Shown: positions 1-64,000 of the stretch, one piece after another
Numbering within the stretch: the stretch's first letter is position 1
How the letters are laid out: every line of letters starts with the position of its first letter
Assembly (NCBI RefSeq): GCF_003931915.1
Contig: NZ_RSAA01000010.1
Coordinates: forward strand, 62,001-126,000
From: Saccharopolyspora rhizosphaerae
GTDB taxonomy: Bacteria; Actinomycetota; Actinomycetes; Mycobacteriales; Pseudonocardiaceae
Length of the DNA: 64,000 nt
Direction: 5' to 3'
Position numbers and translations under genes: made by a program
Notes under the pieces: generated by a model
Databases searched by the model: none
What the model saw: the letters and a program-made list of their open reading frames with translations, nothing else
Told to the model about the DNA's origin: nothing

Positions 1-3
1 GCG

Positions 4-426
4 ATGGGCGGCGTCGGCCTGGCGCAGCGCTCGGCGCAATCCCACCGCAGCGAGAAGTTGTGGGCGCTCGCCGAGGAGATCGACGAAGACCGGCGGACGC
101 TCTTGCGGATCATGCGCGCGCTCGACGTGCAGCCGGCCCGCTACAAGGTGCTGGCCGCACGGGTCGCCGAGCGGCTGGGTCAGCTGAAGACCAACGGGAG
201 GATCGTCCGGAGGTCCCCGCTGAGCCCGCTCGTCGAACTCGAAGCGCTCCACCTGGGAGTCCACGGGAAGGCCTCCTGCTGGCGCACCCTGCTGGCGATG
301 TCCGACCACATCGCCGAGCTGGACCCGCCGCTGCTCCGCGAGTTACTCGCCCGCGCCCAAGCGCAGGTGCAGGTGCTGGAAGACCTGCACCACGCTCGCG
401 CGCGGCACCTCGCGAAGATGAGATGA
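4..426 (+). CDS. Hypothetical helical protein, possibly 5'-truncated
   Basis: A 140-residue reading frame starts at the first ATG in the window and ends at a TGA. Because it begins three bases from the edge, with no visible ribosome site, the true start may lie upstream. The product is soluble, rich in Leu, Ala, Arg and Glu, and predicted to be mostly helical, with no signal peptide or membrane segment. I do not recognise a characterised family. The next gene follows 52 bases later on the same strand, so the two may be cotranscribed. Confidence 0.6.
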   Translation: MGGVGLAQRSAQSHRSEKLWALAEEIDEDRRTLLRIMRALDVQPARYKVLAARVAERLGQLKTNGRIVRRSPLSPLVELEALHLGVHGKASCWRTLLAMSDHIAELDPPLLRELLARAQAQVQVLEDLHHARARHLAKMR

Positions 427-478
427 CCGGCCTCGCCGCCGGAGGACGACCCGACGCGCGACCTCGAGAGGAGATCCC

Positions 479-958
479 ATGGTGCACCTGGTGAGGGGGC
501 TGGTGGCCGGCGCGGCGGGAACCACCGCGCTCAACGCGGTCACCTACCTCGACATGGTGCTGCGGGCCCGGCCCGCCAGCACCACTCCGGACGAGACGGT
601 GCGCCGCACCGAAGAGCTCATCGGCACCTCCATGCCGGACGGAGGCACGTCGGGAGGTGCCGACAACCGCCGCTCCGGTGTCGGTGCCCTGCTGGGCATC
701 GCCACCGGACTGGGCTCCGGGCTGGTCCACGCCGTGCTGCGCGAGCGCTTCCCCGGGATCCCGCTCCCGGCGCTGGCGTTGGCCACGGCGGCGGTCGCCA
801 ACGCGGGCAGCGTGGCGCCGATGACCGCGCTGGGCGTGACCGATCCGCGCACGTGGTCGGCGTCGTCGTGGCTGTCCGACCTCGTGCCGCACCTGGCCTT
901 CGGGGTGGCCACCGCCGCGAGCTACGAGCTCTGCTCCCGGGGTCGGCGCCACTGCTGA
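479..958 (+). CDS. Small integral membrane protein of unknown function
   Basis: This 159-residue protein has several hydrophobic stretches (about residues 5-20, 60-80, 90-110 and 135-152), so it is an inner-membrane protein. The start is backed by GAGAGGAGATCCC directly before the ATG. Its N-terminal pattern (basic, then Gly/Ala-rich RGLVAGAAG) resembles that of the convergent neighbour at 969-1526, and the two may be distant members of one actinobacterial membrane family. No catalytic motif is visible. Only 10 bases separate its stop from the neighbour's stop. Confidence 0.7.
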   Translation: MVHLVRGLVAGAAGTTALNAVTYLDMVLRARPASTTPDETVRRTEELIGTSMPDGGTSGGADNRRSGVGALLGIATGLGSGLVHAVLRERFPGIPLPALALATAAVANAGSVAPMTALGVTDPRTWSASSWLSDLVPHLAFGVATAASYELCSRGRRHC

Positions 959-968
959 CGGGCCTGGT

Positions 969-1526
969 TCAGCGCCGGGGCGGTCCGACGTGGGCGTGAC
1001 GTCCGGGCAGGCGTTGCGCGTGCCGCTGGCCCGGTCCGGGGCCCTCGCGGGCCGCGAGCCGGTCCGCCACCACGCCGGTCGCCAGCGCGTACACCACCTT
1101 GTGGACCAGGTCGACGACGAGCTCGTCGCGCGGCCAGGTCCACGGTGGAGCGCCGACTCCGGTGGCGTTCTCCCAGGTCTGGTCGTTGGTCAAGCGCACC
1201 ACCGCGAACATGGCGGACGACCACGGCCCCCGCAGCCCCGCGTGAGCCATCACGCCGCGCAGGCTCCCGAGCAGCACGGCCTGGCCGAAGTGCATCAGGT
1301 GGTTCATCCCGGGCGGTTCGCGCGACATCCCCAGCAGCGCCGCCATCGTCGCGCCCGGCACGTGGGAGTTCGGGCGACCGGTGAGACGCTGTTCGAGCTT
1401 CTCGCTGAGCGTCATCACTGCGACCCCGACGGCCCCCGCCGCCAGGCCGTGCACGGCACCCCGCCGGCAGACCCGCGCGGCGGTCTCCTGCCGGCCCGAC
1501 CGTCGTCCTGCTCTCCTCGAACTCAC
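969..1526 (-). CDS. Small integral membrane protein of unknown function
   Basis: I place the start at the GTG at 1526 because GAGAGGGGGTGCGAGC precedes it; the open frame extends further upstream but without a ribosome site. This gives 185 residues. After a basic N-terminus comes a hydrophobic segment and a conserved-looking MTLSEKLEQRLTGRP block, then further hydrophobic segments. Such MTLSEKLE-type membrane proteins are common and uncharacterised in actinobacteria. It lies 82 bases downstream of the B12-controlled ABC transporter operon on the same strand; read-through is possible, but the gap and own ribosome site suggest a separate unit. Confidence 0.65.
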   Translation of the reverse strand: MSSRRAGRRSGRQETAARVCRRGAVHGLAAGAVGVAVMTLSEKLEQRLTGRPNSHVPGATMAALLGMSREPPGMNHLMHFGQAVLLGSLRGVMAHAGLRGPWSSAMFAVVRLTNDQTWENATGVGAPPWTWPRDELVVDLVHKVVYALATGVVADRLAAREGPGPGQRHAQRLPGRHAHVGPPRR

Positions 1527-1608
1527 GCTCGCACCCCCTCTCGAGGAGCCCCCAGCTCCACCACAGCAGTCCCTCACACCTGCCTGGAGACCGCAATCTG
1601 CGGCCGCT

Positions 1609-3195
1609 TCACCCAGCCCCGCTCGACCTCTCCACGGCTCGGTCCTCGTGCTGGCGCGCGGCCGAGACCAGCGCGACGGCGGGCTCGGTCCGCGGCGCCT
1701 CGAACAGCTGGTGAGGTGCCGCGGACTCGACGAGGCGGCCACCGTGCATCACGTGCACCTCGTCGGCGAGCGCGGCCACCGCCGTGAAGTCGTGGCTGAT
1801 CAGCACCGTGCTGGTGCCCCAGCGCGATCGGGCTGTGGCCAGCGCCCGGACCAGCTCGGACTGGTTGACCACGTCCAGCGACGAGGTGATCTCGTCGCAG
1901 ATGAGCACCGAGGGGCGGGCCAGCAACGCCCGGGCCAGCGCCGCGCGCTGGAGCTGGCCGCCGGAGAGCCCGGCAGGCCGCCGCCCGGTGCACGCCGGGT
2001 CGAGGCCGAGCGTGGCCAGCACCTCCTCGGCCTCGGATCGCGCTCGCGGTGCGGGAATCCCGCGCAGGAGTTCGGCGGTGCGGGCGACCTGCCGGACCAC
2101 CGGCGTGCGCGGGTCGAAGGTGGCGCGGGTGTCCTGGTGGACGTACTGCACGTGGCGGCGGTGCTCACGAGGTCGTCGACGCGCGGTCGGTGCCAGCGCG
2201 GTCTCGCCGAGCAGCACTCGTCCGGTGTGCGGGCGGGTCAGCCCGGCCACGCAGCGGGCCAACGTGGTCTTGCCCGCCCCGGAGCGTCCCACGATCGCCG
2301 CGCACCAGCCGGAGGGCACCGTCATGTCCACGTCGCTCAGCAGCACCGATCCGTCCCGTGCGCGGTGACCGAGGCCGTCGGCCCGCAGCACGGGTTCCGG
2401 CCTGACGGGCGGTGTTCCGGCCCGGGTGGTCAGGTCCGCCTGCGCTGCGAGGAGTTCTCGGGTGTGCTCGTGGACGGGGGTGCGCAGCGGGCGCGTTCCC
2501 TCCCCGTGCTCCACGGCGTGGCCGTCGTGCAGCACGAGCGCCTGGTGGGCCAGCTTCCGGGCCAGCGGCAGGTCGTGGGTGAGCAGCACCAATGCCGTTC
2601 CGCCGGCGGCCAGGGACGCCAGCACGTCGGCGGTGTCGGACGTGGTGATGGTGTCAGCGCCGGTGGTGGGTTCGTCGAGGACGATGACGCTCGGCCGGGT
2701 GATCAAGGCCTGTGCGAGCAGGAGTCGCTGCTGCTGTCCTCCCGAGAGCTGGTGCGGGAAGCGGCGCAGCAGTCCGGGTTCCGGATCCAACTGGGCCGAG
2801 ACCAGGGCGTGCCGGACCGCCTGCTCGCGTGCGGACCGGTCCGCGTGGCGCAGCGCCGCGAGTTCCCGCAGCACGGAGCCCGTGCGCCGCATCGGGTTGA
2901 GCGCGGCGGCTGGGTGCTGCGGCAGCACCGCGATGGTGCCCGCGCGGGCCCGCCGGCGTTGCGGCTCGCTGCACGTCAGCAGGTCGGTTCCCCGCAGCAC
3001 GACGCTCCCGGAAAGCGTGGTGCCGGGCGAGGATTCGCCCAGCAGCGCGCGTCCCAGGGTGGTCTTGCCGCTGCCCGAGCGGCCGAGGACGGCGAGCACC
3101 GACCCCGGTGCCAGGTCCAGGTCGATCCCGTCCAGCAGCTGGTGCTCGCCCGCGGTGGCGCGGAGCCCGCGAGTGCTCAGGACCGGTTCGCTCAC
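1609..3195 (-). CDS. Fused double ATPase of an Opp/Nik-type ABC importer
   Basis: This 528-residue protein carries two complete ABC ATPase domains, fusing the DppD- and DppF-like subunits. Domain 1 has Walker A GRSGSGKTT (38-46), signature LSGGQ (150-154) and Walker B IVLDEP (171-176). Domain 2 has GRSGAGKTT (303-311), LSGGQ (410-414) and LICDE (431-435). It would power import by the two permeases encoded directly upstream. The GTG start at 3195 overlaps the permease stop in a GTGA, so translation is probably coupled; an upstream in-frame ATG at 3342 lies inside the permease gene and is unlikely. Last gene of the B12-riboswitch operon. The family imports peptides, nickel or metal-metallophore complexes. 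Confidence 0.9.
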   Translation of the reverse strand: MSEPVLSTRGLRATAGEHQLLDGIDLDLAPGSVLAVLGRSGSGKTTLGRALLGESSPGTTLSGSVVLRGTDLLTCSEPQRRRARAGTIAVLPQHPAAALNPMRRTGSVLRELAALRHADRSAREQAVRHALVSAQLDPEPGLLRRFPHQLSGGQQQRLLLAQALITRPSVIVLDEPTTGADTITTSDTADVLASLAAGGTALVLLTHDLPLARKLAHQALVLHDGHAVEHGEGTRPLRTPVHEHTRELLAAQADLTTRAGTPPVRPEPVLRADGLGHRARDGSVLLSDVDMTVPSGWCAAIVGRSGAGKTTLARCVAGLTRPHTGRVLLGETALAPTARRRPREHRRHVQYVHQDTRATFDPRTPVVRQVARTAELLRGIPAPRARSEAEEVLATLGLDPACTGRRPAGLSGGQLQRAALARALLARPSVLICDEITSSLDVVNQSELVRALATARSRWGTSTVLISHDFTAVAALADEVHVMHGGRLVESAAPHQLFEAPRTEPAVALVSAARQHEDRAVERSSGAG

Positions 3196-3998
3196 GCCGT
3201 GCCTCCGCTTCGTCGCGCTGCCGTGCGGTCGACCACGAGGTTGGCGCCGGTGCACAGCGCGACCAGCAGCAACGTCGGCACGACCACGGCCGGCGGTTGC
3301 AGGAACAGCGCCTCGCGGTTGCGTTCCACCAGGACCGCCCAATCGCTGGCCGAGGCCGCCAGTCCCAGGCCGAGGAAGTTCGCCGAGGCCATCAGCTGCA
3401 GCACCAGCACCAACCGGCTACCCGCGTCCACCGCGACGGGCCCGAGGACCGCGCGTCCGGTGTGCACCAGGTGGGTCCGCCACCACGTCTCCCCTTGCAG
3501 GACCATGGTTTCCACGCTCGCGCGACATCCCGGCGCCAGCGCTGCGCTGCGCGCCAGCCGCACGACCGCGGGCAGCTGCAGCACAGCCACGGCCACCACC
3601 AGCGTGACCGCGCTGCTCCTCCCGGTCGCCGCGAGCACGAGCAGCACCAGCAACCCGGGCAGCGCGAGCAGCACGTCCAGCCCGTGCAGCAGCACCGCGT
3701 CCAGCCACCGCCGCGTCTGCGCGGCCATGAGCAGCGCGAGCGGGACACCCACCGCGTAGGCCAGGACCAGGGCCACGCCGGTGAGCACCACGACCGTGCG
3801 ACCACCCGTGAGCACCAGGGCGAGCACGTCCCGGCCGAGCACGTCGGTGCCCAGCGGGTGCTCCGCGTCCGGCGGCAGCAGCGGGCCGGCGTGCGAGCGG
3901 GTCGACCCGGCGACCAGCGGACCGACGAGGGCCAGCACCAAGGGCGTGGCGAGCAGGAGCCACCCCATCACCGCGCGCGCCGGGTTCACCGCCATCAC
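3192..3998 (-). CDS. Opp/Nik-type ABC importer permease (DppC-like)
   Basis: An inner-membrane permease of 268 residues, near the usual length for DppC/NikC. It has an N-terminal membrane segment, a periplasmic loop with HPLGTDVLGRDV (the conserved start of the DppC core), and about five further membrane spans containing a degenerate EAA loop that contacts the ATPase. The GTG at 3998 is preceded by AGGAGGTGCTGGC and overlaps the upstream permease stop by 4 bases; an ATG at 3995 is the alternative. Pairs with the DppB-like protein encoded immediately upstream to form the pore. Confidence 0.88.
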   Translation of the reverse strand: MMAVNPARAVMGWLLLATPLVLALVGPLVAGSTRSHAGPLLPPDAEHPLGTDVLGRDVLALVLTGGRTVVVLTGVALVLAYAVGVPLALLMAAQTRRWLDAVLLHGLDVLLALPGLLVLLVLAATGRSSAVTLVVAVAVLQLPAVVRLARSAALAPGCRASVETMVLQGETWWRTHLVHTGRAVLGPVAVDAGSRLVLVLQLMASANFLGLGLAASASDWAVLVERNREALFLQPPAVVVPTLLLVALCTGANLVVDRTAARRSGGTA

Positions 3999-4942
3999 GC
4001 CAGCACCTCCTGCTGCGGGACCAGCCGGCGTGCTGCGACATCGGCAGCGGTGTTGACCAGCACGGTCGTCACGACGAACACCAGCGCGTAACCCTGCACC
4101 ACGGGCAGGTCACGGGTCTTGACCGCGTCGACGAAGCCCGCTCCGACCCCGGTGAGCCCGAACAGGGCCTCCACCACGACCACACCGCCGAGCAGACCGT
4201 CCACGGTGCGGGCGAGCTGCTGCACCGCGGGCGCGAGCGCGTTCGGCAGCACGTGGCGCAGGAGCACGGAGCGTTCCGGCACTCCGAGCACCCGCAGGTG
4301 CGTCGCGTACCCGGCGTCGACGGCTCCCGCCACACCGACCCGGACCTGCCGCGCCAGCGCGCTCAGCTGCTTGCACACCAGCACGGTGACCGGCAGGACC
4401 AGCACCGCCGGCTGGTCGGCCAGCGAGAGGCCCGACAACCCCGCTGCTGTGGCGGGCAACCAGCCCAGGTGCAGCGCCAGCACGGCCACCAGCACCATGC
4501 CCAGGGCGAACTCCGGGATCGCGGTGAGCACGACGACGACCGCGTTCAGCGACCGGTCGGTGCGCGAACCCGGCCGCATCCCGCTCACCACACCGATCAC
4601 CGCGGACAGCGGGAGCACGAGCACGAGCACGAGCCCGGTGAGCACGGCGGTGCTCGACAGCTCCCGCCCGAGCTGCTCGGCCACCGGCTCGCCGGTCAGC
4701 AGCGACGTGCCGAGATCACCCCGGAGCAGGCCACCGGCCCAGTCGAGGAACCGATCGCCCCACGGCCGGTCCACGCCGAGCTGGGCGCGCAACGCCGCCA
4801 CCTGACCGTCGGAGGCGTCCTCGCCGAGCACGACCACCGCGGCATCACCCGGCAGCCACGAGGTCAGCGCGAACACCGCGGTCGCGACGACGACGACGTG
4901 CAGGAACCCGGTGGCCAGGCGCCGAACCGCGAACCGCGGCAT
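3995..4942 (-). CDS. Opp/Nik-type ABC importer permease (DppB-like)
   Basis: A 315-residue permease with the DppB layout: an N-terminal span (about 5-27), a GQ-type extracellular segment with LGVDRPWGDRFLDWAGGLL, and five later spans. It forms the transmembrane pore with the DppC-like partner. The ATG at 4942 shares one base with the TGA of the solute-binding protein gene, the one junction in this operon that is not a 4-bp overlap. DppB/NikB-type permeases act on peptides, nickel chelates or opine metallophores; sequence alone does not tell which. Confidence 0.88.
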   Translation of the reverse strand: MPRFAVRRLATGFLHVVVVATAVFALTSWLPGDAAVVVLGEDASDGQVAALRAQLGVDRPWGDRFLDWAGGLLRGDLGTSLLTGEPVAEQLGRELSSTAVLTGLVLVLVLPLSAVIGVVSGMRPGSRTDRSLNAVVVVLTAIPEFALGMVLVAVLALHLGWLPATAAGLSGLSLADQPAVLVLPVTVLVCKQLSALARQVRVGVAGAVDAGYATHLRVLGVPERSVLLRHVLPNALAPAVQQLARTVDGLLGGVVVVEALFGLTGVGAGFVDAVKTRDLPVVQGYALVFVVTTVLVNTAADVAARRLVPQQEVLA

Positions 4943-6483
4943 CAACCCAGCACGGCGCGGTCGAAACGCGCCCAGTCCAACGAGTTCGGCGTCGCGGCGC
5001 GCAGGCCGCGGACCTCGTCGGCAACGGCCACGTTCCAGTTGCTGAAGCCCCACACCAGCAGACCGCTGCGGTCGTGCGCGAGGTGTTGCGCCCGGGCGAG
5101 CAACCGAGCGCGCTCGGCTTCGTCCGGGGTGGCCAGCGCGGTGCTGAACAGCGCGTCGAACTCGGGTGACCGGAAGCGGGTGTAGTTGTTGCTCCCGCTT
5201 CCCGCGGTCATCCGCTGGCCGAGGAAGGTCGCCACCGGCAGCGCCGCGGTCCGGGTGTGGGCGGCCACGCCCTGCTCCTTGATGTCGGAGAAGTAGGTCT
5301 CCGACGGGCGGACCTGCGGCGTCGCCGTCACGCCGATGTCGCTGAGCTGCTCGGCGATCAGCGTCGCCGCGGGCTCGAAGTACGGATCGGCACCACTGGT
5401 CAGCAGGTCGAACCGCACGCCTTCGGCACCGGCGTCGCGCAGCAGCGACCGGGCCCGGTCCACGTCGCGCGACCTCGGCGCCACGTCCTGGGCGTAGTGG
5501 CGAAGTCCCTTGCCGAACAGGTCGTCACCCACGTCGCCCTTGCCGCTGAGCGCGACGTCGACGAGCGCTCGGCGGTCCACGCCCAGCAGCACCGCCTCCA
5601 GCACGCGAGGGTCGTGGAACGGCGCGCGGTCGACCTTGAACGCCACCGCCTGCATGGTGCTGCGCGGGGCGGAGAGCAGGTGAGCCCGGCCGTCGGCTTC
5701 GAGCCGCCGCGCCGCGTTGGCACCGATGTCGTGTGCGTAGTGCACCTGGCCGGACAGCAGCGCCGCCACGCGGGCCGGTTCTTCGTCGATCGGCACGAAC
5801 TCCAGTGCCGGCAGCGTCGGAGCGCCGGACCAGTGCCCGTCGAACCGGGCGAACACCGCGCTGCCGCCGGGCCGGAAGTCCGCGAAGCGGAACGGGCCCG
5901 ACCCCACCGGAGCGCGGAAGTCCGTGGTCCCCGCCGGGACGATCTCCGCCCCCGGCACGCCCCACGCGGACGGGAACTCGAAGTTCGGTGCGCGCAGGAC
6001 GATCTCGAGTTCGGAGGGTGAGCGAACTCTGCTCGCGGTGAAGTCCACGCCCGCGAACTGCTTGGCCGCGGCCGCGGAGGTGGCGGGGTCGGCGATCCGG
6101 CGGAAGCTGTAGAGCACGTCCTCGGCGGTGACCGGGCGGCCGTCGTGGAAACGGGCCTGGCGCAACCGGACCAGCCACCTCGTGCCGGTGCCGTCCGGTT
6201 CCCAGGACTCGGCCAACCGCGGCACGACGCTCATGTCGTCGCCGTAGGCCACCAGCGTGTCGAACAACGCCTTGGCCCGGGCCTGGTCGACGAACAGCGA
6301 GCCGGTGTGCGGGTCGAGGGTCTCCCGGGTCCCCGTCGTCGGGAACGCCGCGCGGAGGCGGTCACCCCCGCCCGCGGCACCGCCGCCCGCGCACCCTGCC
6401 GAGGCCAGGGCGGCCGCGGCTCCCACGGCCGTGGTCAGCAGGCGTCGGCGATTCCACAGAGGACCCTTGCCGGGTTCCGTCAT
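4942..6483 (-). CDS. Family 5 extracellular solute-binding lipoprotein
   Basis: This 513-residue protein captures the substrate for the adjoining permeases. The N-terminus has a twin-arginine-like NRRRLL (residues 11-16), a hydrophobic stretch and the lipobox ASAGC with the lipidated cysteine at 31, so it is probably exported folded and anchored outside the membrane. The rest matches the SBP_bac_5 fold (AESWEPDGTGTRWLVRLR, FHDGRPVTAEDV). DppA, NikA and CntA belong here; NikA and CntA bind metal chelates. The ATG overlaps the MFS exporter stop in ATGA. Its place behind a cobalamin riboswitch and an exporter points to a metal-chelate ligand, which is inference. Confidence 0.9.
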   Translation of the reverse strand: MTEPGKGPLWNRRRLLTTAVGAAAALASAGCAGGGAAGGGDRLRAAFPTTGTRETLDPHTGSLFVDQARAKALFDTLVAYGDDMSVVPRLAESWEPDGTGTRWLVRLRQARFHDGRPVTAEDVLYSFRRIADPATSAAAAKQFAGVDFTASRVRSPSELEIVLRAPNFEFPSAWGVPGAEIVPAGTTDFRAPVGSGPFRFADFRPGGSAVFARFDGHWSGAPTLPALEFVPIDEEPARVAALLSGQVHYAHDIGANAARRLEADGRAHLLSAPRSTMQAVAFKVDRAPFHDPRVLEAVLLGVDRRALVDVALSGKGDVGDDLFGKGLRHYAQDVAPRSRDVDRARSLLRDAGAEGVRFDLLTSGADPYFEPAATLIAEQLSDIGVTATPQVRPSETYFSDIKEQGVAAHTRTAALPVATFLGQRMTAGSGSNNYTRFRSPEFDALFSTALATPDEAERARLLARAQHLAHDRSGLLVWGFSNWNVAVADEVRGLRAATPNSLDWARFDRAVLG

Positions 6484-7757
6484 GCTCGTGCCCCTTCCTC
6501 GTCCGCGTGCTCCCGCCGGGTGAGCAACCCGCGTCGTTGCATGTGCGCCGTGCCGGCCGCTCCGGCCATCCCGACCGCGCACAGGGCGATCCACGGCAGC
6601 CACCGCACCTCCGGCGCCGGGAAGGCGTCCAGCAGTGCACCCACCAGCCAGCTCACGGCGGCCGCGACGAGGCTGGACACGAGGTAGTAGAAGCCGTAGT
6701 AGGTCCCGGCGAGCCGCTCGCTGCCCACGATCGGCAGCAGCTCCATCGCGAACGGGTTGGTGATCGCCTGCCCGACGGTGAACAGCGCGGTCGTCACGAC
6801 CACGGGCAGCATCACCAGCACGACCGAGCCCGGCGCGCCGGCACCGATCTCCCGGGTGGGCAACAGCGGGCCGCACACCACCAGCGGGACGAACGACAAC
6901 CCCATGCAGGCGAGCCCGATCGCCGCCGACCGTCCCGACGACCAGCGGGCACGGCACCAGTTCGTGATCCGCAGCTGGCCGAACACGCCGATCACCGTGG
7001 AGATCACGAAGACGACCGCGATCGCCCAGTACAGGCCGGACACGCGCTGCGCTTCCAGCGGGATCGTCAGGTAGAGCTGGTTGTAGAGGCCGAAGTAGGC
7101 CGACAGCGACAGCGTGAACGCCAGGAACCGGCGGTTGGTGACGACCTCCCGCCAGCTCCCGAGAACGCTGGTGCGCTGCGGTTCGACCTCCCGGTGCGGC
7201 AGCACGAGCAGTTGCGCGGTCGTCAGCACGGCGAACGCCAGGCACGCCACCAGCGCCACCACCTGGAAGTCGATCGCCAGCAGCAGCGCGCCGAGCAGCG
7301 GCCCCACCAGGGTGCCGGCGTGCGCGAAGACGTTGAACACCGAGAACGCCTCGGCCCGGTGCTCGCCCGCTTCGTGCACCAGGTAGGTCCGCACCGCGGG
7401 GTTGAACAGCGCACCGGCCAGTCCGGTCAGCACCACCGCCACGACCAGGCCCGGCAACGAGGTCAGGAACCCGAACAGGCCGAACGCCACCACCCGCAGC
7501 GCGCACCCGAGGATGATCATCGGTCGGCAGCCGATCCGGTCGGCGGCCGTCCCGCCGACCAGGAACATGCCCTGCTGGCTCAGGTTCCGGACCCCGAGCA
7601 CGAGTCCGACGACAGCGGCGCTGTAGCCGAGGTCGTGGCTCATGTAGGAGGCCAGGAACGGCAGCAACATGTAGAAGCCCACGTTGATCCCGAACTGGTT
7701 CACCACCAGCAGCCGCGCGGCCGGGGACAACCGCAGGAACGCACCCTTGCTCGTCAC
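6480..7757 (-). CDS. MFS transporter, probable metallophore exporter
   Basis: A 425-residue major facilitator protein with about twelve membrane spans and a loop 2-3 motif (GGTAADRIGCRP, about residues 66-77). The GTG start at 7757 forms a GTGA overlap with the preceding PLP-enzyme gene. MFS proteins in this context (compare CntE in staphylopine loci) export the newly made chelator before the ABC importer recovers it. That role is inferred from the operon; drug or amino-acid efflux cannot be excluded from sequence. Confidence 0.85.
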   Translation of the reverse strand: MTSKGAFLRLSPAARLLVVNQFGINVGFYMLLPFLASYMSHDLGYSAAVVGLVLGVRNLSQQGMFLVGGTAADRIGCRPMIILGCALRVVAFGLFGFLTSLPGLVVAVVLTGLAGALFNPAVRTYLVHEAGEHRAEAFSVFNVFAHAGTLVGPLLGALLLAIDFQVVALVACLAFAVLTTAQLLVLPHREVEPQRTSVLGSWREVVTNRRFLAFTLSLSAYFGLYNQLYLTIPLEAQRVSGLYWAIAVVFVISTVIGVFGQLRITNWCRARWSSGRSAAIGLACMGLSFVPLVVCGPLLPTREIGAGAPGSVVLVMLPVVVTTALFTVGQAITNPFAMELLPIVGSERLAGTYYGFYYLVSSLVAAAVSWLVGALLDAFPAPEVRWLPWIALCAVGMAGAAGTAHMQRRGLLTRREHADEEGARA

Positions 7758-8881
7758 AGCGCAGCGTCCTCCTCGCACACCGGGCAGTGCTGCTGCCCGG
7801 TCCTCCGTCGGCGGCAGGGGTCCGGCACGGTCGGGCACCGCGCCCACCGCTTCCCCGCCGTGGCTCGCACATCGTCCACAGTGTCCGGCTCGACGGCTCG
7901 GGCGGTCAGGCCGTGCCGGCGGCAGAACTCGTCGTCGTACACCGATTCCCAGTAGCGCTCCGGGCCGTCCGGGAAGACCGCCGCCACCCGGTCGGTCCCG
8001 AGCTCGCGCGCGCACCAGGCCGCGACCATCGCGGTGGCTCCGGTGCTCCAACCGCCGCTGACGAAGCTGCCCGCGGCCAAGCGCCGACAAGCGTCGGCCG
8101 CCTCCGCAGGGCCTACCCAGTGCACTTCGTCGAACTGCTCGTAGGCCACGTTGTCCGGGTGGAGGCTGCTGCCCAGGCCGCGCATCAGGCGGCGTCCGGG
8201 TTGGTGGCCGAACACGCTGGACCGCGGCGAATCCACACCGATGATCCGGACTTCCGGCCACCGTTCGCGCACCACCGAGGCGATCCCGGCGCTGTGGCCG
8301 CCGGTGCCCACGCTGCAGACCACGGCGTCGAGCGCGTCGAACTGCTCGGCGAGCTCACGGCCCATCTCCCGGTACCCCGCCGGGTTGTCCGGGTTGTTGT
8401 ACTGGTCCGGCCAGTACGCACCGGGGAGGTCGGCCAGCAGCTGGTGCACGCGCTCGAGCCGGGCTCGTTGCCACCCGCCGACCGGGTGCGGCTCGGAGAC
8501 GAGCTCCACGCGCGCTCCGTAGGCGCGCAACAACCTGCGGGTCATCTCGTCGAGCTCGCGGTCGGCGACGACGACCACGGGGTGCCCGAGCGCCGAACCG
8601 ACGAAAGCCAGTCCGACGGCGAGGGTTCCACTGCTGGACTCGACCACCGCTGCGCCGTCGCGCAGTTCGCCGCGTTCTCGCGCGCCTCTCAGCATCGACA
8701 GCGCCGCGCGGGCCTTCATGGTCGCGGGACCGACCGCTTCCAACTTCGCCCAGAAGCCCGGGTGCCGCCGCGGAAGCGGTGTGCTCACGCGCAGCACCGG
8801 CGTGTCACCGATGAGGTCGAGCAGCGACTCGCACCTGCGGCCGCCCGCGATGCCCGTGGGCCCCTGCTGCAGCGGGATCAC
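7754..8881 (-). CDS. PLP-dependent cysteine-synthase-family enzyme with Cys-rich tail
   Basis: A 375-residue fold-type II PLP enzyme related to O-acetylserine sulfhydrylase and SbnA. Visible elements are the Schiff-base lysine candidate K56 in GPATMKARAA, the substrate loop ESSSGT (81-86), the phosphate-binding loop GTGGHSAG (192-199) and the ring-contact GGWSTGA (276-282). Such enzymes make beta-substituted alanines from activated serine. The classic N-P-x-G-S-x-K is altered, so simple cysteine synthesis is doubtful. The C-terminus adds C349-X6-C356 and H365-C366-X2-C369, a possible metal site not needed for catalysis. GTG start overlaps the DUF364 gene by 4 bases. I infer a role in making a small amino-acid chelator. 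Confidence 0.85.
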   Translation of the reverse strand: MIPLQQGPTGIAGGRRCESLLDLIGDTPVLRVSTPLPRRHPGFWAKLEAVGPATMKARAALSMLRGARERGELRDGAAVVESSSGTLAVGLAFVGSALGHPVVVVADRELDEMTRRLLRAYGARVELVSEPHPVGGWQRARLERVHQLLADLPGAYWPDQYNNPDNPAGYREMGRELAEQFDALDAVVCSVGTGGHSAGIASVVRERWPEVRIIGVDSPRSSVFGHQPGRRLMRGLGSSLHPDNVAYEQFDEVHWVGPAEAADACRRLAAGSFVSGGWSTGATAMVAAWCARELGTDRVAAVFPDGPERYWESVYDDEFCRRHGLTARAVEPDTVDDVRATAGKRWARCPTVPDPCRRRRTGQQHCPVCEEDAAL

Positions 8882-9717
8882 GCCGGTCCTCCTCGGTAGA
8901 GGTGGATGGCGGTGTCCTCGCCGCTGAGCCAGAAGAACGGGTAGGGCTCGGCCGACAGCGCCGTGATCTCCTCGCCGAGCATCTCGCGGAAGACGGCACT
9001 TCCGGTCTGGGCGAACACCACCAGGGGCAGGTCCCGCGTTCGGCACACGTCGGCGATCTCGTCGAAGGTGCCGTTCCCCAGCACCATTCCCGACGCCAGC
9101 ACCGCGTCGGCGCCGTCGATCGCCTGCTGGTGATCGGTCAGGACGGTCTCGCCCCACTCGGTGAGGCCGCCTTTGAGGTCGCACGGCGCGCAACTGCTCC
9201 CGCGTTCGCGCAACGCCGCCAGCAGCGAGTTGACGACGCCGATCACCGCGACCCGACCTCCCGGGGGCACCAGCACGAGATCCGCCACGGCGCGCGCCCG
9301 CGCCAGCGACTTCTCCAACGACGTGCCCGCAGGCACCCGCACCGTGGACGAGCGCGGGTGGCCCGCGTGCGGCGCCGAGTCCGCCAGGTACGCGTCCAGC
9401 ACCGCCACGCGCACGGCGGCAGAGGGGTGTTCGAGCAGGGCCGCGACGTCGCCGCCGACGATCTCACGCACGAGCTCGTCGTCCAGCTCGCCGGGCTCCG
9501 CGGCGCAGGAACCCACCGCCGAACCCACTCGCACGCTCAAGACCGTGTTCACGTAGCCGTTGCGGCGGCTGGAGTGCCGTGCCGCTTGGACCGTCAGGAA
9601 GGCCACCGCGACCTGCGCACCGGTGAAGGAATCTTCCTTCGCACGGCGCAGTTCGGTGGTCACCCGTTCCAGCGCCGGGAGCGCGCGCTGGCGCGGGTGA
9701 GGGGAGCTCACAGGCAC
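8878..9717 (-). CDS. DUF4213/DUF364 putative heavy-metal chelation protein
   Basis: This protein of about 279 residues matches the two-domain family PF13938 plus PF04016: an N-terminal enolase-N-like part with NGYVNTVLSVRVGSAVG, then a Rossmann-like part with VLVPPGGRVAVIGVVNSLL and a late GSAVFREML. A crystal structure of the family led to the proposal of a role in heavy-metal chelation, but no reaction is established. First gene of the operon after the cobalamin riboswitch. The start is uncertain: GTG codons at 9729, 9717 and 9711 are in frame; GGAGAGAACT precedes 9717, so I chose it. The GTGA overlap with the PLP enzyme implies coupled translation and a joint function. Confidence 0.85.
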   Translation of the reverse strand: MPVSSPHPRQRALPALERVTTELRRAKEDSFTGAQVAVAFLTVQAARHSSRRNGYVNTVLSVRVGSAVGSCAAEPGELDDELVREIVGGDVAALLEHPSAAVRVAVLDAYLADSAPHAGHPRSSTVRVPAGTSLEKSLARARAVADLVLVPPGGRVAVIGVVNSLLAALRERGSSCAPCDLKGGLTEWGETVLTDHQQAIDGADAVLASGMVLGNGTFDEIADVCRTRDLPLVVFAQTGSAVFREMLGEEITALSAEPYPFFWLSGEDTAIHLYRGGPA

Positions 9718-9762
9718 AGTTCTCTCCACATCGCAAGGGGAATGACCGGGAACGAGTTCGGT

Positions 9763-9840
9763 CTACGCGATGTGGACTGCGGCACGGGGGGACTTCGACA
9801 GCGCCGTTCTCGGCACGCCGACACACTGATCCGGGTGCAC
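9763..9840 (-). CDS. 25-codon upstream ORF after the cobalamin riboswitch
   Basis: Reading the operon leader, a GTG at 9840 is preceded by an almost perfect ribosome site, GGAGGAGGTGACCG (spacing about 7), and opens 25 codons ending in TAG at 9763. The codons include HPDQC near the start. The ribosome site is much stronger than that of the first operon gene, which begins 34-46 bases later. A GC hairpin (9854-9858 with 9867-9871) abuts the ribosome site. uORFs behind B12 riboswitches have been reported in mycobacteria, so this may be the element the switch controls, with coupling to the downstream gene. Whether the peptide is made is unknown. Confidence 0.5.
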   Translation of the reverse strand: MHPDQCVGVPRTALSKSPRAAVHIA

Positions 9841-9881
9841 CGGTCACCTCCTCCGGGGCTCCGCGACCCCGTACGAATCGG

Positions 9882-10029
9882 CGTGACGACGCGAGTCTCC
9901 TGACTCGTGGATCGACGCCGCCTTCAGCCTTCCCACCGGGAACCCGGCAGTGGCTCGAACGAAGGCGGCTCCTCACTCACAGTGGCGGGACCGTGCCGGA
10001 TTTTCACCGGCTTCCTGCACGACGTCACG
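9882..10029 (-). promoter_or_regulatory. Cobalamin (adenosylcobalamin-type) riboswitch
   Basis: Read on the minus strand, this segment carries the conserved core of RF00174 in order: P1 strand CGTGACG (10029-10023), GCCGGTGAAAATCCGGC (10011-9995), CCCGCCACTGTGA (9989-9977), GCCACTG, GGTGGGAAGGC, the B12 box GAGTCAGGAGACTCG (9906-9892), and the closing CGTCACG (9888-9882). Bound cobalamin normally turns such operons off. It precedes the uORF and the DUF364-PLP enzyme-MFS-ABC operon, showing that the whole set responds to B12 status. The likely output is translational, since a uORF ribosome site rather than a U-run follows. Confidence 0.96.
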
Positions 10030-10043
10030 TGGTTGCGCGGATC

Positions 10044-10073
10044 AACATCGCAGCACGAGCCACAGCGGGTCAA
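10044..10073 (-). promoter_or_regulatory. Candidate promoter of the B12-controlled operon
   Basis: On the minus strand TTGACC (10073-10068) and GATGTT (10049-10044) are separated by 18 bases, fitting a housekeeping sigma promoter. Transcription would begin a few bases before the first helix of the riboswitch, as expected for a leader RNA. Only the -35 hexamer is a good match. Confidence 0.4.
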
Positions 10074-10145
10074 TCGCCTAGTGATATCTATTGCACAGAA
10101 GTCGCAACAATGAGCGGCTGTTCATCTGATCATGTGGAGGTGAGG

Positions 10146-10703
10146 ATGCTCGACGGGCAGCATTGCGAGATCGGGAACTACCAGGTCAGGCGTGCCCGCC
10201 TGGACGACGTCGAGAAGGCCCGGACGCTGATGTTCGACACCTTCTACCGGGTCATGGGCCACGGGTACGTCCCCGCGTGGCACGCCGATGTGATCGATCT
10301 CGAGCGCACCTACTTCACCACCCCCGGCCAGGCGCTGTTCGTCGCGGCGCTCGACGACGAGGTGGTCGGGACCACCGCCGTCCGCGCCAGCGGACCCCAG
10401 AGCCCGCCGCACCCGGAGTGGATCGCCGAGCGGTACGGGAGACCCGGCACCGCACAGATCTTCCGCACCTACGTCAACGCCGGGCATCGGCGGAACGGCC
10501 TGGCACGCGCGCTCGTCAACCGGTCCTGCGAGTTCATCGGCGAGACCGGGTGCTACGACACGATCTACCTGCACACCAACCCGGCGGTCGAAGGCGCGGA
10601 GCCGTTCTGGCGCAGCGTGGCCGAGGAGGTCTACGACGCTCGAGCCGACGGCTCCTACAGCCCTGCGATCCACTTCGAGATCCCAGTCCCGCGAGCAGCC
10701 TGA
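10146..10703 (+). CDS. GNAT-family N-acetyltransferase
   Basis: A 185-residue GCN5-related acetyltransferase. The acetyl-CoA binding motif A is seen at RRNGLARALV (115-124), preceded by the beta-strand FRTYVNAGH. The start is set at 10146 because GGAGGTGAGG sits directly before this ATG; the open frame continues further upstream but without a comparable site. The gene diverges from the B12-riboswitch operon, with 428 bases between the two coding starts. It could acetylate an amine of the operon's product or act in unrelated detoxification; the riboswitch faces away from it, so it is not controlled by that RNA. Confidence 0.8.
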   Translation: MLDGQHCEIGNYQVRRARLDDVEKARTLMFDTFYRVMGHGYVPAWHADVIDLERTYFTTPGQALFVAALDDEVVGTTAVRASGPQSPPHPEWIAERYGRPGTAQIFRTYVNAGHRRNGLARALVNRSCEFIGETGCYDTIYLHTNPAVEGAEPFWRSVAEEVYDARADGSYSPAIHFEIPVPRAA

Positions 10704-11349
10704 CCCGCACGAGGCGAAGCGGGTGGGCACACCGTGGATGTCGCGATCTCCCGCCTTGGCAGCGCCTCTCGGGCTCCCGGTGGTGACACCGCTGCGAGTG
10801 AGGACGCTCTCGCACCCTCCGAGGCCACGTGTGTTGGTGGCAGCAGCTGCGACCGTCCGGGCCAACCGCCCCGCAGCGGGAACGAGCACCCGCGAATCCG
10901 GGAACCTCCAGTCACGCCGGAGCAGGTAGCCCGCTGATCTCCCCGGCTCGCGCCCCGTGGCTGGAGGAAGGATCAAGACCGACCCTGCCGGCGGAACCGG
11001 AGCGGGCCGGTGAGTGGTGCCGGGCCCGGGTCTTTCCGGGCACGGCACCTCCCGCTCGCTCCGACGGCGGGGTGCCGGTGCGGTCCGCCGGCGGGCACGC
11101 CCCGCAGGCCCTGGTGCAGGCGGGGTGCGCGTGACGGGGTGGACGCGTTCACGTTCCGCTTCCACCGATCGGGTGCACGACCTGCACAGATGCTGTAGAA
11201 AATGGGCACTCACCCTGGGCCGGTCCTCTTGGCACCCGAGGATCGAGCACCGCTCGTCCGGCTCGACAACGGGTGGGGCGCAGCGGCAACACCGAGCCGC
11301 CCCTCCGCAGTGGAGGGACTCGCCGGCCCGACTTCAGCAGAGGAGGGAC
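10704..11349. other. Intergenic region without a supported gene
   Basis: About 650 bases between the GNAT gene and the next small protein. Open frames exist on both strands, but none has a good ribosome site or recognisable protein character. No tRNA, riboswitch core or clear terminator hairpin was identified. Confidence 0.5.
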
Positions 11350-11712
11350 ATGGCCCAACATCCCCTCGAAGACATGTACGCCGCCCGGGACGCCCTCGAC
11401 CGCGCCGCGAGGAACTGCGCCCGCACCGATCTCACCCAGCTGGACTGGCCCCCGTACGGCGCGGCGATGCTCGGCGTGCTGGGGTCGCTGCACCACCTCG
11501 CCGACGCGTTGACCCACCAGCTCAACCAGGTGGACCGGGACGCCCTGTACCGGCAAGCACTGCGCGACCACCCCCACGAAGCCCTGGACCGCGCGATCGA
11601 CGACCTCGAGGGCGTGACCACGGTCCTCGCCTCAGCGATGCGGCACGCGGGTGAGTACTGGGAGGAGACGCAGCACATCCACGAGGACACCACCTCCCGC
11701 GAGCAGGACTGA
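11350..11712 (+). CDS. Hypothetical helical protein
   Basis: A 120-residue soluble protein starting at an ATG with an excellent site, AGGAGGGAC. It is rich in Ala, Leu, Asp and His, predicted all-helical, with no signal peptide or known motif. The acidic and His-containing C-terminus (HIHEDTTSREQ) is notable but not diagnostic. No neighbour within 600 bases suggests a function. Confidence 0.7.
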   Translation: MAQHPLEDMYAARDALDRAARNCARTDLTQLDWPPYGAAMLGVLGSLHHLADALTHQLNQVDRDALYRQALRDHPHEALDRAIDDLEGVTTVLASAMRHAGEYWEETQHIHEDTTSREQD

Positions 11713-12340
11713 CGTCACCGCGGGGTCAGGCTCGGCCCGCCGCAACGCGCGAGATCCCCCGCGGCGGCGGGGTCGCCACTCGTCCGCGCCTGACCCCCTC
11801 CGCGGACGCAGGTCACGGGCCGGGACGAGAGGGGTGCGAACACCCACCCCGGCGGAGGTGGGGCGTCTCCCGCGTGGCGGGCGATCACGTCGAACAGCTG
11901 CTCGACCTCGGCGCGAAGCACCGGCGACGCTGCGAGTCTTCTCAGCGGTGGAAGGAGGACGAGTTCGCCCTCGGACGAAGTGGCGCCATCACGACCGGGA
12001 GGAGAACACACCCCCCGTAGTTCGCACGCGAGTTGAGCAACCGGTTCAGGGCAGTGACAGCGCCGAACCCACCCCCGCACGGGGTTTTCCGCGAAGAACA
12101 GATCTCGACGGCGGAACACTCCGGACTCCTCTTCCCCGCCACCCGGGTCCGGCTCGCCGTGCGCGCACCACACCACACCGCAGACCGACCTCCACACCAC
12201 TGCGACCTCGGAAGATGGGTGCACACCCCGATGGCAGAAAAGACCGTTGTGTCCGATCCTGGGCTCGAACCCTTCGTCGACAGGCTGGACCAGCCTCGAT
12301 GATCGGCAGCGGTGTTCATCGTCGGCAGGAAGGAGCCGTC
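11713..12340. other. Intergenic region, no supported gene
   Basis: About 630 bases. Apart from the inverted repeat near its left end, I see no structure. A minus-strand open frame (about 12224-11715) lacks a ribosome site and looks like chance. Confidence 0.45.
11722..11797. repeat. Long-loop inverted repeat
   Basis: GGGGTCAGGC (11722-11731) is exactly complementary to GCCTGACCCC (11788-11797), with further partial pairing outside the arms and a 56-base GC-rich loop. It begins 10 bases after the stop of the preceding gene and may act in 3' processing or termination; there is no U-run. Confidence 0.35.
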
Positions 12341-12598
12341 ATGGAGCGCCACACCCATCAACGAGGAACCGGTGCTGACTTCGCCACCGGACGAGGAAGG
12401 CACGCGAACTCCGGCGGCGGAGGGGTGCGAGGCGCCGATTGGGCCGTCATCGTCATCGCGATCGCGGCCGTCCTCGGCGGGCTCGTGCTGGAACAAGGAC
12501 TGATGATCGCAGGCGGAGCCCTCCTCGCCCTCAGCGCGGTGCACCGCCTCGAAGGGCCGAAGACGCCCGGACGAAGGACACGAGCTCGCAAGACGTGA
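12341..12598 (+). CDS. Small membrane protein with basic tail
   Basis: An 85-residue protein starting at an ATG preceded by GGAAGGAGCCGTC. A polar, Gly-rich N-terminus (1-32) leads into hydrophobic WAVIVIAIAAVLGGLVLEQGLMIAGGALLAL (about 33-63), either one long or two short spans, then a basic tail ending RRTRARKT. Function unknown. It lies 119 bases ahead of the ion transporter on the same strand and could be cotranscribed with it. Confidence 0.65.
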   Translation: MERHTHQRGTGADFATGRGRHANSGGGGVRGADWAVIVIAIAAVLGGLVLEQGLMIAGGALLALSAVHRLEGPKTPGRRTRARKT

Positions 12599-12717
12599 CG
12601 TGGAAGGCGGTGCCGACCAGTGGACGGACCTGACACCGGCACCGCCGCCCCTCGCCACCGGTCCGCCACCTCCTCCTGCGCCCACCGTCCTGGTGCGGGC
12701 TCGTCGGCGGAGGGGGC

Positions 12718-14013
12718 GTGACCGTGGTAGTAGCGCTGACCATCGTCACGTTCCTGATCTCGTTCGGCCTGATCGCGACCGAGCGGGTCCACCGGGTCAC
12801 CGCGGCGCTCGGCGGCGTCGCCGTCATGGTCCTGCTCGGTGCCGTGGACGCCCACTCCGCCTTCTTCAGCGAGAAGACAGGGATCGACTGGAACGTCATC
12901 TTCCTGCTGCTCGGGATGATGATCACCGTCAGCGTCCTGAAGCACACGGGCGTGTTCGACTACCTCGCCATCTGGGCGGCGCAGCGCAGCCGGGGCAAGT
13001 CGTTCCGGTTGATGGTCATCCTCGTGCTGCTGACCGCCGTCGTCTCCGCGTTCCTCGACAGCGTCACGGTCATGCTCCTCATCGCGCCGGTGACGCTCGC
13101 CGTCTGCCAACGGCTCCGGCTCCCCGTGGTGCCGTTCCTGATCGCCGAGGTCCTCGCGGCCAACATCGGCGGCACCGCGACCCTGATCGGGGACCCGCCC
13201 AACATCATGATCGGCAGCAGGGCGGGGCTGACGTTCACCGACTTCCTGTTCAACCTCGCGCCGATCACGGTCGGCTTGCTCGTGGTGTTCATCGGCCTGT
13301 GCCGCGTGCTGTTCCGGGAAGCCTTCCTCGACGCCGAGGAGCACATGACCGAGATCATGCAGCTCAACGGCAACGAGAGCATCCGCGACCACCGCCTCCT
13401 GCGACGGTGCCTGGTCGTCGTCTGCGCCGTCGTGCTCGCCTTCGTGCTGCACGGCCCCATCGGCATCGACCCCGCCTTCGTGGGTCTGCTCGGAGCCGGC
13501 CTCATGGTGCTCGTCTCGCGCACCACCGCGCCCGAGTTCCTCCAGGAGGTCGACTGGTCGACCCTGGTGTTCTTCATGGGGCTGTTCGTCATGGTCGGTG
13601 GTCTGGTCAACGTCGGCGTGATCGACACGCTCGGCCGCGCGGCGATCGGCCTGGTCGGCGACGACTACCTGGTGGCCGCCACCGGTCTGCTGGTCGGGTC
13701 CGCCGTGATCGGCGGCATGATCGACACGATCCCGTTCGTGGCCACCACGATCCCCATCGTCGAAGAGCTCGTGGCCACCGTGCCCGACCCGGAGGCCAGC
13801 CAAGCGCTGTGGTGGTCGCTGGCCCTCGGCGCGGACCTCGGCGGCAACACCACGGCGATCGGGGCCAGCGCCAACGTCGTGGCCATCGGCTGGGCCGCCC
13901 GCAACGGCTACACGATCAGCTTCTGGCAGTTCACCCAGTACGGCCTCGTCGTCACCGCGGTGACCATCGCCCTGTCCACCCTCTACGTGTGGCTGCGGTA
14001 CTTCGCGTTCTGA
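12718..14013 (+). CDS. ArsB/NhaD-type ion transporter (IT superfamily)
   Basis: A 431-residue membrane protein with about eleven hydrophobic spans, matching the ArsB/NhaD/SLC13 group. Typical elements are IGGTATLIGDPPNIMIGS (about 154-171) and, in the second half, GGNTTAIGASANVVA (about 379-393): the inverted-repeat hairpins with the substrate-binding Gly/Asn-rich loops. Members move arsenite, Na+/H+ or dicarboxylates; the residues visible here do not decide. The GTG start follows GGAGGGGGC closely. The next gene, an OsmC-like peroxidase, begins 113 bases downstream. Confidence 0.85.
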   Translation: MTVVVALTIVTFLISFGLIATERVHRVTAALGGVAVMVLLGAVDAHSAFFSEKTGIDWNVIFLLLGMMITVSVLKHTGVFDYLAIWAAQRSRGKSFRLMVILVLLTAVVSAFLDSVTVMLLIAPVTLAVCQRLRLPVVPFLIAEVLAANIGGTATLIGDPPNIMIGSRAGLTFTDFLFNLAPITVGLLVVFIGLCRVLFREAFLDAEEHMTEIMQLNGNESIRDHRLLRRCLVVVCAVVLAFVLHGPIGIDPAFVGLLGAGLMVLVSRTTAPEFLQEVDWSTLVFFMGLFVMVGGLVNVGVIDTLGRAAIGLVGDDYLVAATGLLVGSAVIGGMIDTIPFVATTIPIVEELVATVPDPEASQALWWSLALGADLGGNTTAIGASANVVAIGWAARNGYTISFWQFTQYGLVVTAVTIALSTLYVWLRYFAF

Positions 14014-14126
14014 GGGGCCGCGCCCACGGCCCGCGCCCTCGGCGTGCGGACGGTCGAGCGCGGTCCGATGCTGGAGGGCGCTCGCCGCTCGGCGCGTGCC
14101 CACCGTTCGACCAGGGAGGAAACCGC

Positions 14127-14555
14127 ATGACCACGACGCGCACCGCACACACCACCTGGGAGGGGAACCTGCTGCAGGGAACCGGCACGGTGTCCCTGGA
14201 CTCCTCCGAGGTCGGGCAGTACCCGGTGTCCTGGCCGTCCCGAGCGGAGGAGCCGAACGGCAAGACCAGTCCCGAGGAACTCATCGCGGCCGCGCACTCC
14301 AGCTGCTACTCCATGGCGCTCTCCAACGGCCTCAACCAGGCCGGCACGCCACCCACCAAGCTCCTCACCCGCGCGGAGGTCACCTTCAAGCCGGGAGAGG
14401 GCATCACCGGCATCCACCTCTCGGTGCAGGGCGACGTGCCCGGTGCCGACGAGGAGTCCTTCCGCAAGGCCGCGGAGGAGGCCAAGGCCAACTGCCCGGT
14501 GAGCCAGGCGCTGTCCGGGACGACCATCTCGCTCTCGGCGTCACTCGGGTCGTGA
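14127..14555 (+). CDS. OsmC/Ohr-family peroxidase
   Basis: This 142-residue protein belongs to the OsmC family of thiol peroxidases that reduce organic hydroperoxides. The two redox cysteines are seen as C60 in AAHSSCYSMAL and C123 in ANCPVSQAL, at the expected spacing, and the length is normal. The ATG is preceded by GGGAGGAAACCGC. Likely regulated with stress genes, but no operator was identified. Confidence 0.92.
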   Translation: MTTTRTAHTTWEGNLLQGTGTVSLDSSEVGQYPVSWPSRAEEPNGKTSPEELIAAAHSSCYSMALSNGLNQAGTPPTKLLTRAEVTFKPGEGITGIHLSVQGDVPGADEESFRKAAEEAKANCPVSQALSGTTISLSASLGS

Positions 14556-15435
14556 CGCCCAGCCGCGCAGCCCGCGACCACCTCGCGCCCTCGACGCATG
14601 TCGAGCGCCCCGCGGAGCGGCTCCGCGGAGCACTCGTCCGCGCGCCGACCATGGTTCCCGCGGTCCACCGAGCAACCGCGAACCCGCGCACCTCGAACCC
14701 GCGGTGGTGGCCGCAGGGCTCGGCTTCACCCCCACCCCTCTCCAGGGCAGTGCTGGTTCTGGTGCGGTGCGTGGATGCGGGACGGACAGGTCTCGTTGCT
14801 TCCCACCGAGAACGACATCTCGCGCGACATGTCGTGAGCGGGACGAAGAACATCTCGCGCGTGATGTCGTTCGCCGGCGCAAGGGTCAGCGAACGACGGC
14901 CCGGGATGGGACACCGCGGCGGTGCTCGTGGTTCGCGACGAGGTGCCCGCGTTCGGCCATGCCGTGCCCGGAGACGTGCACCGGCCGCTCCGGCCAAATC
15001 GTGCCGGAGAAGACCCTGACACCCGCCCGACGTAGGAGTCCACCGAGGTGCCGTGCTGGAGCGGTAGCGCGGTCGGTTCCGCTCCTCTCGACCAAGTGGG
15101 CCACTTCCTGGCACAGGGTGGCCACGAAACTCGTTCTGGCTGACGGCTCTCCGGCGCCAGTTCGGTACCCGAGCGCGCGATCTCGGCGAACCTCTCGACC
15201 GTGAACCTCGCCGGTCGACAGCGAGGGACCGTCCGAACCGATGGCCTGGGCGGCACCTCCGAGGCGGACATGGGAGAGCGGGCGTAGGCGTGATGCCTGC
15301 GCCCGCCTCACGGGGTGCGTCGCCAGCGCCCCGTGCGCCCCCCTTGCAGCCGGTCCAGTCGTCCCCTCCGGTCGATCGAACCGGGTTGGTGAGATTACGC
15401 CGTTACTGGCGAGTCACCACTGCGCCGATCGGGTG
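14556..15435. other. Long convergent intergenic region
   Basis: Nearly 900 bases between the OsmC gene and the minus-strand gene ending at 15436. Several overlapping open frames exist; none has a supported start. The only clear structure is the dyad pair at 14808-14872. Confidence 0.5.
14808..14872. repeat. Pair of related dyads with CGCGCG cores
   Basis: Two palindromic units lie about 35 bases apart. The first has ACGACAT and ATGTCGT arms around CTCGCGCGAC; the second repeats ACATCTCGCGCG and ends GATGTCGTTC. The outermost 10-mers GAACGACATC (14810-14819) and GATGTCGTTC (14863-14872) are exact complements. This could be a double operator or a structured RNA. No start codon lies nearby. Confidence 0.5.
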
Positions 15436-15756
15436 TCAGCTGCGCGTGGGGCACGAGGAGTCATCAGCACCGGCCTCCGGGTGCGGGGGCACGTCTGAAC
15501 CGCTCCCCTGCGACCAGGACTTGACGGCCGCGCTGCCGTTCGCCGTGGCGGCGAACTGATCGACGAACATCTGGTGGACCTCGGAGGCCCGTTCTCCCGT
15601 CAGGCAGCGGCGGACCGGCTTCGGCACCCGCGAGCCGGGCTCGGTGATCGTCGTTTCGTACTCGTCCTTGCCGGTGTTCGGGTCCGCCCCGATCCTCATC
15701 GTGGCGAACACCCACACCTCGTCACCGATGGTGACCTCGGTCCGCAGCATGACCAT
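15436..15756 (-). CDS. Hypothetical small protein
   Basis: A 106-residue reading frame beginning MVMLRTEVTIGDEVWVFATM, with beta-strand-like N-terminal half and a polar, low-complexity tail. The start (ATG at 15756, or 15750) has only a weak ribosome site. Amino-acid composition looks like a real protein, but I recognise no family. Possibly an actinobacterial orphan. Confidence 0.5.
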   Translation of the reverse strand: MVMLRTEVTIGDEVWVFATMRIGADPNTGKDEYETTITEPGSRVPKPVRRCLTGERASEVHQMFVDQFAATANGSAAVKSWSQGSGSDVPPHPEAGADDSSCPTRS

Positions 15757-16139
15757 GCGAGCACTCTACGGCTGTTGATCTTGCCGTTCCAGGGCTTTTG
15801 TGCCCTGCGTCCGCCGGCCCGGTGGCTGATCGGCTCGTCGCCCACGGCGGAACGGGCACCTCGGGCACCTCGGTCCGAATTTTGCGCCTCGGATCAAGAA
15901 TGGGGTCGCGATCAGGTATTGGACGGCCATGAAAGGCCGGGCGATGCTGGGGGGCGACCGGTCGCGCTCGACATCACCGCGGCCTGGGGTGGTCCGCCCT
16001 GGCGCACGATCGCGAGGTCCGGGTCATGGCGGGCGCCCAGAGCGACGCGGCCCCTCCACGGTTCCGGAGGGCACGAGGGCGGTCCACGCGCTCAGTCCTC
16101 TCCGGAGCCGGTGGGGGCCGAACCAGAGAAAGGACAGCT
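15757..16139. other. Upstream region of acyl-CoA dehydrogenase gene
   Basis: About 380 bases with no supported gene. It contains relatively AT-rich sequence around 15880-15930, including the motif listed at 15914-15930, which probably belongs to the control region of the gene starting at 16140. Confidence 0.45.
15914..15930 (+). promoter_or_regulatory. Shared motif AGGTATTGGACGG-SCAT (copy 1)
   Basis: AGGTATTGGACGG followed by CCAT. The same 13 bases followed by GCAT occur at 29728-29744 in the LysR/CaiB divergent region, and GTATTGGAG is found on the minus strand at 27762-27754 ahead of the CoA-transferase operon. The match TAT-N9-AT(A/G) is compatible with a LysR-type site, so the regulator at 28771-29685 is the natural candidate. 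Confidence 0.4.
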
Positions 16140-17330
16140 ATGAGTCGCCTGTGCCAGACCGAAGGCTTGACCGAGGAGCAGGGCGAGATCCTCAAGGCCG
16201 TGCGGACCTTCGTCGAGGAGCAGATCCTCCCGGTGGCCACCGAGCTCGAGCACGCCGACGAGTACCCGACCGAGATCGTCGAGGGGCTCAAGGAGCTGGG
16301 CGTCTTCGGCCTGGTGATCCCCGAGGAGTACGACGGGCTCGGCGAGTCGCTGCTGACCTACGCGTTGTGCGTGGAGGAGATCGCCCGCGGCTGGATGAGC
16401 GTCTCCGGCATCATCAACACCCACTTCATCGTGGCGCACATGCTCATGCAGCACGGCACCGAGGAGCAGAAGCGCAGGTACCTGCCCCGGATGGCGACCG
16501 GCGAGGTGCGCGGCGCGTTCTCGATGTCCGAGCCGGGGCTGGGCTCCGACGTCTCGGCGATCAAGACCAAGGCCACCCGGGTCGACGGCGAGTACGAGAT
16601 CACCGGCCAGAAGATGTGGCTGACCAACGGCGGCTCCGCCAACCTCGTCGCGGTGCTGTGCAAGACCGACGAGGACGACGAGTCCCCCCACCGGAGCATG
16701 ACGACCTTCCTGGTCGAGAAGGAGCCCGGTTTCGGCGAGGTGGCGCCGGGCATCGTGGTGCCGGGCAAGATCGACAAGATGGGCTACAAGGGCATCGACA
16801 CCACCGAGATGGTGTTCGAGGGCCACCGGATCTCGGCGGACCAGGTGCTCGGCGGCGAGCCCGGTCGCGGCTTCTTCCAGATGATGGACGGAGTGGAGGT
16901 CGGCCGGGTCAACGTCGCGGCCCGCGCGTGCGGCATCGCCCACCGCGCCTTCGAGCTCGGCATCGACTACGCGCAACAGCGCGAGACCTTCGGCAAGCGG
17001 ATCGCCGACCACCAGGCCGTGCTCTTCCGCCTGGCCGAGATGGCGACCAAGGTCGAAACGGCGCACACCATGATGGTCCGCGCGGCCCGGATGAAGGACT
17101 CGGGCCGGCGGATGGACGTCGAGGCCGGCATGGCCAAGATGCTCGCCTCGGAGTACTGCAACGAGGTCGTGGAGGCTTCGTTCCGGATCCACGGCGGCTA
17201 CGGCTACGCCAAGGAGTACGAGATCGAGCGCCTCTACCGCGAGTCGGCGTTCATGCTCATCGGCGAGGGCACCTCCGACATCCAGAAGATGATCATCGGT
17301 CGGCGCCTGCTGAAGGAGTACCAGGTGTGA
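16140..17330 (+). CDS. Acyl-CoA dehydrogenase
   Basis: A 396-residue FAD enzyme catalysing alpha,beta-dehydrogenation of an acyl-CoA. All three domains are present: helical N-terminus, beta domain with FSMSEPGLGSD and ITGQKMWLTNG (FAD and substrate contacts), and C-terminal helices with GYGYAKEYEIERLYRES. The catalytic base candidate is E376 in GEGTSDIQ. The ATG follows GAAAGGACAGCT. It is close to the dehydrogenase at 33286 (shared LARGWMS, GTEEQKRRYLP). Electron-transfer flavoprotein genes are not in the window. Substrate unknown; the neighbourhood suggests a branched or dicarboxylic acid pathway. Confidence 0.93.
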   Translation: MSRLCQTEGLTEEQGEILKAVRTFVEEQILPVATELEHADEYPTEIVEGLKELGVFGLVIPEEYDGLGESLLTYALCVEEIARGWMSVSGIINTHFIVAHMLMQHGTEEQKRRYLPRMATGEVRGAFSMSEPGLGSDVSAIKTKATRVDGEYEITGQKMWLTNGGSANLVAVLCKTDEDDESPHRSMTTFLVEKEPGFGEVAPGIVVPGKIDKMGYKGIDTTEMVFEGHRISADQVLGGEPGRGFFQMMDGVEVGRVNVAARACGIAHRAFELGIDYAQQRETFGKRIADHQAVLFRLAEMATKVETAHTMMVRAARMKDSGRRMDVEAGMAKMLASEYCNEVVEASFRIHGGYGYAKEYEIERLYRESAFMLIGEGTSDIQKMIIGRRLLKEYQV

Positions 17331-17397
17331 GAGCGCGGTGCGCACGCCCCGGGAGGCGGCGACCGGCGCACCGCTGACGAACGACCTCGACGTGGGA

Positions 17398-17430
17398 AGG
17401 CGGCGGCCACCTGGCAGGTGGCCGCCGCCT
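17398..17430. terminator. Bidirectional terminator hairpin
   Basis: GGCGGCGGCCACC (17399-17411) pairs perfectly with GGTGGCCGCCGCC (17417-17429) around a five-base loop, plus a flanking A-T pair. It sits between the convergent dehydrogenase and MFS genes and can end transcription from both sides. No strong U-run, which is usual in high-GC actinomycetes. Confidence 0.75.
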
Positions 17431-17535
17431 CGTGCTGGTCGACCCTGGCGTCCCCCCCGGCCGCCACCGCGGTCGCCAGCAACCCGGAGACCAACCCGTC
17501 CCCGCTGAGCCGCGGGAACGGGCGGGAACGTCGGG

Positions 17536-18870
17536 TCAGCGGGTGGGTGTGGTCGCCTCCCCGGTGGCCGCCTCGTCGGCGGCCGGCGTCGGGTCGGCCG
17601 CGGGGCGACCGAGCAGCGCGCGCGAGCACACGAGCGAGATGAACGTGGTCACGATGCCGAAGGCCACGGGGAGCACGATGCTGCCGAAGCTGTTGTGCAG
17701 CCACTGGAGGATCATCGGCGTGGTGCCGCACAGGGCTCCCGACAGGCCGTAGGTCAGCGAGATGCCGGTGTAGCGGACCCGGGCCGGGAAGCTCTGGGCC
17801 AGCATGCCCGCCATCACCGCGTAGAACATCACGTCGGGGATGGTCGCCGCGACGGCGCCGATCATCGCCAGCGTCCAGTTCCCGGTCCCGATCAGCAGGA
17901 ACATCAGGGCGAGCAGCGGGATTTCGAGGCCGAGCAGGAGCGTGACCAGCGCCCGGGGGCTCCAGCGGGTGGCGAGGACGGCGCCGAAGGGCTGGACCAC
18001 GAACTGCACCACGCTGGCGATCAGGATGATGCTGAGGAAGGCGTCCTTGGAGAAGTCCAAGGTCTTCGTGGCCCACGAGAGGGCGAAGGTGTCGCGGGCG
18101 TAGACCACGACGAAGACGCACAGGATGCCGAAGATGCCGAGCAGCAACTCGCGGAGGTTGCTGCGGAAGACCTCGACGACCGGGACCTTGACGATCTCGT
18201 TGCGCTCGTGCAGCTGCTTGACCGCGGGCGACTCCTCGAGCTTGAGGCGGATCACCAGCCCGACGACAACCAGCAGCGCGGAGGCGAGGAACGGCAGCCG
18301 CCACGCCCACTCGAGCAGCGCCGACTCCGGCAGGAGGCCGGTCACACCCAAGAAGCACAGGGTGGCGAGGATACGTCCGGCCGGCGAGCCCTGCTGCGCG
18401 AAGGCACCGAAGAGGAAACCGCGGTCGGCGCGGGTGTGCTCGGTGGCGATCAGGACCGCGCCGCCCCACTCACCGCCGACTGCCAGGCCCTGCAGCATGC
18501 GGAGCACGATCAGCAGGACGGGCGCGGCGGCACCGATGGTGGCGTAGGTCGGGAGGAGTCCGACGCCGACCGTCGTGACACCCATCAGCAGCAACGTGGC
18601 GATCAGGGCTTGCTTGCGGCCGATCCGGTCGCCGAGGTGACCGAAGACCGCGCCGCCGAGCGGACGGGTCAGGAAGCCGACCGCGAAGGTTCCGAAGGAC
18701 AGCAGCATGGCGACGGCCGGGTCGGCGTTGCTGAAGAACAGCGGGCCGAACACCAGCGCAGAGGCAGTGCCGTAGATGTAGAAGTCGTACCACTCGATCG
18801 TGGTGCCGACGAAAGCGGCGATGCCGGCTTTTCGCGCCATCCGCTCGTCGAGCTGAGGTGTGCTGGACAT
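17536..18870 (-). CDS. MFS transporter, metabolite:H+ symporter (MHS) family
   Basis: A 444-residue inner-membrane carrier with twelve spans. The N-terminal GTTIEWYDFYIYG, the loop 2-3 motif GHLGDRIGRKQAL and RLPFLASALLV mark the MHS (ProP/ShiA-like) family, which imports organic acids or osmolytes with protons. The start at 18870 is preceded by CCGAGGAGTCCC. It adjoins the acid-degradation cluster and may import its substrate. Similar to the carrier at 48045-49373, which also sits next to CoA-transferase and dehydrogenase genes. Confidence 0.9.
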   Translation of the reverse strand: MSSTPQLDERMARKAGIAAFVGTTIEWYDFYIYGTASALVFGPLFFSNADPAVAMLLSFGTFAVGFLTRPLGGAVFGHLGDRIGRKQALIATLLLMGVTTVGVGLLPTYATIGAAAPVLLIVLRMLQGLAVGGEWGGAVLIATEHTRADRGFLFGAFAQQGSPAGRILATLCFLGVTGLLPESALLEWAWRLPFLASALLVVVGLVIRLKLEESPAVKQLHERNEIVKVPVVEVFRSNLRELLLGIFGILCVFVVVYARDTFALSWATKTLDFSKDAFLSIILIASVVQFVVQPFGAVLATRWSPRALVTLLLGLEIPLLALMFLLIGTGNWTLAMIGAVAATIPDVMFYAVMAGMLAQSFPARVRYTGISLTYGLSGALCGTTPMILQWLHNSFGSIVLPVAFGIVTTFISLVCSRALLGRPAADPTPAADEAATGEATTPTR

Positions 18871-19091
18871 GGGACTCCTCGGAGGGATCAGGGGATGCCT
18901 CTGCGCGCCCTGTGCAGGCCTGTGAGCGCACTCACGCTAAAGGGCGAACTTCTTGCCTGTCCAAGACCAGATGTGGAGGCGTTTCATGACCGGATCGGCA
19001 AAAGTCCCGGGTTCCGGTCGCACCCGGGGCGCCGCCGCGGGAGGCCCGCCGGCAGCGCCGGGCCGCGCCGCGCGCGGCCCGGACGTGCTGG

Positions 19092-19550
19092 TCAGGGGAT
19101 GACGAGCGTGATGCTCTCCGCGACGCAGACCGGGCGCTCGACGCCGTCCGCTTCGACGGTCCACCGCACCACCACCTGGCTGCCCGCGGGCACCTGCCGG
19201 ACCTCCCGGATGCGGGGCGTGCCCCGCACCTTCGACCCCACGGGCACCGGAGCGGGGAACCGCACCTCCCCGAGCCCGTAGTTCAGCCGGGCGGACCCGG
19301 TCTCCAGGGCGTAGAGCTGTGCTGCGAACGCCGGGAGCATCGCCAGCGTGAGGTGGCCGTGGGCGATCGTCCCGCCGAACGCCGACCTCGCCGCCCGCTC
19401 GACGTCGACGTGGATCCACTGGTGGTCGCCGGTGATCTCGGCGAAGGCGTCGACGGTGGGCTGGCTGACCTCCACCCAGCCCGTCGTCCCGAGGTCTTCT
19501 CCGACAGCCGCCTCGACCTCGGCGATGTCGCGGAACACCCGCGGCGGCAT
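19092..19550 (-). CDS. MaoC-like dehydratase (hot-dog fold)
   Basis: A 152-residue single hot-dog protein of the MaoC/R-hydratase type, adding water across 2-enoyl-CoA. The hydratase-2 motif is seen as ITGDHQWIHVD (39-49) with candidate catalytic D42 and H47, followed by FGGTIAHG (58-65). The ATG at 19550 shares one base with the thiolase stop. Last gene of the minus-strand operon that starts at 27694. Confidence 0.9.
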   Translation of the reverse strand: MPPRVFRDIAEVEAAVGEDLGTTGWVEVSQPTVDAFAEITGDHQWIHVDVERAARSAFGGTIAHGHLTLAMLPAFAAQLYALETGSARLNYGLGEVRFPAPVPVGSKVRGTPRIREVRQVPAGSQVVVRWTVEADGVERPVCVAESITLVIP

Positions 19551-20773
19551 CAGGCGACCCTCTCGAAGACGGCTGCCAGGCCCTGTCCCCCACCGATGCA
19601 CATGGTCTCCAGGCCGTAGCGCGCCTCGCGGCGGTGCAGCTCGCGTGCGAGCGTGCCGAGCATCCGCACGCCGGTGGCCCCCACCGGGTGGCCGAGCGAG
19701 ATACCGGACCCGTGCACGTTGGTGCGCTCGTGGTCCTCGTCGGTGAACTTCCACTCCCGCATCACGGCCAGGGCCTGGGCGGCGAACGCCTCGTTGAGCT
19801 CGATCACGTCCACCTCGGGCAGGGACAGCCCGGCTCGCGCCAGCGCCGCCTCGGTGGCCGGGACCGGGCCGATTCCCATCACGTCCGGGCGCACACCGGC
19901 CGCCGACCAGCTCACCAACCGCACCAGGGGGCGCAAGCCCAGCTGCTCGGCCGTGTCCGCGGTGGTCACCAGGCACATCGCCGCGGCGTCGTTCTGGCCG
20001 CTGGCGTTGCCCGCGGTGACCGTGGCGTCGGGGTCCTGGGAGGACAGGATCGGGCGCAGCCGAGCCAAGGACTCCAGCGAGGTGTCGGCGCGGGGGTGCT
20101 CGTCGGTGTCGATGACCACCTCGCCCTTCTTGGAGGGCACGGTCACCGGGACGATCTCCTCGGCCAGGACGCCCGACTCCTGGGCGGCCACAGCGCGCTC
20201 GTGGGAGCTGACGGCGAGCCTGTCCTGCTCGTCGCGGCCGATCTCGTACTCGCGGCGCAGGTTCTCGGCGGTCTCCAGCATGCCGCCGGGCACCGGGTGG
20301 AACCGGCCGCCCGGGGTCTGCCTGCCGCGGGTGAGTCCGTCGTGGATCTGCACCCCGCTGCGGGCCCCGCCCCAGCGCATGTCGAGCGAGTAGAAGGCCA
20401 CGTTGCTCATCGACTCGGCCCCACCGGCGACGACCACCTCGCTCGCGCCGCTGGCGACCTGCATGACGGCGTTGATGACCGCCTGCAAACCCGAACCGCA
20501 GCGGCGGTCGACCTGCTGGCCGCCGGCCTCGACCGGCAGCCCCGCGTCGAGGCCGACGACGCGTCCGATGGCGGGTGCCTCGGCGTTGGGGTAGCAGTGC
20601 CCCAGGATCACGTCGTCGATGCGCCCGGGGTCGACCCCGGTGCGCGACAACAGCCCCTTCAGCGCGGTCACGCCCAAGTCGACGGGGTTGACGTCGCGGA
20701 ACACGCCGCCGTAGCGCCCGATCGGGGTGCGGACAGGTTCGCAGATCACGACGTCGGGTGCGGTTCGGTTCAT
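19550..20773 (-). CDS. Acetyl-CoA C-acyltransferase (thiolase)
   Basis: A 407-residue thiolase that cleaves a 3-oxoacyl-CoA with CoA. The nucleophile C92 lies in VDRRCGSGLQAV, the catalytic H362 in GISLGHPVGATG and the second cysteine C392 in CIGGGQGLA. Length and motifs are those of degradative thiolases. It follows the FAS1-like hydratase gene by two bases and precedes the MaoC gene, forming the final steps of a beta-oxidation-like series. Confidence 0.95.
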   Translation of the reverse strand: MNRTAPDVVICEPVRTPIGRYGGVFRDVNPVDLGVTALKGLLSRTGVDPGRIDDVILGHCYPNAEAPAIGRVVGLDAGLPVEAGGQQVDRRCGSGLQAVINAVMQVASGASEVVVAGGAESMSNVAFYSLDMRWGGARSGVQIHDGLTRGRQTPGGRFHPVPGGMLETAENLRREYEIGRDEQDRLAVSSHERAVAAQESGVLAEEIVPVTVPSKKGEVVIDTDEHPRADTSLESLARLRPILSSQDPDATVTAGNASGQNDAAAMCLVTTADTAEQLGLRPLVRLVSWSAAGVRPDVMGIGPVPATEAALARAGLSLPEVDVIELNEAFAAQALAVMREWKFTDEDHERTNVHGSGISLGHPVGATGVRMLGTLARELHRREARYGLETMCIGGGQGLAAVFERVA

Positions 20774-20775
20774 GA

Positions 20776-21681
20776 TCAGGTGCCTTTCGCGGTGTCGGGT
20801 GCGAGCTCGCCGGAGACGGTGACGAGCGTCTTCTCATCACCGCCGAGCAGGCGGTTCTCGGTGGTGCCGTGGGAGGGCAGCGCCAGGCTCACGCGGGCGT
20901 CCTGGCCGCAGAACAGCGGAGAGGCGTTGCGGTGGACCAGCTTCCGCACGGAGCGGTCCGGGTGTTCCAGGCGCAGGCACTCGGCGAGCACGAGGGTCGA
21001 GAGCGGACCGTGCACGACGAGTCCCGGGTAGCCCTCGGTGCGGGTGGCGTAGGGCCAGTCGTAGTGGATCCGGTGCGGGTTGGAGGTCGCCGCGCTGAAG
21101 CGCATCAGCAAGGTCGGGTCGGTGCGGAAGCGCCACCCCTCCGGACCGGGCACCAGCGGAGTACCCACCGGCTCAGCGGCAGCGGCGGCCTCGGGCTGCG
21201 GCAGCGCGCTCGGCGCCGGGGTGGCTCCGGCCTCGCGGTAGACCAGGTCTTGGCGTTCCTCGAGCAGCAGAGCGCCTTCCAGGTCGCGCAGGTGGACCCG
21301 CACGCGCACGATCACCAGCCGTCCGCTCCGCCCGGTCTTCTCCTCGACCGACTCGACCCGGCTCTCGCGGACGACCCGCGAGCCGACCCGCAGGTCGCCG
21401 TGCAGGACGACCTCTCCCCCGGCGAACATCCGGCGCGGCAGCTCGACGGGCGGCAGGTGTTCGCCGCGCCGGGGGTGGCCGTCCGCGCCGATGGTCGACG
21501 AGACGGGCCACCGCGGCAGCGCCACCCAGTGCCACAGCGGAGGGAGCAGCTCGCCCTCGCCGGGCACGGGCGCGCCGCTGTCGAGCAGGGCTCCCAGTCC
21601 GGTTACCTGCGTGGTGTCCAGGACTTCGACCGAGCTCGTCCCGCGCGCGGTCCACTCCCCGTAGGTGACCGGCGCGTTCAC
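20776..21681 (-). CDS. MaoC/FAS1-like dehydratase, double hot-dog
   Basis: A 301-residue protein with an N-terminal FAS1-type dehydratase half (about 20-150; [17 protein letters not shown]) and a C-terminal MaoC half (about 185-290; [24 protein letters not shown]). This layout is that of mesaconyl-C4-CoA hydratase and itaconyl-CoA hydratase. The GTG at 21681 overlaps the SDR stop in GTGA. With the CitE-like lyase and CaiB transferase nearby, it hints at hydration of an unsaturated dicarboxylyl-CoA. Confidence 0.85.
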
Positions 21682-22412
21682 ATGAACCGCCCGCCGGTCA
21701 CCTCGGCCACGGTGCCGGTCATGTAGGACGACAGCGAGGAGGCGTAGAACAGCGCCACGTTCGCCACCTCGGCCGGCTCGCCAGGGCGCCCCATCGGGAT
21801 CTCGGCCATCTTCTGGTCCCACGCCTTCTGCGGCATGGCCTCGGTCATCGCCGAGCGGATCAGGCCGGGCTGGATGGCGTTGACCCGGACGTTGTGGTGG
21901 GCCATCTCCTTGGCGGCCGCCTTCGTCATGCCGACGATGCCGGCCTTGGCGGCGGAGTAGTTGGTCTGGCCCACCATGCCGACCTTGCCGGACAGGGAGG
22001 AGATGTTGACGATGGCTCCCGACTTCTGCTCCCGCATGCGGGCCGAGGCCAACCTGGTGCCGTTCCAGCAGCCCTTCAGGTGCACGGCGATCACCTGGTC
22101 GAACTGCTCCTCGCTCATCGTGCGCATGGTCGCGTCGCGGGTGATGCCCGCGTTGTTGACGACGACGTCGAGCGAGCCGAAGGCCTCGCAGCTGGTCGCG
22201 ATCGCGCGCTCCACGTCGTCGGCCGACACCACGTCGCACGCCACGCCGAGAGCTTCCGCGGACAGCCCCTCGGCGGCCGCTTCTGCGGCGGTCCCGTCCA
22301 GGTCGGCGATGACCACGCGGGCGCCCTCGGCCGCGAAGCGCTCGGCGATGGCCAGTCCGATGCCCTGGGCGGCACCGGTGATCAGCGCCGTCCTGTCCTC
22401 GAGCAGTGCCAT
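21678..22412 (-). CDS. Short-chain dehydrogenase, FabG-like
   Basis: A 244-residue NAD(P)-dependent oxidoreductase of the classical SDR type. Cofactor motif TGAAQGIG (12-19), NNAG (86-89), and catalytic S139, Y152 and K156 (YSAAK) are all present. Likely oxidises a 3-hydroxyacyl-CoA within the pathway. The ATG at 22412 was chosen over an ATG at 22463 because it matches the family start and follows a GGAG; a 72-base gap separates it from the upstream lyase gene. Confidence 0.92.
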
Positions 22413-22484
22413 GGTGTGCTCCGATCTTCGTCGTTCTCGTCCCGGCTCCTCAGCCGAGTTCAACTACTGCGGTGGCGTGGGACA

Positions 22485-23309
22485 TCACGGGTGGTTCTCC
22501 GCTGCGGCGATGCGCCGTGCGCGGGCGACGACCGGCGCGTCGACCATCTGCCCGTCCACGACGACCACGCCCTCGTCGTCGGTGGCGGCGAGAACCCTCT
22601 GGGCCCAGGCGACTTCGTCCTCAGGGGGAGCCAGCGCCGCGGCGGCGGGGGCGACCTGGGCCGGGTGGATGCACAGCTTGCCGGCGAAACCGACGGCGGC
22701 GGCCGCCGACACGTCGGCGGTCAGCTGGTCCGCGTCGTGCACGTCGCCCGTGACGCCGTCGACCGGACCCGCGAGCCCCACCGCCGCTGAGGCGAGCACG
22801 AGCGCACCGCGCGCGGGAGCGATGGCGGGCGCGTGGTCCGGGTCGACGCCGAGCTGCGCGGCGAGGTCGTAGGTGCCGAGGACGAGTCGGAGGACCCCCT
22901 CGACGGCCGCGAGGTCGTGGCCACGTCGGACGCCGAGCGCCGTCTCGACGAGGGCGGCAACGGCCGACCCCTCCGGCAGTGCCCGCACGAGGTCGTTCGT
23001 GGTGAGCACGTCCTCGGACTTCGGCGCCATGACCACGACGGGCCGTGCCCCGGCCAGCGCGGCGACGTCGTCGGCGTACCAGGGGGTTCCGGCCGCGTTG
23101 ATGCGGACGGCGCACGGTGCGTCGTGGTCGGCGAGCCAGTCGACGACGTTGCGGCGCGCGTCCTGCTTGCGGGCCGGTGCCACGGCGTCCTCCAGGTCGA
23201 GCACGACCAGGTCGGCCCCTGCGGCGGCGGCCTTCGGGAAGCGTTCCGGGCGATCTCCGGGCACGAAGAGCCAGGTGCTCGCGGTGCCGGCGGCGGTTCG
23301 AGCGTTCAC
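22485..23309 (-). CDS. CitE-like CoA ester lyase (HpcH/HpaI family)
   Basis: A 274-residue TIM-barrel protein of the citrate lyase beta-like group. Mg-binding and substrate elements are seen: LFVPGDRPERFPKAAAAGADLVVLDLEDAV, VRIN, ALVETALGV and KLCIHPAQV. Such enzymes split malyl-CoA, citramalyl-CoA or similar 3-hydroxy-acyl-CoA esters. The GTG start overlaps the CaiB stop by 4 bases. In itaconate and related pathways the lyase acts after a MaoC hydratase and CoA-transferase, both present here. Confidence 0.88.
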   Translation of the reverse strand: MNARTAAGTASTWLFVPGDRPERFPKAAAAGADLVVLDLEDAVAPARKQDARRNVVDWLADHDAPCAVRINAAGTPWYADDVAALAGARPVVVMAPKSEDVLTTNDLVRALPEGSAVAALVETALGVRRGHDLAAVEGVLRLVLGTYDLAAQLGVDPDHAPAIAPARGALVLASAAVGLAGPVDGVTGDVHDADQLTADVSAAAAVGFAGKLCIHPAQVAPAAAALAPPEDEVAWAQRVLAATDDEGVVVVDGQMVDAPVVARARRIAAAENHP

Positions 23310-24586
23310 CGGTTCACCGTTCCCGGGCCCGCGGTGCCGATCACGCCGCGCTCCGCCAGGTCGTTCAGCTTCTCCGCGTCGATCCCGAGGGCATCGGCGA
23401 GCACCGAGCCGGTGTCCTGGCCGATCCGCGGTGCGGGCGAGGGAGTGGCCCGCCGGCCGTCGACGACCAGCGGTGATCCGGGCGCGACCAGGCTACCGAC
23501 CCCCGGCTGGTCCACTGTGGAGAACAGCGGGAGTTCGCGCAGCGCGCGAGCGTCGTCGGCCGCCAGGTCGGTGAAGGTGCGGTACTGCGACCACAGGACG
23601 CGGGTTTCCGCGAGCGCCTCGGTGACGTGCGCCGTCGAGTGCTGCTCGAACCAGGCCGAGATCAAGCCCGCCAGCACGGTGCGGTGCCGGAACCGCTCCC
23701 CCTCGTCGAAGAAGTCCGTGCCCAGCGCCCGGGCCAGCGCGGAGACGGCTTCTTCGAGCCCGGTCACCCGCAGCAGGTCCTTCCACTGGCGCGGGGTCAA
23801 GGCCACGACCATGAACCGGTCGCCGTCGGCGGTGGTGAAGTCGCGGCCGAAGGTGCCGTAGACGTAGTTGCCGGTCGGTTCGCGCGGTTCGGACGGGCGG
23901 ACCTGCGCCTCGGCCAGGTAGCCCAGGAGGCCGGCACCGGCGAAGGCCACATCCTCGAGCGCGATGCGGATCTCCGATCCCTCTCCGGTGCGCGCCCGTC
24001 GGCGTTCGGCGGCGAGCAGGGCGATGGCGAGCTGGTACCCGGCGGAGAGGTCCCAGGCCGGGACGACGCTGTTGACCGGGCCGTCGTGGTCCTCGGGACC
24101 GGAGACCAGCGGGAAGCCGCTGGCCGCGTGGACCGTGTAGTCGACGGCGGTGCCGCCGTCGTGCCGCCCGGTGAGCACCGCGTGGACGACGTCAGGACGG
24201 CGCGCCCGCAACGCCTCGTACCCGAGTTCCGCCCAGCGCTCGTTGTTGCTGACCACGATGCCGCCCGAAGGACCTCCCGACACCACCAGGTCGGAGACGA
24301 GCCGGCGACCTTCCTCCTGGGTGAGGTCGACCGCGATGGCCCGCTTCCCCGGGTTCAGACCGTTCCAGTAGAGGCTGACGCCGTCGTCGGTGAGCGGCCA
24401 CCGCGTCCGGTCGGGGGCGCCGTCGAGGGGTTCGACGCGCACGACCTCAGCGCCCAGCTGCGCCAGCACCGTGCCGCACAGCGGCGTCGCGACGAAGCTC
24501 GACATCTCCACGACCCGGAGCCCGGCGAGCGGACCGGTCGCGGGATCGGGCTGCGCGGGGTCGGAAGTCGGATCAGCGTTGATCAT
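23306..24586 (-). CDS. CaiB/BaiF family CoA-transferase
   Basis: A 426-residue class III CoA-transferase that moves CoA between carboxylic acids by a mixed-anhydride mechanism. The N-terminal LAGLRVVEMSSFVATPLCGTVLAQLGAEVVRVEP is typical. The catalytic aspartate is probably the D of AVDYTVHAASGF (about residue 148). The ATG overlaps the upstream MFS stop (ATGA). It would activate the pathway substrate as its CoA thioester. Confidence 0.9.
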   Translation of the reverse strand: MINADPTSDPAQPDPATGPLAGLRVVEMSSFVATPLCGTVLAQLGAEVVRVEPLDGAPDRTRWPLTDDGVSLYWNGLNPGKRAIAVDLTQEEGRRLVSDLVVSGGPSGGIVVSNNERWAELGYEALRARRPDVVHAVLTGRHDGGTAVDYTVHAASGFPLVSGPEDHDGPVNSVVPAWDLSAGYQLAIALLAAERRRARTGEGSEIRIALEDVAFAGAGLLGYLAEAQVRPSEPREPTGNYVYGTFGRDFTTADGDRFMVVALTPRQWKDLLRVTGLEEAVSALARALGTDFFDEGERFRHRTVLAGLISAWFEQHSTAHVTEALAETRVLWSQYRTFTDLAADDARALRELPLFSTVDQPGVGSLVAPGSPLVVDGRRATPSPAPRIGQDTGSVLADALGIDAEKLNDLAERGVIGTAGPGTVNR

Positions 24587-25965
24587 GGGCCTGCCTTTCG
24601 GGTGGGGGCCGGGACGGTTCCGGTGGAGGTGACCGCGGCCGTCCTGCGGGCGACGACGGAGGTGGCGACGACGAGGACGACCGGGACGCCGTAAACCAGA
24701 GCGAGGTTGCCGGTCGGGTAGGCGATCGCCACCCACGAGTAGCCGACGGCGAGGCCGGCGAAGCGGAGCATGTTGTGCAGGCCGAGCGCGACACCGTGCG
24801 CGGCGGCGGGTGACGCCATCAGGTCCTGGCCGGCGGCTGCCTGCACGACACCGACCGCCGAGCCGGTCACCGCGAGCGCGACGACGGTGGCGGCCACGAC
24901 GACCGGGCGGGGCGCCACCGGTGCGAGGAGCAGCGCGAGGAGTCCGAGGACGAGCACGACGAGGCCCGTGCGCAGGCTCCGCCCGGCCGAGAACCGCTCG
25001 GAGACGCGGGACGACGCGGAGGCGGCGAGGGTCATCGCCAGGGCGAGCGTCAGCATGACCACGCCGATCGGGCCCGGGCCCATGCCCAAGTCGCGTCCGA
25101 GGTGCAGCGGCGTGGCCACGATGGCCACGCCCAGGCAGCCCATGACCGTGCACGCGGCGGCGGTGCTCGCGACGTACCGGCGCTCGGTGAGCAGACCCGC
25201 GGGCACGAACGGTCCGGCCTTCGTGCGACCCAGCCGGCTGTGCCACACCAGCGCGAGAACGCCCACCGCGGTGAGAACGGCCGCACCCCAGGGCGAGCCC
25301 TGCTGTCCGAGCCAGCTGACCGCGCCGACGAGAGCACCGGTGCCGATCACCGAGGTGACCATGCCCGGCACGTGGAGCTGCGCCGGCGCGGCGGGGACCG
25401 CCGGCACGATGGTCAGGCACAGCACCAGCAGCACAGCGCTCAGCGACGCGTGGGTGAGGAACACCCACCGCCACCCGAGCGTGTCGGCGACCAACCCGCC
25501 CAGCGGCGGGCCGAGGGCCTGCCCCACCCCGATGGCGGCGGCCCACCCGGCCATCACCCGGTTCCGCTGCTCGACCCAGTGCCTGCCGAGGACCTGCTGC
25601 ACCCCGGGCGGGAACGCCGAACACGCCACGCCTTGCAGGGCACGCATCACCACGAGGAACGCCAGGTCCTGGCTGAACGCCGCGCCGGCCTGGGCGCCGA
25701 CCATCAGCAGCAGCGACCAGCCCAGCACCTGACGCGAGCCGAAGCGCTGGCACATCCACCCGGACAACGGCGCGCAGAGGACCATCGCGAGCGTGAAAGC
25801 GCTGACCGCGAACACGATCCCGCGCGGCGAGGCACCGATCGCGTGCGCGATGACGTTGATCGGCGCGCTGATGATCGTGCTCGACAGGGTGCCCAGCGTC
25901 GTGCACGCCAGCAGCGCTGCGTAGGCCGCCGGCGGCGGGGCGGAGCGCGGACGGCCGCGTCTCAT
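24583..25965 (-). CDS. MFS transporter
   Basis: A 460-residue carrier with twelve to fourteen hydrophobic spans; the loop 2-3 motif is weak (GWMCQRFGSRQVLG). The architecture resembles the 14-span drug/H+ antiporter type, but it sits within a catabolic operon with ATGA overlaps at both ends, so uptake or efflux of the pathway acid is equally plausible. N-terminus basic, followed by the first span. Confidence 0.85.
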   Translation of the reverse strand: MRRGRPRSAPPPAAYAALLACTTLGTLSSTIISAPINVIAHAIGASPRGIVFAVSAFTLAMVLCAPLSGWMCQRFGSRQVLGWSLLLMVGAQAGAAFSQDLAFLVVMRALQGVACSAFPPGVQQVLGRHWVEQRNRVMAGWAAAIGVGQALGPPLGGLVADTLGWRWVFLTHASLSAVLLVLCLTIVPAVPAAPAQLHVPGMVTSVIGTGALVGAVSWLGQQGSPWGAAVLTAVGVLALVWHSRLGRTKAGPFVPAGLLTERRYVASTAAACTVMGCLGVAIVATPLHLGRDLGMGPGPIGVVMLTLALAMTLAASASSRVSERFSAGRSLRTGLVVLVLGLLALLLAPVAPRPVVVAATVVALAVTGSAVGVVQAAAGQDLMASPAAAHGVALGLHNMLRFAGLAVGYSWVAIAYPTGNLALVYGVPVVLVVATSVVARRTAAVTSTGTVPAPTRKAGP

Positions 25966-26765
25966 CGCAGGTAGAGCCGGACGGTGTCGATCTCCTCCCG
26001 CAGGAGGCGGACCTCCTCGACGGTGGGACGCCCGGTCTCCCGCACGTCGTCGGCCACCGGGATGTCCCAGCCCGTCGCGCCGCGCACGTCGTCCACGGTC
26101 AGTCCGGGGTGGACCTCGCTGACGACCAGCTCGCCGAGCTTGTCGGGGCGGCGCAGCACGGCCATCGGGGTGATGACCGTCGAAACGCCGTGCCCCGGCG
26201 GCACCATCCGCGGGTCCTCGGCGTGCGCCCGGACGGGGCTGGGCGAGGTGCAGAAGTCCAGTTCGGCCGGGAGCGCGCCCGGGTCGTGGCGGCGGAGCAC
26301 CACGACGCACTCGCCGGCGTTGGGCATGATCTCGGCGGCGCCACCGGCTCCGGGCAGGCGTGCCGTCGGCGTGTCCCAGTTCCCGATGAGGCTGGTGTTG
26401 AGGCTGCCCCAGCGGTCGACCTGGGCGGCGCCCAGGAACCCGACGTCGACGTGTCCGCGCTGCAGGACGTAGCCGAACAGCGCCGGCATCCCGAGCACCG
26501 CTGCCGCCCCGGAGACCAGCACCGAGTCGGCGATGCCCTCGGCAAGGCCTTCGGGCTGGGCGCCGCAGATGCCGGACTCGTAGACCAGCTCCACGTCCGG
26601 GTTGGTGGTGCGGCGGGCGAGGTCGACCGCGAGGGTCGGCAGGCCGACACCGGCGAAGACCCGCTGCTTGCCGACGAGGTGGCGCGCCGCGACGGCGGCG
26701 AGGAACTCGGTGGACGACGGCGCGACGTCCGACAGCGCCTCCGCGCCCAGGGCCTGGCTGGTCAT
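25962..26765 (-). CDS. CoA-transferase subunit beta (CatJ/GctB-like)
   Basis: A 267-residue class I CoA-transferase subunit. The block VFAGVGLPTLAVDLARRTTNPDVELVYESGICG carries the expected glutamate of the active-site ESG motif, and GFLGAAQVDRWGSLNTSLIG is characteristic. It pairs with the alpha subunit encoded directly upstream (ATGA overlap). CatIJ enzymes transfer CoA from succinyl-CoA to 3-oxoadipate; relatives include glutaconate CoA-transferase and the steroid ring hydrolase IpdAB. Confidence 0.9.
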   Translation of the reverse strand: MTSQALGAEALSDVAPSSTEFLAAVAARHLVGKQRVFAGVGLPTLAVDLARRTTNPDVELVYESGICGAQPEGLAEGIADSVLVSGAAAVLGMPALFGYVLQRGHVDVGFLGAAQVDRWGSLNTSLIGNWDTPTARLPGAGGAAEIMPNAGECVVVLRRHDPGALPAELDFCTSPSPVRAHAEDPRMVPPGHGVSTVITPMAVLRRPDKLGELVVSEVHPGLTVDDVRGATGWDIPVADDVRETGRPTVEEVRLLREEIDTVRLYLR

Positions 26766-27694
26766 GCGATCACCTGCCGACGGCCGAAGTCCACGGGCTG
26801 GGAGGGTCGCGGCGCGACCCGCACGGTCTCCCACCGCTCCGCGCCCAGCTTCTCCAGGTAGGCCTGCCGGTCGGGCACCTGGTGCACCCACTCGTCGAGC
26901 CACCTCAGCAAGGCGTCGCGGTCCCTGCTGATCGGCGTCCACTCGCGGTAGAAGGCGTTGTCGCGGTCGTAGTGGCCCTGGGAGTAGGACGGGTGCGCCC
27001 CGCCGGGGCACTCGACGACGGCCGCGACGGCGTGCGAGGGCAGGACCGTGCGGTTGGGGTCGGAGCGGACCACGTCCTCGTCGACGACCTCCTCGACGGT
27101 GGCGATCACGGTGCGCGCGGCGTAGGCGGCTTCCTGCTGAGCACCGGTGATCCCCCACATCTGCACGTTGCCGGAGCGGTCAGCGCGCTGCGCGTGCACG
27201 ATCGTCACGTCCGGCCGCAGGGCCGGGACGACGTAGATGTCGGGTCCGCCGTAGGGGTCGGCGACCTTGCGGATCATCGGGTTGAGCCGGGGCAGGTCGC
27301 TGCCCGCGTAGGAGCGCAACGGCAGGAACGGCACGCCGGACGCGCCCGCCTGGTAGCGGCACACCATGCCGTAGTGGCTGTACTCCTCGACTTCGAGCGG
27401 CGCGGGGTCGGCGTGCTCGACGCGGCGGCGCACCTCGTGCAGCGAACCGGCCGAGCCGCTGGCGAAGAAGGACGCGACGAGCCGGCGGACGCACCCGGCG
27501 GCGATCATCTGGTCGGCCAGCAGGTCCGGGGTCATCCGGCAGAACGTCAGGCCGGTGATGGCCTGGCGGATGATCTCGTGCCCGGCGGCGAACGGGATGA
27601 GGTGCCCGAACCCCTCCAGCGCGACGGTCATCCCGTCCTCGACGTGGGCGGCCACGGCCGAAGCCATGTCGGTGACCTTGTCCGCAGATGGCAT
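26762..27694 (-). CDS. CoA-transferase subunit alpha (CatI/GctA-like)
   Basis: A 310-residue class I CoA-transferase subunit closely resembling CatI-type 3-oxoadipate CoA-transferase (ALEGFGHLIPFAAGHEIIRQ, AGASGVPFLPLRSYAGSDLP, HAQRADRSGNVQMWGI, YYERDN-like YDRDNAFYREW). First gene of the long minus-strand operon (27694 to 19092). ATG preceded by GCGAGGAGTGCCG. The upstream region carries the dyad at 27774-27792 and a half-match to the shared TATTGGA motif. Together with a CaiB enzyme this gives the operon two different ways to form CoA esters. Confidence 0.92.
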   Translation of the reverse strand: MPSADKVTDMASAVAAHVEDGMTVALEGFGHLIPFAAGHEIIRQAITGLTFCRMTPDLLADQMIAAGCVRRLVASFFASGSAGSLHEVRRRVEHADPAPLEVEEYSHYGMVCRYQAGASGVPFLPLRSYAGSDLPRLNPMIRKVADPYGGPDIYVVPALRPDVTIVHAQRADRSGNVQMWGITGAQQEAAYAARTVIATVEEVVDEDVVRSDPNRTVLPSHAVAAVVECPGGAHPSYSQGHYDRDNAFYREWTPISRDRDALLRWLDEWVHQVPDRQAYLEKLGAERWETVRVAPRPSQPVDFGRRQVIA

Positions 27695-27773
27695 CGGCAC
27701 TCCTCGCGTCGCAGGGTCGGTCGGACCCAATCTGCCGTCCCGGACGTGCTGAACTCCAATACTTCTTGCGCCA

Positions 27774-27792
27774 CCCGTTGTTGACGAACGGG
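27774..27792. promoter_or_regulatory. Operator-like dyad between divergent operons
   Basis: CCCGTTGTTGACGAACGGG has exact 6-bp arms (CCCGTT/AACGGG) and lies midway between the CoA-transferase operon (start 27694) and the thioesterase gene (27839). GTATTGGAG occurs 12 bases away on the minus strand (27762-27754). Likely binding region for a regulator of both units. Confidence 0.45.
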
Positions 27793-27838
27793 CATCAATG
27801 GGACCCGAAAGATATCGGAAGTGAGGAGAAAACGCGGC

Positions 27839-28753
27839 ATGATGCCCCGCGTGGACACCAACCTCGCCGATCCGGCGCACACCGCTCCGCTGACGCTGCC
27901 CGACCTCCTGGACCTGCTCGACCTCGCCTGCTGCGACGACCCGGACAACCGGGTGAGCACGTGGACCGGCCGGCCGCAGACCCGCCCGGCGGACCGGGTC
28001 TTCGGTGGTCTGCTGCTGGCGCAATCGCTGGTGGCGGCCGGCCGCACCGCCGCTCCCGAGCAGCGGGTGGTGAGCCTGCAGGCCGACTTCGTGGCCGGTG
28101 TGCCCACCGACCGGCCGCTGCGGTGGGAGGTGGAGCGGGTTTCCGACGCGGCGTCGCTCTGCACGCGCCGGTCCCGCTTGATCGATGAGGAGGGCGGCGA
28201 GCTCTTCAGCGCGGTGTCGCGGTGGGGACGCGTGCGCGACGACCAGCCGTCCCACTCCTCGGTGCGCCCGGTCGACGCCCCCGACCCGGACGAGCTGCCG
28301 GACCTCGCCGACCGGTTCGGCGGCGACGAGCGCATCCCGCCGTGGTGGCGGAGGGCGCGGCCGGTGCACTTCCGGCACGTGGTGGCACCGCCCTACCTCG
28401 CGCCGACCGGGGAGGGCGACCGGCAGACCACCTTCCTGCGCACCCCCGGGCCGCTGCCCGACGACCACGTGCTGCGCGCGGCGCTGGTCGCCTACGTGAC
28501 CGACATGAGCGTCCTGGAGCCGGCGTTCACGGCGCTCGGCGGAGCCCGCCACGCTCCCGGCGCCCGGATCCTCAGCCTCACCCACGTGCTGACCTTCCAC
28601 GCGCAGCCCGACCTGGGCTCCTGGCACCAGTTCGACTGCCGCGTGGAGTCGGTGGCGCACGGCCGCGCCCACGGCGTCGGCGAGCTCTTCGACCCGACGG
28701 GCGGCCACGTCGTCACCGCCGCGCAGATCGGCCTGGTCAAGGTCGTCCGCTGA
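27839..28753 (+). CDS. Acyl-CoA thioesterase II (TesB-like)
   Basis: A 304-residue double hot-dog thioesterase releasing free acid from acyl-CoA. Features include RVFGGLLLAQSLVAA, SLQADFVAGV, and in the second half LSLTHVLTFHAQPDLGSWHQFDC. The start is uncertain among GTG 27821, ATG 27839 and ATG 27842; GAGGAGAAAACGCGGC lies before the ATG pair, so I chose 27839. It diverges from the CoA-transferase operon and probably relieves CoA trapping during acid degradation. Confidence 0.9.
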   Translation: MMPRVDTNLADPAHTAPLTLPDLLDLLDLACCDDPDNRVSTWTGRPQTRPADRVFGGLLLAQSLVAAGRTAAPEQRVVSLQADFVAGVPTDRPLRWEVERVSDAASLCTRRSRLIDEEGGELFSAVSRWGRVRDDQPSHSSVRPVDAPDPDELPDLADRFGGDERIPPWWRRARPVHFRHVVAPPYLAPTGEGDRQTTFLRTPGPLPDDHVLRAALVAYVTDMSVLEPAFTALGGARHAPGARILSLTHVLTFHAQPDLGSWHQFDCRVESVAHGRAHGVGELFDPTGGHVVTAAQIGLVKVVR

Positions 28754-28774
28754 CGACGCGCGGCGGTCGTTCAG
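28750..28774. terminator. Hairpin spanning two convergent stop codons
   Basis: CTGACGAC (28750-28757) pairs with GTCGTTCAG (28766-28774) with one bulge. The two arms contain the TGA of the thioesterase and the TGA of the LysR gene, so one compact structure may end both transcripts in an 18-base gap. Confidence 0.5.
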
Positions 28775-29685
28775 CGCGCGCCGGACGGGAGGTCCGGTGT
28801 CGGGAGCGCCTCCTCGGAGGCGGCGAGGACGGCCCGCAGGGCCGGGTTGGTGTCGCCGCTGCGCCAGATCAACCGGGAGTAGGTGGGGGTCCTCCCCTCC
28901 TCGAGCTTGATCGCGCGGATCCCCTCCTGCACGACGTTGGCGACCGCCACGTCGATGGAGAAGGTGATGCCGACCCCGGCCGCGACCAGCGCCATGGCCG
29001 TCCACGAGTCCGGCGCGGTCTGCACGATGTTGGGGGCGTAGCCGGCGGCGTGGGCGTTGCGGATGAACCCGTCACGCACGCTGGAACCCGGGTCGGCCGG
29101 CAGCATCACGAACGGTTCGTGGCGCAGCTCGGCCATGCTGACCTGGTCCCGGTCGGCCAGCGGGTGCTCCTCGGGGACGACGATGACGTGGTGCTCGACG
29201 GTCAGGATGCGGTGGTCGATGCCGGGTGGCTCGATCGACCACCGCACGATCGCGAGGTCGAGGTCGCCGTCCATCACCGCGCGCAGTGCCTCGTCGTTGA
29301 AAGTCCGGCTGCGCAGGCTGAGTTCGATGCCGGGGTGCTTCTCCCGCACGGTGCGGCCGAGCTGACCGACGAGCCGGTACGACGACGGGCCCGCGAAACC
29401 CATCCGCACGCGGCCCGTCTTGCCGCGACCTGCGGACTCCACCGCCCGCCGGGCCACCCGGAAGCCGTCGACGATCTGCCGGGCCGGCTCGATGAGCGCC
29501 TCGCCGGCGCTGGTCAACCGGACGCTGCGGGTGGTGCGGTCGAAGAGCTGCGCACCGAGTTCCCGCTCGAGCTGCTTGATGGTCCGGCTCAGCGGCGGCT
29601 GGGCGATGTGCAGCCGGTCGGCGGCGCGGCCGAAGTGGAGTTCCTCGGCGACGGCGAGGAACGCCTGGACGTGGTGGAGATCCAT
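28771..29685 (-). CDS. LysR-type transcriptional regulator
   Basis: A 304-residue regulator: winged HTH in residues 1-60 (HHVQAFLAVAEELHFGRAADRLHIAQPPLSRTIKQLERELGAQLFDR) and a periplasmic-binding-like effector domain from about 90. It belongs to the BenM/CatR-like branch, which senses aromatic or organic acids. The ATG at 29685 fits the family start. It faces the CaiB-dehydrogenase-hydratase operon across an 86-base gap containing the AGGTATTGGACGG motif, so it probably controls that operon and, through other motif copies, the rest of the cluster. Confidence 0.92.
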   Translation of the reverse strand: MDLHHVQAFLAVAEELHFGRAADRLHIAQPPLSRTIKQLERELGAQLFDRTTRSVRLTSAGEALIEPARQIVDGFRVARRAVESAGRGKTGRVRMGFAGPSSYRLVGQLGRTVREKHPGIELSLRSRTFNDEALRAVMDGDLDLAIVRWSIEPPGIDHRILTVEHHVIVVPEEHPLADRDQVSMAELRHEPFVMLPADPGSSVRDGFIRNAHAAGYAPNIVQTAPDSWTAMALVAAGVGITFSIDVAVANVVQEGIRAIKLEEGRTPTYSRLIWRSGDTNPALRAVLAASEEALPTPDLPSGAR

Positions 29686-29727
29686 GAGGTGCACTTTTAC
29701 GCCCCGAGCAACAGTGCTGCAAGCATT

Positions 29728-29744
29728 AGGTATTGGACGGGCAT
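29728..29744 (+). promoter_or_regulatory. Shared motif AGGTATTGGACGG-SCAT (copy 2)
   Basis: The 13-mer AGGTATTGGACGG plus GCAT, ending 28 bases before the CaiB start codon and 43 bases from the LysR start. TATTGGACGGGCATA contains the TAT-N9-ATA dyad expected for LysR-type binding. See copy 1 at 15914-15930. Confidence 0.45.
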
Positions 29745-29771
29745 AAGCGGCCGCGGCCATGCTTGTGGGTC

Positions 29772-30992
29772 ATGGACACCGACCTCCTGCCGCTCGAGGG
29801 CATCACCGTGGTCGCCCTGGAGCAGGCCGTCGCGGCGCCCCTCGCCACCCGTCACCTCGCCGACCTCGGGGCGCGGGTCATCAAGCTGGAACGCGTCGGC
29901 GAAGGCGACTTCGCCCGCAACTACGACCACGCCGTGCACGGGTTGGCGTCGCACTTCGTGTGGCTCAACCGCGGCAAGGAGTCCGTCGCGCTCGACCTCA
30001 AGTCCGAGGAGGGCGCCGCCATCGCGCGTCGGCTGGTGGCCGGGGCCGACGTCTTCCTCCAGAACGCCGCTCCCGGCGCGGCCGAGCGACTCGGCCTGGG
30101 CGCCGAGGAGCTCGCGGCCCGGCACTCGCGGCTGGTGGTCGCGGGGATCTCCGGCTACGGCACCGACGGGCCGCTGCGCGACCGCAAGGCCTACGACATG
30201 CTGATCCAGGCCGAGGCCGGGTTGATCTCGGTGACGGGCACTCCGGAGACGCCGACCAAGACCGGTGTCCCCTCCGCCGACATCGCGGCCGGCCTCTACA
30301 CCGCCCAGGCCGTCGTGGCGGCGCTGTTCCGGCGCGAGCGCACCGGCAAGGGAGGCGTCGTCGACATCTCGATGTTCGACGCGACCGTCGAGTGGCTCGG
30401 CCACCCCATGTACATGCGGATGTACGGCGGTCGGCAGATCCCGCGGATGGGGCTCAGCCACGCCGCGATCGCCCCCTACGACTCCTACCCCACCAGCGAC
30501 GGCGAGATCTTGATCGGCGTGCAGAACGACCGCGGCTGGCGCGCGCTCGTCACCGACGTCTTCGACCGCCCGGACCTCGCCGACCACCCCCGGCTGGCCA
30601 CCAACCCGCTGCGGGTCCAGCACCGGGAGGAGTGCGACGCGGCCGTGTCGGAGCAGACCCGGCGCTTCACCACCGCCGACCTCGACGCCCGGCTGGCGGC
30701 CGCCGGTGTGCCGGCGGCCCAGGTCAACGACATGGCCGGGCTGGTCGACCACGTCCAGCTCACCGCCCGCGACCGGTGGCGCGAGGTGACCACGCCGACC
30801 GGGCCGGTCCAGGGGGTGCTGCCCCCGATGACCTTCCGCGACGTCGAGCTGCCGATGGGCGCCATCCCCGAGCTCGGCGCGCACACCGACGTGGTGCTCG
30901 ACGAGCTGGGCATCGACGCCGACACCCGCAACCGCCTCACCGACTCCGGCGTCCTCGGCCGCCCGGCCGCCGCCCCCGAACCCACGTCCTGA
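29772..30992 (+). CDS. CaiB/BaiF family CoA-transferase
   Basis: A 406-residue class III CoA-transferase. The N-terminal LEGITVVALEQAVAAPLATRHLADLGARVIKLER and the active-site region KAYDMLIQAEAGLISVTG are typical; the catalytic Asp is probably the D of YDMLIQ (about residue 139). ATG at 29772 is chosen over 29733 because it matches the family N-terminus, although the ribosome site is weak. First gene of the CaiB-dehydrogenase-hydratase operon, facing the LysR gene. Confidence 0.92.
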   Translation: MDTDLLPLEGITVVALEQAVAAPLATRHLADLGARVIKLERVGEGDFARNYDHAVHGLASHFVWLNRGKESVALDLKSEEGAAIARRLVAGADVFLQNAAPGAAERLGLGAEELAARHSRLVVAGISGYGTDGPLRDRKAYDMLIQAEAGLISVTGTPETPTKTGVPSADIAAGLYTAQAVVAALFRRERTGKGGVVDISMFDATVEWLGHPMYMRMYGGRQIPRMGLSHAAIAPYDSYPTSDGEILIGVQNDRGWRALVTDVFDRPDLADHPRLATNPLRVQHREECDAAVSEQTRRFTTADLDARLAAAGVPAAQVNDMAGLVDHVQLTARDRWREVTTPTGPVQGVLPPMTFRDVELPMGAIPELGAHTDVVLDELGIDADTRNRLTDSGVLGRPAAAPEPTS

Positions 30993-31021
30993 ACCCGCCC
31001 CACCACCCGAGGAGCAGCGCC

Positions 31022-32170
31022 ATGGAACCCGACGAGTTCACCTCCATCCTCGCCGCAGTCCGCGAGTTCGTCCGGAAGGAGGTCGTCACCGCCGAGGACG
31101 AGATCGAGGATTCCGACCAGGTCCCCGACCGGTTGCGCGCGCAGGCCGCCGAGATGGGCCTCTTCGGCTACGCCATCCCCGAGGAGTACGGCGGCCTCGG
31201 CTTCAGCATGTCGGAGGAGGTGCGCCTGGCCGTGGAGCTGGGCTGGACGACCCCGTCGTTCCGCTCGATGTTCGGCACCAACAACGGCATCGCGGGCCAG
31301 GTGCTGGTCAACTGCGGCACCGACCGGCAGAAGGACGCCTACCTGCCCGCGCTGGCCAGCGGCGAGCAGGTCGCGTCGTTCGCGCTCACCGAGCCGGAGG
31401 CCGGTTCGGACCCGAGCGGGCTGACCACCCGCGCGGTGCGCGACGGTGACCACTACGTGATCAACGGTCAGAAGCGGTTCATCACCAACGCGATCTGGGC
31501 CGACCTGCTCATGGTGTTCGCCCGCACCGGCGAGGTGAGCGAAGGGGCGCGCACCATCTCGGTCTTCGTCGTGCCCACCGGGACGCCCGGCGTCACGATC
31601 GGGCCGAAGGACCACAAGATGGGTCAGCGCGGTGCCGTGACCTCGGAGATCTTCTTCGACGACGTCCGCGTCCCGGCCGAGAACCTGGTCGGCGAGGTCG
31701 AGGGCGAGGGCTTCTCCGCCGCGATGCGCTCGCTGGCGAAGGGCCGCCTGCACATCGCCGCCTTGACCGTCGGCCTGGCGGACCGGCTCATCGAGGAGAG
31801 CCTGCGCCACGCCACCACCAACCGCCAGGGAGGGCAGCAGCTCGCCGACTTCCAGCTCGTCCAGGCGATGCTCGCGGAGAGCCGCACCGAGGCCTACGCC
31901 GGGCGGGCGATGGTGCTCGAGGCGGCGCGCAGCTGGGACGACGGCAGCGACCGCAGGCTGGCGCCCTCGATGTGCAAGCTGTTCTGCACCGAGGCGGTCG
32001 ACCGCATCGCCGACCGCGCCGTGCAGATCCACGGCGGCCTGGGCTACATGCGGGAAGTGCCGGTCGAACGGTTCTACCGGGACGCGCGGCTGTTCCGGCT
32101 CTACGAGGGCACCAGCGAGATCCAGAAGCTGATCATCGCGAAGCAGGTGGTGCAGGAGTTCGACGCGTGA
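31022..32170 (+). CDS. Acyl-CoA dehydrogenase
   Basis: A 382-residue FAD-dependent dehydrogenase. Beta-domain motif FALTEPEAGSD and YVINGQKRFITNA are clear, and the catalytic base candidate is E362 in YEGTSEIQ. The ATG follows CCGAGGAGCAGCGCC. It lies 29 bases after the CaiB gene and overlaps the hydratase gene by 4 bases, so CoA activation, dehydrogenation and hydration are encoded in order. Confidence 0.94.
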   Translation: MEPDEFTSILAAVREFVRKEVVTAEDEIEDSDQVPDRLRAQAAEMGLFGYAIPEEYGGLGFSMSEEVRLAVELGWTTPSFRSMFGTNNGIAGQVLVNCGTDRQKDAYLPALASGEQVASFALTEPEAGSDPSGLTTRAVRDGDHYVINGQKRFITNAIWADLLMVFARTGEVSEGARTISVFVVPTGTPGVTIGPKDHKMGQRGAVTSEIFFDDVRVPAENLVGEVEGEGFSAAMRSLAKGRLHIAALTVGLADRLIEESLRHATTNRQGGQQLADFQLVQAMLAESRTEAYAGRAMVLEAARSWDDGSDRRLAPSMCKLFCTEAVDRIADRAVQIHGGLGYMREVPVERFYRDARLFRLYEGTSEIQKLIIAKQVVQEFDA

Positions 32171-32928
32171 GCGCCGTCGTCGTCGAAGACCGCGGTCCCG
32201 TCCGCGTCCTCACCCTGGACCGTCCGGATCGCCGCAACGCGCTCGACCTCGACGACCGGCTCGAGCTGCTCGACGCGCTCAAGGCCGCCGACCGGGAGGC
32301 GCGGGCGATCGTGCTCACCGGTGCCGGTTCGGTGTTCTGCGCCGGCGGCGACATCCGGTCGATGTCGCAGGACCCGGAGGTCGCGCGGCGGCGGCTCGAG
32401 GTCGTCAACGCCGTCGTGCGCCAGGTGGTCACCGGTGAGCGTCCCCTCGTCGCCGCCGTCGAGGGCGGTGCCTACGGGCTCGGCCTCGCGCTGGCGGCCG
32501 CCTGCGACGTGGTCGTCGCGGGCCGCGGCGCGACGTTCTCCACGTCCTTCGCGAAGATCGGCCTGGCCCCGGACACCGGTCTCTCCTACACGCTGCCGCT
32601 GCGCGTGGGCCGCGGGAGGACCCGCGAGTTGCTGCTGACCGCACGTGCTTTCGACGCGGCGGAGGCCGAGCGGATCGGCGTCGTGGAGACCCTGGTCGAC
32701 GACGGTGCCGCGCTCGACGCCGCGGTCGCCACCGCGACGACGCTGGCGGGGATGTCGGCGCCCATGGTCACCGCCGTCCGCCGACTGCTGGTGCAGCCCG
32801 ACCAGAGCCTCGAGGGCCTGCTCGCGGCCGAAGCCGACACGCAGGTGGAGCTGCTGGGCGGACCCCAGTTCGCCGAGGGGCGAGCAGCGTTCCTCGAACG
32901 CCGTCCCCCGGACTTCACCCACGTCTGA
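32167..32928 (+). CDS. Enoyl-CoA hydratase/isomerase
   Basis: A 253-residue crotonase-fold protein. The oxyanion-hole segments are SVFCAGGDIRSM (about 55-66) and VEGGAYGLGLALAAACDVV (about 99-117). The two glutamates of classical enoyl-CoA hydratase are not both obvious (ATFSTSFAKIGLAPDTGLSY has no Glu at the usual second site), so isomerase, lyase or other crotonase chemistry is possible. GTG start overlaps the dehydrogenase stop. Confidence 0.88.
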   Translation: MSAVVVEDRGPVRVLTLDRPDRRNALDLDDRLELLDALKAADREARAIVLTGAGSVFCAGGDIRSMSQDPEVARRRLEVVNAVVRQVVTGERPLVAAVEGGAYGLGLALAAACDVVVAGRGATFSTSFAKIGLAPDTGLSYTLPLRVGRGRTRELLLTARAFDAAEAERIGVVETLVDDGAALDAAVATATTLAGMSAPMVTAVRRLLVQPDQSLEGLLAAEADTQVELLGGPQFAEGRAAFLERRPPDFTHV

Positions 32929-33007
32929 CGCAGGGGTCCACACAGGACTGGTGGCGCCGAGCCGCAGCGGCGCCGCTGTCCCACCAGTGGAACTCACCCC
33001 GCACCAC

Positions 33008-33135
33008 CGCAAGACCCAGCCGGCAAGCGGCGGCAGCCGCCTCCTCAGGTGTGCGACTCAACCCGAACCGCACGCAAGATCCAGGCGGCCGCGGCGGCAG
33101 CCGCCTCGTCAGGTGTGGGACTCAGCCCGCACCGC
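33008..33135. repeat. Tandem repeat of about 64 bp, two full units
   Basis: Units start at CGCAAGACCC (33008) and CGCAAGATCC (33073) and share GGCGGCAGCCGCCTC, TCAGGTGTG, GACTCA and CCCG-ACCGC. A third, diverged unit starts at CGCAGGTTCT (33136) and grades into the dispersed repeat. Each unit contains GGCGGC-A-GCCGCC. Lies in the 357-base gap between the hydratase and dehydrogenase genes. Confidence 0.6.
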
Positions 33136-33247
33136 CGCAGGTTCTGAGCGGCTTCGTGGCGAGTACGCCGTGACGCCGCGCCGACATGCTCAAGGAGCGG
33201 CGCACGGAGACCACGCAGCCGCTCACGTCCTGCCACCCGCACCGTCA
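33131..33247 (+). repeat. Dispersed intergenic repeat, copy 1
   Basis: Matches the element at 58841-58950 over about 110 bases with small gaps: GGTTCTGAGCGG, TTCGTGGCGA, ACGCCG, TGCTCAAGG-GCGGCGC-CGGAG, and GTCCTGCC-CCCGCACCGTCA. Both copies are intergenic and on the same strand. No open frame or transposase; it may be a small non-autonomous element. Confidence 0.55.
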
Positions 33248-33285
33248 AGCAAAGCGACCCCCTGCAGGCGAAGGAGAAAGTAAGA

Positions 33286-34452
33286 GTGAGCACTCTTGAC
33301 ACCTTGTCGGCTGACGAGCAGTTCATCGTCACCACCGTGCGCGACTTCGTCACCCGGGAAGTCCAGCCCGTCGTGCAGGAGTTGGAGCACACCAACACCT
33401 ACCCCGAAGCGCTCATCGAGAAGATGAAGGAACTCGGGATCTTCGGCCTCGCGGTGCCCGAGGAGCACGGCGGCACGCCGGTGTCCACCCCGTGCTACGT
33501 GCTCATCACCGAGGAGCTCGCGCGCGGGTGGATGAGCCTCGCCGGGGCGATGGGTGGGCACACCGTCGTGGCCAAGCTGCTGCTGCACTTCGGCACCGAG
33601 GAGCAGAAGCGGCGCTACCTGCCGCAGATGGCCACCGGGGAGGTCCGCGCGACCATGGCGCTGACCGAGCCCGGCGGCGGGTCGGACCTGCAGGCCATGC
33701 GCACCGTCGCGCGCCGGACCGACGACGGCTACCTGGTCAACGGGTCCAAGACGTGGATCACGAACTCGCGCCGCTCGCAGCTGATCGCCTTGCTGTGCAA
33801 GACCGACCCGGACGCCGAGCCCGCCCACAAGGGGATCTCGATCCTGCTGGTCGAGCACGGTCCGGGCCTCGTCGTGTCCCGCGACCTCCCGAAGCTCGGC
33901 TACAAGGGCGTCGAGAGCTGCGAACTGTCCTTCGAGGACCACCACGCTCCTGCCGACTCGCTGCTCGGCGGCGTGGAGGGCAAGGGCTTCGCGCAGATGA
34001 TGAAGGGCCTGGAGACCGGTCGCCTCCAGGTCGCCGGTCGTGCGCTGGGGGTCGGGCGCGCCGCGCTGGAGGACTCGCTGACCTACGCGCAGGAACGCGA
34101 GTCGTTCGGCAAGCCCATCTGGCAGCACCAGTCCGTCGGCAACTACCTGGCCGACATGGCGACCAAGCTCAGCGCGGCACGCCAGCTGACCCTGCACGCG
34201 GCCCGCGAGGCCGACGCCGGGCGGCGGGTGGACGTGGAGGCGGGCATGGCCAAGTTGTTCGCCTCCGAGACCGCGATGGAGATCGCGCTCAACGCCGTCC
34301 GGGTGCACGGTGGCTACGGCTACTCCACCGAGTTCGACGTCGAGCGCTACTTCCGCGACGCTCCGCTGATGATCGTCGGCGAGGGCACCAACGAGATCCA
34401 GCGCAACGTCATCGCCGCCCAGCTCGTCAAGCGCGGTGGTCTCGACGTGTGA
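33286..34452 (+). CDS. Acyl-CoA dehydrogenase
   Basis: A 388-residue FAD-dependent dehydrogenase close to the one at 16140 (EELARGWMSLAG, GTEEQKRRYLPQMATGEVR). Beta-domain motif MALTEPGGGSD and catalytic base candidate E366 in GEGTNEIQ. The GTG start is preceded by GAAGGAGAAAGTAAGA. It is separated from the upstream operon by the repeat region, so it may have its own promoter. Confidence 0.93.
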   Translation: MSTLDTLSADEQFIVTTVRDFVTREVQPVVQELEHTNTYPEALIEKMKELGIFGLAVPEEHGGTPVSTPCYVLITEELARGWMSLAGAMGGHTVVAKLLLHFGTEEQKRRYLPQMATGEVRATMALTEPGGGSDLQAMRTVARRTDDGYLVNGSKTWITNSRRSQLIALLCKTDPDAEPAHKGISILLVEHGPGLVVSRDLPKLGYKGVESCELSFEDHHAPADSLLGGVEGKGFAQMMKGLETGRLQVAGRALGVGRAALEDSLTYAQERESFGKPIWQHQSVGNYLADMATKLSAARQLTLHAAREADAGRRVDVEAGMAKLFASETAMEIALNAVRVHGGYGYSTEFDVERYFRDAPLMIVGEGTNEIQRNVIAAQLVKRGGLDV

Positions 34453-34593
34453 GCTCGCCGTGCGCGTCGGCGATCTGCGCAGGACGCTCCGCAGCAGGTC
34501 ACGACGGGTCACCGAGCGCACAGGCTTCCGCGGAGCCTGCACCCGGAAGGGTGAGCACTGTTTGGCCTGCTCCACGCCGGGTAATCCGGGCGC

Positions 34594-35925
34594 ATGCGAA
34601 TGCCCCGGGGTTTGGTCGACGAGTCCGCGCTGGCACTGCTCGAGGGGTACGCGTGGTTGCCCGGATTGCGCGCCCGGTCGGACACGGGCGTGGCGCACAC
34701 CCGGCTGCTGGGGCAGCGCGCGGTCGGCCTCTGCGGAGTCGACGCTGCGCGGTTCTTCTACGACGAGGACCACGTGCAGCGGCGGTCGGCGATCCCGATA
34801 CCGCTGCAGAAGACGCTGTTCGGCCGGGGCGCCGTGCACACCCTCGACGGCCGCGACCACCGCGACCGCAAGGCCTTCTTCCTGTCCGTGCTCACGACCG
34901 GCGCCGTCGAAGGCATCGCCGAGTCCGTCGGGGAGACCTGGGACCGCAGAGCCGCGGGCTGGCGGCCCGACCAGGAGCTGGTGCTCTTCGACGAGGCGGC
35001 GCGCGCCATCACGCGCGGGGTGTGCCGTGCCGTCGGGATCCCGCTCGCGGAGGCCGAGGCGGACGACGTGGCGCGCGACCTGATCGCGATGGTCGACGGC
35101 TTCGCCACGCCCGGGCCTCGGCACTGGCGGGCGCGACGCGCGCGCAGCCGCCGCGAGGCGTGGATGAGCGACCTGATCAGCGCCGTCCGGAACGGCCGGC
35201 TCGAGGTCACGCCCGACTCCGCGCTGGACGCGGCAGCGCGGCACCGCGACGCCGACGGCCGGGAGCTCGCGACCGAGGTCGCCGCCGTCGAGCTGCTCAA
35301 CATCATCCGCCCGACCGCAGCGGTGAGCTGGTTCGTCACCCACGCGGCGCACGCGCTGCACCGCTGGCCGCAGCACCGCGAGCGGCTCGCCGCCGGTGAG
35401 GAGGAGTTCGCCGAGTCCTTCGCGCACGAGGTCCGTCGGTTCTACCCGTTCGCCCCGTTCATCGGTGGGCTCGCGGTGCGGGACCTGACGTGGCGCGGCG
35501 AACCGGTCCCGCAGGGCGCGATGGTGCTGCTCGACCTGTGGGGGCACGACCACGACCCGGAGCTGTGGGACGAGCCGTACGCCTTCCGGCCCGACCGGTT
35601 CGTGGGCCGCGACATCGGACCGTTCGAACTCGTGCCGCAAGGTGCGGGTGATCCCGCGACCGGGCACCGCTGTCCGGGGGAGCCCACCGCGGTGGCGATC
35701 CTGGCCGGCCTGGCCGGGCGCTTGGCGCGGATGGACTACGAGGTGCCGGAGCAAGACCTGACGATCTCGTTGCGCCGGATCCCCGCCCGCCCGAAGAGCG
35801 GGTTCGTCTTCAGGCCTCGAGGTCGACGTGAGCCGGACGTCACTGCCCGTACGAGCCGACCGGCCACAGCGCCGGCGGAACCGGCACCGCGTCCCCGGTC
35901 AGAGTCGTCACCAGCACCGCGCTGA
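34594..35925 (+). CDS. CYP152-type cytochrome P450 peroxygenase
   Basis: A 443-residue P450 of the fatty-acid peroxygenase group. The I helix has NIIRPTAAVSWF with R239-P240 in place of the usual acid-alcohol pair; in CYP152 enzymes this arginine binds the fatty-acid carboxylate, which then activates hydrogen peroxide. EVRRFYPFAPF replaces the common ExxR surroundings and the heme ligand is C360 in GHRCPGE. It would hydroxylate or decarboxylate fatty acids without a redox partner. No reductase or ferredoxin gene lies nearby, in agreement. The Pro/Arg/Ser-rich C-terminal 30 residues are extra. ATG 34594 (or 34600) is the likely start. Confidence 0.92.
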   Translation: MRMPRGLVDESALALLEGYAWLPGLRARSDTGVAHTRLLGQRAVGLCGVDAARFFYDEDHVQRRSAIPIPLQKTLFGRGAVHTLDGRDHRDRKAFFLSVLTTGAVEGIAESVGETWDRRAAGWRPDQELVLFDEAARAITRGVCRAVGIPLAEAEADDVARDLIAMVDGFATPGPRHWRARRARSRREAWMSDLISAVRNGRLEVTPDSALDAAARHRDADGRELATEVAAVELLNIIRPTAAVSWFVTHAAHALHRWPQHRERLAAGEEEFAESFAHEVRRFYPFAPFIGGLAVRDLTWRGEPVPQGAMVLLDLWGHDHDPELWDEPYAFRPDRFVGRDIGPFELVPQGAGDPATGHRCPGEPTAVAILAGLAGRLARMDYEVPEQDLTISLRRIPARPKSGFVFRPRGRREPDVTARTSRPATAPAEPAPRPRSESSPAPR

Positions 35926-36322
35926 GCGCCGGCAGTCGTTCGGCCGCGACCTGCACCCGGAAGCGCGTGGGAGGTCGCGGCTAGCACCGTCCTCATCGAA
36001 CACACGACCGTCGCACCGATGCGGATCTGACCTCTGTGCAGCGAGTCTCCTCGATCGACGTTGCTATCAACGACGGTTCGCTGCCCAGGAGCTCTCGTGA
36101 AGGCGACCAGCACGCAACACCGCTGAGCGGAACCGACTTCCGCCCTGTTCACCAACCCCTTCGCACACGCGAAGAGGAGCGAACCAGCTCCGCCCGCACG
36201 TGCCGTCACGCGTGCGCCCAGGGCAGGAAGTCCTCCAGGGGCGCCTCTCGAGGTGGTCGGGTCGGGACGCTGCCTGGAAGTCCTTCGGCAGCGGGTGTTC
36301 TCGGCCTGCTTCCAGCGGCGGG
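35926..36322. other. Convergent intergenic region, no supported gene
   Basis: About 400 bases between the P450 and the patatin-like gene. Slightly lower G+C than its surroundings. I see no gene, strong hairpin or repeat. Confidence 0.5.
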
Positions 36323-37327
36323 TCAGGTCGTCCCGACCGCCACGTGCGGGCTCGGGGTGCCGTCTTCCTCCAGCTGCCGGCTCGTCGTGCGCAGTGCCGT
36401 GTCCATGACCGGTAAACGACGGGTGCAGTCGAACGCGTTGACGCCGAGCGTGCCGAGGTCCTCCGCGGTCGGGGCCAGCACTGTGGTGTGGATCCCGTTC
36501 TCGCGCAACCGGTCGACTTCGGCCCGGAGTCCCTCGGTGACCCGTCGCCGCACCAACCGCTCGGCTTGGGCGAGCGGTGAGCGCGGCCGGTCGAAGGAGT
36601 TCGCCGCCATCGGAGCCACCACGATGGCCGTGTCCACGCCCGTCTCGAGCAGGATGTCAGCGTTGGTGCTCGAACCGATCGCGCCGTCCACGTAGCGCCG
36701 GCCCGCGATGGACACCGGCGGGAAGAGCCCGGGCACCGAGCAGGACGCGGCGACCGCTTCGGAGAAGACCAGGTCCTCGTGGCTGCCCGGGTGGAAGATC
36801 TCGCGCTGCCCGCTGTCGTAGTCGGTGGCGACCACGTTCATGGGCACCGTGACGGGGTTCCGGTCCACGACCTGGTCGATGAACTCGCGCAGCTCCACCA
36901 AGGACCCACGACCGGACGGAGCCAGCGCGACGCACCAGTGCAACAGGGGCGCGCCGAGTGGGTTCGCCAGGCACTGCGCCAGCAGCCGCGGTGATCCCAG
37001 CCCGAGGAGGCCCAACGGGGTGCGCAGCATCATGGGATTGGCGCAGTTGAACCCGTGTTCGGCCAGAACTCCTTCGTCGGGCGAGCGCTGACCTGCGTCC
37101 AACGCCTGCACGCTGATGCCGCGGGACAACAGCGTCGCGAGCACGGCACCGGAGGAAGTACCCACGATCGTGTCACACGTGCGCGGATCCCACCGGCCCA
37201 CCATCTCCAGCGCTCGGAGCGCGCCGATGCTCCAACACGCGCCGAGGACCCCGCCTGCACCCAGCACGAGCCCCACGCCAGACCTGTCGTTCGTCGAAGT
37301 GGTGCGCGCATCACCGTGCGTGGACAT
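36323..37327 (-). CDS. Patatin-like phospholipase
   Basis: A 334-residue serine acyl hydrolase with the Ser-Asp dyad of patatins: oxyanion loop GAGGVLG (23-29), nucleophile S58 in GTSSG (56-60) and D214 in the VDGAI motif (213-217). Such enzymes release fatty acids from lipids. The ATG at 37327 follows GGAGGCGCC; the open frame continues upstream into unrelated sequence. No signal peptide, so cytoplasmic. Released fatty acids might serve the CYP152 enzyme encoded next door, which is inference. Confidence 0.9.
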   Translation of the reverse strand: MSTHGDARTTSTNDRSGVGLVLGAGGVLGACWSIGALRALEMVGRWDPRTCDTIVGTSSGAVLATLLSRGISVQALDAGQRSPDEGVLAEHGFNCANPMMLRTPLGLLGLGSPRLLAQCLANPLGAPLLHWCVALAPSGRGSLVELREFIDQVVDRNPVTVPMNVVATDYDSGQREIFHPGSHEDLVFSEAVAASCSVPGLFPPVSIAGRRYVDGAIGSSTNADILLETGVDTAIVVAPMAANSFDRPRSPLAQAERLVRRRVTEGLRAEVDRLRENGIHTTVLAPTAEDLGTLGVNAFDCTRRLPVMDTALRTTSRQLEEDGTPSPHVAVGTT

Positions 37328-37463
37328 GGCGCCTCCGTAGGGCCGGTGCGGCACCTCCCGGCCGTGCCGGGAACCGCCGCAGCGCGTTTCATGCGGAGCG
37401 TCCCTCCCTACTGGTGAGTTACCCCGTGATCGGCGAGGTAAACGCAACTGGAGCCGAGGCACC

Positions 37464-37936
37464 TCAGTTCGCCAACGCCTGCGGGGTTTGGGTTTTGAGC
37501 GTGGAGTCCAGCCAGGGGCACTGGCGCGCACCACTCTGCGCGCGCCTGGGCGGCGGTGTCGACGAGCGCGGCGTCTTGATGGCCTGCGCGCGTGGACCGA
37601 CCACCTCCCAGAGGAGGTTGACCCCGTGGCGCGCAGGTGCGCGCGAGGCAGATCGGCGATGAGCTCCACGCTGGACGGGAATCCACGGTCCGACATCACC
37701 GCGCTGAGCCGTTCGAGCCCCACCCGTGCCCGAGCCACCAGGAGTTTCGCGCGGCAGGCGGAGGCCGTGCCACCGCGCATCGCGGCGGAGCGCGTCGAGG
37801 TGGCGACGCGACCACGGCGCCAGATCGCGTGCCACGTGGTGCACGTCGGCCTCAGCGTGATGACGCTCGGCGAGCTGTTCGAGGCAGAGCGCGAACCTGG
37901 CTTCGACGCGGTGCAGGTCCGCAGGGCAGGCAGCAC
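37464..37936 (-). pseudogene. Multiply frameshifted remnant of a helical protein gene
   Basis: A coherent protein can be followed only by changing frame four times. DLHRVEARFALCLEQLAERH (from 37919) runs in one frame to about 37779; a second frame gives SSVELIADLPRAHLRATG to 37622; the first resumes as VNLLWEVVGPRAQAIK to 37575; a third gives DAALVDTAAQARAE to 37534; the first ends WLDSTLKTQTPQAL before TGA at 37464. The junctions are seamless, which chance frames would not be. It resembles, from memory, actinobacterial hypothetical proteins ending in LK-TAPQAL. Function unknown. Confidence 0.6.
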
Positions 37937-38127
37937 GGGAGCGCCGGCCAGTCCACCTCCAGCGACCGGACCGTGCAGTCCTCATCGGACCCGGACTAGC
38001 CAGACCGACCACAACAGCAGTGCACCACGCCTTGTGATCCCCGCCCCGCTGCCGACATCGGCGGGCACCGGGCTGCCGGACCGGAGGGTTGTCCGCGAGG
38101 TCGGTTCCTCCCGCTGCACGGGCGGGA

Positions 38128-38976
38128 TCACGGCAGGTCGGCGCGCACGACGAGGACGGGGCAGGGGGCGTGGTGCAGGAGTGCCCGGCTGGTGGACCCG
38201 ATCAGCATCCCGGTCATGCCGCCGCGTCCGCGGCTGCCCACCACCAGCAGCTGCGCCCGCTCCCCGCACTCGACCAGGAAGCGGACCGGTCGGTCGCGGG
38301 CGACGACCCGGTCCACCTCGACGTCCGGGTACTGCTCTTCCCACCCGGCCAGCCGCTCCGCGAGCACGCGCTCCTCGTCGCCCTTGACGGTGTCCCAGTC
38401 GACCGACCGGGACCCGAACCAGTCGACGGCCACGTCGCTCCAGACGTGCACGGCGACCAGCGGCACTCCCCGCAGCGACGCCTCCTCGAAGGCCGCAGCG
38501 AGCGCCGGCTCGCCCACCCGCGACCCGTCGACACCCACCACCACCGTTCCCGTGCGCACGCGCTCGTGACCGGCGGTTTCCGGGACGACCACCACCGGGC
38601 ACCGGGAGCGCATCGCGACCAGTTCCGCCGTCGAACCCAGCGCCATCCGCACCCCGGTGAACTCGTTGAGCCCTCGCCCACCGACGACGAGCCGCTGCGC
38701 CTCGTGGGACTCGTCGAGCAGCACCTCGCCGGGCGTCCCATGCCGGAGCTCCTGCTCGACCTCCACACCGCCGGCAGCGGCACGCGCGGTGCTCACCGCC
38801 TCGGTGAGCCAGCGCGGCCGTTCGGCCTCGTCGAAGCCCTCTCCCGCGAGGTGCGGAACGCGAGGTACGGCGCACACCAGGCGCAGTGGACGTCCGTGCA
38901 CCTCGGCGTCCACGGCCGCCCAGCGCACGGCCTCCAGCGCGGAATCGGAGCCGTCGACGCCCGCCACTTCCCGCAT
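38128..38976 (-). CDS. Tandem-domain universal stress protein
   Basis: A 282-residue protein with two Usp domains. Each has an ATP-binding loop: GGRGLNEFTGVRMALGST (99-116) and GSRGRGGMTGMLIGSTS (247-263). The start MREVAGVDGSD lacks the usual hydrophobic first strand but GAGGTGTCGGT precedes the ATG at 38976. Tandem Usps are abundant in actinobacteria and often respond to hypoxia or stress; its neighbours (another Usp, an Rv1733c-like protein) fit such a set. Confidence 0.92.
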   Translation of the reverse strand: MREVAGVDGSDSALEAVRWAAVDAEVHGRPLRLVCAVPRVPHLAGEGFDEAERPRWLTEAVSTARAAAGGVEVEQELRHGTPGEVLLDESHEAQRLVVGGRGLNEFTGVRMALGSTAELVAMRSRCPVVVVPETAGHERVRTGTVVVGVDGSRVGEPALAAAFEEASLRGVPLVAVHVWSDVAVDWFGSRSVDWDTVKGDEERVLAERLAGWEEQYPDVEVDRVVARDRPVRFLVECGERAQLLVVGSRGRGGMTGMLIGSTSRALLHHAPCPVLVVRADLP

Positions 38977-39121
38977 ACCGACACCTCGCTCCCCCGGCGC
39001 GTTCACGCCGACCGTACGGCGGCCCGCAGCCGCCGCAACCGGATCTGGACGTCGGTGGGCCACGCCCGTGACCGACGCTCCGTTCGAGGAGAACGCTCCA
39101 CTCGACGTGCACCGAGCGCGG

Positions 39122-39640
39122 TCACCTCAAGGCCCGACGGCCCTCCTCCGGCGCGCCTTGGGCGTCCTCCGCTCCCGCGGCGTCGTTGACACCGCTCGGG
39201 ATGATCAGCACGGGGCACTTCGCGTGCTCGACGCACCGCAACGCCGTGTTGCCGAGCACCGCGTCGGCGACCTTCCCCCGGCCGTGGTCTCCGAGCACCA
39301 GCATCGCGGCGTCCTTCGACTTCTCGATGAGCACCTCGTCGGCGTGCCCCTCGACGAGTTCGGCGCTCACGTCGGTGGCGGCCAGGCCCGCGCTGCACTC
39401 GGTGACCACGCGGGTCAGCTCCTGCCACCGCTGCTCGCGCACGTGGTGCGGCGCCAAGCGGGGGTTCATCAGCAGCGGAGCCGGACCGGCGAGCACAGCC
39501 TGCGAATGCCACACCATGACCGCGGCCACCGAAGCCCCGCGCACCCGGGCTTCGCGCAAGGCCCACCGCAGAGCGCGACGGCTCGCCTCCGAGCCGTCCA
39601 CGCCCACGACGATCCGCTCGTTCCCGGCCACCGCAACCAC
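39122..39640 (-). CDS. Single-domain universal stress protein
   Basis: A 172-residue Usp. RIVVGVDGSEASRRALRWAL opens the fold and the nucleotide loop is GDHGRGKVADAVLGNTA (137-153), with Asn in place of the usual first Ser. The acidic, Ala-rich tail (about 155-172) is an extension. The GTG at 39640 or the next in-frame GTG at 39628 could be the start. Probably part of the same stress group as the tandem Usp, 145 bases away. Confidence 0.9.
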   Translation of the reverse strand: MVAVAGNERIVVGVDGSEASRRALRWALREARVRGASVAAVMVWHSQAVLAGPAPLLMNPRLAPHHVREQRWQELTRVVTECSAGLAATDVSAELVEGHADEVLIEKSKDAAMLVLGDHGRGKVADAVLGNTALRCVEHAKCPVLIIPSGVNDAAGAEDAQGAPEEGRRALR

Positions 39641-39780
39641 CTCGCACCGACGAAACCCCGGTGGGGAACCGCCTTCCAGCGGACTGCCTCCCCAGGATGT
39701 GCGGTGCGGCCCCGGCCTGTTCAGAGCATTAGGTCACCTGCGTCCTCTGGGCACCGGCGTGATCGCGCGCGCGGCACCTG

Positions 39781-40377
39781 TCATCCCCGGCCGGGGTCGG
39801 ACCACTCCTGCTCGACCCGCTCCCACTCCCGCGCCCACCGGCGCTGCGCCCACGCGTCCCCGGCCACGCGCACGGCCTTCATCAGCCCGGCGCAGGCGAG
39901 CAGGCCGAGAGCGAGCACGCCGATCGAGGTGCCCACGGCGGACGCACGGATCGTGGTGTCCGAGGGTGGGGCGGGTGCCGCGTGGTCGGCGGCGTCGACC
40001 CACAGCGGGACGTGTTCGCCCACGTCGCTGCCGGGAGGAACCTCGGCGCGCTCGACGCGCGGGAGACCACTGTGGCTGGTCCACCGGACGTCAGCGCGTG
40101 AGCTCACGTCTCCCCCGGCCTCGGACCCGACCTCGTCGGGATCGGTGAGCACGACGGCGTCGACCACGCGTTGGCTGCTGGCCAGGACGGCCGCCTCGCG
40201 CTGCTGCGCGGCGTACTCGGCCTGGCCCCAGGACACCGCGAGCACGGGCGCGCCGATCACACCGGCGACGAGCACGAGGAGCAGCGCCACGGCCACGAGC
40301 CGGTCGACCCGACGGCGCACCGGGTTCTGCCCCAGCCCCAGCGCGTGGACGAGCCAGCTGGTACCCGCACACCTCAT
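39781..40377 (-). CDS. Rv1733c-like transmembrane protein
   Basis: A 198-residue protein with two membrane spans (about 28-49 and 152-172) and an extracytoplasmic loop between, plus a basic cytoplasmic tail. The NPVRRRVDRLVAVALLLVLVAGVIGAP start and overall layout match Mycobacterium tuberculosis Rv1733c, a DosR-regulon membrane antigen of unknown function. ATG 40377 is chosen over the longer open frame because it gives the family N-terminus. Its place beside two Usp genes parallels dormancy gene groups. Confidence 0.8.
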   Translation of the reverse strand: MRCAGTSWLVHALGLGQNPVRRRVDRLVAVALLLVLVAGVIGAPVLAVSWGQAEYAAQQREAAVLASSQRVVDAVVLTDPDEVGSEAGGDVSSRADVRWTSHSGLPRVERAEVPPGSDVGEHVPLWVDAADHAAPAPPSDTTIRASAVGTSIGVLALGLLACAGLMKAVRVAGDAWAQRRWAREWERVEQEWSDPGRG

Positions 40378-40540
40378 CGCCTTGACCCCATGCGAACTCC
40401 GGTTCCTCGACCACCGTGAACGCCGCCGGACATCGGGACCAGGGCATTTCTTCCCCTCCAGCCGCAGCATCACGATCGGTCTGCCGAGCACGTCTGCCAC
40501 GCCTCCAGCCCGCCCGCCGGCGTCTTGCGCGCGCACCGGG

Positions 40541-41815
40541 TCAGCCCTCGGCGAGCTGCTCCTGCCTCGCCCGCTCGACGCCGGCGAGGACCTGCGGGGT
40601 GACGGTGCGCAGGAACGGTGGGATCGTGATCAGCACGGCGAGGGCGAAGGCGGTGAAAGCGACGCGCATGCCGACCATCTCGGCCAGCAGCCCGGCCACG
40701 CCGGCGCCGACGGGCATCGCTCCCCAGCTGAACAGGCGCGCGACCGCGCTGTAGCGACCCATCATCTCCGGCTCGACGAGGTACTGGGCGATGGTGCGGG
40801 AGTTGACCGTCCACAGCGTTCCTCCCAGCCCACCGAAGAAGGCCCCCGCGGCGAGCGCCCACAGCTCGGTGGTCAGCACGGGCGTGATCACCATGGCGAA
40901 GGTGCCGACGAGGTCGGCGAACAACGCCCAGCGCCGGCCGATGAGGCGGTTCACGGTCGTCACGGTCAGCGCACCGACCAGCCCACCGACCCCCAACGCG
41001 CTCAGCAGCAGCCCGTACTCCCGCGGTCCGAGCCCGAGCACGGTGGTGGCCATGAGCGGCATGAGCGCCAGCCAGGCACCCCAGCAGGAGCACAGCACGG
41101 TCAGCACCAGTGCCATCAACCGCAGCAGTCGGCGCCGCCACAGGTAGCGCAGCCCCTCTCCGATCCGGCCGGCCACGCTGGCCTGCGGTGCTGCGTCCCG
41201 CGGAACGCGGAAGCGGCCGAGGAGGAACACCAGTGCCACGGTGGCCAGCACGTACCCGGCGGCGGTAGCACCCAACGCGAACGCGCTGCCGACCGCGAGG
41301 AGCAGGCCGCCCACGAAGGGGCCGCAGAACTCGTTGCAGACCGTTTCGGCACCCGTGATCCAGGCGTTGGCCCGCTCGCGCCAGCGCGGCCCCACCGCGG
41401 TCGGGGTCAGCGCCATCGCCGAGGTCAGCGCGATCACCTCGGCGATGCCCAGCACCGCGCCTGCGACCAGCAGCAACACCAGCGTCACGGCGTCCGAGCG
41501 CCAGGCCACCAGCAGTGCCGCGAGGGTCAGCAGCCGCAGGCCGTTGGCCAGCCACAGCAGCAGGCGCCGGTCGAACCGGTCCACCAGCACGCCCACGTGC
41601 AGGGCGGTGAGGAGCCACGGCAGCGTGAGCGCCAGCGAGACTGCCGCAACCAGCGCCGGTGAGCTGGTCAACGTGGTCGCCATCAACGGCAACGCCATCT
41701 TCAGCACGCCGTCGGCCAAGTTGGTGACGGCGGTGAACACCACCAGCACCAGCGCGTTGTGCCCGCTGCGGTCGCGGGACGGCGCGGCGGCCGGAGGCTC
41801 GGCGAGTCGGTGCAC
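40541..41815 (-). CDS. MFS transporter, drug-efflux type
   Basis: A 424-residue carrier with about twelve spans, of the MFS_3/enterobactin-exporter-like type (LTLPWLLTALHVGVLVDRFDRRLLL carries the loop 2-3 motif). The GTG start follows GAGGGATGGGCAGCT. It diverges from a CGNR regulator across 143 bases holding repeated GTAACC sites, the usual layout of a regulator and its exporter. Substrate unknown. Confidence 0.88.
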   Translation of the reverse strand: MHRLAEPPAAAPSRDRSGHNALVLVVFTAVTNLADGVLKMALPLMATTLTSSPALVAAVSLALTLPWLLTALHVGVLVDRFDRRLLLWLANGLRLLTLAALLVAWRSDAVTLVLLLVAGAVLGIAEVIALTSAMALTPTAVGPRWRERANAWITGAETVCNEFCGPFVGGLLLAVGSAFALGATAAGYVLATVALVFLLGRFRVPRDAAPQASVAGRIGEGLRYLWRRRLLRLMALVLTVLCSCWGAWLALMPLMATTVLGLGPREYGLLLSALGVGGLVGALTVTTVNRLIGRRWALFADLVGTFAMVITPVLTTELWALAAGAFFGGLGGTLWTVNSRTIAQYLVEPEMMGRYSAVARLFSWGAMPVGAGVAGLLAEMVGMRVAFTAFALAVLITIPPFLRTVTPQVLAGVERARQEQLAEG

Positions 41816-41833
41816 AGCTGCCCATCCCTCTTC

Positions 41834-41933
41834 GAGTAACCAGTGAAAGCACTTAGGTGGATAGTGTCACCGGTGGGCAGTCGCCCGTCCATCCCGCGAA
41901 CGGGTAACCTGTCATCAGGTTGACCGGTTACTC
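41834..41933. promoter_or_regulatory. Array of GRGTAACCNGT operator repeats
   Basis: Three close copies of one motif: GAGTAACCAGT (41834-41844), GGGTAACCTGT (41902-41912) and, inverted, ACCGGTTACTC (41923-41933, read GAGTAACCGGT). A weaker fourth, GTGTCACCGGT, lies at 41864-41874. The second copy also forms AACCTG-TCAT-CAGGTT. They fill the gap between the MFS exporter and CGNR genes and are probably the binding sites of the CGNR protein. Confidence 0.6.
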
Positions 41934-41958
41934 CGCGCCGCCGAGGAGGTGCGTCGCC

Positions 41959-42486
41959 ATGGATCCGTCCCGGCACGCCCAGCTGGTCATCGCCTTCGCC
42001 AACACGCTCGACGTCGAGGACGGCACCGACGCGCTGAGCGAGCCCGCGGGCCTCGCCCGCTGGTTGCGGGAGCACGAGCTGACTCCGAGAACACCCGCGG
42101 TGACCGAGGCCGACCACGATCGGGGACTCCGCCTGCGCTCAGGCCTCCGCGAAGTGCTCGGCACCGAGGAACAGCGCTCCCACGTGCTCGCCGACGCGGA
42201 CGCCGTGCTCCTCGAGCTGCCCCTGCTGGCGTCGCTCGACCCGGAGTCGCCCCTCCAACCCGACCCGCACCTGCCGCCGACGCAGCGAGCGCTCGCGACC
42301 ATCGCGTCCGCGCTCGCCACCCTGCTGATCACCGGCGAGGTGGAGCGGGTCAAACGCTGCCCCGCGGAGGACTGCGGCTGGGTGTTCTGGGATTCGACCA
42401 AGAACCGGAGTCGCCGCTGGTGCTCCATGCAGGTCTGCGGCAACCGCCAGAAGGCACGCACCTTCGCCGCCCGCAACCGCCCGTAG
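41959..42486 (+). CDS. CGNR zinc-finger/ABATE-domain regulator
   Basis: A 175-residue protein with an N-terminal helical ABATE (stress-induced) domain (about 8-120) and a C-terminal zinc finger: C134, C139, C155 and C160, the last within the signature CGNR (160-163). The finger probably binds DNA and the N-terminal part a ligand. ATG after GAGGAGGTGCGTCGCC. Divergent from the MFS exporter, with repeated sites between; it likely represses or activates that exporter and itself. Confidence 0.9.
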   Translation: MDPSRHAQLVIAFANTLDVEDGTDALSEPAGLARWLREHELTPRTPAVTEADHDRGLRLRSGLREVLGTEEQRSHVLADADAVLLELPLLASLDPESPLQPDPHLPPTQRALATIASALATLLITGEVERVKRCPAEDCGWVFWDSTKNRSRRWCSMQVCGNRQKARTFAARNRP

Positions 42487-42880
42487 CGCCTGACCGGGGA
42501 TCGCTCCACCTCAGCCGACGATCTTCCCCGTTCCACGTCCCATGTGGGCAGCGCGCTCGCTGAGCTCGACGCGACGCGAAACGGTTGTGCGCCTGCGGAA
42601 TCGGAGATCAGACCAACGAACTCGTCCTCAACGGACCGATCCGGCTGCACGATCAGCGAGGATGACGCCGCGCCAGGCGGTGTCCCGCCTGGCGCACCTC
42701 GCACGGTCCGCAGGACCACCGCTGTGCCCGTGCGTTCGAGGCCGGCAACGCACCGCTCGGCTCGCCCCTTCGCGATCAGCCCCGCCGCACTCCCCTGTCG
42801 GAGGGAGTTTGACCAGGTCCCCGCGCGGCAATCCGTGTAAGAGCCGCTTCCGCCCAGTGCCCCTTGGAGGGAGTTCCACC
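42487..42880. other. Intergenic region, no supported gene
   Basis: About 390 bases. The only oddity is the repeat of GGAGGGAGTT-(2 bases)-ACC, once at about 42800-42814 and again as the ribosome site of the SDR gene. No other feature seen. Confidence 0.4.
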
Positions 42881-43675
42881 ATGGCGAAACCGCTGGCCCT
42901 GGTCACCGGCGCGTCGACCGGCATCGGGCGGGAGTTGGCGCGGTGCCTCGCCCAGGACGGGTACGACCTGCTCCTGACGGCCGAGAACACGCAGCTCGCC
43001 GACACCGCTCGCGAGATGCGGGTGGTCGGCGCGGACGTCGAGACCCTCCAGGTCGACCTCGCCGAACGCGGTGGGGTCGAGGAGCTCGCCGGGCGAGCCG
43101 CGGTGACCGGACGGCCGCTCGCGGTCCTGGCCCTCAACGCCGGTGTCGGCGTCGGCGGGCCGTTCACCGGCGACGACACCACGCTCGACGAGCAGTTGCG
43201 CGTCGTCGACCTCAACGTGCGCGCCACCGTGCACCTCGCGAAGCTGCTGCTCCCCGGGATGGTCGAACAGGGCCGCGGACGGGTGCTGTTCACCTCGTCG
43301 ATCGCCGCGACCGCTCCAGGACCGTTCATGGCGGTCTACAACGCGTCGAAGGCCTTCGTGCAGTCGTTCGCACAGGCCCTGCGCGATGAGCTGCGGGACA
43401 CCGGGGTCACCGTCACGACCTTGCTGCCGGGGCCCACCGACACCGAGTTCTTCAACCGGGCCCGGATGCGCGACACCAAGATCGGCGCCGGCCCGAAGGA
43501 CAGAGCCGCCACGGTCGCCCGCCAGGGTTACGCCGCGATGGTGCGCGGCCGTGATTCCGTGGTGGCCGGGTCGTCTGCTAACCGCGTGCAGGTCGCGCTG
43601 TCGCGGGTGCTGCCAGAGCGCCTGGTCGCCGCCGTCCACCGCCGGATGAGCGCACCCGGCACCGCACGGTCGTGA
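42881..43675 (+). CDS. Short-chain dehydrogenase/reductase
   Basis: A 264-residue SDR with TGASTGIG (9-16), NAGVG (86-90) and catalytic S140, Y153 and K157 (YNASK). The C-terminal part (PLGPTDTEFF-like LLPGPTDTEFFNRARM) is that of the DltE/YqjQ-type ketoreductases acting on unknown carbonyls. ATG follows GGAGGGAGTTCCACC. No obvious pathway partner adjoins it. Confidence 0.9.
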   Translation: MAKPLALVTGASTGIGRELARCLAQDGYDLLLTAENTQLADTAREMRVVGADVETLQVDLAERGGVEELAGRAAVTGRPLAVLALNAGVGVGGPFTGDDTTLDEQLRVVDLNVRATVHLAKLLLPGMVEQGRGRVLFTSSIAATAPGPFMAVYNASKAFVQSFAQALRDELRDTGVTVTTLLPGPTDTEFFNRARMRDTKIGAGPKDRAATVARQGYAAMVRGRDSVVAGSSANRVQVALSRVLPERLVAAVHRRMSAPGTARS

Positions 43676-43821
43676 AGCATTCGCGGGACCGAGCCGCAGT
43701 CCTGGGGAAACCCGCTCGCCAAGACCTCCTCCGCATGACGCGCGTGCTCGGAGCGGAGGTTTAGACGTCCCCGAGGTTGCCAACCCGATAGCCGGACCGA
43801 CTCGATCACGAGGAGGAGCCG

Positions 43822-43929
43822 GTGGCAGCCAAGCCGTTCAGCGCGGTGCACGAGACGGTGCACGACCGCTGCGGAGTGCCCACGCGGCGGCGAGGCGCCG
43901 ACGACGCGGACGTGATCACCGACAGCTGA
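43822..43929 (+). CDS. Small 35-residue ORF with strong ribosome site
   Basis: AGGAGGAGCCG precedes a GTG that opens 35 codons ending TGA at 43929, ten bases before the ATG of the MFS transporter. The product (starting AAKPFSAVHETVHDR) is hydrophilic with His, Arg and Asp and one Cys. Spacing and ribosome site suggest it is translated and coupled to the transporter gene. I recognise no family; it could be a leader peptide or a small regulatory protein. Confidence 0.45.
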   Translation: MAAKPFSAVHETVHDRCGVPTRRRGADDADVITDS

Positions 43930-43939
43930 GAGGTGCGGC

Positions 43940-45415
43940 ATGGCTGCCGAAACGGCGCGCCACGGGCGGTGGGCTCGCAAGCGCAAGCGGACTCGACCGA
44001 CTCCCGAGGACGTCACCCTCGTCGAGGAGCCGAAGCTCCGCAAAGCGGTCGCGGCCGCCGCCATCGGGAACACGATGGAATGGTTCGACTTCGGTGTTTT
44101 CAGCTACATCACCGTCGTGATCAGCCAGGTCTTCTTCCCGTCGAGCAGCCCGACGGCCCAACTGCTGTCCACCTTCGCCACCTTCGCGGTCGCGTTCCTC
44201 GTGCGCCCGCTCGGCGGGTTCTTCTTCGGACCGCTGGGTGACCGCATCGGCCGGCGGAAGGTCCTCGCCATCACCATGGTCACCATGGCCGCGGGGACGT
44301 TCATGATCGGGCTCATCCCCAGCTACGCCACCATCGGCATCTGGGCGCCCGTCCTGCTGCTCGTCGCCCGTCTCGTGCAAGGGTTCTCGACCGGCGGTGA
44401 GTACGGCGGCGCCACCACGTTCGTCGCCGAGTTCTCACCCGACCGGCGACGCGGTTTCATGGGCAGCTGGCTGGAGTTCGGCACGCTGCTCGGGTATTCG
44501 CTGGGTGCCGCCGTGGTGACTGTCCTGACGGTGAGCCTCCCCCAGGACGACCTGCTCAGCTGGGGCTGGCGCATCCCGTTCCTGCTCGGCGGGCCGCTCG
44601 GGATCATCGGCCTGTACCTGCGGTTCCGGCTCGAGGAAACGCCCGCCTTCCAGCAGGAGGACCAAGCCGGCGGGTCCAGCGGCGGCGGCTCCGAGCAGGA
44701 GTCCCAGCCGCGCAACTCCTACCGCGAGATCTTCGTCGACAACTTCCGGCCGCTGCTGATCTGCGTTGGTCTGGTGCTGGTCTTCAACGTCACCAACTAC
44801 ATGCTCACGGCGTACATGCCGACCTACCTGACCGTCGTGCTCGGCTTCAGCCACCCGCAGTCGCTGGTGCTGGTCCTGTCGGCGCTGCTGCTGGTGATCG
44901 GCTTGGTGCTGCGGCTGGGGTGGCGGTCGGACCAGTGGGGGCGGCTGCCGATCACGACCGTGGGAAGCGTCGCCCTCGTCGTGCTCGCCTTGCCGATCTT
45001 CCTGCTGATGAGCCTCGGGCACTGGTGGGCCGTGTTCCTGGGCATCCTCGTCCTGGGGTTGATCCTGGTCTGCTTCAGCAGCACCTTGCCCTCGACGATC
45101 CCCGCGCTGTTCCGCACGCCGGTCCGCTACGGCGGCGTCTCCATCGGGTTCAACATCTCGGTGGCGCTGTTCGGCGGTACGACGCCGCTGATCTCCGAGG
45201 CGCTCATCGGGTTCACCGGCAACACGATGTCGCCGGCGTTCCTGCTGATGATCGCGGGCGTCGTCGGGGCCGTCTCGGTGCTGTTCACCCGCGAGTCCGC
45301 TCGCCGGTCGCTCCCAGGTTCCAGCCCCACGGCCGCCAGTTCCGCCGAAGCGAGGAAGACCGCCCGCGACCAGCGCCGCGACCCCGGCGCCGACCCGGAG
45401 ACCGACCACAGCTGA
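43940..45415 (+). CDS. ProP-like MFS transporter (MHS family)
   Basis: A 491-residue H+ symporter with twelve spans. IGNTMEWFDFGVFSY, GPLGDRIGRRKVL and GEYGGATTFVAEFSPDRRRGFMGS place it in the proline/betaine ProP group of MHS carriers, so osmolyte uptake is likely. Unlike E. coli ProP there is no C-terminal coiled coil; the tail (about 460-491) is short and charged. A Gly/Ser/Glu-rich loop (about 240-255) separates the two halves. Start ATG follows GAGAGGTGCGGC. Confidence 0.9.
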   Translation: MAAETARHGRWARKRKRTRPTPEDVTLVEEPKLRKAVAAAAIGNTMEWFDFGVFSYITVVISQVFFPSSSPTAQLLSTFATFAVAFLVRPLGGFFFGPLGDRIGRRKVLAITMVTMAAGTFMIGLIPSYATIGIWAPVLLLVARLVQGFSTGGEYGGATTFVAEFSPDRRRGFMGSWLEFGTLLGYSLGAAVVTVLTVSLPQDDLLSWGWRIPFLLGGPLGIIGLYLRFRLEETPAFQQEDQAGGSSGGGSEQESQPRNSYREIFVDNFRPLLICVGLVLVFNVTNYMLTAYMPTYLTVVLGFSHPQSLVLVLSALLLVIGLVLRLGWRSDQWGRLPITTVGSVALVVLALPIFLLMSLGHWWAVFLGILVLGLILVCFSSTLPSTIPALFRTPVRYGGVSIGFNISVALFGGTTPLISEALIGFTGNTMSPAFLLMIAGVVGAVSVLFTRESARRSLPGSSPTAASSAEARKTARDQRRDPGADPETDHS

Positions 45416-45440
45416 CGGTCGCCGACGGGAGAGAGGGACA

Positions 45441-45490
45441 CGACGAGGGCGCACCCTCCCACGCCTAGCGCGGAGGGTGCGCCCTCGTCG
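45441..45490. terminator. Strong bidirectional terminator
   Basis: CGACGAGGGCGCACCCTCC (45441-45459) pairs over all 19 bases with its inverted copy at 45472-45490, with a 12-base loop. It lies between the convergent transporter and a small minus-strand gene and is the strongest hairpin in the window. Confidence 0.88.
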
Positions 45491-45563
45491 TCATCGCCAC
45501 CGCAGGCACCGGGCCCACGCGAGACGGAACCGTCCCCGGGCCACCCGCCTGCTGGGCTGCCGC

Positions 45564-45740
45564 TCAGCCTTCCGCGGAGGGCTCGGGCCGGACGACGGTC
45601 TCCGGGTCGTCGTCCGCGGGCGGTTCGGGGTCCAACGCTTCGTCGGCCCGCTGGCTGTGCCCCCGGCGGAGATGCTCTTCCATCTCCTTCTCCATCTCGT
45701 CGTCCTTGATCGGTCCGTGCTTGTCCGAGCCGCGCTCCAT
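45564..45740 (-). CDS. Conserved actinobacterial small acidic protein
   Basis: A 58-residue hydrophilic protein beginning MERGSDKHGPIKDDEM and ending in an acidic DPEPPADDDPE stretch. Small proteins of this pattern are widespread in actinobacteria and uncharacterised. AAGGAGTCGACATC directly precedes the ATG, which settles the start over the longer open frame. Confidence 0.8.
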   Translation of the reverse strand: MERGSDKHGPIKDDEMEKEMEEHLRRGHSQRADEALDPEPPADDDPETVVRPEPSAEG

Positions 45741-45867
45741 GATGTCGACTCCTTCCGTTGACGAGCGGTCGCCCACGCCCTACCCGCCGCACGGCGCGCA
45801 GAAACCGACCACCGCCCGGCCGGCTGATCACCGTTGACCGATGTGGACGGAGGCGTCCCGCGGGTGG

Positions 45868-46443
45868 TCAGCGCTGCGGGCTCACACCTGCGCGGATCAG
45901 CCGGAACAGCCGCTGCGCCGCAGCGGCGGGATCGCCGTGGTGTTCGGTGGCCAGCGCGACGCCGACCGCCGCCGCGATCAGGTCGGCAGCGGTGGTGCTC
46001 GTCGCCACGGCGTTGTCCCGCACAGCACGACGCAGCAGCGGGTTCGCCGCTTCCTCGAGCAGCTCCGAGCAGGAGTTGTGCGCGGCCTCCGCCCCGGTCT
46101 GGTCGTACGCCAGCGCGACCGCCAGGCCGCGTGCGGAGGCGCAGTAGTCGACGACCTCGCTGAGCCACTGGACCAGCGCCTCTCGACCACCGCGCTCGGT
46201 CGCCAGTTCGTCGGCGCGGACGCGCAAGGCGTCGACCCGCTTGCGGGACACGGCATCGAGGACCGCGTGACGACTGGGGAAGTGCCGTCGCACGGTCGCG
46301 GAGCCCACGCCCGCGGTGCGGGCGATCTGCTCCAGGGAGGCGTCAGCACCGCGCGCAGCGACCTCCTCCTCCGCCACGGCGAGGATGCGCGCGTAGTGGG
46401 AGGAGCTAGCAGCACCTCGGCCCGACCGGACTCGGAGCACCAC
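45868..46443 (-). CDS. TetR-family transcriptional regulator
   Basis: A protein of about 191 residues with an N-terminal TetR HTH (HYARILAVAEEEVAARGADASLEQIARTAGVGSATVRRHFPSRHAVLDAV, about 15-65) and a helical ligand domain of the SACE_7040-like type. The start is unclear: GTG 46443 or 46440 gives the usual length, but neither has a good ribosome site. It follows the Rieske-protein gene by 46 bases on the same strand; targets are unknown. Confidence 0.85.
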   Translation of the reverse strand: MVLRVRSGRGAASSSHYARILAVAEEEVAARGADASLEQIARTAGVGSATVRRHFPSRHAVLDAVSRKRVDALRVRADELATERGGREALVQWLSEVVDYCASARGLAVALAYDQTGAEAAHNSCSELLEEAANPLLRRAVRDNAVATSTTAADLIAAAVGVALATEHHGDPAAAAQRLFRLIRAGVSPQR

Positions 46444-46489
46444 TGGCCACGCCAGCCCGCACCGCGCGGCCCGGGGCGGATCCCCGCTC

Positions 46490-47365
46490 TCATGGGTGCA
46501 CGCGTCGGAGGGAGATCCGGCCGTTCTGCACACGGGTCTCGTACTGCGGCTGGTCGAACACCGCCGGGCCGTCGACGATCTCGCCGGTCGCCATCTCGAA
46601 GCAGGAGCCGTGCCACGGGCAGATCACCCGGTCGCCGTCCCGCTTGCCCTCGTCCAGGGGCCCGCCGGCGTGGCTGCACACCGCCCCGATCGCCACGGGA
46701 GTGCCCGCGCGCGACCGAGCCAGCAGCACGGCCTCCCCGGCGACCTCCACGCGCCTCAGCTCGTCGGAGCCCAGGTCGGCTTCGCTGAGCACGTCGGTGA
46801 ACTCGTCCGGGCCCTTGTGCGCGTACTCCTGGTTGACCCGGACGCCCATGCCGTAGCTCAACTCGGACCCGATGTGGCCGGCGACCGCGGACGCCGCGAA
46901 CGCCGCCCCGGAACTCAGCTTGGCGAACCGGCGGTTCCCCTGCGCGCGCCCCACCAGGGACGCCACGTTGAGCACGAGGCCCGCCACGTTGAGCAGGGCG
47001 TGCGTCCCGGCCACCCGCCTCGATTCGCCCAGGAGGTCGCGCCAGTCGGCGGTGCCGGTCGTCGCAGCGGGCAGGGTCGACAGCACTCCCACGGTCAGCG
47101 CGCGGTCGGCGGCGGCGCCGCACCGCCAATCCCCGGACACCGACTCCGCGGCGTCGAGGACGAGCGCCGTCGTGAACGCTCCCAGCGGGACGTGCGTCAG
47201 CGCGGGGTGCAGCGGCGCTCCCAACCACGTCCCGTCCAAGAAGTTCCGCAGCGGCATGGCCTTGCTCAACGCGTCGCGCACCAGCGGTTGGAGCTTGTCC
47301 TCGACCTGGTCCAACCACGGCATGCGTCGCGCCAACTGTCGTCCGAGCATCTTCCGCTCTGGCAT
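46490..47365 (-). CDS. DUF2231 membrane domain fused to Rieske ferredoxin
   Basis: A 291-residue protein in two parts. Residues about 50-175 are a DUF2231-type membrane region (HPALTHVPLGAFTTALVLDA, several hydrophobic spans). Residues about 195-288 are a Rieske domain with ligands C230, H232, C249 and H252 in CSHAGG and CPWHGSCF, binding a [2Fe-2S] cluster. The ATG follows GGAGGAGGCGCTG. The fusion suggests a membrane-bound electron carrier, partner unknown; it is a recurrent actinobacterial architecture. Confidence 0.9.
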   Translation of the reverse strand: MPERKMLGRQLARRMPWLDQVEDKLQPLVRDALSKAMPLRNFLDGTWLGAPLHPALTHVPLGAFTTALVLDAAESVSGDWRCGAAADRALTVGVLSTLPAATTGTADWRDLLGESRRVAGTHALLNVAGLVLNVASLVGRAQGNRRFAKLSSGAAFAASAVAGHIGSELSYGMGVRVNQEYAHKGPDEFTDVLSEADLGSDELRRVEVAGEAVLLARSRAGTPVAIGAVCSHAGGPLDEGKRDGDRVICPWHGSCFEMATGEIVDGPAVFDQPQYETRVQNGRISLRRVHP

Positions 47366-47787
47366 CAGCGCCTCCTCCGTCGACAGCCACTTCGGCACAC
47401 CCACGGGACTCCGATCCGCGAGTCGGTCCGGACAGCGCCTCCGGCAGCTCGCCCACGCCCGCACCCGCGTCGGGGATCCTGTGCACCGGCAGGTGCCCGG
47501 TACCGGCGCGCTCCTCAAGATTGCCCAGCACCGGCTCGACGACAAACGCTGTTCACCCCGCTGGTGGGGTCACCGCCGAGTGGGTTACGCAGCGTCCCGA
47601 CCGCCCCCCACGAGGCGACCGAGGCCGACGCGTCCGGACCCCACCGCGCGCGTGGCGAGCGAGCCAATTGCCCACCCGACGGCGACCCGGAGAAAAACCG
47701 GAACGAACGAGGGCCGAAAGACTCTGTCAAGATCACCCGCAGGGAGGATGCTGGCCAGTAGCAGCCCCGATCCAGCAGAAGGCCCCG
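47366..47787. other. Divergent intergenic region
   Basis: About 420 bases between the Rieske gene and a small plus-strand gene. No supported gene or strong repeat. The right end is less GC-rich (about 47690-47740) and probably holds the promoter of the small gene. Confidence 0.4.
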
Positions 47788-48018
47788 ATGAACCGCACCA
47801 TCCCCCTTGGCGACGGCGGGTGCCTGGACATCACCCAGGACAGCGCCGGCGCGTGGACACTGCACTACACCGCCCCTGGCCGCGAGGACATCGTCGTCGT
47901 CCTCAGCGACGAGGCGAACGCTCGGCAGGCCATCACCTGGTTGCTCGCCGGAGCCATGCAACCCGAGATCACGCTGGACCCGGCCGACCTCCAGCGGTCC
48001 AGCTCGCCGCAGGGGTGA
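47788..48018 (+). CDS. Hypothetical 76-residue protein
   Basis: A short hydrophilic protein: MNRTIPLGDGGCLDITQDSA, then beta-rich and helical parts, ending in a Ser/Pro tail. AGAAGGCCCCG precedes the ATG. It resembles small actinobacterial orphans of unknown role. Convergent with the MHS transporter, 26 bases away. Confidence 0.65.
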   Translation: MNRTIPLGDGGCLDITQDSAGAWTLHYTAPGREDIVVVLSDEANARQAITWLLAGAMQPEITLDPADLQRSSSPQG

Positions 48019-48044
48019 GGCAGTCCCGCAGGAGGTTGATGCGG

Positions 48045-49373
48045 TCACGCACCGGTGGCGCGTCTCGACAACGCCCCGCTGCGGCGGATGAGGGCGACTG
48101 CGCAGACCAGGGTGATCAGCACGTAGACCAGGCCCAGCACCACGACCGGCACGATGGACCCGGTGCGGGCGAGCAGGAACTGGCAGGCGATCGGTGCCGT
48201 GCCGGCGAAGAGCGTGGTGCACAGCTGGTAGCACAACGAGATCGCTGTGTACCGGACCTCCACGGGGAAGACCTGGGCCAGCAGGCCTGCCAGCGCCGCG
48301 TAGTACGTGGCGTGCGGGACCGTGGCCAGGGCCATCCCCAGGATCGCGAGCGGCATCGAGCCGGTGCTGACCAGCGCGAACATCGCCGGCAGCAGCACGA
48401 TCTCGGGCAGCAGCATCCACAGGACGGCGCGCTTGAGGTCGACCCTGCTCGCCAGCACTGCACCGAGCGGCTGCGCGCAGACCTGCACCACGAGCGCGAT
48501 CGTGATCACGGTCAGGAACGACGAGCGGCTGAAGGCGAGCTCCTCGGTCGCCCAGGACAAGGCGAACGTCGTCTTGACGTAGGTGATCGCCACACCTGCG
48601 GTACCGGCTCCCACGCCGAGCGCGACCAGCACCGGGTAGCGCCCGAGCACGTCCTTGATGGGCAGCTTCGAGCGCTGCTCTGACGCGAGGACCGCGCGCA
48701 TCTCCGGTGTTTCCGTGAGACGGAGCCGGATGAACAGACCGACGAGCACCAGGACGGCCGAGACCAGGAAGGGCAGGCGCCAGCCCCAGGACGCGAAGGC
48801 GCTGTCGGAGAGGTGGGCGATGCCGAGGAAGGCCAGCGTGGCGAGGAGGTTGCCGACCGGTGACCCCTGCTGCGCGAAGGCACCGTAGAGGATCTTCTTG
48901 CCGGGCGGGGCGTACTCGGTGGCGATCAGGACCGCCCCACCCCACTCCCCGCCCATCGCCACGCCCTGCACCATCCGCAAGCACACCAGCAGGACCGGGG
49001 CGGCGGCGCCGATCTGGGCGTACGTCGGCAGCAGTCCGACGCAGAACGTGGCACCTCCCATCATCACCAGCGTGATGATGAGGGCCTTCTTGCGGCCGAA
49101 GCGGTCCCCGAAGTGCCCGAACACCACTCCGCCCAGCGGGCGCGCGAGGAAGCCGACCCAGAACGTGGCGAACGCGGCGAGCGTGCCCAGCGCCGGGGTG
49201 ACCTCGGGGAAGAAGATCGTGCCGAGCACCAGGGCCGAGGCCGATCCGTAGATGTAGAAGTCGAACCACTCGATGGTGGTCCCGATGAACGCGGTGATGC
49301 CCGCCCTGCGCGCCTCCCGCGCACGAGGTGCGCTCGCCGCGGCGGTGGTCGCGCCCGCTCCTGATCGCTCCAT
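48045..49373 (-). CDS. MFS transporter, MHS family
   Basis: A 442-residue proton symporter with twelve spans, closely similar to the carrier at 17536 (GTTIEWFDFYIYGSASALVLG, GHFGDRFGRKKAL, FAQQGSPVGNLLATLAFLG). ATG 49373 follows GAGAGGACATCGCG. It lies downstream of a CaiB CoA-transferase and an acyl-CoA dehydrogenase on the same strand (gap 164 bases) and probably imports their acid substrate. Confidence 0.9.
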   Translation of the reverse strand: MERSGAGATTAAASAPRAREARRAGITAFIGTTIEWFDFYIYGSASALVLGTIFFPEVTPALGTLAAFATFWVGFLARPLGGVVFGHFGDRFGRKKALIITLVMMGGATFCVGLLPTYAQIGAAAPVLLVCLRMVQGVAMGGEWGGAVLIATEYAPPGKKILYGAFAQQGSPVGNLLATLAFLGIAHLSDSAFASWGWRLPFLVSAVLVLVGLFIRLRLTETPEMRAVLASEQRSKLPIKDVLGRYPVLVALGVGAGTAGVAITYVKTTFALSWATEELAFSRSSFLTVITIALVVQVCAQPLGAVLASRVDLKRAVLWMLLPEIVLLPAMFALVSTGSMPLAILGMALATVPHATYYAALAGLLAQVFPVEVRYTAISLCYQLCTTLFAGTAPIACQFLLARTGSIVPVVVLGLVYVLITLVCAVALIRRSGALSRRATGA

Positions 49374-49537
49374 CGCGATGTCCTCTCGTGTCACTTCCCC
49401 GTTGCGCGACGCACCCGCAGCACGCACGACGGCGCAGTGTCCCGTCCTCCGTGGACACTGGTGTGGCAACTCCCCGGCGCGCCGGGGGGTCTCGCCGTCC
49501 ACCGCTGCGGTTCCGCGTCGCTTCCACGGGCGTCGGC

Positions 49538-50776
49538 CTACTGGTGGGGACGGGCTTCCTCGCGGAGGTCACCGGGGGCTGCGAGGAGGCGGTCGACCTC
49601 GGCGTCGTCGTAGCCGAGCTCGCTGAGGACCTCGCGGCTGTGCTCCCCCAGCACCGGGGGCGCGGTGCGCAGTTCCGGGCGCTCGCCCCGGAAGGTGACC
49701 GGGAACCGGATCTGCTCGAGCTCACCGACCGCCGGGTGGTCGACGGTGCCGATCATGCCCAGCACCTGCGTCTGCTCGGACGCGTAGATCTCGTCGAGGG
49801 AGCGGATCGGCGTCACCGGTACGCCCGCCTGGCCGAGCAAGGTGCACCACTGCTCGACGGTCCGTTCGCGCAGGGTCACCTCGAGCTCGGCGTTGAGGGC
49901 GTCGCGGTGCGTCACCCGGTCCGCGTTGGTGATGAACCTCGGGTCGGCCGGCAGGTCCTCGCGGCCGATGGTCACGCACAACCGGCGCCACAGGTCCTGG
50001 TTGCCGACCGCGATCACGAAGTTCCCGTCGGAGGCCGGGTACGCCTGGTAGGGCACCAGGTTGGGGTGGCCGGAGCCGAGCCGCCGGGGACGCTCGCGGG
50101 TTGCGAAGTACCCGGTCGCCCAGCTCACGTGCAGCGCGAGCTGGCTCTCGTACAGCGAGGTGGTGAGGTACTGGCCGCGGCCGGTGCGGGCGCGCTCGAC
50201 CAGCGCGGCGTTCACGCCGATGACGCCGAACAACGCGGCGCTGAGGTCGGCCATCGCGTACCCGGCTTTCAGCGGTGGCCCGTCGGGCTCGCCGGTGAGC
50301 GACATCAGCCCGGCCGCCGCCTGGGCCACCATGTCGTAGCCGGGTTCCAGCCGCATCGGTCCCGCATCGCCGAAGGCCGAGATGTGCAGCACCACCAGTT
50401 CGGGGTACTGCTCGCTGAGGCGTTCGTAGCTGTAGAGCTCGTGCAGCGAGCTGCCGGGGCGGAAGTTCTCCACGACCACGTCGGCGGTGGAGATCAGCCG
50501 GTGCACCGCCTCGTGCCCGTCCGCGGACTTCAGGTCGAGGACCACGGACCGCTTGTTGCGGTTGGCCGACAGGTAGTAGGTGGCGTCCGGACCGTTGAAC
50601 GGCGGCCCCCACGAGCGGGTCGGGTCGCCACCATCCGGGTGCTCGACCTTCACCACGTCCGCGCCCAGGTCCGCCAGCGACATCGTGACGTACGGGCCCG
50701 CGAGGATCTTGGACAGGTCGACGACGCGGATGCCGGCCAGCGGACCGGCCCCGGGCGGGACGGTGGACTCAGACAC
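49538..50776 (-). CDS. CaiB/BaiF family CoA-transferase
   Basis: A 412-residue class III CoA-transferase. LAGIRVVDLSKILAGPYVTMSLADLGADVVKVEHPDGGDPTRSWGPP is a textbook N-terminus, and the catalytic aspartate is probably the D of PGYDMVAQAAAGLMSLTG (about residue 149). The GTG start lies inside the last codons of the dehydrogenase gene (8-base overlap). The pair likely activates and oxidises one acid. Confidence 0.93.
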   Translation of the reverse strand: MSESTVPPGAGPLAGIRVVDLSKILAGPYVTMSLADLGADVVKVEHPDGGDPTRSWGPPFNGPDATYYLSANRNKRSVVLDLKSADGHEAVHRLISTADVVVENFRPGSSLHELYSYERLSEQYPELVVLHISAFGDAGPMRLEPGYDMVAQAAAGLMSLTGEPDGPPLKAGYAMADLSAALFGVIGVNAALVERARTGRGQYLTTSLYESQLALHVSWATGYFATRERPRRLGSGHPNLVPYQAYPASDGNFVIAVGNQDLWRRLCVTIGREDLPADPRFITNADRVTHRDALNAELEVTLRERTVEQWCTLLGQAGVPVTPIRSLDEIYASEQTQVLGMIGTVDHPAVGELEQIRFPVTFRGERPELRTAPPVLGEHSREVLSELGYDDAEVDRLLAAPGDLREEARPHQ

Positions 50777-52493
50777 GGTGCGCCTCCTGAGCGCTGTCGG
50801 GGATGGCGGTGAAGGCCGCGCGTGCGGTCTCGGCGTCGACGTCGCCGCCGTCGGCGATCTGCGGCAGAACCGCCAGCGCGGGAACCGAGCCCAGCCGTCC
50901 TCCGACGAGCCGGTGCAACCAGGTGTGGGCGACGAGCAACTTGCGGTGTCCGAGACCGTTCTCCAGCTCGCGGTGCGCTTGTTCGAGCAGCAGCGTGGCC
51001 ATCACGGCGTCGCTGAGGTCGTCGGCGTAGGCGGCGACGCCGACTTCCTGGTCGAACCGCTCCGCGGCCAGCAGCTCCTCACCCCGCACGCGCAGCGCTT
51101 CCCAGTGCCGCGACAGGAGGTTCGCAGCCGGTGCGCACGCCGCCTGGTGGAGGGCCGCGAGCCGTTCCCGGTAGGTCCCGATGAGCAGGGCGTGGGAGCC
51201 CTCGCGCCGCATGCAGCGGAGCACGTCCAGGGCGATCACGTTCGACGAGCCTTCCCAGACCGACCCGAGGTGGGCGTCGCGCAGCAGGCGCGGGTCCACC
51301 CAGTCCTCGATGTAGCCGTTGCCGCCGCGCACCTCCATCGCCTCACCGGTCACGTGGCGGGCCCGCTTGCACACCGTGTGCTTGGCCAGCGGGGTGAGGA
51401 CCCGGACCTGCGCGCGGGCGCGCTCGTCCCCGCCATCGGCGGCGTCGAGCACGTCCGCCGCTTCGAGCACCAGACCCAGGGACGCCTCGGCTTCCAGCAG
51501 CAGCGGCAGCAGCGTGGACCGCATCAAGGGCTGGTCGAACAACAGCGCGCCGAAGGCCTGGCGCTGCCGGGTGTGGTCGACGGCCTCCCGAGCCGCGCGC
51601 CTCATCAACGCGCTCGCCCGCATCGCGTTGGACAGGCGGGAGACGTTGAGCATCTCGGCCATCTGAGCGAAGCCGCGGGTGAGGTCGCCGACGGGGCGGG
51701 CGAAGGCGTCCTGCAAGGTGACTTCGCCGCTGGCCATGGACCTGGTCCCCAGCTTGTCCTTGAGGCGGTCGATCCTGATGCCGTTGCGGCTGCCGTCCGG
51801 CCGGTGCCGGGGAACCAGGAACAGCCCCAGTCCCCGCGTCCCCTCGCCTTGTCCGGGAACCCGGGCGAGGGTGAGGATCACGTCGGCCGACACGTTGGAG
51901 CAGAACCACTTGTGGCCGTCAAGGGTCCAGTGGTCGCCGTGGTCGGTCGCGACCGTGGCGGTCCCGCCGACGTCGCTGCCGCCCTGCTTCTCGGTCATGA
52001 ACATCGCACCGGTGGCCACCGCGGCCGGATCGCGGCTGGTCAGCGCCTCGATCTCGGTCGTGAAGGCCTCGGGGTCGAACATGCGCAGCACCCGTGCCGC
52101 CGAGTCGGTCATGGACACCGGGCAGGCCAGGCCGAACTCCGACTGCACGAACAAGTACGAGAGGGCGTACTTGACCAGGTGAGGGGTCGTGGTCGACCAG
52201 CCGTGCACACCCGGCCGGTGCGACATCGCGGCGAGCCCGAACGTCCCGAACGCGATCTCGCACATCCGGTCGTAGGCAGGGTGGAACTCGACCTCGTCGA
52301 TCCTCGTGCCGTCCGGTGCGAACTGCCTCAGCACAGGCGGGTTCCGGTCGGCGGTCGCCGCCAAGGCGTCCAGCTCGCCGCCTGCGATCTCCCCGAGCTC
52401 GTCGAGCAACGGCTCCACGCGGGCGCGGTCGTCTGCGGAGAGGTAGCTGTCGAGGAGCGGCCGGAGGGCGGGATCTCCATCAGCGACGTTCAC
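50769..52493 (-). CDS. AidB-like acyl-CoA dehydrogenase
   Basis: A 574-residue enzyme, longer than ordinary acyl-CoA dehydrogenases and arranged like AidB: an N-terminal extension (1-150), the FAD beta domain (FMTEKQGGSDVGGT), helical core with GGNGYIEDW and WEGSSNV, and a C-terminal extra domain. The catalytic Glu is expected in WEGSSNV. AidB itself binds DNA and repairs alkylation poorly; here the operon with a CoA-transferase favours a metabolic role. GTG 52493 follows GGAGACCACC. Confidence 0.9.
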   Translation of the reverse strand: MNVADGDPALRPLLDSYLSADDRARVEPLLDELGEIAGGELDALAATADRNPPVLRQFAPDGTRIDEVEFHPAYDRMCEIAFGTFGLAAMSHRPGVHGWSTTTPHLVKYALSYLFVQSEFGLACPVSMTDSAARVLRMFDPEAFTTEIEALTSRDPAAVATGAMFMTEKQGGSDVGGTATVATDHGDHWTLDGHKWFCSNVSADVILTLARVPGQGEGTRGLGLFLVPRHRPDGSRNGIRIDRLKDKLGTRSMASGEVTLQDAFARPVGDLTRGFAQMAEMLNVSRLSNAMRASALMRRAAREAVDHTRQRQAFGALLFDQPLMRSTLLPLLLEAEASLGLVLEAADVLDAADGGDERARAQVRVLTPLAKHTVCKRARHVTGEAMEVRGGNGYIEDWVDPRLLRDAHLGSVWEGSSNVIALDVLRCMRREGSHALLIGTYRERLAALHQAACAPAANLLSRHWEALRVRGEELLAAERFDQEVGVAAYADDLSDAVMATLLLEQAHRELENGLGHRKLLVAHTWLHRLVGGRLGSVPALAVLPQIADGGDVDAETARAAFTAIPDSAQEAHRV

Positions 52494-52846
52494 GGTGGTC
52501 TCCACACGAGATCGGGGACGGCGACGTCCAGGAAGTGCCAGTGCGGGCGACCGCGGCGCCGTGGCGGCGTCCTGGATCCCGCGGCGCGGTGGGTCCACCC
52601 TCGCAGCGTGATCGTGGGAGGTCCAACCTCAATCTGAGCGCACGGTGAGACGTCTTCCAGCACAATTCCGCGGGTCTGCGCGCTCGCCGACCGCCACGTC
52701 GCGCGCAACCACCGCCCGAGGCAGCGCGGTGCGCGAGGTCGATGCGGGTGGGCCACCGAGCTGCATCCGGTCTGGATCGGTGGTTGACTCATCGCGGATC
52801 GGCACTGAACATGGCCGCTCCGGAGCGACCGGCGACCGAAGGACCG
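52494..52846. other. Divergent control region of a LysR gene
   Basis: About 350 bases between the dehydrogenase and LysR genes, without a supported gene. Holds the dyads GGGTCCACCC (52591-52600) and GAGGTCCAACCTC (52618-52630). Confidence 0.5.
52618..52630. promoter_or_regulatory. Candidate LysR operator
   Basis: GAGGTCCAACCTC is a 13-bp dyad (GAGGT/ACCTC arms). A related GGGTCCACCC lies 18 bases to the left. Position 125 bases upstream of the divergent dehydrogenase gene fits a LysR recognition site. Confidence 0.4.
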
Positions 52847-53746
52847 ATGCACGTGGAGTTGAGGCACCTGGCGGGGTTCGTCGCGGTCGCCGAGGAACAG
52901 CACTTCGGCCGGGCTGCGGCGCGCCTGCACATCTCCCAATCTCCGTTGAGCCAGCAGATCCGCCTGCTGGAACGGGATCTGGGAACCACCCTGTTCGACC
53001 GCAGCACCAGGTCGGTGAAGCTCACGGCGGCCGGGGAAACGCTGCTGGGTCCGGCCCGGGAGGTGCTGGCGGCCGCGGCCGTGGCACGCCGCGCCGCACG
53101 GGCCGCCGGTCGAGGACAGGTGGGGCGGGTGTCGCTCGGGTTCGCAGGCACCAGCAGCGCGGTCACGCTGCCGATCCTGACCAGGGCCGTCACCGCCGAG
53201 CTGCCCGGCATCGAGTTCGTGCTGCAGGGTCCGTACTACTCGGGCGAGACCGTGGGCAGGGTCGCCGACGGAAGCCTCGACCTCGCCTTCGCCACGGTCA
53301 GCAACACCCGCGGCCTCCGCAACCGCGTCATCCGGCACGACCGGCTCGTGCTCGCCGTCGCCGACACCCACCCGCTGGCCGCCGAGGACGAGGTGACGCT
53401 GGGCGAGCTGGCCGACGAGCACTTCGTGACCTTCCCGGCCGCACGGGGGTCGGAGGTCCGCGAGCTCGGCGTGCGCTCGTGCCTCGAAGCCGGTTTCACC
53501 CCGCGCATCGTCCAGGAGGCTCCGGACTCGTTCACCCTCCTGGCGTTGGTCGGTGCCGGCGTCGGGATCGCCCTCACGGTCGAAGCCGCGCGCAGCATCG
53601 CCCTGGAGCACGTGGTCTTCGTCCCGCTCGCCGAGCCCGCAACGGTGCTGCCGGTCTCCCTGGTCTGGCGCGCAACGGACGAGTCCGCGGCGCTGCACGC
53701 CGTCCTGGACCTCGCGGAGGAGGTCCTGCCGACCGCACCCGCGTGA
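52847..53746 (+). CDS. LysR-type transcriptional regulator
   Basis: A 299-residue regulator: HTH in 1-60 (FVAVAEEQHFGRAAARLHISQSPLSQQIRLLERDLGTTLFDRS) and an effector domain from about 90. It resembles the LysR at 28771, both in the organic-acid-sensing branch. GAAGGACCG before the ATG at 52847 decides against upstream ATGs at 52811 and 52742. It diverges from the dehydrogenase-CoA-transferase operon, which it presumably controls. Convergent with cbbX. Confidence 0.92.
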   Translation: MHVELRHLAGFVAVAEEQHFGRAAARLHISQSPLSQQIRLLERDLGTTLFDRSTRSVKLTAAGETLLGPAREVLAAAAVARRAARAAGRGQVGRVSLGFAGTSSAVTLPILTRAVTAELPGIEFVLQGPYYSGETVGRVADGSLDLAFATVSNTRGLRNRVIRHDRLVLAVADTHPLAAEDEVTLGELADEHFVTFPAARGSEVRELGVRSCLEAGFTPRIVQEAPDSFTLLALVGAGVGIALTVEAARSIALEHVVFVPLAEPATVLPVSLVWRATDESAALHAVLDLAEEVLPTAPA

Positions 53747-53758
53747 TCCGCCGCCCGG

Positions 53759-54745
53759 TCAGTGCTCGCTCGACGCTCCCGCGAACACGCTGCTCCCGTA
53801 GATGTCCTCCGCGGTGATGGTGACGAGGTCTTCCTTCCTCAGTGGACGGTTCAGCGCCACCAGGCGCCGGGCCTGGCGCAGGCGGCTGCGCTCGATGGCG
53901 TTGCGCACGCTGCGCGCGTTGGAGAAGTTCGGCCGTTCCATCCGGCGGGTCAGGTACTCGGCGAAGACCTCGCGGGCGTGCTCGCTGAAGCGGAAGTTCT
54001 CCTCCGCGACCATGAGGTCCGCGATCTGCACCAGCTCGGCGTGGTCGTAGTCGTGGAACTCGATGTGGTGCGGAACGCGGGAGCTCAAGCCCGGGTTGGC
54101 CGAGAAGAACGTCGCCATGCGTTCCGGGTACCCGGCGAAGATGACCACCAGGTCGCTGTGCTCGTCCTCCATCTCGGTCAGCAGGATCTCGATGACCTCC
54201 TGGCCGTAGTCGCGCTCGTTGTCCGGGCGGAAGAGGTAGTAGGCCTCGTCGATGAACAGCACTCCGCCGGCCGCCCGCGCGAGCGCCTCCTTGGTCTTCG
54301 GTGCGGTGTGGCCGATGAACTGACCGACCAGGTCGTCGCGGGTCACCACGTGGACCCGCGGAGTCCTGATGTAGCCGAGGGCGTGCAGGATGGTCGCCAT
54401 CCGCATGGCCACGGTGGTCTTCCCGGTGCCGGGTCCTCCGGTGAAGCTCATGTGCAGGGTCGGGGTCGAGGAGGTGAGCCCGAACCGCTCGCGAGCGCGG
54501 TCGACCTGCAGCAAGGAGGCGATCTCGCGGACGCGCCGCTTGACCGGAGCCAGCCCGACCAGCTCGGCGTCGAGCGATGCCAGCGTCTCCGCGACCCGGG
54601 TCGCCGACTCGTCGGCCGAGAGGTCGAGCTCCGCGTCGTCACCGAGCGGTCTCGGTTCGGGCACGGCCGCCTCGGTGATCGGCGCGTCCGGCTCCGGGTC
54701 GGCCTGGGGAGGCCTCGGGAACCCGAAACCCGTGGGCTTCTCCAC
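53759..54745 (-). CDS. cbbX: Red-type RuBisCO activase CbbX
   Basis: A 328-residue AAA+ ATPase. Walker A GGPGTGKTT (103-111), Walker B LFIDEA (163-168) and the later FAGYPERM and GLSSRVPHHIEF segments are those of CbbX, which pulls the C-terminus of red-type RuBisCO large subunits to release inhibitory sugar phosphates. A Pro/Glu-rich N-terminal extension of about 45 residues is unusual compared with proteobacterial CbbX. GTG 54745 follows AGGAGGTGACGTC and lies four bases after the cbbS stop, so the three genes form one operon. Confidence 0.95.
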   Translation of the reverse strand: MEKPTGFGFPRPPQADPEPDAPITEAAVPEPRPLGDDAELDLSADESATRVAETLASLDAELVGLAPVKRRVREIASLLQVDRARERFGLTSSTPTLHMSFTGGPGTGKTTVAMRMATILHALGYIRTPRVHVVTRDDLVGQFIGHTAPKTKEALARAAGGVLFIDEAYYLFRPDNERDYGQEVIEILLTEMEDEHSDLVVIFAGYPERMATFFSANPGLSSRVPHHIEFHDYDHAELVQIADLMVAEENFRFSEHAREVFAEYLTRRMERPNFSNARSVRNAIERSRLRQARRLVALNRPLRKEDLVTITAEDIYGSSVFAGASSEH

Positions 54746-54749
54746 GACG

Positions 54750-55175
54750 TCACCTCCTCGCGTAGCGAGCACCGGCCGGTTCCTCTGTGGCGTAGGACTT
54801 CACGGTGTACCGCTGGGTGCGTCCCGTCGCCTCCTGGCGTTCGACGAGGAAACCCGGATCCTCCTGCGGCCTTTGGACGAGGAAGTGCAGCGCGGTCGAC
54901 TGCCTGCCCAGGCTGGCGTCGTAGGCGAGCACCCGCACGTAGTGCTGCGGGTACGCGGCGCGGCACTCGTTGATCTGCGCGAGGACACCGTCGGGCTCGA
55001 CCAGGTCGAACATCGGCAAGCCCCACATCTCCCAGTAGACGTTGCGCGGGTGCGGGTCGTCGGTGTGCTCGACCGAGACCGGCCACCCCTGGGACAGGGC
55101 GTACTTCACCTGGGCCGCGATCTCCTCGTCGGTGAGGTCGGGCAGGTACGAGAACGTTCCGTAGCGGAGTTGCAT
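54750..55175 (-). CDS. cbbS: RuBisCO small subunit
   Basis: A 141-residue form I small subunit ([62 protein letters not shown]). It caps the L8 core to make L8S8. The length and C-terminal extension are those of red-type enzymes. ATG 55175 follows AGGAGCACGCC; the large-subunit stop is 25 bases upstream. Confidence 0.96.
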
Positions 55176-55200
55176 GGCGTGCTCCTGCCTCAGTGGTGGG

Positions 55201-56760
<1,560 letters not shown>

Positions 56761-56762
56761 CT

Positions 56763-57674
56763 ATGACGATCCCTGCCGACCTGCCGGCCGCCGCCACCTG
56801 GGGGCGGCTGCACACCTTCATGGCGGTCCACGAGACGGGCAGCGTGAAAGCCGCCGCGGAAGCGCTGCACGTGACACCACCCGCGGTCTCCGCCGCCATC
56901 GCGGCTCTGGAGGTCGCCCTCGGGACGGCGCTGTTCGCGAAGTCCGGACGAGGCATCGTGCCCACCGACGCCGGCGAGACCTTCGCGAGCTACGTGCGCA
57001 AGCTCCAGGGCCTGCTCGCCGAAGCGGCCAGCGCGGTGCAGGACGCGGACCGCGGTCGCGTGCGGATCGGCGCCGTCGCGACGGCCAGCGAGTACGTCCT
57101 GCCGCGGCTGATCGCGTCGTTCGCGGCGGAACACCCGCAGGTCGAGCTGTCCCTGTCGGTCCGGCCGCGGGAGGAGCTGTTCTCGCTGGCCTCCGACCAC
57201 GCCGTCGACGTGGTGCTCGCCGGGCGTCCGCCGCGCGGCTCCGGGCTGGTGACCCGAGCGCGGCGGCCCAACCGCTTGGTCGTCGTCGGCAAGCCGGGGG
57301 TGCGCGGTGACCCGTTGCGGATGACCTGGCTGCTCACCGCCGTGGGCTCGGGCACCCGGGACACGGCCCTGGCGCTGCTCACCCGCCTGCAGGCAGCACC
57401 GCCGCTGCTGACCCTCGGCACCTCCGGTGCCGCGGTCGCCGCCGCGCGCGAGGGCCTCGGCGTCACGCTGGTCCACGAGGAGGCCGTGCGGGAGCAGCTG
57501 GAGGCCGGGGACCTCGCGTCCTCCCCCGTGACGGGAACTCCGCTCGACCGCCCGTGGCACCTGTGCACCTCCCCGGATCCGACCGCGGCGACCCGGCTGT
57601 TCCTCGAGCACGTGTGCGCGTCCGACGCGGTGGGTGCGGCGGCGTTTCACACCCGGCACCGCCCCGAGGGGTGA
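56763..57674 (+). CDS. cbbR: LysR-type regulator CbbR
   Basis: A 303-residue LysR protein: HTH in about 10-70 (RLHTFMAVHETGSVKAAAEALHVTPPAVSAAIAALEVALGTALF) and an effector domain from about 100. Its position opposite cbbLSX identifies it as CbbR, which activates Calvin-cycle genes in response to metabolites such as ribulose bisphosphate or NADPH. The plus-strand aldolase gene follows closely, so the regulator and aldolase may share a transcript. Confidence 0.92.
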   Translation: MTIPADLPAAATWGRLHTFMAVHETGSVKAAAEALHVTPPAVSAAIAALEVALGTALFAKSGRGIVPTDAGETFASYVRKLQGLLAEAASAVQDADRGRVRIGAVATASEYVLPRLIASFAAEHPQVELSLSVRPREELFSLASDHAVDVVLAGRPPRGSGLVTRARRPNRLVVVGKPGVRGDPLRMTWLLTAVGSGTRDTALALLTRLQAAPPLLTLGTSGAAVAAAREGLGVTLVHEEAVREQLEAGDLASSPVTGTPLDRPWHLCTSPDPTAATRLFLEHVCASDAVGAAAFHTRHRPEG

Positions 57675-57700
57675 GCACGCGGAACGGAGCGGCTCGGACC

Positions 57701-58720
57701 ATGCTGAGCATGACGACTTCCACCAGCACCGTGCCCGCCCTGGCAGCGACCGCTGAGCAGATGACGTGCCGAGGACGCGGCATCCTCGCCGCCGACGAGT
57801 CGATCAAGACCATGTCGGCCCGCTTGCAGGCCGAGGGGATCGCCGCGAACGAGACGACCCGGCGCGACTACCGCGAACTGCTGCTGACCACCGAACGGTT
57901 GTCCGACTCGATCAGCGGGATCATCCTGTGCGACGAGACGTTCGGCCAACGCCTCAGCGACGGTCGCACGTTCCCCGAGGCCGCGCGCGATGCAGGACTC
58001 CTGCCCGGCATCAAGGTCGACACCGGCACCACCCCGCTGCCGGGACTCGGTGGGGCGCTCATCACCGAGGGCCTCGACGGGCTGGGCACCCGGCTGGCGT
58101 CCTACGCCGCACGCGGAGCCGCCTTCGCCAAGTGGCGTGCCGTGTTCGACGTCCGGACGATCACCACTCACAGCGCCCGCGCCAACGGCCACGCCCTCGC
58201 CCGGTACGCCGCGCTGTGCCAGGAGCACGGGATCGTCCCGATCGTCGAGCCGGAAGTGCTCTGCAACGGCGACCACGGCCTGGCGGAGTCCGCTCGCGCA
58301 ACGCACCTCGCCCTCGCCAGCGTGTTCGACGAGCTCGAGCTCAGCGGGGTCGCCCTGCGCGGGCTCGTGCTCAAGCCGAACTTCGTGACGCCCGGTCTGG
58401 GAGCTCCAGCGGCCCCGGCCTCCACGGTCGCGGCCGCAACACTGGAAGTGCTCAGCGGCACCGTTCCGCCCGCCGTGCCCGGGATCGCCTTCCTGTCCGG
58501 CGGACACCCGACCGCAGATGCCTGCGCGTTCCTCGCCGAGCTCGACGCCACCACCGAGCGCCCGTGGCAGGTCACCTTCTCCTTCGGCCGAGCGCTGGTC
58601 AGCGACGCGCTGCGCACCTGGGCCGGCGACGCGGCGCACACCGCCGCGGCCCAGGGCGCGCTGCGCGCCAACTGCCGCCACGCCGCAGAAGCCACGAGCC
58701 GCCCTCCCGCAACCCTGTGA
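57701..58720 (+). CDS. Class I fructose-bisphosphate aldolase
   Basis: A Schiff-base aldolase of about 339 residues. GRGILAADES (25-34), EPEVL (183-187) and the lysine K225 in LVLKPNFVTPG mark the class I family. It condenses triose phosphates to fructose bisphosphate in the Calvin cycle. The start is uncertain: ATG 57701 or 57710, or GTG 57671 that overlaps the cbbR stop in GTGA; none has a strong ribosome site. A class I enzyme within a bacterial cbb locus, rather than the usual class II, is noteworthy. Confidence 0.93.
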   Translation: MLSMTTSTSTVPALAATAEQMTCRGRGILAADESIKTMSARLQAEGIAANETTRRDYRELLLTTERLSDSISGIILCDETFGQRLSDGRTFPEAARDAGLLPGIKVDTGTTPLPGLGGALITEGLDGLGTRLASYAARGAAFAKWRAVFDVRTITTHSARANGHALARYAALCQEHGIVPIVEPEVLCNGDHGLAESARATHLALASVFDELELSGVALRGLVLKPNFVTPGLGAPAAPASTVAAATLEVLSGTVPPAVPGIAFLSGGHPTADACAFLAELDATTERPWQVTFSFGRALVSDALRTWAGDAAHTAAAQGALRANCRHAAEATSRPPATL

Positions 58721-58840
58721 ACCACGAACTGCTGACCACTGGAACCGAGCCACCCGTCCAGGCGTCCCGCGCCCCGCAGAGCCCGTCGAATTCCGCGCGA
58801 ACCTCGACGAGGAACTTCGGGCGTCGCGTCCACCGAGGCC

Positions 58841-58950
58841 GCCACAGGGTCTGAGCGGGGTTCTCGTGGCGACCACGCCGGTGCAGCGCGTGTTCGCGTG
58901 CTCGAGGTGCGGCGCGCGGAGTCGCTCAGGTCCTGCCGCCCGCACCGTCA
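58841..58950 (+). repeat. Dispersed intergenic repeat, copy 2
   Basis: Homologous to 33131-33247: GGTCTGAGCGGGG, TCGTGGCGA, ACGCCGGTGC, TGCTCGAGG-GCGGCGCGCGGAG, GTCCTGCCGCCCGCACCGTCA. It fills most of the 244-base gap between the aldolase and histidine-kinase genes and has no open frame of its own. Confidence 0.55.
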
Positions 58951-58964
58951 CGCGGACGATCCCG

Positions 58965-60137
58965 CTAGAGCGGGACTTCGACGAGGACGGTGGTTCCGCG
59001 GCCGGGTTGGGACTCGACGCGCAAGGACGCTTCGATGATGGCGCAGCGCTCGACGAGGGAGCTGAGGCCGAAGTGCTGCGCCCCGCCAGCGTCCGCGCTG
59101 CGCGCCTGGCGGCGTTCCACCGGGTCGAAGCCCTTGCCGTCGTCGGTGCAGCCGAGCACGATCGAGCCGCCGACCCGGCGCAGCGAGAGCACGATGCGGT
59201 CCGCTTCGGCGTGCTTGACCGCGTTGGACACGGCTTCCTGCACGATCCGGTAGAGCGCCGCGGCCGCGTGGTCGGGGATGTCGTCGGTGGCCACCGAGGG
59301 ATCCACCACGAGCTCGATCGACGGCCCGTCGTCCCGGGTGGCCATCTGCACCAGCGACTCCATCGCCGCCACCAGGCCGAGGTCGTCGAGGACCAGGCTG
59401 TGCAGGCCCGAGATGGCGGCCCGCGTCTGCGAATAGGCCATGTCGGCCAGCTCGCGCGCGCTCACCAGCTCGGCCCGCGCGCGCTCCAGCGCCTGCGCCC
59501 GCGCCGGATCGTCCGCGTCGTCGTGCGCGGCGAACTCGGAGACGGTCAGGTCGGCGGCGGAGAGGTGGAACGACATCGACGCCAACGCGGTGGTCACCCC
59601 GTCGTGCAAGTCGAACGCGATCCGGCGCCGCTCCGCCTCCTGCGCCGAGATGGCCTGCTTGACGAGCCGGTCGCGCTCGGTGCGGTGCCGGTTGACCGCC
59701 CGCCACAACTGCTCGGCGTGCACCCGCAGGCCCAGCACGGTCGCGAAGGACCGCGCGTGCGCGAGGTCGTCCTGCCCGAACGGCCGCTGCGGACTGCGGT
59801 GGACGGCCAGGACGCCCACCACTCCGGCCTCCTCGTCGAGCCCGCGCAGCGGCAGGCACATCCGCGCCACGGTCTGCTGATCCTCCAGCCCCAGCAGCTG
59901 GCGGTGCAGCGCGTTGCGGGGTGAGTCCGATCCGATCAGGAGCGGTTCTCCGGTGCGGGCAACCCGGCCCGTGACTCCGAAGCCGACCTGCAGCTTCAGG
60001 CAGCTCGCGGAGGGGTGCTCGGGCCACATCTCGGCGACGCTGAGGTCCTGGCCCTCGACGGCGTAGAGCAGCACGCCGTCGGCCTCGAACAGCCCTGCGA
60101 GCTCCGCGGCGCTGGGGACCGAGCTGCCGGGCCTCAA
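58965..60137 (-). CDS. GAF-domain histidine kinase (NarL/HisKA_3 type)
   Basis: A 390-residue soluble sensor kinase: GAF domain (about 10-145), dimerisation helix with H178 in EAERRRIAFDLHDG as the phosphorylated residue, and HATPase domain with VQEAVSNAVKHAEAD (N box), DDGKGFD and GRGTTVLVEVPL. No membrane span, so it senses an internal signal through GAF. The start is a TTG at 60137 in a 4-base overlap with the response regulator stop, following GGGAGGGCCTG. The pair lies inside the cbb region and may tune it to redox or energy state, which is inference. Confidence 0.9.
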   Translation of the reverse strand: MRPGSSVPSAAELAGLFEADGVLLYAVEGQDLSVAEMWPEHPSASCLKLQVGFGVTGRVARTGEPLLIGSDSPRNALHRQLLGLEDQQTVARMCLPLRGLDEEAGVVGVLAVHRSPQRPFGQDDLAHARSFATVLGLRVHAEQLWRAVNRHRTERDRLVKQAISAQEAERRRIAFDLHDGVTTALASMSFHLSAADLTVSEFAAHDDADDPARAQALERARAELVSARELADMAYSQTRAAISGLHSLVLDDLGLVAAMESLVQMATRDDGPSIELVVDPSVATDDIPDHAAAALYRIVQEAVSNAVKHAEADRIVLSLRRVGGSIVLGCTDDGKGFDPVERRQARSADAGGAQHFGLSSLVERCAIIEASLRVESQPGRGTTVLVEVPL

Positions 60138-60802
60138 CGGAACAGGCCCTCCCGCAACGCGACCGCGATGGCTCCGCTGCGGTCAGCGACGCCCAGCTTC
60201 CGGTAGAGGCCGCGGACGTGGGACTTCACGGTGTCCTCGCTGACCACGAGCTTGCTCGCGACCGCCCTGTTCGAATGGCCCGCGACCAGCAGTTCCAGCA
60301 CTTCCGACTCGCGCTGGGTGAGGCCGAGGTGGGCACCGGACCAGAACTCCCCGGCGTGCAGCCGCGCGGCTGAGAGCGCCACCCGACCGGCCAGCGCGGG
60401 GTCGACGACGGTCTCGCCCTCGCGGACCCTCCGCAGGTGTCCGACCAGCTCCTGGCCGTCGATGCGCTTGAGGATGTAGCCGGAGGCACCGACCCGCAGG
60501 GCCTGGTAGAGGTAGTGCTCGTCGTCGTAGACGGTCAGCAGCACGACCTTGGTGTCCGGGTGCTCCGTGGTGATCTGGCGGCACAGGTCCAAACCGCTCT
60601 CCTTGCCGATGCGCACGTCGCACAGCACGACATCGGGCTTCTGCTCCACGACCACCGCGAGCGCCTCCGCAGCGGTCGTCACCTGCCCCGCGATCGACAC
60701 CTCGTCGGGGAAGTGGCCGAGCATCGCACCGAGCCCGTGCAACACCATCTCGTGGTCGTCGACGAGCACCAAGCGCTGGGGTTCCGGGGACGACGCCGTC
60801 AT
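60134..60802 (-). CDS. NarL/LuxR-family response regulator
   Basis: A 222-residue regulator: receiver domain (about 10-125) with acidic D15, D16 and phospho-acceptor D62, then a LuxR-type HTH (about 155-215; LTQRESEVLELLVAGHSNRAVASKLVVSEDTVKSHV). It is the partner of the kinase encoded directly after it. Targets unknown; the nearest candidates are prk-fbp upstream and cbbLSX. Confidence 0.93.
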   Translation of the reverse strand: MTASSPEPQRLVLVDDHEMVLHGLGAMLGHFPDEVSIAGQVTTAAEALAVVVEQKPDVVLCDVRIGKESGLDLCRQITTEHPDTKVVLLTVYDDEHYLYQALRVGASGYILKRIDGQELVGHLRRVREGETVVDPALAGRVALSAARLHAGEFWSGAHLGLTQRESEVLELLVAGHSNRAVASKLVVSEDTVKSHVRGLYRKLGVADRSGAIAVALREGLFR

Positions 60803-60844
60803 GTGCCAAGCCTACGGCGGAGGAACGTCCAGGCACATCCGGAA

Positions 60845-60880
60845 GTCACCGGCCACCGCACGCCTGCGATCGCCGGTGAC
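60845..60880. repeat. Inverted repeat between prk and response regulator
   Basis: GTCACCGGC (60845-60853) and GCCGGTGAC (60872-60880) are perfect 9-bp arms with an 18-base loop. It follows prk by about 100 bases and precedes the regulator gene, so it may be a terminator for prk or an operator. Confidence 0.4.
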
Positions 60881-60979
60881 GGCTGCTCCGAGGAGGGCAG
60901 CGACCACGTGACCACCTCCTCCCGGTCGCCCGACCGGAGGTGCCCCCGGACCCGGACGTCGGGCCTCGCGCTGCTCCGG

Positions 60980-61855
60980 TCATCGGGCCTTGTCGCGACG
61001 TTCGAAGAGCCGCCAGAGCATCGGCGTGAAGATCAGCTGCATCGCCAGGTCCATCTTGCCGCCGGGGCAGACGATCGTGTTCGGCCGCGACATGAACGAG
61101 CCGTGCAGCATCGAGAGCAGGTAGGGGAAGTCGATCCCGCGCGGGTTGGCGAAGCGGATGACGAGCATGGACTCGTCCGGGGTCGGAATCGTCCTGGCGA
61201 TGAACGGGTTCGAGGTGTCGACCACCGGAACTCGTTGGAAGTTCACGTGTGTCCGGGAGAACTGCGGGCACATGTAGTGCACGTAGTCGTGCATCCGCCG
61301 CAAGATGGTCTCGGTGACCGCCTCGGTCGTGTAGCCCCGCTTCGCCTTGTCCCGGTGCAACTTCTGGATCCACTCGAGGTTGACCACGGGAACGACGCCG
61401 ATCAGCAGGTCGGCGTGCTGGGCGACGTCGACCTCCTCGGTGACCACCGCGCCGTGCAGCCCTTCGTAGAAGAGCAGGTCGGTGTCGGGCCGGATCGCCT
61501 CCCACGGGGTGAACGTGCCCGGTTCCTGGCCGTACCGAGCCGCTTCCGCCTCGTTGTGGAGGTACTTGCGCACCTTGCCGGTGCCGCTCCCGCCGTACTC
61601 GCGGAACAGCTCCTCCAACTCCTCGAAGAGGTTGGACTCGGGGCCGAAGTGGCTGAAGGTGTGGTCCCCCTCGGCGATCGCCCGTGCCATCTCACCCTTC
61701 ATGGCCATCCGGTCGTAGCGGTGGAAGCTGTCGCCTTCGACGAAGGCGGCGTCGATCCCTTCCCGGCGGAAGATCTGCTCGAAGGTGCGCATCACCGAGG
61801 TGGTCCCGGCGCCGGAGGACCCGGTGATGGCGACGACTGGGTGCTTGACGGACAT
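60980..61855 (-). CDS. prk: Phosphoribulokinase
   Basis: A 291-residue ATP-dependent kinase making ribulose-1,5-bisphosphate, the substrate of RuBisCO. Walker A is GSSGAGTTS (12-20); VEGDSFHRYDR and the Y-rich C-terminal half match the short bacterial (octameric) class I enzymes found with form I RuBisCO. ATG start after GGAGGAACC. It follows fbp by 15 bases, so the two form an operon. Confirms a working Calvin cycle with cbbLS. Confidence 0.96.
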   Translation of the reverse strand: MSVKHPVVAITGSSGAGTTSVMRTFEQIFRREGIDAAFVEGDSFHRYDRMAMKGEMARAIAEGDHTFSHFGPESNLFEELEELFREYGGSGTGKVRKYLHNEAEAARYGQEPGTFTPWEAIRPDTDLLFYEGLHGAVVTEEVDVAQHADLLIGVVPVVNLEWIQKLHRDKAKRGYTTEAVTETILRRMHDYVHYMCPQFSRTHVNFQRVPVVDTSNPFIARTIPTPDESMLVIRFANPRGIDFPYLLSMLHGSFMSRPNTIVCPGGKMDLAMQLIFTPMLWRLFERRDKAR

Positions 61856-61870
61856 GGTTCCTCCAGCGGG

Positions 61871-62926
61871 TCAGACGGGGTGGAACAGGCCGCGCGCGCC
61901 GTACAGCGGGTTCCAGTTCCACGTCGGCTCGTTCGTGTCCTCGGTCGGCTCGGAGTGGTAGCGGATGATGCGTTCGACCTCCTCGCGTGAGCCGAAGACG
62001 AAGCCGACGCACTCGTCCAGGCCCTCCGGTTCCACTTCGAGGAGGCGTTCCACGCCCGTCGTGGCCAGACCACCTGCCTGCTCGATCAGGAATCCGATCG
62101 GGTTCGCCGCGCGGAGGAGCCGAAGACGGCCCGCCTCCTCGATGACCGCGTCTCCCGGCGTGTACATGAACACGCCGCCCCGCGTGAGGATCCGGTGGGC
62201 CTCGGCCACCAGCGAGGCCACCCACCGCATGGTGAAGTCCTTCTCACGCGGACCGCCGGAGCCTTGCAGGGCTTCGTCGATGTAGCGCTTGACCGCGGCG
62301 TCCCAGGAACGGCGGTGGGCGGTGTTGACCGCGTACTCTGAGGTCCCCTCCGGCACCTCGACGCCCCGGCGGGTCAGGAAGAACTCGCCGAGGTCCGGGT
62401 CGAGGGTGAAGGCCTGCACCCCTGCCCCGACGGTGAGCACGAGCACCGTCGACGGGCCGTAGAGCGCGTACCCGGCGGCCACCTGCTCCGTCCCCGGTTG
62501 CAGGAAGTCCTCGACGCGGGCGTCATCCCCGGGCTCTCGCGCCCTCAGGATCGAGAAGATGCTGCCCGCCGAGACGTTGACGTCGAGGTTCGGCGACCCG
62601 TCGAGCGGCTCGAACACCAACAGGTACTTGCCGCGCGGGAACTCGGCCGGGATCGTGTGGGGCTCAGCCGAAGCCAGGCCGGCGAGCTGGCCACCCCACT
62701 CGTTGGTGCGCCGGAAGATCTCGGTGGCGAGCAGCTCGCCCTGCCCGTCGACCGCCCCCGCGCTGCCGAGGACTCCCGTGAGCGTGCCGGAGGCGATCCG
62801 CTTCGAGATAGCCTTGCAGGCCAGCGCCACGTCGAGGACCAGCGAGTTGAGCTCACCGCTCGATCCGGGATGGCGCCGGCGTTCCTCGATGAGGTACTGG
62901 GTCAACGTCGAGCGCTCAGTCAGCAT
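61871..62926 (-). CDS. fbp: Fructose-1,6-bisphosphatase class I
   Basis: A 351-residue phosphatase. Metal-binding FEPLDGSPNLDVNVSAGSIFSIL (about 105-127) and the substrate block GGVFMYTPGDA and EQAGGLATTG are those of class I FBPases. It regenerates sugar phosphates and may also serve as sedoheptulose bisphosphatase. First gene of the fbp-prk operon; ATG is followed closely by TEARSTLTQYL-like LTERSTLTQYL, the usual family start. Confidence 0.95.
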   Translation of the reverse strand: MLTERSTLTQYLIEERRRHPGSSGELNSLVLDVALACKAISKRIASGTLTGVLGSAGAVDGQGELLATEIFRRTNEWGGQLAGLASAEPHTIPAEFPRGKYLLVFEPLDGSPNLDVNVSAGSIFSILRAREPGDDARVEDFLQPGTEQVAAGYALYGPSTVLVLTVGAGVQAFTLDPDLGEFFLTRRGVEVPEGTSEYAVNTAHRRSWDAAVKRYIDEALQGSGGPREKDFTMRWVASLVAEAHRILTRGGVFMYTPGDAVIEEAGRLRLLRAANPIGFLIEQAGGLATTGVERLLEVEPEGLDECVGFVFGSREEVERIIRYHSEPTEDTNEPTWNWNPLYGARGLFHPV

Positions 62927-63300
62927 CTCACCACTCCTGACTCACGACACGGGCGTACCTCCAGCCCAGCAGCCAGGCCCGCGGCGGCCATCCACCCGAG
63001 GGGTGACCGGGAGGGTGGTTGCCGGAGGGACGGAAGTCCCCTTGACATCCCCGCAGCTCAGGAGCCACGCCGACGCCGCCACGCGCGCGTGGAGCGCGCG
63101 ACGGCAGCGGCGGGAGCGGCGAGGACGGCTCCGGTTGTCAGGAGCGCGCCAGGTGCGGTGAACGTCCTGGTGGGACGAGCGTCAGAGCTCGGTGACAACT
63201 GGCGGCAACACGTTGCCGCGCCTCACGTGACGTCCGTAGCTTCTGCCGTCAACGGATCGCCTCGGGTCCCGTGCCCACGCACTCACGAAGGGGAGCGACG
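62927..63300. other. Divergent intergenic region
   Basis: About 370 bases between fbp and a glycoside hydrolase gene. Several GC-rich short repeats (CGCGCGTGGAGCGCGCG near 63082) but no supported gene. Likely carries both promoters. Confidence 0.4.
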
Positions 63301-64000
63301 ATGCTTCGACCCAGTGCCCACGCCTTGCGCGACCGCCGCCGCCTCGACGGGCTCTGGCGGTTCGCGGTCGACAGCGACGGTGTCGGCCGTGACCAGGAGT
63401 GGTGGCAGGCCCCCTTGCCCGGGCGCACGGAGATCGCCGTCCCCGCCAGCTACAACGACCTCTTCGCCGACGGCTCCGTGCGCGACCACGTCGGCGACGT
63501 GTGGTACCAGACCACGGTGCACGTGCCGGCGGCGTGGGAGGGGCAGCGGATCGTGCTGCGCTTCGACGCGGCAACCCACCGCGCGGTGGCGTGGGTGGGC
63601 GGAACGCAGGTGGTCGAGCACGAGGGCGGGTACACGCCCTTCGAGGCCGATGTCACCGATGTCGTGACCGTCGGAGCGGACAACCGCATCACGGTGGTCG
63701 TCGACAACCGGCTCTCCTGGGAATCCGTCCCGCCCGGCTACGTGGAGCAGACTCCGGCGGGCCCGAGGCAGCGTTACTACCACGACTTCTTCAACTACTC
63801 CGGCCTGCACCGATCGGTGTGGCTCCACACCACCCCGCCGGCCCACATCAGCGACATCACCGTGGTCACCGGCCTGGACGGAACCACCGGGACCGTGGAC
63901 TACGAGATCGAGACCTCCGGCCCGGCCGAGGGACTCACCGCGCACGTGGTGCTGCGCGACGAGGACGGCCACGAGGTCGCCCGCGGTGAGGGCGCCTCGG
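63301..64000 (+). CDS. Glycoside hydrolase family 2, beta-glucuronidase-like (3'-truncated by window)
   Basis: The first 233 residues of a larger protein. RRRLDGLWRFAVDSDGVGRDQEWW, VPASYNDLF, VGDVWYQTTVHVP, LRFDAATHRAVAWVGG and HEGGYTPFEADVT match the sugar-binding jelly-roll domain of UidA-type beta-glucuronidases; the immunoglobulin-like domain begins near residue 180. The catalytic barrel with the two glutamates lies beyond the window. ATG follows GGGGAGCGACG. No signal peptide, so cytoplasmic. Confidence 0.9.
   Translation, partial: MLRPSAHALRDRRRLDGLWRFAVDSDGVGRDQEWWQAPLPGRTEIAVPASYNDLFADGSVRDHVGDVWYQTTVHVPAAWEGQRIVLRFDAATHRAVAWVGGTQVVEHEGGYTPFEADVTDVVTVGADNRITVVVDNRLSWESVPPGYVEQTPAGPRQRYYHDFFNYSGLHRSVWLHTTPPAHISDITVVTGLDGTTGTVDYEIETSGPAEGLTAHVVLRDEDGHEVARGEGAS

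Follow-up and report, generated by a model that had tools for sequence, protein, structure and literature searches.

The DNA analysed here, hereafter the window, is a stretch of 64,000 nucleotides from Saccharopolyspora rhizosphaerae (assembly GCF_003931915.1, contig NZ_RSAA01000010.1, positions 62,001–126,000, forward strand). It carries a seven-gene operon behind a cobalamin riboswitch which, judging from sequence, probably serves to synthesize, secrete and take back up a small aminocarboxylate chelator of cobalt when cobalamin is low (a probability of about 0.6). A fuller version of this reading, to which we give about even odds, is that the operon would be a dedicated cobalt metallophore system with a PALP–DUF364 core, gated by the riboswitch through a translated leader ORF, and that the same core would serve zinc under Zur and cobalt under B12 in different actinomycetes, with tailoring enzymes lost or gained and the binding protein changed. 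In the open-licence literature we found neither a paper on a B12-switched cobalt-chelator operon nor a published name for the zinc-type clusters described below.

All seven genes lie on the reverse strand, and consecutive genes are joined by overlaps of stop and start. The first encodes a DUF4213/DUF364 protein (8878..9729, with a likely start at 9717 or 9711) and the second a PLP-dependent enzyme of the cysteine-synthase fold (PALP; 7754..8881; PF00291) that is predicted to catalyse beta-substitution. These are followed by a predicted MFS exporter (6480..7757; PF07690 at 124.8 bits, best NCBIfam match the MdtH efflux model at 149 of 469 bits), a family 5 solute-binding protein (4942..6483; PF00496 at 220 bits, model pLDDT 89.3), two Opp/Nik-type permeases, B (3995..4942) and C (3192..3998), each with PF00528 and best matched in NCBIfam by the "nickel" models Opp2B (203.8 of 350 bits) and Opp2C (116.8 of 300 bits), respectively, and a fused double ATPase resembling NikD-NikE (1609..3195; two PF00005 stretches, best NCBIfam match nickel_nikE at 323 of 332.55 bits). 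An earlier note on this DNA had described a riboswitch heading seven overlapping genes, and the Infernal search with RF00174 confirmed it: the aptamer at 9873..10047 on the reverse strand matches the full length of the model (positions 1–189) with 98.9 bits (cmscan, E = 1.7e-23) against a gathering threshold of 31.5 bits. The fold also held when checked by covariance, the helices showing two-sided changes at 9 of 44 pairs in 12 copies.

The region between the aptamer and the operon is itself organized. A conserved hairpin at 9846..9872 (reverse strand), presumably P13-like given its position, runs straight into a strong ribosome site, GGAGGAGG; hairpin and site together occur in all 15 leaders read, as well as in 4 of the 5 leaders read from importers encoded apart from the enzymes, and are invariant across a 5-row alignment. 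Behind this site lies a predicted leader ORF of 25 codons plus stop with a GTG start (9763..9840, reverse strand). In all 15 leaders a start codon follows GGAGGAGG and opens a frame of 19–38 codons that ends in a stop; no such ORF follows the other five cobalamin riboswitches of the genome. Because the peptide sequence shows no conservation across the leaders compared, what speaks for this ORF is confined to its position, its ribosome site and the predicted pairing. That pairing is a predicted hairpin at 9721..9775 (reverse strand; arms CCACAUCGC and GCGAUGUGG) in which the end of the leader ORF pairs with the ribosome site of the DUF364 gene. In the predicted folds of the 13 leaders with an assigned gene start, where 39–77 nt separate the leader stop from the gene start, the leader ORF pairs with 3–4 bases of the gene site's GGAG in 7, with two bases in 2 and with none in 4. 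One split importer (L170) is an exception, with a 4-nt overlap in place of a gap with pairing. Sequence and predicted fold suggest that the B12-bound riboswitch would block translation of the leader ORF, which begins beside its last hairpin, and that when B12 is scarce the ORF would be translated, a ribosome at its end opening the pairing that hides the DUF364 site so that the operon is expressed.

A cobalamin riboswitch precedes the DUF364, PALP and MFS genes in all 20 genomes examined with their gene order, the window included; this count leaves out further homologues known as proteins only, and it does not represent independent events because all are related actinomycetes. The importer is located elsewhere in 7 of the 20, and in each of these it has a riboswitch of its own, versus none of the seven next-best binding-protein paralogues in the same genomes; in all seven, the DUF364 and PALP genes have stayed beside the MFS exporter rather than beside the importer. 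Co-inheritance of the unit with cobalamin riboswitches holds even when it is split in two. Both the control by a B12 riboswitch that the earlier note had proposed and the recurrence of the same gene set behind such riboswitches, which it had suggested as a check, were thereby supported by comparison (20/20 genomes, and for control also 7/7 split importers).

The nearest related clusters, which we call zinc-type and which occur in Streptomyces, Rhodococcus and others, contain homologous DUF364, PALP, MFS, binding protein, permease and double ATPase genes in the same order. They differ in having two or more extra enzymes, among them an ATP-grasp ligase and an enolase-superfamily protein (with a methyltransferase in addition at locus L055), and in carrying Zur boxes where the B12 type has its riboswitch. 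Among 80 related loci, the 14 without ATP-grasp and enolase genes all matched our riboswitch model R1, and none of the 66 ATP-grasp loci did, an absence that rests on a model built from B12-type copies; an Rfam scan of nine other ATP-grasp loci (L019–L027) found no riboswitch. Scanned with the Zur motif taken from PMC5472717, 61 of the 66 zinc-type loci had an upstream site with at most 2 mismatches (shuffles, 13/660), and at the same limit the B12-type leaders, those of the window and 14 others, showed no excess (1/15; shuffles, 12/300). Control therefore appears to track the metal. The metal role proposed earlier gains support from this comparison, and the simplest history would be a single metal-chelator core that is controlled by zinc in some lineages and by cobalt in others. 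Iron control of the related clusters was rejected, as the IdeR/DmdR pattern was no better than shuffles in the 66 zinc-type upstream regions and, at up to 4 mismatches, was absent from all 24 loci scanned. A Nur (nickel) pattern showed a weak excess (20/66 at 4 mismatches versus 10/66 in shuffles at up to 4). A divergent GNAT acetyltransferase gene of the window (10146..10703, forward strand; PF00583) is probably accessory, homologues above 100 bits lying beside 4 of 14 B12-type and 25 of 66 zinc-type loci.

In a third kind of cluster the DUF364 gene is accompanied by a PALP that is more distant (and, at locus L063, by a FecCD-type importer). Zur-like boxes by a strict pattern were present at 12 of its 15 loci versus 1 of 19 other loci, and the published degenerate motif gave 8/15 versus 3/19 other loci and 3/45 shuffles at up to 1 mismatch. 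An Rfam scan of 7 of the 15 loci found no riboswitch. At most, these sites suggest Zur control.

DUF364 is tied to a PALP in three kinds of cluster. Both the Pfam score and the two-domain fold place the protein of the window in PF04016, and its identity to the DUF364 proteins Dhaf4260 (3l5o) and PH1506 (3npg) is 12–17%. Genome context had earlier tied DUF364 to metal transport and chelation (PMC2954201). PALP scores 251 bits against the SbnA model TIGR03945, below the cut-off of 349.95, a score not trusted alone because another PALP of the genome reaches 253 bits. The enzyme forms its own clade in a tree that has long branches and a single CysK row, carries the motifs MKAR and SGTL, and retains the positions of SbnA Arg132 and Tyr152. 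On score and separate clade it was rejected as a true SbnA, and on score, motif and tree, with that single row, as CysK. We infer that PALP would convert an activated serine, probably O-phosphoserine, to aminoacrylate and add an amino-acid nucleophile to give a polycarboxylate of the 2,3-diaminopropionate type, on which DUF364 may perform a second step. The MFS protein would export the chelator, which would bind Co2+, and the family 5 lipoprotein with the Nik/Opp-type importer would return the complex and feed the cell's own corrin pathway.

The best-scoring NCBIfam models for all four importer proteins are nickel types, every one below its cut-off, and no importer gene exceeds a metal-specific curated cut-off in NCBIfam. 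The binding protein belongs to PF00496 by score and falls short of both the NikA/Opp5A equivalog (112.5 of 600 bits) and the CntA-type model NF047575 (48.4 of 800 bits); peptide, opine and nickel binders resemble its predicted structure to about the same degree. Family 5 proteins take many different ligands. Three positions separate the cluster types, T76, E180 and H248 occurring in 11 of 11 B12-type proteins versus K, Y and E in 16–17 of 17 zinc-type ones.

The genome has cobN and should therefore need cobalt. Its other five cobalamin riboswitches head genes for a Co/Ni permease, a cobaltochelatase ChlID-type protein, cobN, metE and nrdA, and CbiM is also encoded. With a riboswitch-controlled Co/Ni permease and CbiM already present, a second cobalt route would have to be justified by scarcity.

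The control by cobalamin might have grounds unrelated to cobalt. The importer might take up cobalt chelated by something already present, such as histidine or the chelators of other organisms; no chelator would then be made for export, and PALP and DUF364 would work intracellularly, perhaps releasing or recycling the ligand. Judging from PDB titles, NikA-type proteins bind metals complexed with small ligands, and two loci (L201 and L202) have the MFS and importer genes with no DUF364 or PALP gene nearby; we nevertheless consider this unlikely, since the split units keep the two enzymes with the exporter and not the importer in 7/7 genomes and the related zinc clusters hold further enzyme genes. 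A metallophore mainly for zinc, or for several divalent metals, with cobalamin control reflecting a swap of B12-dependent for B12-independent enzymes that use zinc or another metal, seems quite improbable. MetE is a zinc enzyme whose gene has a cobalamin riboswitch in this genome, and the related clusters have Zur boxes, but a need for zinc is normally read by Zur, for which the B12 type shows no excess (1/15), and the missing tailoring enzymes together with the fixed differences at T76, E180 and H248 fit a change of cargo.

We give little credence to a role in supplying methionine or other amino acids when the B12-dependent methionine synthase fails. It would draw together a peptide importer, a relative of cysteine synthase (some homologues of which are labelled S-sulfocysteine synthase CysK2 in public sources) and the riboswitch on metE, but leaves the MFS exporter, DUF364 and the Zur boxes of the relatives unexplained, and in the long-branched tree PALP groups neither with SbnA nor with the one CysK row. 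Salvage of corrinoids or cobinamide in place of cobalt receives the least credence of all: cobalamin riboswitches commonly control corrinoid uptake, but the usual binding-protein type for B12 is PF01497 and not PF00496, and the enzymes, the exporter and the Zur boxes on relatives would again go unexplained. Should the cobalt-chelator reading be correct, microbes would gain a dedicated molecule for cobalt acquisition coupled to B12 supply, and a biochemical role would follow for DUF364 and for a PALP clade common in Streptomyces. The natural zinc/cobalt pair would help to show how chelator and binding protein set the choice of metal, and with the paired regulation the metal of each product is directly testable.

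The operon resembles the staphylopine (Cnt) and other opine metallophore loci in uniting small enzymes, an MFS exporter and an Opp/Nik-type importer. Cnt-type loci use nicotianamine-synthase-like and opine-dehydrogenase enzymes, whereas here there are PALP and DUF364 under riboswitch control. By Pfam and NCBIfam profiles, none of the seven genes belongs to a nicotianamine-synthase, opine-dehydrogenase or NRPS family, as the earlier note had stated; its conclusion that the chemistry would be new was an inference and is not supported as stated. Membership of the staphylopine kind, to which it had likened the locus, was rejected, as the CntA cut-off was missed (48 versus 800 bits) and the operon has neither a CntL-type nor a CntM-type gene. 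SbnA and SbnB form a diaminopropionate pathway, and the likeness is a cysteine-synthase-fold enzyme here probably using O-phosphoserine; the differences are the position of PALP below the SbnA cut-off in its own clade, the presence of DUF364, and the want of an SbnB partner over the cut-off, the best TIGR03944 match in the genome reaching 118 of 326.9 bits. EDDS and EDHA are aminopolycarboxylate chelators, which the product may resemble, a polycarboxylate being its likely class. For the leader, the comparison is with Mycobacterium tuberculosis ppe2, another operon, where PMC11260477 describes a short upstream ORF behind a B12 riboswitch whose translation is needed by the downstream gene. The ppe2 ORFs overlap by 4 nt, whereas the systems described here have a gap of 39–77 nt, often with predicted pairing.

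The sole above-threshold Rfam match in the window is a full-length cobalamin riboswitch (RF00174) on the minus strand at 10047-9873, which scores 98.9 bits against a gathering threshold of 31.5 bits and bears out the riboswitch that the earlier note had placed ahead of the operon. Downstream lie seven genes, all on the minus strand, encoding a DUF4213/DUF364 protein (DUF364; 8878-9729, likely start 9717 or 9711), a PLP-dependent cysteine-synthase-fold enzyme (PALP; 7754-8881), an MFS protein (6480-7757), a family 5 binding lipoprotein (4942-6483), two Opp/Nik permeases (3995-4942 and 3192-3998) and a fused double ATPase (1609-3195). The run of overlapping stops and starts described from the sequence holds at all six junctions, with overlaps of 1-4 nt each. 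A GNAT acetyltransferase gene (10146-10703) is divergent from the operon; its homologues are found again next to both B12-type loci (DUF364-PALP-MFS behind a cobalamin riboswitch) and zinc-type loci (related loci with an ATP-grasp gene and Zur boxes), and the putative enzyme could modify a chelator.

The S. rhizosphaerae genome (5.8 Mb, 34 contigs) contains six cobalamin riboswitches and one CbiM gene. The other five riboswitches precede a NicT/HoxN-type Co/Ni permease, a cobaltochelatase ChlID-type gene, cobN, metE and class I nrdA; in this otherwise standard B12 and cobalt regulon the window operon is therefore the single non-standard member. The genome yields a single DUF364 match, so the operon's product requires no further cluster of this kind. 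A separate SbnA at full score (395 bits) is present in the same genome (L175, G000:C7:23273-24175), although no SbnB scored above the cut-off there.

A DUF364 match was found in 45 of 150 relatives. When 20 loci besides the window were scanned with Rfam, RF00174 was present upstream in the 11 nearest (62-79% identity) and absent from the nine next-nearest (52-59%), all nine of which carry an upstream ATP-grasp gene. A scan of 84,980 genomes in a species-genome collection gave 302 relatives; among the best 80 of these, 14 carry DUF364-PALP-MFS but lack an ATP-grasp gene, and a model built here from 12 riboswitches matches exactly those 14. When the MFS protein was searched against 397 genomes drawn at order level, 13 matches reached E of 1e-120 or better, comprising ten B12-type loci, each with a riboswitch, one zinc-type locus and two others. 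The last two (L201 in G070, L202 in G306) combine an MFS gene with a family 5 importer, DUF364 and PALP being missing nearby, and have an RF00174 riboswitch inside the locus, apparently ahead of other genes; they possibly take up a chelator made by others. The earlier note, which had proposed an operon for synthesis, export and recovery of a cobalt chelator under low B12, looked to the same gene set behind B12 riboswitches elsewhere, and the riboswitch accompanies this gene order in all 20 genomes examined (window included, each genome once), which are related actinomycetes (Saccharopolyspora, Prauserella, Saccharomonospora, Actinopolyspora and kin), so that the counts are not independent. Homologues from further species, seen as proteins in the protein search, lie outside this count.

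Seven of the 20 genomes have a split system, the first unit of which stops after the MFS gene. Each of these split genomes has a binding-protein gene and importer at another site (65-70% identity in six, 40% in G010; the permease genes beside the binding-protein gene are unread at L204 and L205), and RF00174 lies upstream of that binding-protein gene in all seven, with a low score in G010 (48.3 bits) and 84-356 nt from the start at the five measured. None of the seven next-best binding-protein loci of these genomes, defined as the next-best matches given loci out of many weaker ones, has a riboswitch within 1.5 kb. Both halves of the split systems would stay under B12 control, as judged from sequence, one half covering synthesis and export and the other uptake, and the exporter staying beside the enzymes helps the reading of the unit as the source of a secreted chelator.

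The remaining 66 of the best 80 (of 302) loci, a few of them broken or cut by contig ends (e.g. L123, L124, L126, L156), share the gene set in the same order, extended by an ATP-grasp ligase gene ahead of DUF364 and, at 65 loci, by one for an enolase-superfamily protein. At L055, the one locus scanned for a methyltransferase, such a gene precedes the binding protein, and the enolase-superfamily protein best fits N-acetyl-D-Glu racemase DgcA and next L-Ala-D/L-Glu epimerase. The riboswitch model built here matches none of the 66. The 15-bp Zur motif of Streptomyces given in PMC5472717 occurs with at most 2 mismatches of 11 fixed positions upstream in 61/66 zinc-type loci vs 13/660 dinucleotide shuffles, and in 1/15 B12-type loci vs 12/300 shuffles. 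A stricter 15-mer, used first with at most 4 mismatches, gave 62/66 zinc-type loci against 9/1320 shuffles and 4/198 other stretches of the same loci. The nine Pseudonocardiaceae loci with an ATP-grasp gene are alike, eight having the Zur pattern at no more than 3 mismatches when the whole locus is scanned. Both types occur together in G001, G015, G066 and G072. Predicted regulation thus divides by metal, Zur for one type and cobalamin for the other, and this control of a shared core is the strongest argument that the core handles metal. The zinc-type cluster (66 of loci L077-L156), with ATP-grasp, DUF364, PALP, enolase-superfamily, MFS and Opp importer genes and a GNAT gene nearby in 25/66, is unnamed and widespread (Streptomyces, Rhodococcus, Nonomuraea and others), and suggests a zinc chelator pathway not yet described. 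Loci L062-L076 form a third kind of cluster, more distant than the other two, in which DUF364 is accompanied by a distant SbnA-like PALP and, in many loci, by Zur-like boxes; one of these (L063) has FecCD and Peripla_BP_2 importer genes.

The best-scoring models for all four importer proteins are of nickel type, none reaching the cut-off. Peptide, opine and nickel binders tie against the structure model of the binding protein (pLDDT 89.3), and the fold therefore gives no answer on its ligand. With the row of the split importer L171 set aside from a 29-row alignment, the 11 B12-type proteins show ten fixed differences from the 17 zinc-type ones, including Glu180 and His248 where the zinc type has Tyr and Glu.

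On gene content and comparison, a metal-related unit under B12-riboswitch control is a well supported prediction. The best reading is that it makes a secreted chelator, because enzymes, exporter and importer are found in one unit; that the metal would be cobalt follows from the regulator and the regulon. Literature searches among open-licence papers, on this subject and on neighbouring ones, turned up no account of a metallophore under a cobalamin riboswitch.

In all 15 leaders read, a near-invariant hairpin 3' of the aptamer is directly joined to GGAGGAGG and a start codon, which opens an ORF 19-38 codons long. The same arrangement (17-23 codons) is present in four of the five split-importer leaders read (L204 and L205 are unread) and missing from L171; at L170, another split importer, the leader stop overlaps the GTG opening the binding-protein gene (GTGA). 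The leader peptide sequences, when compared, showed no conservation. Among the 13 leaders with an assigned DUF364 start, the leader stop lies 39-77 nt before it, and DUF364 has its own, weaker ribosome site. In the predicted folds 3-4 GGAG bases of this site pair inside the leader ORF in seven of the 13 (window, L079, L081, L082, L083, L085, L087), two bases in two and none in four. Elsewhere in the S. rhizosphaerae genome, at the five remaining riboswitches, the ribosome site immediately precedes the gene. The riboswitch would likely gate translation of the predicted leader ORF, with leader translation coupled to DUF364. Precedent comes from M. tuberculosis ppe2, behind whose riboswitch leader translation is essential (PMC11260477).
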